A stretch of 38,500 nt of DNA from a virus, in IMG/VR virus record IMGVR_UViG_3300031521_000177, positions 1 to 38,500 of that record, one strand, 5' to 3'. Positions 1 through 38,500 of the stretch are shown here, piece by piece (the first letter of the stretch is position 1; each line of letters begins with the position of its first letter). Below the pieces are notes generated by a model. That model saw only the letters and a list, made by a program, of their open reading frames with translations, was not told the origin of the DNA and did not search any database. Made by a program: the position numbers and the translations under genes.

Positions 1-1
1 T

Positions 2-616
2 CAGGGGCCCGACCAGTCACCGGCGGTGGTCGCTGTCGATCCTTCAACTCAGGCAGTAATCGACGATCTTTTCCTGCGGCTGCGCGGTGCGTGCGGTGCC
101 TGGCGTCAGTCCTGGCCGACCGAGGCTGTTATGAATGCCTCCAAGCTTGAGTGGTTGGGCGAGTTTATGCGTTCCGGCATCACTCGGATGGAACAGATCG
201 ATCACGGAATGCGCGTTGTGAGCGCGAGCAAGTCGGCTTTCGTTCCTGCCCCAGGCGTGTTCGTCAGTTGGTGTTTTGCGCCTGAAGGCTTGGGCCTGCC
301 CAGTGTTGAATCTGCTTACGCCCAGGCACTCCGCAACTGCCACCCCGCCATGCGCAGCTGCTCGAAGTGGTACCACCCGGCTGTGTACCACGCCACGGCA
401 GCGGCGGGCTTTCACAGTCTGCCGCTTCTATCGCGCGAGCTTGGGCTGGCTAGCTTCGAGAAGCAGTACTTGAGCCAGTGCCGACGCATCTGGCAGGGCG
501 AGCAGTTGGCCCCGGTGCCAGTGGCAGAGCTGGCTCTGGAACCGAAGATAACGCCAGAGGTGGGGAAAAAGGCCTTGGCCGAACTGCGCGCCCGGCTAGC
601 AGGTGGTTCCAGATGA
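2..616 (+). CDS. Replication protein P-like (lambda P family), 5' truncated
   Basis: This resembles the lambda P family, proteins that load the host replicative helicase at the phage origin. The supporting stretch is a central block with HPAMRSCSKWYHPAVYHA followed by a segment ending in Y-L-S-Q-C-R-R-I-W-Q-G-E. The reading frame is open to the left edge of the window. The GTG at 26 is therefore probably not the true start and the gene probably begins outside the window. Its stop overlaps the next gene by an ATGA at 613-616, indicating translational coupling. It is the first visible gene of the rightward early operon, and an O-type origin-binding protein would be expected just upstream. Family call is from pattern memory; the truncation is seen directly. 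Confidence 0.7.
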   Translation, partial: QGPDQSPAVVAVDPSTQAVIDDLFLRLRGACGAWRQSWPTEAVMNASKLEWLGEFMRSGITRMEQIDHGMRVVSASKSAFVPAPGVFVSWCFAPEGLGLPSVESAYAQALRNCHPAMRSCSKWYHPAVYHATAAAGFHSLPLLSRELGLASFEKQYLSQCRRIWQGEQLAPVPVAELALEPKITPEVGKKALAELRARLAGGSR

Positions 617-909
617 GCAAGCTCACCAAAGCCGCCCGCGATCGCGAGTGCCAAGTACGGTTTCCCGGCTGCTCCTGCGAACCATCCACCACAGTCCTAG
701 CTCACTACCGACTGGCCGGCACCTGTGGCATAGGCATGAAGCCCAACGACTTCCAGGCTGCCTGGGCCTGCGGTTACTGCCATGACATCGCCGATGGCCG
801 TTTGCGCGCGCCTGGCCAGTTGACCAAATACGAGATCCGTTTGTTTCTCGCTGAGGGCGTTATGCGTACCCAGGACATCCTGATCCGTGAAGGGAAGGTG
901 AAACTGTGA
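613..909 (+). CDS. DUF1364 (YbcO-like) Cys/His-rich putative nuclease
   Basis: A 98-residue protein starting at an ATG that overlaps the upstream stop. It carries a dense Cys/His pattern: C-Q-V-R-F-P-G-C-S-C, then H in LAHYR, C in GTCGIG, and C-G-Y-C-H near residue 58. This is the layout of the DUF1364/YbcO family found in the nin-like regions of lambdoid phages, where a zinc-bound His-Me-finger nuclease role has been proposed. It probably takes part in phage DNA recombination or repair. It is coupled by GTGA to the VRR-NUC gene downstream. The family assignment is fairly firm; the biochemical role is inferred. Confidence 0.75.
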   Translation: MSKLTKAARDRECQVRFPGCSCEPSTTVLAHYRLAGTCGIGMKPNDFQAAWACGYCHDIADGRLRAPGQLTKYEIRLFLAEGVMRTQDILIREGKVKL

Positions 910-1337
910 AGCCATTCGCCGTCAAGCCATTCAGCCCGAAGCGAGTGCGTGCCAAGGCAGTTGACCGGGAGGGCCTGGAGCAGGCCGCGCTGATGAAAGA
1001 GATCAGCCTGCGCTACCCGGCCGCTGCCAAGTTGATCTTCCACGTCCCGAACGGCGGTCACCGGCACAAGCTGGTGGCGATCAAGCTGAAAGAGCAGGGC
1101 GTCAAGGCCGGCGTGCCTGACCTGGTGCTGCCGATGGCCCGCGGCGGGTACTTCGGCCTGTACATCGAATTCAAGGCCCGTGCGCCGTATGACGCCGCCG
1201 TCTCCCCGGCCCAGGACGCATACCTACAGGCGCTGACCGATCAAGGTTACCTGGCCATCGTTTGCCGTGGGCACGTCGACGCGATTGAGGCCATCAGGGC
1301 CTACCTTCTTCAACCTCAAACCAAGGCCGCCGCATGA
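906..1337 (+). CDS. VRR-NUC domain nuclease
   Basis: A 143-residue protein beginning with GTG at 906, overlapping the previous stop. The core has the VRR-NUC pattern: HVPNGG near residue 45, then GVKAGVPDLVLP (catalytic Asp in PDL) and YIEFKA (Glu and Lys of the PD-(D/E)xK fold). VRR-NUC proteins cleave branched DNA; stand-alone phage versions are thought to act as Holliday-junction resolvases. The position between DUF1364 and a tyrosine recombinase fits a DNA-recombination cluster. Translation is coupled to the next gene (overlap 1334-1337). Confidence 0.88.
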   Translation: MKPFAVKPFSPKRVRAKAVDREGLEQAALMKEISLRYPAAAKLIFHVPNGGHRHKLVAIKLKEQGVKAGVPDLVLPMARGGYFGLYIEFKARAPYDAAVSPAQDAYLQALTDQGYLAIVCRGHVDAIEAIRAYLLQPQTKAAA

Positions 1338-2614
1338 CCCAGACACTGCTCACTTCGTTTACCGATGCAGAGATCCGGCGGCAGGCCGGAAATACCCATA
1401 TCCGTGACCTGCGGGATGCTCGGTACCCAGGCGTGTATTTCCGCTTCCATCAAAACCGTGAGCGCGGTACTTGGCACCTGGTAGTTGGCAAGAAGTGGGA
1501 GAAGATCGCTGGTTTTCCCGAGCTGCCGGTGAAGGGGTTAGTCAGCGCGCTGCCGAAGATCCGCGAACGCCTGGCAGCCGACCCGAAGGCATCAGCCGCC
1601 GCCGGCACGTTGCAGACCGCTGGCCAGTTGCTGGACTGGTTCACCGCCCGCCAGTCCGTTGACCGCAGCCTGTCGGCCAAGCGCCGCTCTACCAACACCT
1701 CGATCATCTCCTGCCACCTGAAGCCACGGCTCGCCGATCTGTCGGTGGAAGATGTGGACCGCTCGACACTCGATAAGCTGGTGATGTGGCCGATGCAGGC
1801 CGAAATGTCGCTGTCCTACGTCCGCCTGATGTGGGGCGTACTGGTGGTCGCGTTCCGCCAGGCCGAGAAACTGCGGCTGATCACCACCAACCCCATCGCC
1901 GGGTTCAAGTTCACCGACTTCACCAAGGCCCGCATCCAACCCAAGCCATCACGTCTGCGCGCCGTCCAGCTCGAGGAAGTGATCGGGCAATTGGCCGCCG
2001 GCTTCGACCAACACCCTCAGGACTGCATGCTGGCCATGATGATGTTGTGCCACGGCACACGCTCCGGGGAGACCAGGCAGGCCCAATGGTCGCACCTGAC
2101 CGTGGGCGAGCAGGGTGAGTGGTTCATCCCCACCGAGAACACCAAGACCCGCTGCGAGCATCACCTGCCGCTGACCCATCAGGTATGCGCTCTGCTTGAG
2201 CGGTACCGGGATTGGCAGGAGGCCAAGGGCTACAAGGGCACCTACATGTTCCCGGCTCGCAGCCGTGGCCCGATCAGCGACAGCCAGGCCTGCGCCGTGT
2301 TCACCCGGCTGGGTAAGGGCGAGTGGACCAGCCATGACTTACGCAAGGTTGCCCGCACTGGCTGGACAGACCTGGGCGTCGACTTCCTCATTGGCGAGAT
2401 GCTGGTCAACCACACGATGACCCGCAACGTGCAGACCTACATCCACACCTCTGCGGAGCTGCTCAAGCGTGAGGCTTTGAACAAGTGGCATGAATGGTTA
2501 GACGGGAAGGGCTTCAACCTGATTCACCGCTCGACCATGACTAGAAACGGAAATTCGCACAATGGCGCCGAGGCCTTGAGTGGCGCGGCCTCTAGCCAAA
2601 TCCAGAAACCATAA
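1334..2614 (+). CDS. Tyrosine recombinase inside the nin-like region
   Basis: A 426-residue tyrosine recombinase with all six catalytic positions visible: R243 (HGTRSGE), K271 (NTKTRCEHH), H334 and R337 (SHDLRK), H360 (LVNH) and nucleophile Y369 (QTYIHT). An N-terminal Arm-type DNA-binding region and a SAM-like core-binding region precede the catalytic domain. It lies among replication and recombination genes on the + strand, about 28 kb from the attachment site and from the second integrase at 29696-30745. It is therefore unlikely to be the main integrase. Dimer resolution, or an alternative site-specific recombination such as DNA inversion, are possible roles; neither is shown by the sequence. 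Confidence 0.9.
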   Translation: MTQTLLTSFTDAEIRRQAGNTHIRDLRDARYPGVYFRFHQNRERGTWHLVVGKKWEKIAGFPELPVKGLVSALPKIRERLAADPKASAAAGTLQTAGQLLDWFTARQSVDRSLSAKRRSTNTSIISCHLKPRLADLSVEDVDRSTLDKLVMWPMQAEMSLSYVRLMWGVLVVAFRQAEKLRLITTNPIAGFKFTDFTKARIQPKPSRLRAVQLEEVIGQLAAGFDQHPQDCMLAMMMLCHGTRSGETRQAQWSHLTVGEQGEWFIPTENTKTRCEHHLPLTHQVCALLERYRDWQEAKGYKGTYMFPARSRGPISDSQACAVFTRLGKGEWTSHDLRKVARTGWTDLGVDFLIGEMLVNHTMTRNVQTYIHTSAELLKREALNKWHEWLDGKGFNLIHRSTMTRNGNSHNGAEALSGAASSQIQKP

Positions 2615-2630
2615 AAGGCGAGGTTTAAAA

Positions 2631-2927
2631 ATGATGAAAACAGACAAAACCCGCGCCCAGTTCGAGGAGCGCTTCCCGGTACCGAGCGGCATGTGCTGGG
2701 AACCGAAGGTTGGAGCTGCGGGTGATTACATCCTGCAGTGTGTGTCTTGCTGCTCTGGCGATCGTGCTACCCGTTATTGCGCTCGCTGGGAATCATGGCA
2801 GGCGTCTCGCGGAACTCTGCGCGTCAGCAACCCTTTTCCTGCCGTTATGGGCGATCCGGATGCGTTGTGGGCTCGAGAAGTGGCGGAGAAGTCGCTTCGG
2901 GCTCAAGGCCTGAAGGTGGTCGGATGA
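2631..2927 (+). CDS. Hypothetical Cys-containing phage protein
   Basis: A 98-residue protein that I cannot assign to a family. The start is ATG 2631 (a second ATG follows at once), preceded by AGGCGAGG about eight bases upstream; the longer reading frame to the left overlaps the recombinase and is rejected. It has a CVSCCSGDRATRYCARW cluster that could bind a metal. The stop overlaps the start of the next gene (ATGA at 2924-2927), so it is co-translated with the nin-like operon. Confidence 0.65.
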   Translation: MMKTDKTRAQFEERFPVPSGMCWEPKVGAAGDYILQCVSCCSGDRATRYCARWESWQASRGTLRVSNPFPAVMGDPDALWAREVAEKSLRAQGLKVVG

Positions 2928-3244
2928 TGACGAGGTCCCATGGCCCAGCATTCCGCGCCGCTCAACTCGACCTGGCCAAGTGCCCGGCATGCCGTGGTCG
3001 CGCGGTGATCAAGGGCGTCTTCCATGAGCTGCCCTGCATGCAGTGCAACGCCTCGGGCTGGGTCACCGCTGAAACCGGTGAGGCGCTGCCGCTGGAAGTG
3101 CTGGTGACGCAGCTGAGCATTCGTCTGCAGGCCGCCGAGCAACAGATCGCACAACACAACTGCTTCAGGCCTGCGGGTGCTGAAGCGCAATACAGCGGGA
3201 ACAACCGCCGTGGCCCAGGTGCCGCCAACTTCACAGGGGATTGA
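2924..3244 (+). CDS. Small zinc-ribbon-like hypothetical protein
   Basis: A 106-residue protein starting at the ATG overlapping the upstream stop. Two CxxC knuckles, CPACRGRA near residue 20 and CMQCNASGW near residue 38, resemble a DnaJ-type cysteine repeat and probably bind one zinc. A coiled or amphipathic segment (LEVLVTQLSIRLQAAEQQIAQ) follows. Similar two-knuckle proteins occur in Pseudomonas phage nin-like regions, but I cannot name a function. The next gene begins four bases after its stop. Confidence 0.65.
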   Translation: MMTRSHGPAFRAAQLDLAKCPACRGRAVIKGVFHELPCMQCNASGWVTAETGEALPLEVLVTQLSIRLQAAEQQIAQHNCFRPAGAEAQYSGNNRRGPGAANFTGD

Positions 3245-3247
3245 TGA

Positions 3248-3841
3248 ATGATGAAGCTGAAGAGCGCGCGCCTCGCCTGGCATGACTGCTTCTATACCCC
3301 CTGGGACACCCAGGGGGCCCATGTCGAGCAGCTCGGGATGCTTGGGTGTTCAGTGCAAAAAACCGAGAAGTCGGTGAATAGCCAACACGCCATGCATCAA
3401 TCACTGTCTGCCCGCATCCAGTGCGCCATCGACACTCTTCCAGCCCACCTGAAGGCTTTCGGCAACCACATGTACAGCCCGATCGCCACCGCCGACGACA
3501 AGGATGACGCGCAAGAGGCACTGTTCCGCGCGGCATATGCCATGGGGCCGCAGATGTACGCTAAGAAGTTCGAGAAGGCACGCCTCGTCGCCGTCGGTGT
3601 GCTATTCCGGTACCGCCGCATGCACCAGGGCGGCCAGAGTGAAGGTATTGATCCTTGCCCAACACCCGAGTCGTTTCGCGGCTGGCTGCTACACATCCTT
3701 GGTATCGAACTGGACTCGAGGAACTGGGACAGGGAATGGCAGGAATTCGTCCAAGCTTGTTTCAATGCCTGCAATGATCTGGATAAGGTCGCTCTCGGGC
3801 CTGTCTCTTTGGCGGTAAAAGAGATGAAAATAGCTGCTTGA
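3248..3841 (+). CDS. Hypothetical protein in the position of a late antiterminator (Q-like)
   Basis: A 197-residue basic/aromatic protein (KFEKARLVAVGVLFRYRRMH near residue 120; DREWQEFVQACFNACNDLD near 165). I do not recognise a defined family. It is the last gene of the early rightward operon. It is followed at once by a promoter-like sequence, a terminator, a structured untranslated region with two more terminators, and the holin. This is the arrangement of lambda Q, pR', tR' and the lysis genes, so an antiterminator role is the working hypothesis, by position only. Internal Met codons leave the start uncertain; ATG 3248 is the first after the upstream stop. Confidence 0.6.
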   Translation: MMKLKSARLAWHDCFYTPWDTQGAHVEQLGMLGCSVQKTEKSVNSQHAMHQSLSARIQCAIDTLPAHLKAFGNHMYSPIATADDKDDAQEALFRAAYAMGPQMYAKKFEKARLVAVGVLFRYRRMHQGGQSEGIDPCPTPESFRGWLLHILGIELDSRNWDREWQEFVQACFNACNDLDKVALGPVSLAVKEMKIAA

Positions 3842-3867
3842 CGACAAATGTGCGGCTGAGGCATCAT
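3838..3867 (+). promoter_or_regulatory. Candidate late promoter (pR'-like)
   Basis: TTGACG at 3838-3843 overlaps the stop of the preceding gene. An 18-base spacer separates it from CATCAT at 3862-3867, four of six matches to TATAAT. A transcript from here would meet the terminator at 3919-3945 after roughly 50 bases, as in the lambda pR'/tR' arrangement. Sequence match is moderate; function is inferred. Confidence 0.35.
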
Positions 3868-3918
3868 TCTTCCCATCGTTACAGTTTTGCCTCCGGCAAC
3901 TTACTCACTGATCCAAGA

Positions 3919-3945
3919 AAACCCGGCCATCGCGCCGGGTTTTTT
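3919..3945 (+). terminator. Rho-independent terminator after the early operon
   Basis: Stem AACCCGGC / GCCGGGTT with loop CATCGC, followed by a run of T. It ends the early rightward operon and may serve as the tR'-like terminator overcome by late antitermination. Confidence 0.85.
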
Positions 3946-4013
3946 ATTGCCAAAAAATGCAGGCGAAAGACCGGAAAGACCCTCCTGCTCATTTGATACC
4001 AGAGGATCTACCG

Positions 4014-4253
4014 ATGACGCATATCACCCGCTGCAAAATGACTCTCCGCTCCAAAGGGCCTGTTCAGGGCTCGACGGAATCGCTGACCCGCCTGAACTTC
4101 GGCGCAGTGTGGTCGGCCAATCCGGCTGAAGAGGACGCGATTTACGGAAAGTACACCCCATACGGCGAGTACACCGTGAACGTTGCTGCCGATCGGGCCG
4201 AGCATTTCGAAGAAGGTAAGGACTACTACTTCGACATCACCCCAGCATTCTGA
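4014..4253 (+). CDS. Small hypothetical phage protein
   Basis: A 79-residue protein starting at ATG 4014, chosen because AGAGGAT lies eight bases upstream; the longer frame starting at 3957 lies next to the terminator T run and lacks such a site. The sequence is soluble and aromatic-rich at its C-terminus (KYTPYGEYTVNV, then GKDYYFDITPAF). I do not recognise a family. It stands alone between a terminator and the structured region before the holin, so it probably belongs to the late leader. Confidence 0.6.
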   Translation: MTHITRCKMTLRSKGPVQGSTESLTRLNFGAVWSANPAEEDAIYGKYTPYGEYTVNVAADRAEHFEEGKDYYFDITPAF

Positions 4254-4592
4254 TTTTAACTGCAGCCAGGGCAGCCCTCGGGAGGCCTGGACGCTGATAA
4301 GCCGGTAGTGCAGCGCTACGGAAAAACACCGGCAGCCCGCGCGCCCTGACCTAACACGCTTTCAGGGTGGCGCGAGACAGGAGCAGCGAGATCGATGCAC
4401 TTGGGTGTCGACGCCGTGATGGTCTTTGGCTGGCAGCGTGGGAAGACACGCAAGTTATGCGGATGCAGAGCCCGGCGGAAACGTGCAGGGGTAACAGTCA
4501 GCGTGGGGACTGGAGGGAAGCGCCACGACAGCAATCTGAAAGGGTTGCGATCCGCACCTATTCAGGGCCTCGACATTGATCGAGGCCTTTTC
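4254..4592 (+). ncRNA. Putative structured non-coding leader RNA
   Basis: About 340 bases without a convincing gene but rich in hairpins. GCCGG at about 4299 pairs with CCGGC at about 4329 around an inner GTAG/CTAC stem. A long stem CGCGCGCCCTGA / TCAGGGTGGCGCG spans about 4337-4374. GCGTG-GGAAGA-CACGC lies near 4436. CGTGG / CCACG brackets about 4502-4528. The region ends in a strong terminator. It matches no RNA family I can name. By position it may be the leader of the late transcript, comparable to the lambda 6S RNA region, or a stand-alone phage RNA. Small reading frames inside it lack ribosome sites. Confidence 0.4.
4566..4591 (+). terminator. Rho-independent terminator
   Basis: Perfect 8-bp stem GGCCTCGA / TCGAGGCC with loop CATTGA followed by TTTTCGTTTT. 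It closes the structured RNA region. Confidence 0.85.
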
Positions 4593-4673
4593 GTTTTCGG
4601 CCCCGCCACACCCTTCGCTCTGAGCTGGGAGTGCCGCCGGGGCTGATCTATTCGCCGCTGCTCCCCAGCGTTT

Positions 4674-4697
4674 GGCCGCCACCTGACGGCCTTTTTT
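4674..4697 (+). terminator. Second terminator directly before the holin
   Basis: Stem GGCCG / CGGCC with an 8-base loop followed by six T. It is tandem with the terminator about 90 bases upstream and lies just before the holin ribosome site. Late transcription must pass both, which supports an antitermination mechanism. Confidence 0.75.
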
Positions 4698-4729
4698 ATT
4701 CTCCTACTCCCAGAAGGGAGGACTTCGGA

Positions 4730-5053
4730 TTGAAAATCATGCCCGAAAAAGACCCTTCCTTCTGGGCGCTCGTCCTCTCCGCACTTCGGGATAACGGCCT
4801 AGCAATGGCTCTCACCTTCCTGCTGATCTACCTGCGCGTCCAATACGACGGTAAGGAGACCAGTACGGTGCGCAAGCTGATCGAGGCAACTCTCGGCGCG
4901 CTGATGGTGATGGTGGTAGGGCTGACCGTAAAGGAATTCGGGTTCAGCATTGGCTGGTCATTCTTCGCTGCTGGGTTCGTTGGAATCCTGGGCGTTGACC
5001 AAGTTCGGCAGCTCGGTAAGCGCTGGTCTGAGCGCAAGGCAGATGAGATATGA
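4730..5053 (+). CDS. Holin, lambda-type family
   Basis: A 107-residue inner-membrane protein of the lambda holin type, which forms the timed membrane lesions that release endolysin. Three hydrophobic stretches are visible: ALVLSALRDNGLAMALTFLL, LGALMVMVVGLTV and FSIGWSFFAAGFVGILGV. A basic tail follows (KRWSERKADE). The start is set at TTG 4730 because AGGGAGG lies eight to nine bases upstream. The internal ATG at 4739 would sit too far from that site, and two starts nine bases apart recall the dual-start timing of lambda S, although this cannot be shown here. It overlaps the next small membrane gene by four bases. The endolysin lies 23 kb away. Confidence 0.85.
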   Translation: MKIMPEKDPSFWALVLSALRDNGLAMALTFLLIYLRVQYDGKETSTVRKLIEATLGALMVMVVGLTVKEFGFSIGWSFFAAGFVGILGVDQVRQLGKRWSERKADEI

Positions 5054-5274
5054 AGCTGATCGAGAATGTCGCCGCTTGCCACAAGCTCTGGTCGGTTCGC
5101 CTGGCCCTGGCCGGCGCAGTGCTGAACGCAGGCGCTATCGGCTGGACGGTATTCCAGGGCGCAGTCAACCCGCTGATCTACGCCGCCATCAATATGGCTC
5201 TCGGGGTCGGCGTTGCTGTTGTCCGTGTGCTGTCACAGCCCCAGCCTGACGGTGACAAGAATGAAAACCCCTGA
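5050..5274 (+). CDS. Small two-helix membrane protein, DUF7940-like (holin-associated)
   Basis: A 74-residue protein (MKLIENVAACHKLWSVRLAL at the N-terminus) with two predicted membrane spans, about residues 15-36 and 42-62. It resembles the DUF7940 group of small phage membrane proteins found beside holins. A pinholin, holin or antiholin role is possible. It overlaps the holin by ATGA and the next gene by 14 bases, so the three are translated together. Confidence 0.7.
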   Translation: MKLIENVAACHKLWSVRLALAGAVLNAGAIGWTVFQGAVNPLIYAAINMALGVGVAVVRVLSQPQPDGDKNENP

Positions 5275-5554
5275 CTTCCTGAAATCAATCGTCGCATGGA
5301 TTGCGAAACTCTTCGTAGAGGCTCCAGTCATGTCCGAATTGCCAGTTGAAGTACAAGTCGCCATTGCGTCGTCGGCGCCGGTCGTTGTGGTCCCTGAGGC
5401 TGCAGCGCCTGTTGCCCAGGTAAGCGCACCTGCGCCCGTCGCCGCCCCAGCGCCCGACCTGATCGCCAAGCTCGAAACCATCCTATCCGCCCTCGGCCAT
5501 GAGCTCCCAGTGTTCTGGGATGAGGCTGTAGCGCTTGCGAAGAAGGCACTGTAA
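5261..5554 (+). CDS. Ala/Pro-rich hypothetical protein
   Basis: A 97-residue protein from ATG 5261. A short amphipathic N-terminus (FLKSIVAWIAKLFVEAPV) is followed by a low-complexity linker rich in A, P and V (residues 37-63) and a helical C-terminus (DLIAKLETILSALGHELPVF). There is no recognised family. The linker suggests a tether between two short helices. Its start lies inside the previous gene and its stop overlaps the next start (TAATG at 5552). Confidence 0.6.
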   Translation: MKTPDFLKSIVAWIAKLFVEAPVMSELPVEVQVAIASSAPVVVVPEAAAPVAQVSAPAPVAAPAPDLIAKLETILSALGHELPVFWDEAVALAKKAL

Positions 5555-5787
5555 TGGCGAATCCTAATAGCGTGAAGAAACCAGCTGAAGAGATGGAATT
5601 GATGGTTGGTGAGGCGATGTCTTTCACGCCCACCGCCGAACAAACTGCGCTGGCTGAGCTGTTACTGCTTCGGTGTGGCGATAGTCGGCTGATTGGGAGC
5701 CAAGTTATTGAGCAGGCCAAAATCTGCGGCGAGGCAGTCAAAGTGGCATTCGAAGAATTGAACAAGATTTCAGCCCCTCAGGAGTAA
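5554..5787 (+). CDS. Small hypothetical phage protein
   Basis: A 77-residue acidic helical protein (LALLLL-type helix: AEQTALAELLLLRCGDSRLIG, then VAFEELNKI). The start ATG overlaps the upstream stop. I recognise no family. Its place between the holin cluster and the Z/gp10-like gene is a variable position in related phages. Confidence 0.55.
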   Translation: MANPNSVKKPAEEMELMVGEAMSFTPTAEQTALAELLLLRCGDSRLIGSQVIEQAKICGEAVKVAFEELNKISAPQE

Positions 5788-5791
5788 CGGC

Positions 5792-6457
5792 ATGGCCAGC
5801 CCGATCGATATCTCTGTTCGCGCCAATGTCAAAGAGCTGAGCAAAAAGCTCTCTGCTTTGGCCAACAAGCAGATCGGATTTGCCACGGCGCTGGCACTCA
5901 CCGCGATAGCAAAGGAAGTCCAGGCGGAAGAGACAAGAAACATCGCGACGACATTCAAGAAACCTCGGCTTTTTACCCAGCGCTCAGTCGGCATGCGGGG
6001 TGCTCGCAAAGACACCTTGACCGCAACAGTCTTCGTCAAACCCATCGCCGCGAAATACTTGCAGCCATATGAGGATGGCGGTGTGCACGTCCTGCCTGGC
6101 AAGAAGCTGCTGAACCCGAAGGACATCAAGCTCGACAGCTTTGGGCAACTGCCACGAAACGTGCTGGAGAAATTGCGTGCGCGAAAGGACATCTTTATCG
6201 GCCCGGTCAAAGCGAAGTCGGGAACCATCAATGGCGTGTGGCAACGAATACCGCCGAAGGATGGACAAAAGGCGCGCCGCGGTCGGGCAGCAACAGCCGC
6301 GCAGCCTGGGCATTTGAAGCTGTTGATTCGATTCGGCGATGCGTTGGCTGTGAACAAACGGCTGAACTATCGAAGCCGCGCTCAGGCCATCGTTGACCGT
6401 CGATTCAGAGCCGTGTTTGGTGAAGCTATAGACAGGGCGCTGGCAACGGCGAGGTAG
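5792..6457 (+). CDS. Minor tail protein Z / gp10-like protein upstream of the terminase
   Basis: A 221-residue basic protein. Its N-terminal half (VKELSKKLSALANKQIGFATALALTAIAKEV split over residues 9-40) and the later basic TFKKPRLFTQRSV and YLQPYEDGG segments recall tail-completion proteins of the lambda gpZ / HK97 gp10 type. Those join the tail to the head and usually sit after the connector genes. Here the gene lies ahead of terS, so the placement is unusual. Family similarity is my reading of the pattern and is only moderate. A plain phage-structural unknown is the alternative. Confidence 0.45.
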   Translation: MASPIDISVRANVKELSKKLSALANKQIGFATALALTAIAKEVQAEETRNIATTFKKPRLFTQRSVGMRGARKDTLTATVFVKPIAAKYLQPYEDGGVHVLPGKKLLNPKDIKLDSFGQLPRNVLEKLRARKDIFIGPVKAKSGTINGVWQRIPPKDGQKARRGRAATAAQPGHLKLLIRFGDALAVNKRLNYRSRAQAIVDRRFRAVFGEAIDRALATAR

Positions 6458-6641
6458 GGCGATGGCGGCATCCTCGATGCTTGCGTTCGACGAGCCAGCG
6501 TGTCGCGCGGACGGGAGGGACGAGGGCAGGGTGACCATCGCAGGTGGGGTACCCCCCCCCTCAACGGGTCCCTCCCCGCCCTTCTGGCATCGAGGGCATT
6601 GCGCAGTTTTCTGTTTCTCTAGCTGCGAAATTTTTCAATTT
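6458..6641. other. Non-coding cos-like region upstream of terS
   Basis: A gene-free stretch where lambda-type phages carry cos. It has a 9-bp inverted repeat, GGGAGGGAC (6513-6521) with GTCCCTCCC (6568-6576). Between the arms is the palindrome GGGGTACCCC (6546-6555) and a run of nine C. An AT-rich segment follows up to the terS-proximal motifs. Because the terminase is of the lambda gpA/Nu1 type, cosN is expected here. The exact nick positions cannot be read from sequence. Confidence 0.4.
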
Positions 6642-6896
6642 GGGTAACAGGTAACAAGGCGACCCATGAACCAGAGTGAATTTGCAGCACTCCACGGCGT
6701 CAGTCGAAAGACGGTCACCAAGTGGAAGGAGCGCGGCTGGCTTGTGTTTGAGGGAAGCTCTCTCGATGTCGACGCTTCAAATGTGCTGATCGCAAAATAC
6801 CGGCGAGACGGCAGCGATGTTGTTACCCAAGAGGATTTGGGTAACAGCTCGGCAGCCCCGGCCAAGGCCGTTACCCGCGCTTCCTCCAGGGTAACA
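6642..6896. repeat. Cluster of six GGGTAACA-type motifs (putative terminase binding sites)
   Basis: GGGTAACA occurs at 6642-6649, 6839-6846 and 6889-6896 on the + strand and at 6821-6828 on the - strand. GGTAACA at 6650-6656 and GGGTAAC at 6870-6876 (- strand) are shortened copies. Two copies lie before terS and four within its 5' third, in different reading frames, so protein sequence does not explain them. Lambda Nu1 binds iterated R sites beside cosN, and these motifs are well placed to be the equivalent. Confidence 0.55.
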
Positions 6897-7244
6897 ATCA
6901 AGGCGGGCGAAACGATCGAGCAGGCCACCACTCGGATCCTGATCGCGACCGGCGCCAACATGAATGTCGATGAGGCGAAGCGGGTCAAGGAGAACTACCT
7001 GGCCCTGCGCGAGCAGCTCGAATACGACCGTGAATCGCGCCTGGTTGTTGCTGTCGAGGACGTGACCCGCGCCGTCGGCGAAGAATACGCGAAAGTCCGA
7101 ACTTTGCTGCTGGCCATCCCATCGGAGAATGCCCCTCGGATTCATCGTCTGAAGACAGTGCTGGAGGTCCAGGACGCTATGTATGGACTTATCGTTGAAG
7201 CGCTCGAGGAGTTGACCCGTGACGGAGAAGGGATCAGCCGATGA
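6666..7244 (+). CDS. Terminase small subunit (Nu1-like)
   Basis: A 192-residue protein that recognises the phage packaging site and hands DNA to the large subunit. An N-terminal MerR-like winged helix-turn-helix is visible (SEFAALHGVSRKTVTKWKER, residues 3-22), as in lambda Nu1. A Ser/Ala linker follows, then a helical region (NVDEAKRVKENYLALREQLE) that should mediate oligomer formation and gpA contact. The ribosome site AAGGCG precedes ATG 6666. It overlaps terL by 26 bases. The 5' part of the gene contains four of the GGGTAACA motifs. Confidence 0.85.
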   Translation: MNQSEFAALHGVSRKTVTKWKERGWLVFEGSSLDVDASNVLIAKYRRDGSDVVTQEDLGNSSAAPAKAVTRASSRVTIKAGETIEQATTRILIATGANMNVDEAKRVKENYLALREQLEYDRESRLVVAVEDVTRAVGEEYAKVRTLLLAIPSENAPRIHRLKTVLEVQDAMYGLIVEALEELTRDGEGISR

Positions 7245-9189
7245 AGCGCGTCGCTACGCGGAGGGTCATGCCGCCCTGAAAACGGGGCTGCTTAAAGCCC
7301 GCCGCCGCAACATACAGCCGCCACCGAAGCTGACACTCAGCCAGTGGGCGGCCGAGCACGCAAGGCTATCCGGTGAAACAAGCGCCCAGACAGGCAGATT
7401 TCATGCGTTCCCATACCAGAACGGGATCATGGACGCGATCACAGACCCCACGGTCGAAATGGTCACGGTGCAAAAGTCGGCGCGGGTTGGTTACACCAAG
7501 ATCATGGACCATGCTGCAGGGTTCTTTATTCACCAGGACCCGGCCCCCGTTCTTGTTGTTCAGCCCCGGGTAGAGGATGCGGAAGACTACAGCGTCACTG
7601 AAATCGAGCCGATGCTCCGTGATACTCCGGTGCTGAAGGAGATCGTTGGGGACCTCAAGAAGAAGGACTCCAAGCAAAAGATCAACAAGCGGATGTTCCG
7701 CAACGGCGCTTCGATGGCATTCGTTGGCGCGAACAGCCCTGGCGGCTTTCGGCGTATCACCGCACGCGTGGTGATGTTCGATGAGGTCGACGGCTATCCC
7801 GTAATGGGCGCGGGCAAGGAAGGTGACCAGATCAAGCTGGGCATCAAGCGGACTGAAAGCTTCTGGAACCGGAAAATCATCATGGGCAGCACGCCCACGG
7901 TGAAGGGCGAAAGCCGGATTGAAAAGAGCTACGCGAACAGCGACCAGCGCAAATACTTTGTCCCGTGCCCGCACTGTGGCGAATACCAGGTGCTGGAGTG
8001 GGGTGGCCCAGACACTCCCTACGGCATGAAATGGGATAAGGACGAGAGCGGCGTCGGAATTCCCGAAAGCGTGTTCTACGTCTGCAAGGCCACCGGCTGC
8101 GTTATCCATGAAATTGATAAAGACGAAATGGTCGAGCGGGGCGAGTGGCGGGCGACTAAGCCATTTACAGGCCATGCCGGCTTTCACATCTGGGCTGGCT
8201 ATAGTCTTTTCGTCAACGCTGCCTGGCACAAGCTGGTAGCGGAGTGGCTGGAGGTCAAAGACGATCCGCTGATGCGGCAGACCTTCGTCAACCTGGTGCT
8301 GGGCGAAACCTACGAAGACCGCGGCGATCGTGCTCTACAGGAAGACAAGCTGGCCGCGCGCTGCGAAGTATGGGGTGCCGAGGTCCCTGACGGCGTTGCT
8401 GTTGTGACGGTAGGTGTCGATACCCAAGGCGATCGCTTTGAATGCGAGGTCGTCGGCTGGGGGATGAACGAAGAAAGCTGGTCGATCGACTTCGAAATTA
8501 TTTCCGGCGATATGGAAACACCAGATATCTGGAGCCGGCTCGACGCCTATCTGAAACGTATCTGGTACCGCGCAGACGGCCGTGGCTTTGAAGTTATGGC
8601 GGTTTGTCACGACTCTGGCGGTCACCACACACAGAAGGTTTACGACTTTGCCAAGGCTCGCATTGGTCGCCGCGTCTGGGCCATCAAGGGTGAATCTGCA
8701 GTCGGCGGTAAGCGTTCTCCAGTGTGGCCGACCAAAACACCGAGCAAGCGGAACAAATCGTCTTTTCGTCCCGTGATCATCGGCGTCAACGCTGCCAAAG
8801 ACTCGGTTCGTTCGCGGCTTCACCTGGTCGAGAAAGGCGCGGGCTACATGCACTTCCCGGTCGACCGCGACATCAACTATTTCGCGCAACTGACATCGGA
8901 GCGTTCTGTCCGAAAAACCTCCGGGGGGCAGCATTACCGGGTTTGGGAATTGCCGCCGGGGCGCGCGAACGAAGCGCTCGACTGCCGCGTGTACGCCTAT
9001 GCCGCGCTCTGTGGCTTGTTGCACCTCGGACTCAAGCTGAATAAGCGCGCCGACGAGGTGAACGCCTTGATTGGATTGCCGCTTCAACAACCGCCCGAGC
9101 AGGTGCCGCAAGTTCTCGAAGCGGTGGTGCAACGTGCTGCCCCTGAAAAATCATCGTCCCGAAAGTCGTCGATCTCACGCATGGCGTAG
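7219..9189 (+). CDS. Terminase large subunit (lambda gpA family)
   Basis: A 656-residue packaging ATPase and cos nuclease. The N-terminal ATPase shows the lambda-type deviant Walker A QKSARVGYTK (residues 85-94) and Walker B VVMFDEVDGY (184-192). A CxxC pair (CPHCGEY, near 252) follows, then the nuclease domain with an acidic start VGVDTQGDRFE near residue 400 and CHDSGGHHT near 463. Length matches the family (lambda gpA 641). The start is GTG 7219 inside the end of terS. With TerS and the preceding region it indicates cos-type packaging. Confidence 0.96.
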   Translation: MTEKGSADEARRYAEGHAALKTGLLKARRRNIQPPPKLTLSQWAAEHARLSGETSAQTGRFHAFPYQNGIMDAITDPTVEMVTVQKSARVGYTKIMDHAAGFFIHQDPAPVLVVQPRVEDAEDYSVTEIEPMLRDTPVLKEIVGDLKKKDSKQKINKRMFRNGASMAFVGANSPGGFRRITARVVMFDEVDGYPVMGAGKEGDQIKLGIKRTESFWNRKIIMGSTPTVKGESRIEKSYANSDQRKYFVPCPHCGEYQVLEWGGPDTPYGMKWDKDESGVGIPESVFYVCKATGCVIHEIDKDEMVERGEWRATKPFTGHAGFHIWAGYSLFVNAAWHKLVAEWLEVKDDPLMRQTFVNLVLGETYEDRGDRALQEDKLAARCEVWGAEVPDGVAVVTVGVDTQGDRFECEVVGWGMNEESWSIDFEIISGDMETPDIWSRLDAYLKRIWYRADGRGFEVMAVCHDSGGHHTQKVYDFAKARIGRRVWAIKGESAVGGKRSPVWPTKTPSKRNKSSFRPVIIGVNAAKDSVRSRLHLVEKGAGYMHFPVDRDINYFAQLTSERSVRKTSGGQHYRVWELPPGRANEALDCRVYAYAALCGLLHLGLKLNKRADEVNALIGLPLQQPPEQVPQVLEAVVQRAAPEKSSSRKSSISRMA

Positions 9190-9199
9190 GAGAGTTTCA

Positions 9200-9454
9200 A
9201 TGTTCACACCACGCCTCAACAACCTCAGCGGCGTTCCACCGGCCACCTTGATGCAATGGCTGACTGAATCTCAGCAGGCTTTGCATGACCTGAGTACGGG
9301 CGCTAAGGGCGAGTCATTCAGTTACGCGCAAGGGGATGGCTCCAAATCGGTGACCTATACCCGTGCTGATATTGGCGCGCTCCAAGCTCACATTCTCGCG
9401 CTGCAATATGCCCTCGGCATGCGTCGGCGCCGTGCGATCCGGCCGGTGTTCTGA
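9200..9454 (+). CDS. Head-tail joining protein, gpW family
   Basis: An 84-residue protein between terminase and portal, where lambda W lies. The pattern of a helical N-terminal half (ATLMQWLTESQQALHDLSTG), a central SYAQGDGSKSVTYTRAD turn and a C-terminal basic helix is typical of gpW-like connectors. ATG 9200 was chosen because AGGAGAG lies about eight bases upstream; the longer frame runs back into terL. The stop overlaps the portal start by ATGA-type coupling. Confidence 0.8.
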   Translation: MFTPRLNNLSGVPPATLMQWLTESQQALHDLSTGAKGESFSYAQGDGSKSVTYTRADIGALQAHILALQYALGMRRRRAIRPVF

Positions 9455-11112
9455 TGACCATTGAATCGGTAATAGTCGACTCTCGCGGTCAGCCACTCAC
9501 CCCTATGCCTCCCAAGGCAACGGGCAATGCCACAACGTTGACCGAGGGTATGGCGGGCCAGTCGGTGTTCCCCTACGAGGCGGCCAGTTGGGCCACTCAG
9601 GAAATGGGCAACTGGCTACCGTGGATCAGATCCCCCGACGCTGAGATCAACCAGTTTCGTGACCGAATGGTGGCTCGCCACCGCGACCTAGTGCGCAACG
9701 ATGGCCTGGCCGCAGGCGGCATCACACGGATACTCGACAACACCGTGGGCGCATCGCTGCGCCTGTCGGCCAATCCTGATTATCGGGCGTTGGCCGCACG
9801 AACTGGAAATCGTAAGTTTGATTCAGTATGGGCGGAAGAGTATCGGCGCACGGTAGAGGCGCTGTGGCGTGGGTACGCCGATGACATTGGCCGTTATGGC
9901 GATGTCTCACGGCAGTTGACCGTCTCTCAACAGATGCGCCTGGCGCTTCGGCACAAGCTCATCGACGGCGATTCGCTGGTGGTCAACTACTGGATGCCAG
10001 AGCGCGTTGGCTATGGCAGGGCGGATTACGCCACGGCCTTCATGGTGGTCGATCCGGACCGCCTCTCCAATCCGTTCCAGATGGTCGACAGCAAATACAT
10101 GCGCGGTGGGGTCGAAATCGACGAGCACGGCGTGCCGATCGCCTATCACATCCGCAAGGCCCACCAAAACGACTGGTACAACTCGGTCGAAAGCATGGAC
10201 TGGGAGCGGGTGGCGCGCGAGGACGAGGACGGCTGGAACCGTGTCATTCACGACTTTGAGCATGATCGTGCTGGACAAAACCGTGGCGTCGGCGTGTTCA
10301 CCCCGGTCCTGGCTCGATTCAAGATGTTGGCGCGGTACTACGGCGTCGAACTTCAAGCTGCAACTATTGCCGCGACTTTCGGCACCTACGTCACCAGTCC
10401 TTACGATCCTGCGCAGGTGGCTGAAGCTCTGGATAATACCGATGAGCTTTCTGCCTATCAGGGAATGCGGGCCGACTGGCACGAAGAGCGCCCGGCGATG
10501 CTCTCTGGCGCACGAATCCCAACACTTGCACCGGGTGAGTCGATCACTTCTGTCGGCGCTGCGCATCCGCACAATGGCTTTGGCGAGTTTGCGAGCGAGA
10601 TGTCGCGAACCTTTGCCGCTGCGGCCGGCATATCTGCCGAGCAGATCACGCAGGACTGGTCCAAAACCAACTACTCCAGCGCACGCGCCGCCCTGTTGGA
10701 AAGCTGGAAGACGCTCACTCGGCGCAACACCGAGTTCAAGATCGGCACGGCTACACCCATGTTTGCCAGTTGGCTGCATGAAGCGATGGATCGCAACGAT
10801 TTGCCACTGCCTAACGGTGCCCCTGATTTTATGGAGGCTCGCACCGCTTACTCCCGCTGTGACTGGCTTGGTGTCGCTCGGGGCTGGGTGGATCCGGTTA
10901 AAGAGAAGCAGGGTGCAATTCTCGGTATGGATGGCGGCTTGTCCACACTCAAACGTGAGTGCGCAGAACAGGGCCTCGACTACGAAGAGGTCATCCAGCA
11001 GCGCGCGGTTGAAGTTGCGCAATTCCGGGAGGCGGGCCTGCCACCACCAAGCTGGTTTGGTAATGACGCAATGAACGCCTCTACGCCCGAGAAAGGCCAG
11101 GAACCTCAATGA
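9454..11112 (+). CDS. Portal protein, lambda family
   Basis: A 552-residue protein of the lambda gpB type, forming the dodecameric ring at the capsid vertex through which DNA enters. Typical family segments are seen: RDRMVARHRDLVRNDGLAAG near residue 68, AYHIRKAHQNDWY near 230, the MLARYYGVELQAATIAA stretch near 290, and SAEQITQDWSKTNYSSARAA near 395. Length agrees with the family. It is followed, overlapping by four bases, by the prohead protease. Confidence 0.95.
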   Translation: MTIESVIVDSRGQPLTPMPPKATGNATTLTEGMAGQSVFPYEAASWATQEMGNWLPWIRSPDAEINQFRDRMVARHRDLVRNDGLAAGGITRILDNTVGASLRLSANPDYRALAARTGNRKFDSVWAEEYRRTVEALWRGYADDIGRYGDVSRQLTVSQQMRLALRHKLIDGDSLVVNYWMPERVGYGRADYATAFMVVDPDRLSNPFQMVDSKYMRGGVEIDEHGVPIAYHIRKAHQNDWYNSVESMDWERVAREDEDGWNRVIHDFEHDRAGQNRGVGVFTPVLARFKMLARYYGVELQAATIAATFGTYVTSPYDPAQVAEALDNTDELSAYQGMRADWHEERPAMLSGARIPTLAPGESITSVGAAHPHNGFGEFASEMSRTFAAAAGISAEQITQDWSKTNYSSARAALLESWKTLTRRNTEFKIGTATPMFASWLHEAMDRNDLPLPNGAPDFMEARTAYSRCDWLGVARGWVDPVKEKQGAILGMDGGLSTLKRECAEQGLDYEEVIQQRAVEVAQFREAGLPPPSWFGNDAMNASTPEKGQEPQ

Positions 11113-11972
11113 CAAACTACCCGCACCTCGCGCAGAAGCTGTTCAACGTGCCTCTCGCTATCACCCCGCAAAAAGCTGAAATCGTCATGGCGGCCTTGGC
11201 CGACCGCTTCGGCCTGGCGCGTTTATTTCACGCTGATGGCCGGGTCGTGGCATTTGATGATTGGGACGGCGATATCGGTGAGCCGGCACAAACTCGGGCT
11301 TACGAGGTAGTCGCGGGCATCGCAGTCATTCCGGTGACGGGCACTTTGGTGCAGAAACTCGGCACGCTCAAGCCATACAGCGGGATGACTGGCTACGACG
11401 GCTTGCGGGCGTGCTTAAGCATGGCCATGGCCGACGAGGATGTTCGGGGCATTGCGCTCGACATCGACAGCCCGGGCGGCGAGGTCGCTGGCTGCTTTGA
11501 CCTGGCCGATGATATCTATCGTATGCGCGGCTCCAAGCCAATCTGGGCGATTCTCACCGAGTCAGCCTATTCAGCGGCTTACGCGCTGGCCAGCGCGTGC
11601 GACCGAATTTTGGTCCCGCGCACCGGCGGCACGGGCAGCGTTGGCGTGATCTGCATGCACGTCGACATGTCCAAAGCGTTGGGTGCCGCTGGGGTCAACG
11701 TTACGCTGATCCACTACGGCGATCGCAAGGCTGACGGTTCAGATTCTCAGCCGTTATCCAAAGAGGCGATGTCTCGGTACCAATCCGATGTCGATGCCAT
11801 GGGCGAACTGTTCGTAAAAACCGTCGCGCGCAACCGCGGGCTGTCGGTGAAGACCGTGCGAGATACCCAGGCCACTACTTTCCTTGGCGCCGCCGGCGTC
11901 GAGATTGGCTTCGCTGACGCCGTGATGGCGCCTGACGAAGCGTTCCGTTCCCTGCTCGCCGAGCTGGGTTGA
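11109..11972 (+). CDS. S49 (SppA/ClpP-fold) prohead protease, gpC-like
   Basis: A 287-residue peptidase that should mature the portal or scaffold during capsid assembly. It shows VTGTLVQKLG (oxyanion strand, near 76), DIDSPGGEVAG (118-128), the nucleophile Ser155 in TESAYSAAYALASACD and the candidate catalytic Lys207 in YGDRKADG. In many related phages a C-terminal scaffold domain is fused to this protease. Here the protease ends soon after the catalytic core, and a separate acidic protein follows directly, as a likely split partner. Confidence 0.92.
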   Translation: MTNYPHLAQKLFNVPLAITPQKAEIVMAALADRFGLARLFHADGRVVAFDDWDGDIGEPAQTRAYEVVAGIAVIPVTGTLVQKLGTLKPYSGMTGYDGLRACLSMAMADEDVRGIALDIDSPGGEVAGCFDLADDIYRMRGSKPIWAILTESAYSAAYALASACDRILVPRTGGTGSVGVICMHVDMSKALGAAGVNVTLIHYGDRKADGSDSQPLSKEAMSRYQSDVDAMGELFVKTVARNRGLSVKTVRDTQATTFLGAAGVEIGFADAVMAPDEAFRSLLAELG

Positions 11973-12004
11973 AGCCTTCCACTTCTCTTAAAACCGAGGT
12001 TTAC

Positions 12005-12664
12005 ATGTCCAGACTTTCCCGCGTGGCGAGCGCGCTTTCGTTCGCCCATTTGGCCGGCATCGGCTCGATGAAAGGCAAAAAAGCCAGCGTCGAAGATGAT
12101 GACAATGACAAAAAAGGCAACCGCGCCGAAGACGACAAGGACGATGAGGGCGACGAAAAAGACAAGGATGAAAAGTCCCGCAAGGCTAAGCGCGCAAAAG
12201 CTGGCGAGGATGCCGACGAAGACGAAGAAGCCGACGACGATCAGGATGACGACGAGGGCGATGACGATGACGAAGACGAACAAAAGGACAAGGGCAAAAA
12301 ATCCAAGCGTGCCAAGGCTGAGGATGACGACGCTGATGCTGAGGATGATGGCGATGAGGAAATGCACGGCAAAAGCGCTACTGCCGCTGCCCGCCGTCGC
12401 GAGCGCGCTCGTTGTGCTGAAATCTTTGGTTCTCGCTACGCAGCCCGGAACCCTGTCTTGGCCGCGAACCTGGCTTTCAACACTTCTATGTCGCGTACAC
12501 AGGCGATCAACGTCTTGCGTGATACGCCCGCCGAAGGCAACACCAACAGCGCTCGATCCGGGAAAAATCCAGCACTTGGTTCTGCCGGAACTGAATCTCC
12601 ATCGCGCGCAGTAGCAATCGCTGGCCGCTGGGACCGCGCCATGTCCAAGGTTCGCGGAAAATAA
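12005..12664 (+). CDS. Acidic low-complexity scaffold-like capsid assembly protein
   Basis: A 219-residue protein with a very charged D/E/K-rich middle (residues about 28-118) and a C-terminal conserved segment RRRERARCAEIFGS ... LAANLAFNTSMSRTQAINVL. That segment looks like the C-terminal region usually fused to phage S49 proteases and comparable to lambda Nu3 scaffold. It probably directs prohead assembly together with the preceding protease. ATG 12005 is chosen for its GAGG five bases upstream; the in-frame TTG at 11969 overlaps the protease stop. The acidic tract is encoded by GAC/GAT/GAA-rich DNA and may vary in length between relatives. Confidence 0.7.
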   Translation: MSRLSRVASALSFAHLAGIGSMKGKKASVEDDDNDKKGNRAEDDKDDEGDEKDKDEKSRKAKRAKAGEDADEDEEADDDQDDDEGDDDDEDEQKDKGKKSKRAKAEDDDADAEDDGDEEMHGKSATAAARRRERARCAEIFGSRYAARNPVLAANLAFNTSMSRTQAINVLRDTPAEGNTNSARSGKNPALGSAGTESPSRAVAIAGRWDRAMSKVRGK

Positions 12665-12682
12665 TCACAGAGGATCCTGAAC

Positions 12683-13327
12683 ATGACTTACGTTCCGCAA
12701 ACCCCCTTGGTCGAGCAGTACCACAATGCCGGCTTCATCGTATCTCTGGCCAACGGTCACCAGTCGATTGACCAGGTCCAGTTCGCAGCAGGCCTTGGCC
12801 ACTTGACTCCTGGCTTGATCATCGCCGATGTGGCGCTGACCTACACCGCAACCCCGGCGACCGGTACGAATACCGGCAATGGCACTATCGGTTCGATTAC
12901 CGCGCAGCCACCGGCCTTGGCCGGCGCGTACAGCGTTGTCTTCACCGATGCTACCGACTTCACCGTGGCCAACCCATACGAGGTAGTGGTCGGTGCTGGT
13001 CAGCCCGGTGTTGCCTTTGGTGGCGCCGGCCTCGAGTTCACCATTACCGCGGGTGCCACACCTTTCGCGGCAAATGATTCGTTCAGTGTCACCGTCGCAT
13101 GGACTGGTGGCGGCTGGGCGCCTCTGACGTCCACGACTGGGACCCCGTTGGCTTACGCGATCTTGCGCGATTTCACCGACGCATCTGTGCGGCCAGCGAC
13201 TTCGGCGGCCGTGATGCGTAGCGCCGAGGTAAACCGGTCGGAACTCGTCTGGGATGCCAGCGTGAATGTCCACCAACAAGACACGGCCCTGGCCGCCCTC
13301 AAGGCTGTCGGCATTCTCGCTCGATAA
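12683..13327 (+). CDS. Head decoration protein (lambda gpD family) with inserted beta domain
   Basis: A 214-residue capsid-stabilising protein. The N-terminus (EQYHNAGFIVSLANGHQSID) and C-terminus (ATSAAVMRSAEVNRSELVWD) match the HDPD decoration family. Between them, residues about 50-140 form a Thr/Gly/Ala-rich beta segment (TGNGTIGSITAQP ... GVAFGGAGLEFTITAGATPF) that is absent from lambda gpD (110 residues) but common in longer phage decoration proteins. A ribosome site AGAGGAT precedes ATG 12683. It is followed by a hairpin terminator and the capsid gene, as in lambda D-E. Confidence 0.85.
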   Translation: MTYVPQTPLVEQYHNAGFIVSLANGHQSIDQVQFAAGLGHLTPGLIIADVALTYTATPATGTNTGNGTIGSITAQPPALAGAYSVVFTDATDFTVANPYEVVVGAGQPGVAFGGAGLEFTITAGATPFAANDSFSVTVAWTGGGWAPLTSTTGTPLAYAILRDFTDASVRPATSAAVMRSAEVNRSELVWDASVNVHQQDTALAALKAVGILAR

Positions 13328-13344
13328 CTCCACCACTTAAAAAT

Positions 13345-13366
13345 AACCCGCTTCGGCGGGTTTTTT
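13345..13366 (+). terminator. Hairpin with T run before the capsid gene
   Basis: Stem AACCCGC / GCGGGTT with TTCG tetraloop and six T, followed within ten bases by the capsid ribosome site CAGGAG. It is a strong terminator by form, yet it lies inside the late operon, so it is either read through by antitermination or acts as an mRNA processing or stability element. Confidence 0.8.
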
Positions 13367-13385
13367 GTTTTCAGGAGCCCCACCT

Positions 13386-14429
13386 ATGGCCTCGCTTGAC
13401 GTTTTCCATCAGGACATTTTTTCCGAAATTGCCCTGACTACCGCCGTTGAAAAATACCCGTTCAAGCCGACGGGCATCGGTGATCTCGAGTTGTTCGAGC
13501 CTGATCCGATTCGCACCACCGCGCTGGCGGTTGAGCAGCGCCAAGGCAAGCTGGTGCTGATCCCGTTCTCGGATCGCGGCGAAGAAGGCACGCAGCGCCC
13601 CACCGAAAAGCGTCAAGCGCGCTACTTCGATGTTCCGCGCTTGATGCACTCCGACACCATCACCGCGCAGGAAATCCAGAACATCCGCTCGTTCGGGAGC
13701 GAAAGCGAGTTGATGCAGATCGAGACCGAGGTGGCGCGTCGCGTCAATGGTCCGACCGGCCTCACCAGCAACATTGAATACACCTGGGAGTTCCAGCGCT
13801 TGGCGGCCATCCAGGGTCTTTGCCTGGATGCGGACGGGGAGGTCAAGTTTGACTGGTTCCAGGAGTTCGGGATCCAGAAGCCTGGCGACATCGTGTTCGA
13901 CCTGCGCCTCAATGCGGACGGTTCGGCAACCAAGCCGAACACCATCCGGCCGCTGTGCAACAACATCGTTCGGAACATGGCGCGCAAATCGCAGGGCGCG
14001 TTCGTACCGACCACCGAAGTCTATGCGTTGGCCGGTGATGCGTTCTGGGACGAGCTGACCAACCACCCAGACGTGACCAAGACTTACTACAACTGGGCAG
14101 CAGCTCAGGAGTTGCGTCAGGGAAATGCGTTTCAGGCGATGCGCTTCGGTGGCATCAACTGGTTCAACTACCGCGGCTCCGACGATGCGTCGACCATTCA
14201 CGTAGCGACCAACCAGGCGAAGTTCTTCCCGAAAGGCGCCCCTGGTATCTTCAAGGTGGCCTATGCACCGGGCGAAACCTTCGAATGGGTGAACACCCCG
14301 GGCAAGCCGATCTACATCCTGCCGATCTTCGACACTCAACGGAAGATGTGGTGGAAGGTCGAGGCGTACAGCTACCCGCTGCACATCTGCACCCGGCCTG
14401 AAGTGCTGTTCTCGGCAGTGCTGGCTTAA
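13386..14429 (+). CDS. Major capsid protein, lambda gpE family
   Basis: A 347-residue HK97-fold capsid protein; length matches lambda gpE (341). Family-like segments include LELFEPDPIRTTALAVEQR near residue 35, PFSDRGEEGTQRPTEKRQAR, PTEVYALAGDAFWDEL near 215 and the C-terminal WWKVEAYSYPLHICTRPEVL. ATG 13386 is preceded by CAGGAG; the frame start at 13365 lies in the terminator T tract and is rejected. It is flanked by decoration and gpFII-like genes. Confidence 0.95.
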   Translation: MASLDVFHQDIFSEIALTTAVEKYPFKPTGIGDLELFEPDPIRTTALAVEQRQGKLVLIPFSDRGEEGTQRPTEKRQARYFDVPRLMHSDTITAQEIQNIRSFGSESELMQIETEVARRVNGPTGLTSNIEYTWEFQRLAAIQGLCLDADGEVKFDWFQEFGIQKPGDIVFDLRLNADGSATKPNTIRPLCNNIVRNMARKSQGAFVPTTEVYALAGDAFWDELTNHPDVTKTYYNWAAAQELRQGNAFQAMRFGGINWFNYRGSDDASTIHVATNQAKFFPKGAPGIFKVAYAPGETFEWVNTPGKPIYILPIFDTQRKMWWKVEAYSYPLHICTRPEVLFSAVLA

Positions 14430-14431
14430 CC

Positions 14432-14770
14432 ATGGCCGTCGATTGGGACAAGGCGGTGCTCGGGCCGCTGGCCACCGTATTCGGCGAGGGCGTGCAGGCC
14501 GGTGGGCCGATCATGTTCTACCCGGGCGGCGGCACGCCTTATCCTATTGATGGCGTGTTTGATTCGGCCTACCGCGACATCCACCTGGTCGACACCTTAA
14601 TCGACGCAAACACCGTCGTCCCTGTGCTTGGTGTTCGGCTCGCCATCTTCCCGGTGGCGCCGATTCCCGATGACCAGGTGTTCATCCCGAGCACCGGAAA
14701 CATGTACCTAATCAAGGAAGTCCGGCCCGACAGCCATGGTTGGGCGAAATTGATGCTGGGGAAAATGTGA
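14432..14770 (+). CDS. Head-tail connector, gpFII-like
   Basis: A 112-residue beta-rich protein located directly after the capsid gene. The segments GVRLAIFPVAPIPDDQVFI and TGNMYLIKEVRPDSHGWAKLML fit the Phage_attach / lambda gpFII family, which completes the head for tail joining. The stop overlaps the next start (TGATG at 14768). Confidence 0.75.
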   Translation: MAVDWDKAVLGPLATVFGEGVQAGGPIMFYPGGGTPYPIDGVFDSAYRDIHLVDTLIDANTVVPVLGVRLAIFPVAPIPDDQVFIPSTGNMYLIKEVRPDSHGWAKLMLGKM

Positions 14771-15459
14771 TGACGACCACATCCGATCTGCGACTGCTTT
14801 CGGCCGAAGGCCTGATGGGTAAGACCCTGGCCGGCAGCAACGTGTTTCTGGCACGGACCTGGGCTACGTGGGATGGGAGTTACCCGATTCTCTATCTGCA
14901 CTCGCCAGGCGAGGACATGGAATCCCTTGGCAATGTCAGTGCGCCGCAGTTCACCGTCACGGCGACTATCCGCGTCAGCGCGCGGGTCGAGGTGAAGCAT
15001 CTTCCAAGGAACGGCGGTGCGGCGGCTGCGCTGGTTCAGCTCGAGGACATTCAGCAGCAGATCAAGATGGCATTGATAAACTTCCCGCCGCTGATGAAAC
15101 GGCTGCAGCAGTACCCGTTCGTTCGATCGGAAATCCGCGATAGCGGCGAAGGTGAAAGCGAACTGGCTGAACTGGTGATGGATATTGGTATGGAGTTCTA
15201 CCAGGGCCCAGAGGATTTCTACCCACTGGAAGTGAATACGACCCTGCCGCCCACGCTTGATCCTGCGGCTGAAATTGCGGCCATTCAACCCGTCGGTCCG
15301 TTGCAGCACATAAGCATCACCAACGACCTTACCAACGTCTTCGATGCCACTGGCATTTACGACAACCCCCCATTCCCGGATGCGGTCAACGCTGCACCGC
15401 GTACTGCTGGTCCTGACGGACGCGCAGAAGGCGGGCTCGATATCGATCTCACCCAATAG
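14770..15459 (+). CDS. Tail terminator/completion-like protein
   Basis: A 229-residue protein lying between the head connector and the DUF2635/sheath pair, the place of the tail terminator in Mu-like tails (Mu gp37 position). It has a beta-rich segment SAPQFTVTATIRVSARVEVK, a helical stretch LEDIQQQIKMALINFP and an acidic end. ATG 14770 is favoured by the TGATG coupling; the longer frame upstream overlaps the connector gene. The call rests on gene order plus an alpha/beta pattern, not on clear motifs. Confidence 0.55.
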   Translation: MTTTSDLRLLSAEGLMGKTLAGSNVFLARTWATWDGSYPILYLHSPGEDMESLGNVSAPQFTVTATIRVSARVEVKHLPRNGGAAAALVQLEDIQQQIKMALINFPPLMKRLQQYPFVRSEIRDSGEGESELAELVMDIGMEFYQGPEDFYPLEVNTTLPPTLDPAAEIAAIQPVGPLQHISITNDLTNVFDATGIYDNPPFPDAVNAAPRTAGPDGRAEGGLDIDLTQ

Positions 15460-15467
15460 GAGCACTT

Positions 15468-15743
15468 ATGCGCGTCTTTCCCTCCCCGGGGTTGCTCGTC
15501 CGCGACCCAGTCAAGCGTGACTTTCTGCCCCCTGATGGGCGCGAGGTCGGCGATGGCGACTTCTACTGGTTGCGCCGTATTGCCTGCGGCGACGCCACGG
15601 CCACCAAACCGACAGTCGCGCCAGAAGTGCTGCCATCTGCTGTAAACGAAACCAAGCCCGCTGACTTGCCGGCTGCTGCACCGGTGCTCGCCGATACCAA
15701 AGCGATTAAATCCACACCCTCTGATGGGAGCGACAGCCAGTGA
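15468..15743 (+). CDS. DUF2635 (Mu gp38-like) protein
   Basis: A 91-residue protein starting MRVFPSPGLLVRDPVKRDFL with the conserved LPPDGREVGDGDFYWLRRI, the DUF2635 core, followed by a long Ala/Pro-rich tail that most family members lack. In Mu-type tails it sits immediately before the sheath gene, as here (overlap 15740-15743). Its role is not established; tail assembly is likely. Confidence 0.85.
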   Translation: MRVFPSPGLLVRDPVKRDFLPPDGREVGDGDFYWLRRIACGDATATKPTVAPEVLPSAVNETKPADLPAAAPVLADTKAIKSTPSDGSDSQ

Positions 15744-17218
15744 CCGTTCCGTTTAGCAATATCCCGTCGAATGTGCGTGTTCCGCTGTTCTACGCTGAGG
15801 TCGACAACTCCCAGGCCAACAGCGGTTCGCAGACCCAGCGCGCACTGATCATCGGGCAAATTACCTCGGCTGGCACCGGCGTAGTCAATATTCCAGTACT
15901 GGGCCAAGGTGTCGCGGATGCCAAGGCTCAGGGCGGCCAGGGCTCGATGCTTGCCCTGATGAGCGCTGCGTACATCGCCTCAGACAGCTTTGGCGAAGTG
16001 TGGTTTCTGCCGCTGGCTGATGCCTCGGGTGGTGTTGCTGCCACCGGCACCTTGCTGGTCGCTGGCAGTCCCTCCGCGACGAGCGTGATCTCGCTTTATA
16101 TCGCAGGCCAGTTGATCAGCCTGGTCGTCACTGCTGGCGAGCTGGCTGCCGCTATCGCTACCGCGCTGGCGGCGCTGGTCAACAGCAGCGCTGACTTGCC
16201 TGTGACTGCGGCCGCCTCGACCGCCACAGTAACGTTCACAGCCAAGAACAAAGGCCTTGCCGGCAATGAAATCGACCTGCGCCTGAACTATCAGGGTACC
16301 TCTGGGAATGAGGCGACCCCGGACGGACTGACGCTGACTATCACCCCGATGGCCTTCGGCGCGACCAACCCGGTGCTGGATACTGCGCTGTCCAACCTGG
16401 GCGACCGTGCGTTCGACTTCATTGTTTCGCCGTACACCGACATCGCCTCACTGAATTCGCTGAAAAACCTACTGAGCGACAAGACCGGGCGTTGGAGCTA
16501 CGCAAGTCAGGTCTACGGCCATGTGTTCGCCGCCCAGCGCGGAACGCTGTCGACACTGGCCACCGCCGGTAACGCGCGGAACAACCAGCATGAAACCATC
16601 ATCGGGTTCTATGATTCGCCGTCGCCTGCTTGGATCTGGGCCGCTGATATGGCTGCAACCGCTGCTGTGGCGCTGCGCGCCGACCCCGGCCGCCCGCTGC
16701 AAACACTGGCATTGAGCACCGTGTTGGCGCCGCCCGATGCTTCGCAGTTCGATCTCGGCGAGCGCAACACACTGCTGTGGGATGGGATATCCACATTTAC
16801 GGTCGCCAGTGACGGTACGGTGGCGCTCGAGAACCTGATCACCACATACCAAAAAAATGCCTTCAATGCACCGGATGACAGCTATCTGCAGGTCGAGACG
16901 CTGTTTTTGCTGATGTACGTGCTGCGCTCTCAGAAGACCTTGGTGACGTCCAAATACGCCCGGGTGAAGCTGGCTGATAACGGCACGCGCTTCGCGCCTG
17001 GTTCCGCGATCGTGACTCCAAACATGATCCGAGCCGACATGATTGCCAATTATCGAAAGATGGAAACCGCGGGCATGGTTCAAGACGCCGACATCTACGC
17101 CAAAGCGTTGATTGTCGAGCGCAATGGTTCGAACCCCAACCGTGTCGACATGCTTTCGCCCGACACCTTGATCAATCAGTTGCGCATCTTCGCGCTGCTT
17201 GAGCAATTCCGCCTGTAA
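15740..17218 (+). CDS. Contractile tail sheath protein (Mu gpL-like)
   Basis: A 492-residue sheath subunit, starting at GTG 15740. Recognisable are the N-terminal FSNIPSNVRVPLFYAEVDNS, the RALIIGQITSAGTG strand, FDFIVSPYTDIASLNSLK near 228, GHVFAAQRGTL near 258 and the C-terminal VERNGSNPNRVDMLSPDTLI. The protein wraps the tail tube and contracts on infection, making this phage a myovirus. It is followed by the tube gene after a short hairpin. Confidence 0.95.
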   Translation: MTVPFSNIPSNVRVPLFYAEVDNSQANSGSQTQRALIIGQITSAGTGVVNIPVLGQGVADAKAQGGQGSMLALMSAAYIASDSFGEVWFLPLADASGGVAATGTLLVAGSPSATSVISLYIAGQLISLVVTAGELAAAIATALAALVNSSADLPVTAAASTATVTFTAKNKGLAGNEIDLRLNYQGTSGNEATPDGLTLTITPMAFGATNPVLDTALSNLGDRAFDFIVSPYTDIASLNSLKNLLSDKTGRWSYASQVYGHVFAAQRGTLSTLATAGNARNNQHETIIGFYDSPSPAWIWAADMAATAAVALRADPGRPLQTLALSTVLAPPDASQFDLGERNTLLWDGISTFTVASDGTVALENLITTYQKNAFNAPDDSYLQVETLFLLMYVLRSQKTLVTSKYARVKLADNGTRFAPGSAIVTPNMIRADMIANYRKMETAGMVQDADIYAKALIVERNGSNPNRVDMLSPDTLINQLRIFALLEQFRL

Positions 17219-17236
17219 TCCAGGCCCTTTGAACCC

Positions 17237-17260
17237 GGCCGCCATTGAGCGGTTTTTTTT
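17237..17260 (+). terminator. Short hairpin with eight T before the tube gene
   Basis: Stem CCGC / GCGG (extended by two G-T pairs) with loop CATTGA and eight T, then CGCCTGGAG as ribosome site for the tube gene. The same hairpin, T run and GCCTGGAG arrangement recurs at 24115 and 27621. Confidence 0.6.
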
Positions 17261-17275
17261 CGCCTGGAGAAAAAC

Positions 17276-17644
17276 ATGGCTGATAACCCCAATCGTCTCG
17301 CCGGCACGGCCTACCTGTCCGTCGACGGCGTGACCTACATGATGTCCGGCGATTTTTCCTACAAGGTTTCCGGCGTTTCCCGTGAAACCTTGAAGGGGCC
17401 AGACGGCATTCATGGCTACAGCGAGAAACCCGAACAGGGCTACATCGGGGCCACGCTTCGTGACTCGTCAAACCTGAGTCTTTCCGACCTAAACGCCATG
17501 AGTAACGTCACCGTTGTGTGCGAGTTGGCCAACGGCAAAACCGTCATCGGTAGTGGCATGTGGACTACCGAGCAACCCGAATCCAAAGCTGCTGACGCCA
17601 CTATCGAAATGAAGTGGGAAAGCGCATCCGTCACGGAGAGTTGA
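17276..17644 (+). CDS. Tail tube protein (Mu gpM-like)
   Basis: A 122-residue tube protein. It has AGTAYLSVDGVTYMMSGDFS at the start and GPDGIHGYSEKPEQGYIGAT centrally, the signature of the Mu tail tube family, with a beta-rich C-terminus. It stacks as hexamers inside the sheath. Its ribosome site CTGGAG lies straight after the hairpin T run. Tail chaperone genes follow three bases later. Confidence 0.92.
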   Translation: MADNPNRLAGTAYLSVDGVTYMMSGDFSYKVSGVSRETLKGPDGIHGYSEKPEQGYIGATLRDSSNLSLSDLNAMSNVTVVCELANGKTVIGSGMWTTEQPESKAADATIEMKWESASVTES

Positions 17645-17647
17645 TCC

Positions 17648-17941
17648 ATGTTTGAAGACGAAATCACCATCACGCTCAGCAAGCCGGTCGTCATTGGCAA
17701 GGACGCCACGGCTCAGACTTACGAAGTACTCAAGCTTCGCGAGCCCACTGCCGGCGAAATGGAAAAATCTGCTCGCGCTGACACCAATATCGGCACGGTG
17801 ATCACCTTGGTCAGTTTGATCGCAGTAATCCCACGTGTCGCGGTTGAGAAAATCAGCCGCCGCGATTTGATGGCGGCGGACAAATTTTTCCAGACTTTTA
17901 CCGCCGCTGGCCAGCAGGAGGAGGCGGCTGGCCAGAACTGA
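17648..17941 (+). CDS. Tail assembly chaperone, Mu gp41-like
   Basis: A 97-residue protein with the family pattern EITITLSKPVVIG ... YEVLKLREPTAGEMEKSAR near residues 3-43. It helps the tape-measure protein fold or assemble and is not expected in the virion. It lies between tube and tape measure, as in Mu and P2. Its last codons overlap a second frame, offset by -1, that encodes a GpE-like extension (17929-18048). Confidence 0.85.
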   Translation: MFEDEITITLSKPVVIGKDATAQTYEVLKLREPTAGEMEKSARADTNIGTVITLVSLIAVIPRVAVEKISRRDLMAADKFFQTFTAAGQQEEAAGQN

Positions 17942-18048
17942 TTGCTGAACTGACCAAGTTTTACGGGTGGGGGCCGCGTGATGCGTGGTCCGAAACCATG
18001 ACCCAGCTGATGTACTGGAATGACCAGGCGAAACGAATAAAGGGGTAA
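17929..18048 (+). CDS. GpE-like frameshift extension of the tail chaperone
   Basis: In the -1 frame relative to gp41, the DNA encodes WPELIAELTKFYGWGPRDAW followed by SETMTQLMYWNDQAKRIKG and a stop. This W-rich, short pattern is that of the GpE/T chaperone made by programmed -1 frameshift in P2 and related phages. There is no usable start codon or ribosome site, so expression as a gp41 fusion is likely. The slip site is uncertain; T runs at 17885-17889 and 17896-17899 are candidates. Confidence 0.65.
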   Translation, partial: WPELIAELTKFYGWGPRDAWSETMTQLMYWNDQAKRIKG

Positions 18049-18053
18049 GCCAC

Positions 18054-20081
18054 GTGGCCAATAGCTTCACGATCACGATCAGCGCGGTGGATAAAGCCAC
18101 GGCGACCGTGCGCAAGGTCAATGATGCTATTGGTCGCCTGACTCGTCCGTTCGAAGAGGTTGGCAAGTCCTTTAAAGGCCTCGGTCACGAACTGGGTTTC
18201 GACAAGATCGGCAAAAACCTCAGCAACATCGGGCGTGACGCAGGGAGCGCAGCACGCAGCATCGGCAACATCGTTGCGCCGCTGGCTGCCGTTACTGGCA
18301 TTGGTTCGGTCGCCGGTATTGCAGCGCTCGCTGATAACTGGGCACACCTGGGACGGTCCATCGATAACAGCGCGCGCGGTATAGGGATATCTGCAGGTCA
18401 ATTGCAAAGCGCCCAGGGGGCAGCGAAGTTGTTGGGTATTGATGCCTCGACGACCACGGCCAGCCTGGATGGATTGGCTACCACAATGCAGGACGCACAG
18501 TGGGGCCGTAATCAGGGCGCGCTGGTGATGCTCAACAAGCTGGGTATCGGCTTGAAAAAGACCAAGGACGGTGCCAATGACGTGATTGGCGAATACAAGG
18601 CAGTGGCCAACGCTATCGCCAAGGAAACTAACCCGCAGGTCCAGGCGCTGATCGCCAACAGTGTCGGTCTTGGTGCAATGCTGCCTTTCCTTCGGGATGG
18701 CGCGGCGGGCATCGAGCGATATGAAAGCATGGTCAAGAGTTTGGGCTATGTCATGGGTGATGACGCCGTTAAACGCGGCAAAGAATTCTCTATGAGCCTG
18801 GCGGGGCTAGGAATCGCGGTGGATGGGGTGAAAAACTCCATTGGCGACAAGCTGATTCCGGTCATGCAGCCCTTAATCGATCAGTTTTCAACTTGGCTTG
18901 CGACCAATAGGGATTTGATTGCTACCGACATTGGCGATTGGGCAAAGGGCTTTGCCAAATGGGTCAACACTATCGACTGGAAGGGCGTCGGCGATGGTCT
19001 CGTCAAGTTTGGTGAGGGTATTGGAAAAGTTGTTGGCTTTCTCGGTGGCTGGGAAAACGCCGCGCTGCTTGTCCTAGGAGTGATGAACGCAGGCTTGATT
19101 GTCAGTGTGCTGTCCCTGGGCGCAAACCTATTGACCGCTGGTGCAGGGGTTTTGGCCTTCACTGGGCTTCTCAGCGGCTGGAAGGTTGCCGCAGCGGAGG
19201 CTGGCGCGGCTACAGAGGCTGCAGCGGCGAGTCGAGGCTTGCTCGGCTGGATCGGCGCCGGCACAGCTGCAGTCGGGACGGGTATAGGTGCAATGCTTTA
19301 TTCGCCGACGCTAAATGACGGAGAAGACAAGGAAGTAGCCAAGATCCGTGCGCGCCAAGGCCTTGCGCCTACAGGCTCGCAAACGCCTGGTCAGCAAGCT
19401 GGCGAGCGGGCAATTTCAGATGCTTGGAGAAAGTTGAAGGGGGCTGACGAGGATACCGCGTCTTTTGCGATGGACTATCTCCGATCCATGGGATGGACCA
19501 AGGCGCAAGCTGCCGGGATCGTCGGCAATGGCATCGCCGAAAGTAATCTTGACCCCAAGGCGACTGGCGACTGGGGGCTGACCGGCCCCACTGCGCGGGG
19601 GATCTTCCAGCTACACCCTGACCGTCAAAAGGACTTTGAAAACTGGGCTGGTTTCAAGATCACTGATGATCGGGCTGACCGCCTGAAGCAGCTTGAATTT
19701 GCCAACTACGAACTAACTCAAGGCAAGGAAGCCTCTGCGGGTAAATTGCTGATGGGCGCTACTGATGCGCAGTCTGCCGGTGAAATTGCTTCGCGCCGCT
19801 GGCTGCGTCCTGGTCTGGATGACGAAGCGAAGGCCAGGGAAGCCGCAACGCGTGGCGCATTGGCCAATCAATTGGATCTTCCTCAGCTAGCACCAACTGG
19901 ACCATACACCAAACCGGCTGACCCTAGTGATGGTGCAGCCGCTGGTAATACTGGCGGGACAGTGAAGGTCGAAATCGAACACAAGAACATGCCGGAAGGC
20001 ACGAAGGTCAACGTGAAGGCGGATGGCAACGTCCAGGCATCCAGCCGCATTGCGCATTCTGGAGTGGGGAACATCGCATGA
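18054..20081 (+). CDS. Tape measure protein with C-terminal tail-lysozyme domain
   Basis: A 675-residue protein setting tail length. The N-terminal half has the usual SFTITISAVDKATATVRKVN opening, Gly/Ala-rich helical repeats and hydrophobic spans near residues 345-370. Residues about 470-600 resemble the phage tail lysozyme domain (MDYLRSMGWTKAQAAGIVGN, then AESNLDPKATGDWG, ARGIFQLHPDR), with a Glu in the GIAESN segment that would be catalytic. It would cut peptidoglycan during entry. GTG 18054 follows AAAGGGG at good spacing. It is short for a tape measure, suggesting a tail of about 100 nm by the usual 0.15 nm per residue rule. Confidence 0.92.
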   Translation: MANSFTITISAVDKATATVRKVNDAIGRLTRPFEEVGKSFKGLGHELGFDKIGKNLSNIGRDAGSAARSIGNIVAPLAAVTGIGSVAGIAALADNWAHLGRSIDNSARGIGISAGQLQSAQGAAKLLGIDASTTTASLDGLATTMQDAQWGRNQGALVMLNKLGIGLKKTKDGANDVIGEYKAVANAIAKETNPQVQALIANSVGLGAMLPFLRDGAAGIERYESMVKSLGYVMGDDAVKRGKEFSMSLAGLGIAVDGVKNSIGDKLIPVMQPLIDQFSTWLATNRDLIATDIGDWAKGFAKWVNTIDWKGVGDGLVKFGEGIGKVVGFLGGWENAALLVLGVMNAGLIVSVLSLGANLLTAGAGVLAFTGLLSGWKVAAAEAGAATEAAAASRGLLGWIGAGTAAVGTGIGAMLYSPTLNDGEDKEVAKIRARQGLAPTGSQTPGQQAGERAISDAWRKLKGADEDTASFAMDYLRSMGWTKAQAAGIVGNGIAESNLDPKATGDWGLTGPTARGIFQLHPDRQKDFENWAGFKITDDRADRLKQLEFANYELTQGKEASAGKLLMGATDAQSAGEIASRRWLRPGLDDEAKAREAATRGALANQLDLPQLAPTGPYTKPADPSDGAAAGNTGGTVKVEIEHKNMPEGTKVNVKADGNVQASSRIAHSGVGNIA

Positions 20082-21508
20082 GTTTGCTTTCCGACATCAT
20101 TCAGATCGCGGAAGACTCCAACAGGAGCTGGGCTGATTCGCTTAATCAAGCGTCGTTTCGGGGTGTGCCGTTCGCGGTCTATGGCGGCGATGCGCGCTTC
20201 GGACGTCGCCTTGCAATGCACGAATATCCAGGTCGCGATAAACCCTATGTCGAGGACATGGGGCGCTCGACTCGCCGGATCAGGATGACGGGCTTTCTGG
20301 TGACTGACAGCATCATCTACGGCGGCGGCAATGTCCTTGCTCAGCGCGATGCGTTGGTGGGCGCCGCAGAGAAACCGGGGCCAGGAGCTTTGATGCACCC
20401 GACGCTGGGTGCGTTGAAAGTCAGCGTTCCGGACCAGGGCCTCAGCGTGATAGAGCGCTGGGACATGGGGCGGTACTTCGAGATCAGCTTCACGTTCATC
20501 GAGTCCGGCGACCGGGTTTTCCCGGCCATCACAACGTCCACCGGCAGCCTACTAGATCAGTTGGCTGCCGCGCTGGGCCTTTCGTCGGCGCTAGACTTCG
20601 TTAAGAAGGTTATCGGCGGCGTGACGGCGGTGATCAATGTCGTGGAGGGGGTCATCAAGTTCGGCAAAGCCATCGTCAGCATGGTGATGGGCGTCATTGC
20701 TGACTTCAAGGTGATGGTCGGCCGTGTCACTCACGATATCCGCAGCATCAGCAGCCTGGGCGCGCTACTGACCGGCAACAACGGCCGTTATGCAAACGCT
20801 AACGTCAGCAGCGCGCTGATCAACAGTAAAAAGGCCAAGGACAGCAGCGCCACCATGGCCGATCTGATTGCCAAGAATACGGCCAATCGGACGGCAGTGG
20901 ATGTCGCAATGAATACTCTTACCAACGCGGCGGCGAATTTGGATGCCAGCAGCGGTCAGGCGTTTACTGACGCGGTGCAGGGCGTCATGACTGCCCTTGT
21001 CGCCGCCATTGCTGACCCTGGCAATGCCATTTCACTGCTCGGCCCACTGGCGAGCTATACACCGGCCGCATTCAGCGGCAGCGGTGCCATTGGTACCGGA
21101 AAGGCTACGGCGCAGGACGCCACCGCCGCACTGCTGCGCCGGGCCGCTCTGGCGGCGATCGGCCAAGTGGTCGCGACCTACGTTCCGCAATCCTACGATC
21201 AGGCCATTGCCACCATGAACACGGTGACCGGCTTCCTCGATGCCGAGATTCTGGTTGCCGGCGATACGGGCGACGACGACAGCTACAACGCGCTGATCGA
21301 TCTGCGTCAGGCTGTCGTGGGCGCGTTGACCACCACCGGGGCCACGTTGCCGAGCCTGGAGGTGTTCACCTTCAAAACTCAGCTCCCGGCGCTGGTGATG
21401 GCCAACCGGTTGTACCAGGACGCGACGCGGTCTGACGAACTGATCCAGCAGGCAAACCCGATTCACCCGGCGTTCATGCCGGGATCGGTTGCGGCGTTAG
21501 CGAAATAA
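20078..21508 (+). CDS. DNA circularization/tail protein, Mu gp43 (gpN)-like
   Basis: A 476-residue protein whose N-terminal domain (SFRGVPFAVYGGDARFGRRLAMHEYPGRD split over residues 25-54) is the DNA_circ_N fold found in Mu gpN. This is a baseplate hub-proximal protein rather than a true DNA circularization enzyme. The C-terminal half is helical and Ala-rich. It overlaps the tape measure stop by ATGA and is followed by an antisense gene instead of the usual hub gene. Confidence 0.9.
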   Translation: MSLLSDIIQIAEDSNRSWADSLNQASFRGVPFAVYGGDARFGRRLAMHEYPGRDKPYVEDMGRSTRRIRMTGFLVTDSIIYGGGNVLAQRDALVGAAEKPGPGALMHPTLGALKVSVPDQGLSVIERWDMGRYFEISFTFIESGDRVFPAITTSTGSLLDQLAAALGLSSALDFVKKVIGGVTAVINVVEGVIKFGKAIVSMVMGVIADFKVMVGRVTHDIRSISSLGALLTGNNGRYANANVSSALINSKKAKDSSATMADLIAKNTANRTAVDVAMNTLTNAAANLDASSGQAFTDAVQGVMTALVAAIADPGNAISLLGPLASYTPAAFSGSGAIGTGKATAQDATAALLRRAALAAIGQVVATYVPQSYDQAIATMNTVTGFLDAEILVAGDTGDDDSYNALIDLRQAVVGALTTTGATLPSLEVFTFKTQLPALVMANRLYQDATRSDELIQQANPIHPAFMPGSVAALAK

Positions 21509-21529
21509 CCCATGAAAAAGATTGGTATG

Positions 21530-21922
21530 TTACGAAGCTTGGCACGAAGTAAACAATAATGCGGTTAGTTTGGCTTGGAGTGAAGCTGTATCGCTAGCTT
21601 TAACAAAAATCATTTTACCGTCGTCAACAATTTCAGCACTCCAATCCACATCGAGAATGTTGTTTTTGTTGTCGGTGTAAAATGATCTTCCTTTGCCTGT
21701 TGTACTAAAGAAAGAGTCTTGCTTGAATGAGGTTGATTGCAGAGAGTACATGCCTTTGCAGCCGGGAGATTGGTCGAGCGCGCTTATTATCTTCAATCCT
21801 TGCTGCTTCATTAGTGCGGTGCTTTTGTTTTCGAAATCATTATTGGTAGAGACTTTTTGTGCTAACAGATACATCCCAAGAATTAATGCAATAAAAATTA
21901 CTTTCCAAACGTGCCGTTTCAT
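21530..21922 (-). CDS. Antisense accessory gene (moron), membrane-anchored or secreted protein
   Basis: A 130-residue protein on the strand opposite to the tail genes. ATG 21922 is preceded by AGGGGAAAG, so the longer frame (to 21970) is rejected. The N-terminus MKRHVWKVIFIALILGMYLL is a signal peptide or anchor. The rest is soluble, with two cysteines at CKGMYSLQS and SCQAS that could form a disulfide outside the cytoplasm. Codons and bases are clearly AT-richer than its neighbours, a sign of recent transfer. I recognise no family. Such antisense genes inserted between tail genes are usually expressed in the lysogen, for example for superinfection exclusion or host change; the role here is unknown. 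Confidence 0.8.
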   Translation of the reverse strand: MKRHVWKVIFIALILGMYLLAQKVSTNNDFENKSTALMKQQGLKIISALDQSPGCKGMYSLQSTSFKQDSFFSTTGKGRSFYTDNKNNILDVDWSAEIVDDGKMIFVKASDTASLQAKLTALLFTSCQAS

Positions 21923-21985
21923 ACTTTCCCCTTGCTTATGGTTTTTATCCTGAGCGTGCACCCTTGACATCTATAAGGCAGCGCC

Positions 21986-23083
21986 ATGACTGATGATCTA
22001 ACCATATCCTCGGGGCAGATTGCCATCACTGGCTGGACCGATATTCGCGTGACTCGCGGAATCGAGCGGGTACCCAGCGACTTCAGTATCGGGATGACAG
22101 AGCTTTACCAGGGCGAGCTTGCCGATCTGGGAATTATCCCCGGCTCATCGTGTGCGGTTGCGCTGGGAGACGATCTCGTCATAACGGGCTATATAGACCA
22201 CTACATTCCAAGCTTCGGTCCATCAGACCACTCGATCAGATTAACTGGTCGCTCCAAGTGTGCTGATCTGGTGGATTGTGCTGCAGAGTGGCCAGGGGGG
22301 CAGATCAGTAACTCAAATGTGTTGGGTATCGCTAAGCGCCTTGCGTCAGCATACGGCCCTGTCGTTAACGGAAAGCCCGAAGGGATACAAGTCACCAGCA
22401 GTATGGCCTCCGACGAATTACCAATACTGCCGCAAATAAATATAATGCTGGGCGAGTCAGCGTTCGAAATTATTGACCGAGTGGCGAGAGGCTCGGCTGT
22501 ACTTGCTTACGACTTGCCAGACGGCGGGCTGTATCTTTCCCAAACCAGTAATCACGCAGTAGTAAGCGGATTTGCTGAGGGCGTAAATGTTCAGAACGCA
22601 TATATCGATTATTCGGCAAATCTCCGCTACTCCGAGTACAGAGCCTACATTCAGTCAACTCAGACTTATCTGGATGCGGGCGAGGCCGGCAATAAACTTG
22701 GTGTAGCGACCGATCCAAACTGTTTGCGCCATCGGCGAATGGTCATTATTTCCGAGGGCGGCGGACTTGGGAATGATATAGCCATTCAGCGGGCTCATTG
22801 GGAGGCCGCGCGTCGAGCCGGGCGGTCGATGGTTGTTCGTTTGGTCACCGACAGTTGGAGAGATGAGTCCGGAGCCTTGTGGGAGCCAAATACGCTTGTT
22901 CCTGTGTCTCTCCCGAGACTCAACCTGAACTACGCAGAGTTGCTGATCACCGAGGTAACCTTTCTGCGCGCCAACGGTCGGGGAACGACTGCCGAATTAA
23001 CGCTCATGCCGCCATCAGCATTCGTGCCGCAACCCATCAACCTGACCCCTCTATTTGGCGATGTCGCCCAGGTGCATCAATGA
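21986..23083 (+). CDS. Baseplate hub protein, Mu gp44 (gpP)-like
   Basis: A 365-residue hub protein. Typical are the opening GWTDIRVTRGIERVPSDFSI, the DHSIRLTGRSKCADLVDCAA segment near residue 82 and the C-terminal LPRLNLNYAELLITEVTFLR. It forms the trimeric hub that holds the spike. Parts of the gene (around 22.3-22.8 kb) use more AT-rich codons than the flanking tail genes, matching the adjacent antisense gene. The two may have arrived by one recombination event. Confidence 0.9.
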   Translation: MTDDLTISSGQIAITGWTDIRVTRGIERVPSDFSIGMTELYQGELADLGIIPGSSCAVALGDDLVITGYIDHYIPSFGPSDHSIRLTGRSKCADLVDCAAEWPGGQISNSNVLGIAKRLASAYGPVVNGKPEGIQVTSSMASDELPILPQINIMLGESAFEIIDRVARGSAVLAYDLPDGGLYLSQTSNHAVVSGFAEGVNVQNAYIDYSANLRYSEYRAYIQSTQTYLDAGEAGNKLGVATDPNCLRHRRMVIISEGGGLGNDIAIQRAHWEAARRAGRSMVVRLVTDSWRDESGALWEPNTLVPVSLPRLNLNYAELLITEVTFLRANGRGTTAELTLMPPSAFVPQPINLTPLFGDVAQVHQ

Positions 23084-23655
23084 CCGGAATTACTGACGCA
23101 GAAGGAATTATGCAGCGCCTCTGGCGCCGAATTCAGTTGATGTCGAGCTGGGGCCGCATCACCTTCGCCGATGACAGTCAGCCGGCACAGTTACTTCAGA
23201 TCTCCCTTAATGATGACGAGACGCGGGACGATACGCCGCGAATTGCCGAGTTTGGCCTGACTTCGGTACCGCCGGACGGCTCAGACGTGCTGGTCGTCTT
23301 CCTTGGCGGGGACCGTTCGAAAGGTGTCGTGGTTGCGACCGGGCACCAGGCGAGTCGTCCGCTGGGTCTGACCAAGGGCGAAACCATGCTGTACGACCTG
23401 CAGGGAAAACACGTCTACCTCACCAATGCCGCGGGCATCGTCATCGAGGCCGCTGGCAGCCCGGTGACGGTCAACAATGCCACCGTCGTGACCATCAATG
23501 CCTCGAACAGCGTGGTGATGCAGACGCCAATCCTCAAGGTCAGCGGTGATATCCAGGACAACTATCAGACCAACCCGCATACCGTGGCGCAGATGCGCAC
23601 CATCTACAACGGGCACCACCACGCGTCCAGCCCTGTACCGGACCAACTGCAATGA
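23080..23655 (+). CDS. Baseplate spike protein, Mu gp45 (gpV)-like
   Basis: A 191-residue spike. The OB-fold N-terminal part (MQRLWRRIQLMSSWGRITFA; PRIAEFGLTSVPPDGSDVLV) is followed by a beta-helix region with regular N/T/V repeats (PVTVNNATVVTINASNSVVM). The end YNGHHHASSPVPDQLQ includes an HxH near the tip, which in P2-type spikes coordinates iron. ATG 23080 overlaps the hub stop (ATGA); the longer frame is rejected. Confidence 0.9.
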   Translation: MTGITDAEGIMQRLWRRIQLMSSWGRITFADDSQPAQLLQISLNDDETRDDTPRIAEFGLTSVPPDGSDVLVVFLGGDRSKGVVVATGHQASRPLGLTKGETMLYDLQGKHVYLTNAAGIVIEAAGSPVTVNNATVVTINASNSVVMQTPILKVSGDIQDNYQTNPHTVAQMRTIYNGHHHASSPVPDQLQ

Positions 23656-24095
23656 CCGATATCACGACAATCTGGATTGTGGAGAGCGGCACCGGCGACT
23701 GGTCAATCAGTGGCGGTGCGCTGGCCAGCGGCGATGACCTGGCCACAGCCGTGCTGATCAGCTTGTTCACGGATCGGCTCGCCAACCCGGATGACGTTCC
23801 GCCTGATGGTGGTACGGATCGCCGGGGCTGGTGGGGTGATGAAGGTGAAGACGTCCCGATTGGCTCTCGACTTTGGCTGCTTGATCGCTCGCGGCTGGAT
23901 GCCAAGGTAGCCAACCTTGCGCAGATTTACATGCAAGAGGCTCTGCAGTGGATCATCGATGACCAGGTTGCCGCCGGCGTGAAGGTGGCCACCACCATTG
24001 GAGGTAAAAGCACGCTGTATTCCGTTGTTCGGATCACCCGCACAGACGGAACGACCACCGATCTCAAGTTCAACTGGGTGTGGCGTCAGACCTGA
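23652..24095 (+). CDS. Baseplate wedge protein, Mu gp46 family
   Basis: A 147-residue protein with DLATAVLISLFTDRLANPDD, DRRGWWGDE and GSRLWLLDRSRL, the GP46 family signature (related to T4 gp25). It joins sheath to baseplate. It overlaps the spike gene by four bases and is followed by a hairpin. Confidence 0.93.
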   Translation: MTDITTIWIVESGTGDWSISGGALASGDDLATAVLISLFTDRLANPDDVPPDGGTDRRGWWGDEGEDVPIGSRLWLLDRSRLDAKVANLAQIYMQEALQWIIDDQVAAGVKVATTIGGKSTLYSVVRITRTDGTTTDLKFNWVWRQT

Positions 24096-24114
24096 CACCG
24101 CCTGTTGAAACCGG

Positions 24115-24135
24115 CCCGCCCAGTGCGGGTTTTTT
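24115..24135 (+). terminator. Hairpin with T run before the baseplate J gene
   Basis: Stem CCCGC / GCGGG with loop CCAGT and six T, then ATTGCCTGGAG as ribosome site. Same arrangement as the elements at 17237 and 27621. Confidence 0.65.
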
Positions 24136-24156
24136 ATTGCCTGGAGTTTATCAACC

Positions 24157-25284
24157 ATGCCGTTTTCGAGACCCACGCTCTCTGACCTGCGATCGCGGGT
24201 CGCTGCAGATATCACATCGGGTCTTCCCACGGCCGATGGCCTTCTTCGCTTTTCAAATGTTTCGATTTTGGGTAAGGCGCTGGCTGGCCTTGACCACCTG
24301 AATTACGGCTATCTGGACTGGATCGCGAAGCAGGGGGTTCCGTACACGGCGTCCGGCGAGTTCCTGCAAGCCTGGGCAGCGCTCAAGAACGTCTATCAAA
24401 AAGATGCGAGTCAGGCGAGCATGGTGGTGACACTGCCGGCCAGCGCCCGCGCGATCATCGACGAAGGCACGCAAATCGTCCGAGGTGACTCGGCGACATT
24501 CACAACACAAGCGACAGTCACGGCCGGGAGCGGCGGCTCAATCGCGGTAACGGTGACAGCAGATATCGCGGGCTCGGCGGGCAATACCCCGGTGGACAGC
24601 CTGATGACTTTGGGGGCCTCAATTCCCGGAGTGCAGTCAAGCGGCGCCGTTACCGCGGTTATCACCGACGGCTTCGACCAGGAAACAGAAGACTCGCTAT
24701 TCGCACGGATGCTGGCGGCATACCAGAGCACGCCTAATGGCGGCTCCCAAAACGACTACGTGGCATGGGCCTTGGCTGTGCCTGGCGTTACCCGTGCGTG
24801 GTGTTCGCCGAACAGCTTCGGCACAGGCACCGTCGTCGTATACGTGATGTTCGACGGAGCAAACTCAGCGAATCAGGGCTTCCCTCAAGGCACGAACGGG
24901 GTCTCGGCCAACGACAACCGGGTCACCTCTGGAAACCTTGCCTCCGGCGACCAACTCGCCGTGGCCAACAGCATCTTTGTCGAGCAGCCCGTGACGGCGA
25001 TGACCTATGTCTGCTCGCCATTAGCGAACCCTATCCCTTTCACGCTGACAGGCCTCACCGGCGCCAGTACTGCAACCCGCGCTGCCATTGCTTTGGCAAT
25101 CGCGGAAGTCTTGACGGAGCAGGGCGCTCCGCTGACAGATGGGTCGGCAGTTGACCTCTCGGATGTCGGTTCCGCGATTTCAGCAATCGCCGGCACGAAG
25201 GGATTCGTGATCACGTCCCCGGTGGCCAACATCCCCAACACGCTGGGCCATCTGCCGACTCTGGGCCCCGTCATGTATGCGTGA
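24157..25284 (+). CDS. Baseplate J-like protein, Mu gp47
   Basis: A 375-residue wedge protein. Family features: RPTLSDLRSRVAADI at the start, HLNYGYLDWIAKQ near 50, TLPASARAIIDEGTQIVRGD near residue 93, GSAGNTPVDSLMTL near 143 and GGSQNDYVAWALAVPGVTRA near 196. It forms the baseplate periphery to which fibres attach. The next gene starts within its last codons. Confidence 0.95.
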   Translation: MPFSRPTLSDLRSRVAADITSGLPTADGLLRFSNVSILGKALAGLDHLNYGYLDWIAKQGVPYTASGEFLQAWAALKNVYQKDASQASMVVTLPASARAIIDEGTQIVRGDSATFTTQATVTAGSGGSIAVTVTADIAGSAGNTPVDSLMTLGASIPGVQSSGAVTAVITDGFDQETEDSLFARMLAAYQSTPNGGSQNDYVAWALAVPGVTRAWCSPNSFGTGTVVVYVMFDGANSANQGFPQGTNGVSANDNRVTSGNLASGDQLAVANSIFVEQPVTAMTYVCSPLANPIPFTLTGLTGASTATRAAIALAIAEVLTEQGAPLTDGSAVDLSDVGSAISAIAGTKGFVITSPVANIPNTLGHLPTLGPVMYA

Positions 25285-25291
25285 GGCCTCC

Positions 25292-25888
25292 ATGTCCAAG
25301 TATTCGTTCACCAGTGCCGACTTCACGTCAGCGCTGCTCGGGCTGTTGCCTCGCGGCCGGGTCTGGCCCAAAGAGCTTTCGAGTGTTCAGGCCCAGGCGG
25401 TTTCCTGTTTTGCCCCGACGTTTCAGCGTTTGAGTGATGCAGGCCTCGGTCTGCTCACCGACATGTTCCCCTCGACCACAGTCAACTTCCTGACCGAGTG
25501 GGAACAGACGCTTGGCCTGCCAGATCCCTGCGCGGGCGTGGCACCCACATTTCATGGGCGCCGCAACCAGGTCGTGGCGCGGCTCACCAGCACCGGCGGC
25601 CAGTCGATGCAGTTCTTCATCGCCTATGCGCTCGGCCTCGGCTACTCCGTGACCATCACCCAGTACGCGCCGTTTCGTTGCGGGCAAAGCGTCTGCGGTC
25701 AGCAGCTCGGCGGTACTGACTGGTTTTTCACCTGGTCTATCAACACCAAACTCAACACCGTCAACTATTTCCGGGCCGGGCAATCGGCCGCCGGCGAACC
25801 GTTGTCGTCCTGGGGAAACAAAGTCCTCGAGTGCGAGCTATCCGAAGCCAAACCAGCACACACCATCTTGCAGTTCCATTATTCGTGA
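25292..25888 (+). CDS. DUF2313 (YmfQ/Mu gp48-like) tail protein
   Basis: A 198-residue protein with SALLGLLPRGRVWPKELSS near residue 12, LTEWEQTLGLPDPCAG near 65 and the FFIAYALGLGYSVTI strand, as in YmfQ/Mu gp48 baseplate proteins. ATG 25292 was chosen over ATG 25277 because GAGG lies five bases upstream. Cysteine-containing FRCGQSVCGQQLGG is a common motif of this family. It links the baseplate with the fibre gene that follows. Confidence 0.88.
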   Translation: MSKYSFTSADFTSALLGLLPRGRVWPKELSSVQAQAVSCFAPTFQRLSDAGLGLLTDMFPSTTVNFLTEWEQTLGLPDPCAGVAPTFHGRRNQVVARLTSTGGQSMQFFIAYALGLGYSVTITQYAPFRCGQSVCGQQLGGTDWFFTWSINTKLNTVNYFRAGQSAAGEPLSSWGNKVLECELSEAKPAHTILQFHYS

Positions 25889-25896
25889 GGCCCTAG

Positions 25897-27195
25897 ATGT
25901 ATCAAATTGATAACTCGTCTGTTGCGCCGCTACTCCCGGCCAGCACCTCGCCGGGTACTGTGGGGTTCTTCACAGACGGCAACCCAGCGACGGGCGCAGC
26001 TCCGACGATTCTCCCCGCCGAATTTATGAACATGCTCATGATGGAGAATCTCAACGTTTTGGCCGCCGGCGGAATAACCCCGGCAAAAGGGCAATACAAC
26101 CAGTTGGCTCTGGCGATTGCCAAAATTGTTCAAAGTAGTGCGGCCGGCCAAGCCAGCGAGACAGCCGCCGGCATCTTGAAGCTGTCGACGAATCCGCAAG
26201 CTATCGCAGGGACTGATGACTCCACTGCCATCACTCCACTTAAGCTTGCTCAAAAGCTAGCCAATTATATCGGACAAGCGACGGAGACCGCTTTCGGTTG
26301 GTTGAAGATCGCCACACAGACCATTGTCAACGCCGGCGTTGATGACGCAGCCGCTGTTACTGCAAAGAAACTCGCAAATGCTACCCAGTCCCAGGCCTTT
26401 ACCGCGTTTACAACTTCTGGCGTTCCTGGTGCGCTTACGCTCGCTCCGGTTCCAGCGATTTCCGCATACGCAGCTCCGCTGCGATTTCGGGTGAAGTTCA
26501 GCCAGAACAGTACCGGTAACGACACCATTAACGTGTCCGGAAGGGGCACCCAGAACCTTAAACAGTACGACTCGACTGGCGCCAAGGTAGCTGCAGTATT
26601 TGCTGTGGGCCAGCTCGGCGACATTGAATACGACGGCACTGATTTTGTATTACGTGATCCGTTACCGCCGACAGTCGCGGCCGATCCCTGGCTTTACCAG
26701 CCAGTGGGTGTGCCCATCGCTGTGTTTGATAATATCGCAGGTGTAAGCCAGCCACCGACCAACAACAGCGCTTACCGCTATATCAAGATGACGGCTGCAG
26801 ACGCTTACAACACCGGAGTGCTAACTTCTGAGAGCGTCACGGGTTCGGCACCACTTGTTATTGCAACGGCTGTTGTAAGTTTGTCCGGCAGCCCAATCAA
26901 TGGGCAAACAGTGCAACTTATCAACACTGAGCGGCGCAGTTTGCGCGCGGGTAACAGCGGTGGGATTGAGGCCGACCAAGGGCATGGCCATCGCCATTCG
27001 CCGCTTAGCCCTGCAACAGCATTCATATCGCTAAGTTCGGCACAAAGCTGGCAGCTCCCAGCTCCAGCGAGCGGCATCGGGCAGTCGGCTACGACAGGCG
27101 ACCCCGTCACTGACGGCACAAACGGTGCTCCGCGCATCGGCAATGAGACCCGCTCTAAAAACATCGGTGTCACTTACTATATGAGAGTCAAATAA
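25897..27195 (+). CDS. Tail fibre protein
   Basis: A 432-residue receptor-binding fibre. The N-terminus (GTVGFFTDGNPATGAAPTIL ... EFMNMLMMENLNVL) attaches to the baseplate. Two degenerate fibre repeats are visible, ETAAGILKLSTNPQAIAGTD and ETAFGWLKIATQTIVNAGVD, each followed by an AxTxxKLA segment. The C-terminal third (residues about 270-432) is beta-rich with HGHRHS and ends in NETRSKNIGVTYYMRVK, a typical fibre tip ending. It is not a C-type lectin fold. Host range would be set by this part. Confidence 0.88.
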   Translation: MYQIDNSSVAPLLPASTSPGTVGFFTDGNPATGAAPTILPAEFMNMLMMENLNVLAAGGITPAKGQYNQLALAIAKIVQSSAAGQASETAAGILKLSTNPQAIAGTDDSTAITPLKLAQKLANYIGQATETAFGWLKIATQTIVNAGVDDAAAVTAKKLANATQSQAFTAFTTSGVPGALTLAPVPAISAYAAPLRFRVKFSQNSTGNDTINVSGRGTQNLKQYDSTGAKVAAVFAVGQLGDIEYDGTDFVLRDPLPPTVAADPWLYQPVGVPIAVFDNIAGVSQPPTNNSAYRYIKMTAADAYNTGVLTSESVTGSAPLVIATAVVSLSGSPINGQTVQLINTERRSLRAGNSGGIEADQGHGHRHSPLSPATAFISLSSAQSWQLPAPASGIGQSATTGDPVTDGTNGAPRIGNETRSKNIGVTYYMRVK

Positions 27196-27599
27196 TGCCA
27201 TACGCCGCCAACGGACAAATTTCCACCGAGCCGTTTTCTGATGCGATTGAAATTACGCAAGAGCAATATGCGGAAGCCGTGAACGGGATGTGCGCGGGGC
27301 TCGAAGTTACTATTGATAACGGATTCAAAGTTGCACCGCCATTGGTGCCCGAACCGGAACCGGAGCCGGAGCCAACGCTGGGAGAGCTGACCGCAATTGC
27401 TAACGACCGCCGCGACTACCTATTAACGCTGGCAGCATTTCGCATTGCGCCGCTGCAAGACGCGATAGACCTCGACAGCGCTACCGATGTCGACAAAGCA
27501 AACCTTAAACTTTGGAAGCAATACAGGGTCGACGTTAATCGAGTGCCAGATCAGGCCGGGTTCCCCACCACAATCGATTGGCCAGTACAGCCGAGCTGA
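27195..27599 (+). CDS. Tail fibre assembly chaperone
   Basis: A 134-residue Caudo_TAP-type protein. It contains the ITQEQYAEAVNGMCAGLEVT opening, a Pro-Glu repeat (PEPEPEPEP) and a C-terminal chaperone part ending YRVDVNRVPDQAGFPTTIDW, a family hallmark. The start overlaps the fibre stop. It should help trimerise the fibre tip. Confidence 0.88.
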   Translation: MPYAANGQISTEPFSDAIEITQEQYAEAVNGMCAGLEVTIDNGFKVAPPLVPEPEPEPEPTLGELTAIANDRRDYLLTLAAFRIAPLQDAIDLDSATDVDKANLKLWKQYRVDVNRVPDQAGFPTTIDWPVQPS

Positions 27600-27620
27600 T
27601 CCATCGCCGATCGACCTCTG

Positions 27621-27640
27621 CCGCCTTGTGCGGTTTTTTT
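27621..27640 (+). terminator. Hairpin with T run before the lysis genes
   Basis: Stem CCGC / GCGG with loop CTTGT and seven T, then CGCCTGGAGAAAA as ribosome site. It is nearly identical in its 3' part to the element before the tube gene. Confidence 0.6.
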
Positions 27641-27656
27641 CGCCTGGAGAAAAGCC

Positions 27657-27737
27657 ATGCCAATCACCGAGCAGCAGTTGCTGCAGATCCTCCCGAACGC
27701 CGGCCGCCAAGCCGGCGTTTTTGTTCATGGAGCTTGA
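27657..27737 (+). pseudogene. Vestigial 5' end of a GH19 (chitinase-like) endolysin
   Basis: A well-placed ribosome site and ATG open a 26-codon frame, MPITEQQLLQILPNAGRQAG followed by VFVHGA and a stop. The first 23 residues are what I recognise as the usual N-terminus of GH19 endolysins in Pseudomonas phages, which continue for some 200 residues; here it breaks off after six codons of unrelated sequence. The complete GH24 lysozyme gene begins four bases after the stop. This looks like the scar of endolysin replacement, leaving the old start. Translation may still couple to the new lysozyme. Confidence 0.6.
27698..27722 (+). terminator. Terminator-like hairpin inside the endolysin remnant
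   Basis: Perfect 7-bp stem CGCCGGC / GCCGGCG with loop CGCCAA and five T. It is formed by the codons for NAGRQAGVF in the remnant, just ahead of the lysozyme ribosome site. It may modulate lysozyme expression. Confidence 0.5.
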
Positions 27738-27740
27738 GAA

Positions 27741-28220
27741 ATGCGCATATCTCAAAACGGCATCGCCGTGCTGAAGCACTTTGAAAACTGCTCGTTGAGC
27801 GCCTATCCAGACCCTGCCACAGGTGGAGCGCCGTGGACAATCGGCTGGGGCCACACTGGTCCCGAAGTCGCTCAGGGGCTTGTATGGACACAGGCCAAGG
27901 CTGATGCCCAGTTGCTTGAAGACTTGGCCGAGCGCGAGTTGACGGTCTCGTGCGCAGTCACTGGTGGGGTAGACCAGGGTCAGTTCGATGCGCTGGTCGA
28001 CTTCGTCTACAACCTCGGCGCGGGCAACTTCGAAGGCTCGACGCTGCTGAATCTGGTCAACGCTGGCGACATGGCCGGCGCTGCAGCACAGTTTTCCCGC
28101 TGGAACCGCGCTGCGGGTAAGCCGATGCGCGGCCTGACTCGGCGCAGGGCGGCCGAGGCTGCGCTGTTTGCCGGGAAGACTGGAACCCAGGCAATTGCTA
28201 TAGGGGTGGCCTCAGCATGA
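27741..28220 (+). CDS. GH24 (T4-type) lysozyme endolysin
   Basis: A 159-residue muramidase. The catalytic triad is present: Glu15 (KHFENC), Asp24 (AYPDP) and Thr33 (PWTIGWGHT). Other family segments are FDALVDFVYNLGAGNF near 85 and RGLTRRRAAEAALF near 132. No signal sequence is visible, so it should wait in the cytoplasm for the holin. GGAG lies eight bases before the ATG. It overlaps the spanin gene by four bases. Confidence 0.93.
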   Translation: MRISQNGIAVLKHFENCSLSAYPDPATGGAPWTIGWGHTGPEVAQGLVWTQAKADAQLLEDLAERELTVSCAVTGGVDQGQFDALVDFVYNLGAGNFEGSTLLNLVNAGDMAGAAAQFSRWNRAAGKPMRGLTRRRAAEAALFAGKTGTQAIAIGVASA

Positions 28221-28732
28221 GCACGATCTTGCTGAAGATCCTTCCTTATATAGTCGCGCTGCTGCTGGTGGCTGTTGCTCTGTTTGGCGTGTACCACCAC
28301 GGTGTGACGGTCACCAATGACGAGTGGCAGGCAAAGTGGAGCGAGCGGGATGCGCGTGATGAAGCCGCCCAGGCCACCAACGAGGCCGCAGAGCGCGCCA
28401 AAGAACAGTCCCGCCAACAGGCGATCAACAAGGTAGTCCAGAATGGCCAAGCTCTTATCGATACCGCTGCTGCTGCTGTCACTGCTGCTAACCGTGAGTC
28501 TGACAGGTTGCGCAGCGCAGCCGACGGCCTTGCCAGTCGCATCGCAGCCAGTCAAGCCAGCGGCAATTCCTGCACTGCCGCCGCAAGCGCGGCAGCTACC
28601 CGTGCCGTCATGGTGCTTGCCGACGTGCTCAAACGCGCTGACCAGCGAGCGGGTGATCTGGCAACAGTGGCTGACCAAGCCAGAGCCCGGGGCCTGACCT
28701 GCGAGCAGGCGTATGACAGCCTGGGGGAATAG
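28217..28732 (+). CDS. Inner-membrane spanin (Rz-like)
   Basis: A 171-residue protein with one N-terminal membrane span (ILPYIVALLLVAVALFGVYH) and a long periplasmic coiled coil rich in A, E and R (residues 45-115), then two cysteines (NSCTAA and LTCEQA). This is the Rz form: with its outer-membrane partner it fuses the membranes in the last lysis step. The partner gene is embedded in a different frame at 28443-28697. Confidence 0.85.
   Translation: MSTILLKILPYIVALLLVAVALFGVYHHGVTVTNDEWQAKWSERDARDEAAQATNEAAERAKEQSRQQAINKVVQNGQALIDTAAAAVTAANRESDRLRSAADGLASRIAASQASGNSCTAAASAAATRAVMVLADVLKRADQRAGDLATVADQARARGLTCEQAYDSLGE
28443..28697 (+). CDS. Outer-membrane spanin lipoprotein (Rz1-like), embedded in Rz
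   Basis: An 84-residue protein wholly inside Rz but in another frame. It has a signal peptide, LLSIPLLLLSLLLTVSLTGC, whose LTGC is a lipobox with the lipidated Cys23. A Pro/Ala-rich mature part follows (PALPPQARQLPVPSWCLPTC). These are hallmarks of Rz1. Having such a signal and lipobox in a purely accidental frame is very unlikely. A second fragment in the same frame follows at 28713. Confidence 0.8.
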   Translation: MAKLLSIPLLLLSLLLTVSLTGCAAQPTALPVASQPVKPAAIPALPPQARQLPVPSWCLPTCSNALTSERVIWQQWLTKPEPGA

Positions 28733-28928
28733 GGGGTTGCGTTCGGTCGGCAGGACGCCGGTGCAGGTGCCGTGCAAGACGAAAGAGGTAGCGGTGCCGC
28801 CATGGGCAGCTACCGGCTTGAAGAAGTCCGATAGCCTGGAAGTTAAGGTGCGTGCTTTGCTGGCTGAGCGCCGGCAGCGTATTGGCTATGAGCGGCAGTT
28901 GGTTGCAGCGGTCAATGCGTGTCAGTAG
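28713..28928 (+). CDS. Small lysis-associated protein or o-spanin fragment
   Basis: A 71-codon frame in the same phase as the Rz1-like gene, separated from it only by the TGA at 28695-28697. The C-terminal part (SLEVKVRALLAERRQRIGYE, then RQLVAAVNACQ) resembles the end of lipoprotein lysis genes in other Gram-negative phages, which usually have their own signal and lipobox; here none is visible. It may be a decayed second o-spanin, or the start may be the TTG at 28737 after GGGGG. Expression is uncertain. Confidence 0.4.
   Translation: MTAWGNRGLRSVGRTPVQVPCKTKEVAVPPWAATGLKKSDSLEVKVRALLAERRQRIGYERQLVAAVNACQ
28741..28761 (+). repeat. Direct repeat flanking the LexA-box gene, left copy
   Basis: GTTCGGT-C-GGCAGGACGCCGG; the right copy at 29367-29386 is the same except for the missing C. 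The pair encloses the coiled-coil gene and its LexA-type operator. Confidence 0.6.
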
Positions 28929-29271
28929 AGGTGCGATTCCTCTCCATCAGCAACCGCTGGTTCTCCCTAAACAGGTGGTCACGCTGTTCGACCACGGCCA
29001 TCAGACCATTTATGCGACGGCCCATTTCTGAGGTTTCTTGATTGAGCCTGCCCGCGTCAGCAAGAGCCTTTTTAAGCGCGGTCTCGGCAATGGCTTTGCC
29101 GGTGGCAAGCTCGTCGTTCATTTGCACCAGGCCCCGGACGTTATCCCGGGCCTTGCGCAGTTGTAGATGAAGCGCGGCGATCTCGTCTTCGAGCAACGCC
29201 GCGTGATGTTTGTACATTTCCAGGGGCGATGGGAGGTCAAGCCACTCGCAGGTGTCTTCATCGATGTGCAT
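28912..29271 (-). CDS. Coiled-coil protein under a LexA-type operator
   Basis: A protein of about 119 residues on the - strand. It opens MHIDEDTCEWLDLPSPLEMY and is then largely coiled coil (residues 20-115). The upstream in-frame ATG at 29301 lies within a perfect palindrome that looks like a LexA site, so the start is placed at 29271; the ribosome site is weak for either. It is convergent with the lysis genes and adjacent to attP. I recognise no family. SOS control would suggest a role at induction, in the manner of antirepressors, but the protein itself gives no proof. Confidence 0.65.
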   Translation of the reverse strand: MHIDEDTCEWLDLPSPLEMYKHHAALLEDEIAALHLQLRKARDNVRGLVQMNDELATGKAIAETALKKALADAGRLNQETSEMGRRINGLMAVVEQRDHLFRENQRLLMERNRTSTDTH

Positions 29272-29287
29272 GGTGGGTAAATCCAAA

Positions 29288-29307
29288 TACTGTATGCGCA
29301 TACAGTA
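29288..29307 (-). promoter_or_regulatory. LexA-type SOS box
   Basis: A perfect 20-bp palindrome, TACTGTATGC followed by GCATACAGTA. Its core is CTGT-N8-ACAG, the gammaproteobacterial LexA consensus. It lies about 20 bases upstream of the start chosen for the - strand coiled-coil gene. Confidence 0.75.
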
Positions 29308-29366
29308 ATCGAGGTTTGATCGTTGCGCGATTTGAGGCGACGAGCTGTAGCAGATTTTGGTTTTGT

Positions 29367-29386
29367 GTTCGGTGGCAGGACGCCGG
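29367..29386 (+). repeat. Direct repeat flanking the LexA-box gene, right copy
   Basis: GTTCGGTGGCAGGACGCCGG, matching the left copy at 28741-28761 apart from one missing base. It lies in the non-coding stretch between the operator and the attachment core. Confidence 0.6.
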
Positions 29387-29517
29387 GGGAGGGTTGTAAA
29401 ACGGTCCCAGAACTAAAGCCGCACCCCTGATAGAATGCGGTCTCCAGCTCTGTCGTTTTCTTCACGTTATGGGACGCCACCTAGCCTCTAAGGCTATCCC
29501 TGCTTGTATTTTCCTAT

Positions 29518-29580
29518 CGGTCTTGAAAACCGGCGAACGTTAATAGCGTTCCCAGTGTTCGAATCCCTGGTTTCCCGCCA
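29518..29580 (+). other. attP core: 3' portion of tRNA-Ser(UGA)
   Basis: CGG-TCTTGAAAA-CCG is an anticodon arm with anticodon TGA. GAACG-TTAATAG-CGTTC is the serine-type long variable arm, followed by a T arm with TTCGAAT loop and a 3' end GTTTCCCGCCA. No D arm or 5' acceptor strand (GGGAAAC would be needed) is present upstream, and the T stem has one T-C mismatch, so it is not an intact tRNA gene. Phages that integrate in tRNA genes carry just such a 3' copy in attP. The integrase gene begins to the right, and phage lysis genes lie to the left. Confidence 0.85.
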
Positions 29581-29592
29581 AGATTTACACGA

Positions 29593-29617
29593 AAGCCCCG
29601 CTGATGCGGGGCTTTTG
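29593..29617. terminator. Bidirectional terminator between attP and integrase
   Basis: Stem AAGCCCCGC / GCGGGGCTT with loop TGAT and T-rich sequence on both sides. It ends the integrase operon on the - strand and may block transcription from the left. Confidence 0.8.
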
Positions 29618-29695
29618 CATTTCTGGGGGTTGGGCAGGAAAAGGCGGTTTTTGTCAGGCGTTCCATAACTATTGTGGAAGTGTTCCAGAACTTTC

Positions 29696-30745
29696 CTATT
29701 TTGACGGCTTCGCGGTAGCGCCAATCCTCCTGTAAACCCGCTTGGTAATTTCCTGCTGGCTATGCCCCAGCAGCAGGCTTGCGTCACCAATATCGACGAT
29801 TTCCGATGCCGCCTTTGGCCGGATATCGCGAAACTGAAACCCGCCAATCTTCGCGGCGAGCATCTGGTCTCCCTGATCGATTGCTTTTTGCTGCGCCTTG
29901 TCCCGCGCCTTGTCCCAGCGCAAGCGCAACATCCCCTTCGTCATCCTCTTGCCATGCTTGCTGATCAGCAGATACTTGGAAGGGTGGTGTGCATTCCTCT
30001 CCGTTATCTCCCTAATCAATTTCCCCAAACTGTTTTCCCCTGCCTCCGTGCGCATAAGAATCCTGAGCTTCAGCTTTGTCTTCCCTTGCGTAACCAGGAA
30101 GTAATCCCCCTCAGTGTCATCACTGCGCATGACGATCACGTCGGCCGGCCGCTGACCCGTCAGGTAGCCCAAGTCCATGGCTTCCTTGAGCTCTGGCTCT
30201 GCCATCCCGTAGACCGCATCCCAAACTGCCGCGTTGGCGTAGTAGTCGCGTGGAGTTTCCTTGTTCTTCCGAATGCCCTGGCACGGGTTCTCCCGTTCGG
30301 TAAGACCCCATTCCCGGGCCAGGTTGAATACGTGGGAGAGCAGGGCAATTTCCCGGTTGGCCCGAACCTTTGCGGTGCGCGCATCGCGGTACCCAGCAAT
30401 ATTGGCTGGCGTGATTGAGTCGATGGGCGCCCCGTCGAACATGGGACGCAGTTGTTTTAGCTCGGCCAGGTTGTCTTTCTGGGTGCGCTCGCCTTTTTTT
30501 GGTATGACGTCGCGCTCGTAGCGATCAAAGATTCCCTTCATCATGGTTAGATCGCAGGGCTTGTCCTTGGCTTCAAGCTCGGCCCACTTCAGCCGCGCTT
30601 TGTCCAAATCCTTGCCCAGCGGCACGTCCTTTCCGGTTGCGTCTCGGTAGTAGAACGCGGTCCAGGTAGTGCCGTTTTTACGCTTCCTTGTGCGCTGATA
30701 CATGCGCGGGGGTAGGTGTCGGTATTCCTTGTTTCGAGGACGCAT
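29696..30745 (-). CDS. int: Phage integrase (tyrosine recombinase) adjacent to attP
   Basis: A 349-residue integrase with an N-terminal basic arm-binding segment (RTRKRKNGTTWTAFYYRDAT), a core-binding region and a catalytic domain. Catalytic positions: R199 (LTGQRPADV), K222 (QGKTKLK), R309 (FRDIRPKAAS, with Arg306 where His is usual), H328 (LLGHSQ) and nucleophile Y338 (RVYRRIG). The His-to-Arg change occurs in many phage integrases. Lying next to the tRNA-Ser core, it is the enzyme expected to integrate at that tRNA gene. It follows the DUF4224 gene by one base gap. Confidence 0.93.
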   Translation of the reverse strand: MRPRNKEYRHLPPRMYQRTRKRKNGTTWTAFYYRDATGKDVPLGKDLDKARLKWAELEAKDKPCDLTMMKGIFDRYERDVIPKKGERTQKDNLAELKQLRPMFDGAPIDSITPANIAGYRDARTAKVRANREIALLSHVFNLAREWGLTERENPCQGIRKNKETPRDYYANAAVWDAVYGMAEPELKEAMDLGYLTGQRPADVIVMRSDDTEGDYFLVTQGKTKLKLRILMRTEAGENSLGKLIREITERNAHHPSKYLLISKHGKRMTKGMLRLRWDKARDKAQQKAIDQGDQMLAAKIGGFQFRDIRPKAASEIVDIGDASLLLGHSQQEITKRVYRRIGATAKPSK

Positions 30746-30746
30746 A

Positions 30747-30989
30747 TCAGCTCACTCTGGAATAGTCTGGCGTCCATGCCGGGCGCGCCGGCGGCGGGTT
30801 TGGGTCAATGATCGTCGGGCTGACCATGCCAAGTTTCATACGAGCGAACATCCGACCAACCAGCGGGCGACCGCCGCGGCTCTCAATGAACACCCAGTTG
30901 CGGTCCTTCAACCACTTGCGCTGGTGGGCGCGGTGTTTGTAACCGGTCAGGTCGGCGAGCTCATCGTCCGACAGGATTTCTGCCTGCAT
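30747..30989 (-). CDS. DUF4224 protein (excisionase position)
   Basis: An 80-residue protein opening MQAEILSDDELADLTGYKHR and continuing QRKWLKDRNWVFIESRGGRP, the DUF4224 pattern. Proteins of this family commonly sit directly upstream of phage integrases and are thought to act as DNA-binding directionality factors. The gene lies one base before the integrase in the same operon. Confidence 0.8.
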   Translation of the reverse strand: MQAEILSDDELADLTGYKHRAHQRKWLKDRNWVFIESRGGRPLVGRMFARMKLGMVSPTIIDPNPPPARPAWTPDYSRVS

Positions 30990-30991
30990 AA

Positions 30992-31213
30992 TTACCTCCC
31001 GCCGCCCGCTGTGGGCCGCGCTGTCTTGATGATGTGGATGACCACGCCGAAGGTGATCAGCATCCAGGCACAGGTGCCGGCGAATGCGCTGAGCAATGCC
31101 TCTGTGGTGCCGGTGCTGAGTAGTTCAGGCCCGAGCCAGGTGAACCAGTAGCCGGTGGCGGCCAGGTACAGCAAAGCGCCCAGCAGGATCAGGGTGAGTT
31201 TCGTTGCGAACAT
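30992..31213 (-). CDS. Small two-span membrane protein
   Basis: A 73-residue protein with two hydrophobic spans (LTLILLGALLYLAATGYWF and LSAFAGTCAWMLITFGVVIH) and a short basic/Gly tail. No family is recognised. It stands in the early leftward operon two bases from the DUF4224 gene. Confidence 0.65.
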   Translation of the reverse strand: MFATKLTLILLGALLYLAATGYWFTWLGPELLSTGTTEALLSAFAGTCAWMLITFGVVIHIIKTARPTAGGGR

Positions 31214-31249
31214 GGGGTGTCCTTGCCGCGCTGGGCGGCAGAAGGTGGG

Positions 31250-31870
31250 TTATCGGGTGGCCTTGGCGATTACTGCCTCGGCGTGGGCAAGGGCTGCGTG
31301 GTACTTGTCGAGCCTGGCGGCGCCGAGTTTCGCCAGGCCGACCAAGTTGGATAGGCTTTCGAGTAGCTCTTCCTGCATTGCGCGCTCCTCCCGGCCGATA
31401 TCCCAGAAGCGCTGCCCCCAGTGATCCGCCGGCGGCGGGTTGGTGTTCTGGGCGCCGAAGGCCAGGGCCCCGAAAATCGAGTCGCACAGATCGCGCTTGT
31501 AGGCGTTGTCGCCGTCGATGCTGGCGCCCATCCTGCGAAGGTTGTTCAACGTTGCATCGAAGTCCTCGCGGGTCATGTCGATCACGTTCTTGCTCAGTGC
31601 GGTGATTTCAGCTTTCGCAGCGTTGAGCCGGTTCAGGTCGGCTTGCCAGCCGCTGCGCAGGTACTTAGCGTCTTCTGCATTCTGTTCGGCCAGAGTTTTC
31701 CAGTGATCGACCGGAGACCATGGGCTGACGATCACAATGCACTTCGCCATCGGCACCAGTTCGTTCTGCTTGGCAGCCAGCGTGTCGGCTTCCTCTTTGC
31801 TGGCAGCCGCGTACAGATCGTCGGGGCCCTGGGCGTGGACGACATACAGCACTTCAGTTTCTTCGGGCAT
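31250..31870 (-). CDS. Hypothetical early-operon protein
   Basis: A 206-residue soluble protein starting MPEETEVLYVVHAQGPDDLY, with an Ala/Asn-rich helical middle (LRSGWQADLNRLNAAKAEIT) and the ADHWGQRFWDIGREERAMQE segment. ATG 31870 follows GAGG with seven bases spacing; the longer frame to 31894 has no such site. I do not recognise a function. Proteins of this kind are frequent in the early operons of pseudomonad phages. Confidence 0.65.
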   Translation of the reverse strand: MPEETEVLYVVHAQGPDDLYAAASKEEADTLAAKQNELVPMAKCIVIVSPWSPVDHWKTLAEQNAEDAKYLRSGWQADLNRLNAAKAEITALSKNVIDMTREDFDATLNNLRRMGASIDGDNAYKRDLCDSIFGALAFGAQNTNPPPADHWGQRFWDIGREERAMQEELLESLSNLVGLAKLGAARLDKYHAALAHAEAVIAKATR

Positions 31871-31889
31871 AGGAATACCTCGCCCGCCG

Positions 31890-31903
31890 CTCACCGGCAG
31901 GCA
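31890..31903 (+). repeat. Short direct repeat CTCACCGGCAGGCA, copy 1
   Basis: Identical 14-mers lie here and at 32090-32103. They flank the small + strand membrane gene 31944-32087, as cassette borders would. Confidence 0.55.
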
Positions 31904-31943
31904 CTTATGGTTTAATGAGATGAATTCTTAAAGGTGGCGCGAA

Positions 31944-32087
31944 ATGGATAAGGCGTTTAGAAACCCGCTGTTTTTGACTGGACTCCCATTGGCAATCTGC
32001 GGTCTCGCGATAACTGCGCCGGCCTTGTGGATCCCCGGCCTGGTTCTTATGGTTTGCGGGTGGGCGAAGGGCAAGAAGCAGTCCTGA
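31944..32087 (+). CDS. Small membrane protein, paralogue A (+ strand cassette)
   Basis: A 47-residue protein, MDKAFRNPLFLTGLPLAICG followed by LAITAPALWIPGLVLMVCGWAK in two parts and a basic end. Two membrane spans are separated by a PALWIPG turn. AAGGTGG lies seven bases upstream of the ATG. It is antisense to the early operon. It is paralogous to the gene at 33250-33390 (shared PLF/PMF, GLA, WIPGxVxMV), and the upstream sequences (31906-31933 and 33209-33240) are also alike. Function unknown. Confidence 0.6.
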   Translation: MDKAFRNPLFLTGLPLAICGLAITAPALWIPGLVLMVCGWAKGKKQS

Positions 32088-32089
32088 TT

Positions 32090-32103
32090 CTCACCGGCAG
32101 GCA
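32090..32103 (+). repeat. Short direct repeat CTCACCGGCAGGCA, copy 2
   Basis: Second copy of the 14-mer, three bases after the stop of the small membrane gene 31944-32087. Confidence 0.55.
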
Positions 32104-32216
32104 TGTAGGGGGATTGAGGTTAGAGGGGAGGGGATGAACTAGTTGGACTTATGAAGTGTGGGTATCATGGCCCCCACTTACATCCAGCTTTCGAAAACGG
32201 AATTCGAGATATCACC

Positions 32217-32384
32217 ATGAAAGGCTCTGTATTTTTTGGTTACTGCGTTGCCATTGTCGTTGGGGGCATCGCCATTGCATTGCATAGCGCGGGCAAAATT
32301 GGCGTATGGCCAATGTATTCATTAAGTTTTGGGCCGATACTGCTCGCGCTCTGGTTCGACACCAGGAGCCCAAAGACTTCCTGA
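32217..32384 (+). CDS. Small membrane protein (+ strand cassette)
   Basis: A 55-residue protein, MKGSVFFGYCVAIVVGGIAI at the start, with two hydrophobic stretches (residues 5-22 and 31-46). It is antisense to the early operon and ends one base from the end of the convergent - strand small frame. The codons are fairly AT-rich. No ribosome site stands out (GAGAT nine bases before the ATG is weak). No family is recognised. Confidence 0.5.
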   Translation: MKGSVFFGYCVAIVVGGIAIALHSAGKIGVWPMYSLSFGPILLALWFDTRSPKTS

Positions 32385-32385
32385 A

Positions 32386-32439
32386 TCACCTCGGCCCCTT
32401 GTAGATGAAGGCGTAGGCGAACCAGAGGGTGGCGATCAT
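32386..32439 (-). CDS. Minute hydrophobic peptide coupled to the upstream gene
   Basis: A 17-residue frame, MIATLWFAYAFIYKGPR, whose ATG overlaps the stop of the preceding gene as ATGA. A single membrane-like segment with a basic end. The coupling and hydrophobic content suggest it is translated, but a frame this short can arise by chance. Confidence 0.35.
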   Translation of the reverse strand: MIATLWFAYAFIYKGPR

Positions 32440-32864
32440 GGCGTCACCAGCGCGCTTTCCTCTGCAACCTGGCAAGAGCCGCAACCGTCACCGCACGCGC
32501 CGCAGAACTCTTTGCCAACTGCCACGGCGTCGACTTCTCGCTGCAGGCTCGGCACATACCGCACCCATACGCACACTGGGCCGTCTTCGGTGTCGTGGAT
32601 CGAGAAGATGAACCAGCCATCACCAGCGGGCCGTGTCGGCGCCCAGGCCGTACAATCCGCGATGCCACTGGCGAACCATGCCGCTTGCAGCTCATCTGGG
32701 GCGTCATCCTCGAAATTTCGCTCACGGACTTCCAGGCCCCGGTCTGTGAACCAAGCGTATGGAATGAGCTCGTCATCAGTGGAGGGCCAGGCTGGGTGTG
32801 TCCAGCAGCCAGTTTCGTCACGTTCCACGGGCAGCGGTTGGATCAAAACGATTTCTTCAGGCAT
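32436..32864 (-). CDS. Hypothetical Cys-rich-tail protein
   Basis: A 142-residue protein, MPEEIVLIQPLPVERDETGC at the start, with a WFIFSIHDTEDGPVCVWVRY core and a C-terminal metal-binding-like CGACGDGCGSC. It is an early-operon gene of unknown role; similar proteins with a C-terminal CxxC cluster are common in Pseudomonas phages. It begins 13 bases from the first GCCGCTATAGCGGC palindrome. Confidence 0.65.
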   Translation of the reverse strand: MPEEIVLIQPLPVERDETGCWTHPAWPSTDDELIPYAWFTDRGLEVRERNFEDDAPDELQAAWFASGIADCTAWAPTRPAGDGWFIFSIHDTEDGPVCVWVRYVPSLQREVDAVAVGKEFCGACGDGCGSCQVAEESALVTP

Positions 32865-32876
32865 GACTTCGTCCTT

Positions 32877-32890
32877 GCCGCTATAGCGGC
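32877..32890. repeat. Palindrome GCCGCTATAGCGGC, copy 1
   Basis: Perfect 14-bp palindrome. Copies 1 and 2 also share TCCTT before and T after it. It lies between the - strand gene 32436-32864 and the + strand gene 32947-33177. Confidence 0.7.
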
Positions 32891-32946
32891 TATCAAATTC
32901 GTAGAGGTGAGAGGTATCGTTGCCACCTCAGATAGGGAGGTGCGAC

Positions 32947-33177
32947 GTGGTCGTACACGGAGTTGAATACACGTTTTTTACCGCCTCAGACGTGACAAGA
33001 GGGCATGACGGCTTGGGGATTGAGTGCTGGCGCGGCAACGACATGATCTTTGAGATATTCAGGAACGACGAAACGCTGCGCTTTGAAGTGACTTTGTTCG
33101 AGCAGGATGTCCCTTTAGAGTTGCTTGAGTACGCGATCCCAACAGCTCGCGAAAGCCTGGGTGAATTTGCGCCGTAG
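32947..33177 (+). CDS. Hypothetical protein (+ strand cassette)
   Basis: A 76-residue protein from GTG 32947, chosen because AGGGAGG lies six bases upstream. It has HGVEYTFFTASD, GLGIECWRGNDMIFEIFRND and VTLFEQDVPLELLEYAIPTA, a pattern I associate with a small conserved bacterial family of unknown function. It is antisense to the operon and bounded by palindrome copies 1 and 2. Confidence 0.6.
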   Translation: MVVHGVEYTFFTASDVTRGHDGLGIECWRGNDMIFEIFRNDETLRFEVTLFEQDVPLELLEYAIPTARESLGEFAP

Positions 33178-33188
33178 AGCCTCTCCTT

Positions 33189-33202
33189 GCCGCTATAGCG
33201 GC
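33189..33202. repeat. Palindrome GCCGCTATAGCGGC, copy 2
   Basis: Second copy. TTGCCG at its left edge, 16 bases and then TATGGT at 33209 could form a promoter for the + strand gene 33250-33390. TGACT follows the palindrome, as after copy 3. Confidence 0.7.
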
Positions 33203-33249
33203 TGACTCTATGGTTAAATGTGAAAAATTCTTAATGGAGGGTGTGAGTT

Positions 33250-33390
33250 ATGGAAAACACAATCAAACGACCAATGTTCATTGTGGGCGCGTCATTTCTA
33301 GCAGTGGGCCTGGCCACCTCGATCCCCGGTATCTGGATCCCCGGTATCGTCTTTATGGTCATTGGGATCTCTCAGAAGCCGAAGAACTGA
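33250..33390 (+). CDS. Small membrane protein, paralogue B (+ strand cassette)
   Basis: A 46-residue protein, MENTIKRPMFIVGASFLAVG followed by LATSIPGIWIPGIVFMVIGI, with two spans around a P-G-I-W-I-P-G turn. It is paralogous to the 31944-32087 product. GGAGG lies nine bases before the ATG. It is flanked by palindrome copies 2 and 3 and is antisense to the early operon. Function unknown. Confidence 0.6.
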   Translation: MENTIKRPMFIVGASFLAVGLATSIPGIWIPGIVFMVIGISQKPKN

Positions 33391-33407
33391 CATTCCATAT
33401 GTAGCTA

Positions 33408-33421
33408 GCCGCTATAGCGGC
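33408..33421. repeat. Palindrome GCCGCTATAGCGGC, copy 3
   Basis: Third copy, extended by one base pair on each side (A and T). It lies between the + strand gene 33250-33390 and the 3' end of the - strand gene 33442-33915. Confidence 0.7.
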
Positions 33422-33441
33422 TGACTTTGAAGGGGGATGGG

Positions 33442-33915
33442 TTACAGAGAGGGGTTGAGGCGTTTCAGCTCGTCGACGCAGGCGTTCCATTCGCGGTCGG
33501 CATCGCTCAAGTACGGATTGTCCTGGGTAGGCTCGCGGCGCTCAGGCAGCACCACCGCTACCGGAGCGGGCTGCTCTGATCCGCTTATGACTTTCAGGTG
33601 CTGCTCGAAAGGTACAGACGGCGCCGATGCGACCCATACACCATCATCACCTAGAAGATCGCGCAGTTCATTGCGGGCACTAATCCGCGCATGCAAATCT
33701 ACGTCTTCGACCAGTGGTTTGCTCAGGTCTATCAGCAACTTTAAGGGAACCACCTTTTGAGTAGATGCCGATATTCCGGCATCGGTCTTGTCCAGTAGGG
33801 CGCGTAGCTTCCTAACCCACAGTTGTACTTCACCGCTTGCAGATCCTTCGGCATAGCTGGCGAAGTTCTCCAGCAGCTCACGCGGCACGCCGTCAATCGT
33901 TTGGTTGGTGGTCAT
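33442..33915 (-). CDS. Hypothetical early-operon protein
   Basis: A 157-residue protein starting MTTNQTIDGVPRELLENFAS, with a central charged region and a C-terminus PYLSDADREWNACVDELKRL. This layout is common to early-operon proteins of pseudomonad phages, but no function is known to me. Its start overlaps the preceding stop (ATGA at 33912-33915). Confidence 0.65.
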   Translation of the reverse strand: MTTNQTIDGVPRELLENFASYAEGSASGEVQLWVRKLRALLDKTDAGISASTQKVVPLKLLIDLSKPLVEDVDLHARISARNELRDLLGDDGVWVASAPSVPFEQHLKVISGSEQPAPVAVVLPERREPTQDNPYLSDADREWNACVDELKRLNPSL

Positions 33916-34145
33916 GGCTTCACCTTGTCCGGTATTTGCGCTTCGAGTGCGTGAAGAACATTGCAGGTCGGCGCATGCAGCTTTTGCACTTCGTCTGCCG
34001 CAAACCTGTAGCGGGTGTAGTTCGCCTTATCGGCTGGGTCGTCACTTTCCGCGTATTGGACTGCGTACATATTTGCCATGTTGCGCAAACGATTTGATTC
34101 TTCACAAATATGCTTTTGGAGCCCATCGCCAACTTCAGTTTTCAT
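33912..34145 (-). CDS. Small helical hypothetical protein
   Basis: A 77-residue helical protein (KHICEESNRLRNMANMYAVQ; TRYRFAADEVQKLHAPTCNV). No family is recognised. It is translationally coupled to the next gene and follows the 22-residue hydrophobic frame by eight bases. Confidence 0.6.
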   Translation of the reverse strand: MKTEVGDGLQKHICEESNRLRNMANMYAVQYAESDDPADKANYTRYRFAADEVQKLHAPTCNVLHALEAQIPDKVKP

Positions 34146-34153
34146 AAATCACC

Positions 34154-34222
34154 TCAGCAAATCAGTTGTGCCAGTGCCAGTGCCAGCAGGCACCAGCAGT
34201 AGGCGGGTAGTTGAGCTTTCAT
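34154..34222 (-). CDS. Minute hydrophobic peptide with repeated LA codons
   Basis: A 22-codon frame encoding MKAQLPAYCWCLLALALAQL and then IC. Its ATG overlaps the stop of the PAPS-reductase-like gene as ATGA. The core is a membrane-like run built from repeated GCACTG codons. It could be a tiny membrane peptide or a decayed signal sequence. Confidence 0.35.
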   Translation of the reverse strand: MKAQLPAYCWCLLALALAQLIC

Positions 34223-34992
34223 GGCTGATCTTCCTGAGCGATATCGGCCTCGGCCATCTCGCAGAAGAACGAGCAGGAAGGGATTTTCTCATTACGCCGC
34301 ACAGGGCCATCGCCCAGGTTGCGCAGGGAAAACCGCACATTGGTGTCGCGGTTGCGATGGAGGTAGCTTCCTGGTCCAAGCTCGTCTTGAACCTTGCAAA
34401 GCTCTTCGAACTGCTCAGGGAAGTCCTCGCGAATCGCTCGATAATAGCCCTCTCCACCCTTTACGCAGCCGATGCAGTTAGCGTTGTCATAGCCGAGTCG
34501 GTACATCATCGGAAGTACAATTCCAGCCCGCATAACCATAGCCTTGCAGTCCTCTTTTCCCAGGCCCGCGTCAATGAGAGGGGCAATAACGGGGCGATCA
34601 GGGTTCCGGTCCCTGAAGTCATCCAGGCGGTCAACCTCTTCGGCGGTGTAGCCGAACACCATTACGTCGCCCGGTTGCTTCCATGCATCGAGCAGGCGAC
34701 GTTTCAGAAGCTTGGTGCAGGGCGCTCCGTTTCGGCCCTTCATGAACCTCTCGCGCCGAAACACCTGGATGATGTCCGCGTCGTACTTCTCGTCCTTTAG
34801 CTGAGTTATGTCCTGGTCAAACCACGCTTGGCAGTCCAGCAGAAAGCGCCGGCTGTCTTCATGCTCATTGGCCAAGAACGCATTGATGATTTGCACGTCA
34901 TGCGTGGCGCCGTATTGAGCTAGCGCCAGCTTGGTGGCCACCGCCGAGGCAGCTCCGCAGCTGAACTGGCAGACAATGCGCGGGTTATTCAT
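34219..34992 (-). CDS. PAPS-reductase-like (adenine nucleotide alpha hydrolase) protein
   Basis: A 257-residue protein of the PP-loop ATPase superfamily. The loop is a variant, CQFSCGAASAVATKLAL (residues 8-24), where SGGxDS is usual. Cysteines occur in GAPCTKLLKRRLLD, NCIGCVKGG and CSFFCEMAE, possibly for an Fe-S cluster. The middle segment DVMVFGYTAEEVDRLDDF is typical of the phage members. ATG 34992 is taken; the longer frame to 35145 lies over the upstream gene. Known relatives include PAPS reductases and DndC-like DNA-modification enzymes. Its presence near a DNA methyltransferase suggests nucleotide or DNA modification, which is inference only. Confidence 0.75.
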   Translation of the reverse strand: MNNPRIVCQFSCGAASAVATKLALAQYGATHDVQIINAFLANEHEDSRRFLLDCQAWFDQDITQLKDEKYDADIIQVFRRERFMKGRNGAPCTKLLKRRLLDAWKQPGDVMVFGYTAEEVDRLDDFRDRNPDRPVIAPLIDAGLGKEDCKAMVMRAGIVLPMMYRLGYDNANCIGCVKGGEGYYRAIREDFPEQFEELCKVQDELGPGSYLHRNRDTNVRFSLRNLGDGPVRRNEKIPSCSFFCEMAEADIAQEDQP

Positions 34993-35260
34993 CGCCACCA
35001 CCCTCCGCTGGCTTGAGTGCGGTAAACACCTCACCGCGAATCGCATCAATCTCCGAAGACGGCACCGCTCCCGGGTCACCCTGGATCTCATAGAGCAACT
35101 CGTTTGTCTGGAGCAGCAACCCCTCCAGCATATCCGCCCGTTCATCCGCTGCGGTCAGCAGAACCTGCAGTGCGTCACGCTCGCGGATCGCCTGAGCGTG
35201 CTTGCTGCGCCAGTGCAGCACGGCGTCGAGATCTTCCTTGGACTGGTTCAAATTACTCAT
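34985..35260 (-). CDS. Hypothetical coiled-coil early protein
   Basis: A 91-residue helical protein (KEDLDAVLHWRSKHAQAIRE; TAADERADMLEGLLLQTNEL) with an acidic Gly tail. It overlaps the PAPS-reductase-like start by eight bases. A GGA ribosome site precedes its ATG. No known family. Confidence 0.6.
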   Translation of the reverse strand: MSNLNQSKEDLDAVLHWRSKHAQAIRERDALQVLLTAADERADMLEGLLLQTNELLYEIQGDPGAVPSSEIDAIRGEVFTALKPAEGGGDE

Positions 35261-35273
35261 TCAGGAGTTCCTT

Positions 35274-35288
35274 CCGGGCCATGCCCGG
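35274..35288. promoter_or_regulatory. Palindrome between divergent genes
   Basis: CCGGGC-CAT-GCCCGG lies between the - strand gene starting at 35260 and the + strand gene starting at 35332. It may be an operator or an mRNA hairpin. TATAAA at 35315-35320 is a possible -10 for the + strand gene, but no good -35 accompanies it. Confidence 0.4.
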
Positions 35289-35331
35289 GGTGTGGTGCTA
35301 CGATGACCCCTTCCTATAAATGGGCAGGACC

Positions 35332-35562
35332 ATGACCAAGCACGATATTTACGATGAGATCGAAGGCTTTCAGGTTTGGAACTACATGGAATGCGACAAG
35401 GACGATGAGGGCCGGGAGACCTGGCGTATCAACGTCGAGATAAAGCGTGGTGGTGAAGTGGTAGTGCCTGTTGTTGCGGGTGACCGAACCTATGTCGACC
35501 GTGGCCTGGCGCAGGTCGCTGGGCGTGAGGTGGGGACCAGGCTGATTGCAGAGCGCGTTTAA
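35332..35562 (+). CDS. Hypothetical protein (+ strand, within the early operon)
   Basis: A 76-residue soluble protein starting MTKHDIYDEIEGFQVWNYME, with a beta-rich middle (TWRINVEIKRGGEVVVPVVA). ATG 35332 is preceded by GGGCAGGA; the ATG at 35320 lies in the putative promoter. It is antisense to the operon and ends four bases into the methyltransferase stop region. No family is recognised. Confidence 0.6.
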   Translation: MTKHDIYDEIEGFQVWNYMECDKDDEGRETWRINVEIKRGGEVVVPVVAGDRTYVDRGLAQVAGREVGTRLIAERV

Positions 35563-37607
35563 GCTGCAACCGCCTGACGCTCAGCCATTCGCCATGGGTC
35601 ATTGGCGCGTGCCAGCGCAGCCATCGGCGGTGGGCTGACGCTGTTGCCGCACATGTGCACCTGCTGAGTCTTGGTGAACGGCTTGCCGTCGGCGCCGTGG
35701 CTGATGATGTAGTCGGCCGGGAACCCTTGGGCCTTGTACAGCTCAGTCGGTTTCAGCATCCGTAAGCAGATGTCGACGATCACGTATGGCGTGCCTTTCA
35801 CCATTACGGTGACCATTGCGAGGCGGTCCTTGGTGGTGATGGTCGGTGCTGGCGCGTCACAGGCGCTTGTGTTCTCGGTGCCGTAGTAGCTGATCAGGAA
35901 GGCGGCGACGCGAAGGGCGCCGGCTTCATGCTCTGGCGACAGTGTGAGCGATACCAGGGAACTCTTGCCGCCGCCACCGGCAGTGATGGTCGGCGCCGGA
36001 TCATCCAGGCCCTGGCCCACGCTGGCGCCGAATGCCCGCTCCATGAATGCGCTCACCAGCCCGTGGTGCTGGCCGCCGGCACTGACGGTGTGCAGCGGGT
36101 CGTTCACGTCCCGTGCATCGCAGTTGCCGCGCAGGTGCACCAGGTTCGCCACCGCCAGTTGCTGCTGGCTTCCGGTGTTGGTGACCGTCGTCATGGGTTC
36201 GTGCATGCCCTTGGCGTGCGTGGTATTGAATCCGCCGTTGGCCTGAATCATCACCGCGGTGCTGATGGATTGGCCGCCGCCGCTGGCTGTAACGGTACCG
36301 ATCGGCCCGCATATATCGTTCACCCCGTGGGAGCGCCGTTTGTTTGCGCCGGAGCCCTCGCCGTGCCCGGCCTGGACGATGCAGGCCGATGCGACGGCGC
36401 GATGGCTGCGAGTCATAAGAGTGCCGATCGGCTGGTCTGCTGATACCGGGTGCCCGGCGTACACCGGGCCGCCCGCACCGACCATGACTGGACTGATCAG
36501 CGTCAGTTCGCCACGGTTGGCACAGGTCACCGTCGGCAGCGGCTTAAGCGGGTCATTAATGCGGTCGCTGCCCTGGTGGGTTGCTGGTGCGATCACCGGG
36601 CTGACCACCGAGAAGGCGCCGCCCTTCGGGTAGGAGGTGATGGTCCGCAGCGGCTCATCGGCCGACTGCACTGTCAGCCCTGACCAGTTGGCGATCGGCA
36701 CAATGAACGGGGCAGCGCTGTCGATAACGAACTTCTTCATGCCCTTGGCTACGCGGCGCAGAGTGGCCGGTGCCAGGTCTTTCTTGCGGCCGAAGATGCT
36801 TTTGCCCAGGTCGGTGAAGTCGATGCAGTCAGCAGCGGTTTTCCACTTCTGCTGGCCATTGGTAGGGTTCTTGGCGTGGGTTGGCTCCGGCCACACGATG
36901 GGCTGGCCGTCGCACCGGGCGATCATGAACAGGCGTTCCCGGCTGGTTGGCGCGCCGAAGTCGCAGGCCTTGATCACCTTCCACTCAACCACGTAACCCA
37001 TGGCTTCCAGCAGGGCTACAAAGCGGCGCCATGTGCGGCCGCGCTGCTTCGGGTCAGGGATCAGGAACTGCTGGCCCACCGGCACAACTTCACCAGGTGC
37101 TGCAATCTCGCCGCCGAGTTTCACCACGCGGCCGGTGGCCTTGTCACGCTTGGCTATCAAGCGGCCCCATTGCAGGATCTGTTTCACGTTTTCCAGGCTG
37201 ATCACCCGGGGGCGCTTTATGCCTGCCCACTTGAGGCCGATCCACGACAGGTTGCGGATCTCGCGCTTGCGCGGCTGGCCGCCGGCCGCTTGGGAGTGGT
37301 GCGTGCAGTCCGGCGACATGTGGAACCAGCCTACGGCCTTACCGCCACACTCGGCGTCCGGGTCACCTTCGAACACGTCGGTGGTGAAGTGCTGGGCGCC
37401 TGGGTGGTTGACGGTGTGCATGCTGATGGCCTGCGGGCTGTGGTTCTTCGCCACGTTCACCGCGCGGCCCAGGCCCATTTCCAGCCCGGTACCGGCACCG
37501 CCACCACCACAGAAGAAGTCGACAACGATCTCATCGTCCTGAGGGTTGAAGCCGAGTCCGTATTGGGTTTTGAAATCGAAGGGGTGTTTCTTCTGTTGTG
37601 CGGACAT
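35559..37607 (-). CDS. C5-cytosine DNA methyltransferase with repeat-filled target-recognition region
   Basis: A 682-residue DNA cytosine-5 methyltransferase. Motif I is VDFFCGGGGAGTG (29-41), the catalytic motif is SPDCTHHS (98-105, with Cys101; classical enzymes have PPC), ENV is at 139-141, SRERLFMIA at 222-230, and the C-terminal GNSVSPP at 654-660. Residues about 318-605 hold some eight degenerate copies of a DxPxxTVTxxGxxxLV-type unit. Bacterial relatives of normal length are about 350-450 residues, so most of the extra length is this array. It likely protects phage DNA from host restriction. GAGGATC lies ahead of ATG 37607. Confidence 0.9.
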   Translation of the reverse strand: MSAQQKKHPFDFKTQYGLGFNPQDDEIVVDFFCGGGGAGTGLEMGLGRAVNVAKNHSPQAISMHTVNHPGAQHFTTDVFEGDPDAECGGKAVGWFHMSPDCTHHSQAAGGQPRKREIRNLSWIGLKWAGIKRPRVISLENVKQILQWGRLIAKRDKATGRVVKLGGEIAAPGEVVPVGQQFLIPDPKQRGRTWRRFVALLEAMGYVVEWKVIKACDFGAPTSRERLFMIARCDGQPIVWPEPTHAKNPTNGQQKWKTAADCIDFTDLGKSIFGRKKDLAPATLRRVAKGMKKFVIDSAAPFIVPIANWSGLTVQSADEPLRTITSYPKGGAFSVVSPVIAPATHQGSDRINDPLKPLPTVTCANRGELTLISPVMVGAGGPVYAGHPVSADQPIGTLMTRSHRAVASACIVQAGHGEGSGANKRRSHGVNDICGPIGTVTASGGGQSISTAVMIQANGGFNTTHAKGMHEPMTTVTNTGSQQQLAVANLVHLRGNCDARDVNDPLHTVSAGGQHHGLVSAFMERAFGASVGQGLDDPAPTITAGGGGKSSLVSLTLSPEHEAGALRVAAFLISYYGTENTSACDAPAPTITTKDRLAMVTVMVKGTPYVIVDICLRMLKPTELYKAQGFPADYIISHGADGKPFTKTQQVHMCGNSVSPPPMAALARANDPWRMAERQAVAA

Positions 37608-37649
37608 AGGGGATCCTCGCGTTTAGCGTGATTCGGTAAAAAAGGTGGG

Positions 37650-38500
37650 CTATTTCTTCTGGTAGGTCTTGGTCAGCGCCGCGTTGACGCTGTTGCCGCG
37701 CTTCAGCACGACGCGGGCGAGTGCTGCCCGGTCTTTGTGGCTATGGCTGGCCTGGCTGAGCAGGCCGAAGTAGCTGTTGGCTGTCTCGCGCAGATCCTCG
37801 GCCGGCGCCGCAGCGGTTCGCTTCAGCGCCTGGGCAAGCGACCGCTTGCGAGTCGAGCGCCGCCAAGGCTTGATCACATGCCCAACGAAGTCGACGCCGC
37901 GATCCACGGGCTGCAGGATCGTCTTGGTGGGGTTCAGCTTGGCACCGAGCCTGGGCAGGAACTCTTCGACCTCAGCCAGCCACTGGTTGAGCTGCTGTGG
38001 CGACTCATGTAGGAACACGAAGTCGTCGACGTAGCGGATGTAGTGCTTGGCGCGCAGGTGGTGCTTGGCGAACTGGTCCAGGGCGTCGAGATAGACGTTG
38101 GCGAAGAACTGCGACGACAGGTTTCCGATCGGCAGACCGAGGTGAGCAGGCTGTGCCACCAGGCGCTTGTGCTGCGGTACACGGTTGAATAGGTGCGCTG
38201 GGCTGCGGGTCTCGTAATCCTCGCGCGGGTCGTGCATGAGGATCTGCGTGGCCAGGGCCAGCCACCAGGGTTCGGTGATCCTGGCTTCCAACTGCTTGCG
38301 CAGCACCGCCTTGTCGATGGCGACGAAGAAGTTGGCCAGGTCGCACTTGAGGTAGAAGATCGGCTTTGACCAGTTCTGCGAGGCGCTGCGGATCTTCGAC
38401 TCAAGGCGCTTGGCGGCGTACAGCGTGCCGCGCCCTGGAATGCATGCGCAACTGTCCGCTATGAAGCTGGCGTAGAAGCGCGGTGCCACATGGTTGTACA
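37650..38500 (-). CDS. Reverse transcriptase, DGR-type signature, 5' truncated by the window
   Basis: The visible 280 or so residues form most of a reverse transcriptase. The frame continues past the GTG at 38489 to the window edge (residues Y-N-H precede), so the N-terminus is missing. Motif A is YLKCDLANFF, motif 4 region GLPIGNLSSQFFANVYL, catalytic YVDD in HYIRYVDDFVFLH, then VDFVGHVIKP and a C-terminal GLLSQASHSHKD. The IGNxxSQ in place of QGxxxSP is characteristic of diversity-generating retroelement enzymes. No TR or Avd lies downstream: only 42 bases separate it from the methyltransferase. Alternatives are a defence-type or unclassified phage reverse transcriptase. Confidence 0.85.
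   Translation of the reverse strand, partial: YNHVAPRFYASFIADSCACIPGRGTLYAAKRLESKIRSASQNWSKPIFYLKCDLANFFVAIDKAVLRKQLEARITEPWWLALATQILMHDPREDYETRSPAHLFNRVPQHKRLVAQPAHLGLPIGNLSSQFFANVYLDALDQFAKHHLRAKHYIRYVDDFVFLHESPQQLNQWLAEVEEFLPRLGAKLNPTKTILQPVDRGVDFVGHVIKPWRRSTRKRSLAQALKRTAAAPAEDLRETANSYFGLLSQASHSHKDRAALARVVLKRGNSVNAALTKTYQKK

Follow-up and report, generated by a model that had tools for sequence, protein, structure and literature searches.

Anatomy and adenine-specific variation of a complete diversity-generating retroelement carried by a phage outside its tail genes

Diversity-generating retroelements (DGRs) of phages are mostly understood as systems that vary tail proteins, thereby letting phages follow receptors. 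The best-described case is BPP-1 (mtd-avd-TR-brt), for which a hairpin after the variable repeat (VR) is described in the available text of PMC3240598. According to the accessible portions of the survey by Roux et al. (PMC8144416), the well-studied targets of phage DGRs are all receptor-binding tail proteins; viral clades 1, 4 and 6 have mostly tail targets, and clade 3 is mixed. The commonest DGR genera include Pseudomonas and Burkholderia, and DUF1566 is a common target domain (PMC6642488, available text). DGRs with two VRs from P. fluorescens WH6, R. pickettii 12J and Burkholderia were included in the DiGReF list of 2012, which also holds a class in which the template repeat (TR) overlaps the end of the reverse transcriptase (RT) gene; the accessible text of that paper reports that attempts to link DGRs to prophages failed (PMC3521204). 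DGRs and two-target Pseudomonas DGRs are already known, and the notable part of the system described here is its tail-independent setting in an early operon. A literature search of the available article texts found no account of a phage DGR that keeps to the repressor-integrase arm whatever the tail type.

The truncated RT gene and the complete cassette

The window is the whole stretch of DNA analysed, namely, the 38,500 bases of IMG/VR record IMGVR_UViG_3300031521_000177. The features of the window that concern the DGR and its surroundings are as follows:

37650..38498, minus strand: DGR reverse transcriptase, C-terminal 282 codons, with IGNLSSQ and YVDD motifs
35559..37607, minus strand: C5-cytosine DNA methyltransferase, directly downstream of the RT in the same operon, not part of the DGR
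29696..30745, minus strand: tyrosine integrase, downstream on the RT's strand, at the far end of the left operon
25897..27195, plus strand: tail-fibre-type protein matching tail-fibre PHROGs; without a VR, so no DGR target

The DGR-like RT reported in the initial annotation on the basis of IGNLSSQ and YVDD is real, with a minus-strand frame running from 38498 to 37650 and a protein that matches Pfam RVT_1 (E 2.7e-16). In the ORF analysis, the frame was open at the window end and its 5′ part was missing; the gene is truncated solely because the record stops there, and the window itself lacks a TR because the record ends. The template gave 0 matches as a DNA query against the window, and no VR of >60% identity was found in the window when both strands were scanned at non-adenine template positions. 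The fibre was correctly described as having neither a C-type lectin end nor a repeat pair: it matched tail-fibre PHROGs and no Pfam family, a lectin domain was undetected, and the window scans for VR were empty. The methyltransferase noted beside the RT lies on the same strand and is of the C5-cytosine type (Pfam DNA_methylase, E 4.4e-24; also phrog_116). A cytosine methylase is also found near the RT in phages Haboob and QDWS, and Cruim01 has a 'DNA methyltransferase' there. The integrase carries an integrase profile match at 29726-30193 and matches phrog_1 (E 6.6e-33). Sheath and baseplate are encoded by the window's phage (PHROG matches), a temperate phage with a contractile tail and probably a Pseudomonas host.

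Four side observations were made in the window. The methyltransferase has 682 aa, compared with 324-329 positions in the family models, with a long middle between the conserved parts. A phosphoadenosine phosphosulfate reductase-like gene (34219-35145, minus strand; phrog_424, E 3e-47) lies in the RT's operon. A second tyrosine recombinase (1334-2614, plus strand; Phage_integrase 63 bits, phrog_1) is present at the start of the right arm, and two recombinases also occur in several relatives, about 10-11 kb on the DGR's other side on the opposite strand. The Rfam Proteo-phage-1 RNA (RF03044) was detected at 4260-4337 on the plus strand (82 bits; gathering score 42).

The missing part was recovered from a near-identical contig, L002, which differs from the window by 1 mismatch in 10,848 aligned bases (99.99%) and extends 8 kb further. 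Positions (p) in L002 were converted to the window axis (w) by w = 46500 - p. The following features of L002 lie beyond the window edge:

L002:7652-7751 (window axis about 38749-38848): template repeat, 100-nt core
L002:7087-7479 (window axis 39021-39413): Avd-like gene, between targets and template
L002:6481-7068 (window axis 39432-40019): target ORF, VR at 3′ end
L002:5884-6360 (window axis 40140-40616): target ORF, VR at 3′ end
L002:3831-4364 (window axis 42136-42669): target ORF, VR at 3′ end

That the template, Avd and variable gene lie just right of the window had been proposed as one of two alternatives, and all of them are present in L002. A 147-base family occurs there in four direct copies, of which the copy adjacent to the RT is the template and the other three terminate ORFs. 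According to the L002 coordinates, the TR core would start about 250 nt past the window edge; the VR cores begin 3399, 1406 and 695 nt upstream of it, and the full-length RT frame ends at 8850. The near-repeats proposed for this region were found as three VRs differing from the TR at adenines only: 11, 14 and 10 of the 29 adenines were changed, and 0/71 of the other bases, within the 100-base core. The expected lectin-fold target is represented by three target ORFs of an Lcl_C/C-type-lectin-like family; individually, two are without a Pfam match and the third matches Lcl_C below cut-off, and all three match phrog_4245, a PHROG of unknown function. As judged from sequence, the cassette is a complete DGR that has two or three targets and shows adenine-specific change. 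Contrary to what had been stated, the early operon is not headed by the RT, which follows the repressor, targets and avd in L002 and its relatives.

The Avd-like gene expected to the right encodes a protein that exceeds the cut-off of bAvd (PF22296, 52 bits, E 1.1e-13, cut-off 40) and matches phrog_3206, 'Avd protein of DGR' (E 1.9e-28). It falls under the NCBIfam cut-off (NF033474, 48.8 bits vs 80), resembles BPP-1 Avd weakly (E 0.018) and had no match against PDB. The Rfam family RT-15 (RF03018) spans L002:7463-7652, and its end coincides with the start of the template core. RT-15 was present in 16/16 loci scanned outside the window (4 + 12), including Hydrogenophaga, Acidovorax and Comamonas MAGs; no VR was found at locus L144, yet it carries RT-15. 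Because of its adjacency to the template core, RT-15 may be the leader of the DGR template RNA, which gives this Rfam family a suggested role. A search of L002:2500-9200 for sigma-70-like promoters yielded 0 sites (shuffles 1.6).

The far end of L002's contig was considered as an overlap of the same phage and rejected, being a second DGR region of about 90% similarity, which is uninformative on change within one phage. This region (L091, about 18108-20000; 57640-59532 of L002's record) ends inside the template, and L027, from a sample shared with L002's record, begins just inside an RT; the contigs therefore seem to break at these repeats.

Genomic setting and nature of the targets

The position of the cassette was compared among relatives. 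In 38/40 records the TR is preceded, 4.3-13.3 kb upstream and on its own strand, by an S24 repressor; QDWS would be a 39th case if its map is read as a circle, and no S24 match was found in Magia. In 29 of the 40, an integrase follows on that strand within 12 kb. For three named phages (W03-W05) the TR positions were taken from annotation and are approximate, whereas those of the others come from the template and whole-record scans. In Haboob the order is repressor, glycosyltransferase, targets, four-helix protein, RT, methyltransferase, Bet and integrase, and the annotations of QDWS, Cruim01 and Magia agree with a setting in the repressor-integrase arm. The named phages with the cassette are Cruim01, Haboob, Magia, LPPA56 and QDWS. 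Shewanella phage QDWS (OK094664.1) and 'Hujiaoplasma phage zrk29-1' (OP650936.1) have equal length and an equal RT match, so one of the two host names is probably wrong.

Tail types differed among the carriers. In 41 records, Baseplate_J and the lambda-J family were each over cut-off in 18 (record counts, kinship ignored): 14 records had only Baseplate_J, 14 had only lambda-J, four contigs >70 kb had both and nine had neither. In a whole-record VR search of 36 records, all matches lay upstream of the TR, on its strand and within about 9.2 kb; the query detected at most one VR in nine of the 36, mostly of the other template type, and the search was not exhaustive. Within this search no VR was located in a tail or receptor-binding gene, and the window's sheath, baseplate and fibre genes are without VR.

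In total, 318 target frames were obtained, of which 304 encode 110-240 aa (median 201); the VRs of L039 and L147 yielded no target frame. Lcl_C was matched at E <= 0.01 by 35/52 and 42/58 members in two sets of targets, and both target profiles match the Legionella Lcl C-terminal chain (E 5e-6 and 1e-6). A target model with pLDDT 91 had the Legionella Lcl C-terminal domain as its best Foldseek match (E 6e-3, rmsd 8.7) and no match at E <= 0.001; a model of the second family (pLDDT 80, VR region <50) likewise gave no match at E <= 0.001. The targets are mostly stand-alone Lcl_C/C-type-lectin-like proteins, two or three per cassette. By crude, untrained heuristics, no lipobox was found in the 304 targets, a hydrophobic 19-residue window was found in 21 of them, the highest mostly with one N-terminal helix, and no export signal was seen in most.

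Constraint and residue bias were evident in these proteins. The constant parts have median dN/dS of 0.21 and 0.14 (593 and 459 non-independent pairs). Among 1412 AAY codons, Tyr, Gly, Leu and Thr exceeded expectation, Cys (3 vs 100 expected) and Arg (6 vs 44) were rare, and Ala and Pro were also short; the expected counts treat codon positions as independent, and rows from related phages are non-independent. The residue bias and the constraint suggest that target variants are filtered for function.

We consider it rather likely that this complete DGR of a temperate-phage early operon has hypervariable intracellular binders, not tail tips, as its targets. The cassette lies in the left (repressor-to-integrase) early operon, with which the targets are presumably expressed. 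RT and Avd would produce a copy of the adenine-rich template in which adenine positions receive random bases, and this mutated copy would replace the 3′ ends of the two or three upstream target genes; by analogy with BPP-1, the enzymology may be that of cDNA-mediated retrohoming. The targets would then be hypervariable binding proteins produced within the host cell, either from the prophage or at an early stage of infection. A non-virion and possibly intracellular role away from the tail is suggested mainly by the tail-independence of the cassette, and intracellular targets appear most likely because of the early-gene position, the unrelated tail modules and the lack of an obvious export signal. 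More tentatively, the DGR may maintain an antibody-like repertoire inside the host cell against fast-changing partners, for example proteins of host defence or rival phages.

The small lectin-like targets of a complete DGR could instead be virion adhesins or decorations, expressed from the left operon and carried on various kinds of tails or capsids, which we regard as unlikely. The C-type-lectin-like fold would suit such proteins, as would Lcl_C, the domain of a Legionella surface lectin; the Tyr- and Gly-rich VR codons suit binding surfaces, and virion proteins would also be expected to lack a signal peptide. The A2 target profile has a tail protein (9c2d_S, E 0.005) as its second-best, weak, solved match. 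However, no fibre or trimerising region was recognised in the targets, the cassette lies in the repressor-integrase arm away from tail genes, and it accompanies baseplate-J and lambda-J tails alike. Virion targets have precedents in Mtd of BPP-1 and in the viral DGR clades whose targets are tail proteins (PMC8144416, available text).

Adenine-specific variation and RT lineage

The cassette recurs in dozens of Pseudomonas and betaproteobacterial prophages. The best 80 of 545 RT relatives in IMG/VR were used, and L027 was left out of the template/variable scan owing to the lack of upstream sequence. The scan always takes the best template match, with a score of 0.64 for Magia and >=0.79 for the others. 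Among the 81 loci with upstream sequence (relatives being the best 80 of 545), 78 have at least two VRs and 15 have three, and 141/173 VRs show zero change at non-adenine core positions. In 156 distinct TR/VR pairs pooled from this first set, 2173/4877 adenines differed (44.6%), compared with 54/10,723 other bases (0.5%). A second set of 76 loci comprised 73 of 77 genome-contig loci (the partial loci L159, L160, L164 and L169 were left out) and three named phages; at least one VR was found in 67/76 and at least two in 64/76. The nine loci without VR were two with short upstream sequence, four with distant Patescibacteria/archaeal RTs, and L144, L148 and L149. Adenine-specific retrohoming is well supported by these sequence comparisons.

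A hairpin followed the VR in 101/173 cases, the TR in 6/81 and the VR in 13/173 mononucleotide shuffles; the commonest loops, CTTG and AGGAC, depart from the GRNA consensus. In 81/81 loci the RT frame stays open as far as into the TR, and the sole start codon common to all 81 sits inside the TR (+41). A translation start of the RT inside the TR is suggestive only, because the same bases encode a conserved target stretch.

Near-identical loci were used to evaluate recent change. The flanks of L023 and L031, two contigs of one IMG genome judging by their names, have 8 differences in 2596 bases, and their VRs differ at 13 + 19 positions, every one an adenine. L003 and L004 have 1 flank difference in 2593 bases, one identical VR and one heavily changed VR with a 3-base indel. 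Recent adenine-specific change is shown by the alignments of these two pairs. Among all 12 locus pairs >97% alike, nine have no adenine-position VR difference, one of them having two other differences; L047/L082 is a more distant pair among the 12. A single target at L036:7998-8474 appears to be a fusion, starting like one target family and ending like the other, and has a VR indel, which points to recombination between targets.

The nine unchanged pairs, the fused target of L036 with its indel and the VR indel of L004 would fit a decaying or silent DGR whose VR patterns are remnants of past activity. We hold this to be very improbable, given the two near-identical pairs that differ almost solely in VRs, the low dN/dS of the constant target parts and the intact RT motifs.

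The lineage of the RT was also examined. Among solved structures it is matched best by Brt of BPP-1 (8ub7_A, E 2.2e-37; identified as Brt by a full-length match, E 4.5e-230), compared with 7.7e-13 for a group II maturase. In a 32-row tree, from which five RT rows (fragments and mis-picked frames) had been dropped, the query RT grouped first with its own family, next with a Patescibacteria RT and after that with a set including Brt, and it was separate from most group II rows; one PQG-type row stood at the base of the DGR side, and several long branches were unsure. The phylogenetic placement called for earlier groups the RT with Brt on the DGR side. The locus combines this lineage with adenine-differing TR/VR pairs, Avd, a lectin-like C-terminal VR and a post-VR hairpin; it does not have an RT of a DRT/UG, Abi or retron lineage without TR/VR. 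The other role once considered, that of an RT from a defence system or another lineage (DRT/UG, Abi, retron or group II) without a DGR, is suggested by PADLOC UG4, UG17 and other profiles that match the RT fold and an NCBIfam group II match far under cut-off, and can be dismissed, since the best PADLOC match is the general RT model and the adenine-specific template/variable pairs, supported by Avd, the RT-15 leader and Brt kinship, refute it.

Comparison with known DGRs

The cassette family holds its position between repressor and integrase in phages whose tail genes differ, and it changes only small proteins encoded outside the tail cluster. If the targets act in the cell, these phages would hypermutate internal effectors, and targeted hypermutation would serve an internal arms race, not attachment. 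Carriers that have been sequenced (Cruim01, Haboob, Magia, LPPA56 and QDWS) make the question directly testable.

Compared with the BPP-1 DGR, the present system has the same order of target, avd, TR and RT, adenine-specific TR/VR differences and the post-VR hairpin, and its RT is 32% identical to Brt over 306 columns. However, mtd of BPP-1 encodes a tail protein and lies beside other tail genes, whereas two or three small lectin-like targets are found here in the repressor-integrase arm, an RT-15 leader is annotated before the TR, and the commonest hairpin loops are off the GRNA consensus. The multi-VR DGRs of WH6, 12J and Burkholderia in DiGReF come from the same genera and have two VRs per TR; judging by genera and VR number, they very likely belong to the same family, and in the accessible text they were not recognised as prophage early genes (PMC3521204). 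The DGRs of Thiohalocapsa PB-PSB1 also have C-lectin targets, several of them predicted to be cytoplasmic, according to the available text; there the genes are bacterial and linked to NACHT/MoxR conflict systems, whereas the targets here are phage-borne, stand-alone domains (PMC10907252). Another comparable system is that of Burkholderia phage Magia (MT701587), on which no paper was found in the literature search. In its annotation an Avd-like protein is named, and two proteins with a lectin fold are marked as possible targets of a DGR; the template scan gave a TR with three VRs, and its RT has only 65% identity to the RT described here.
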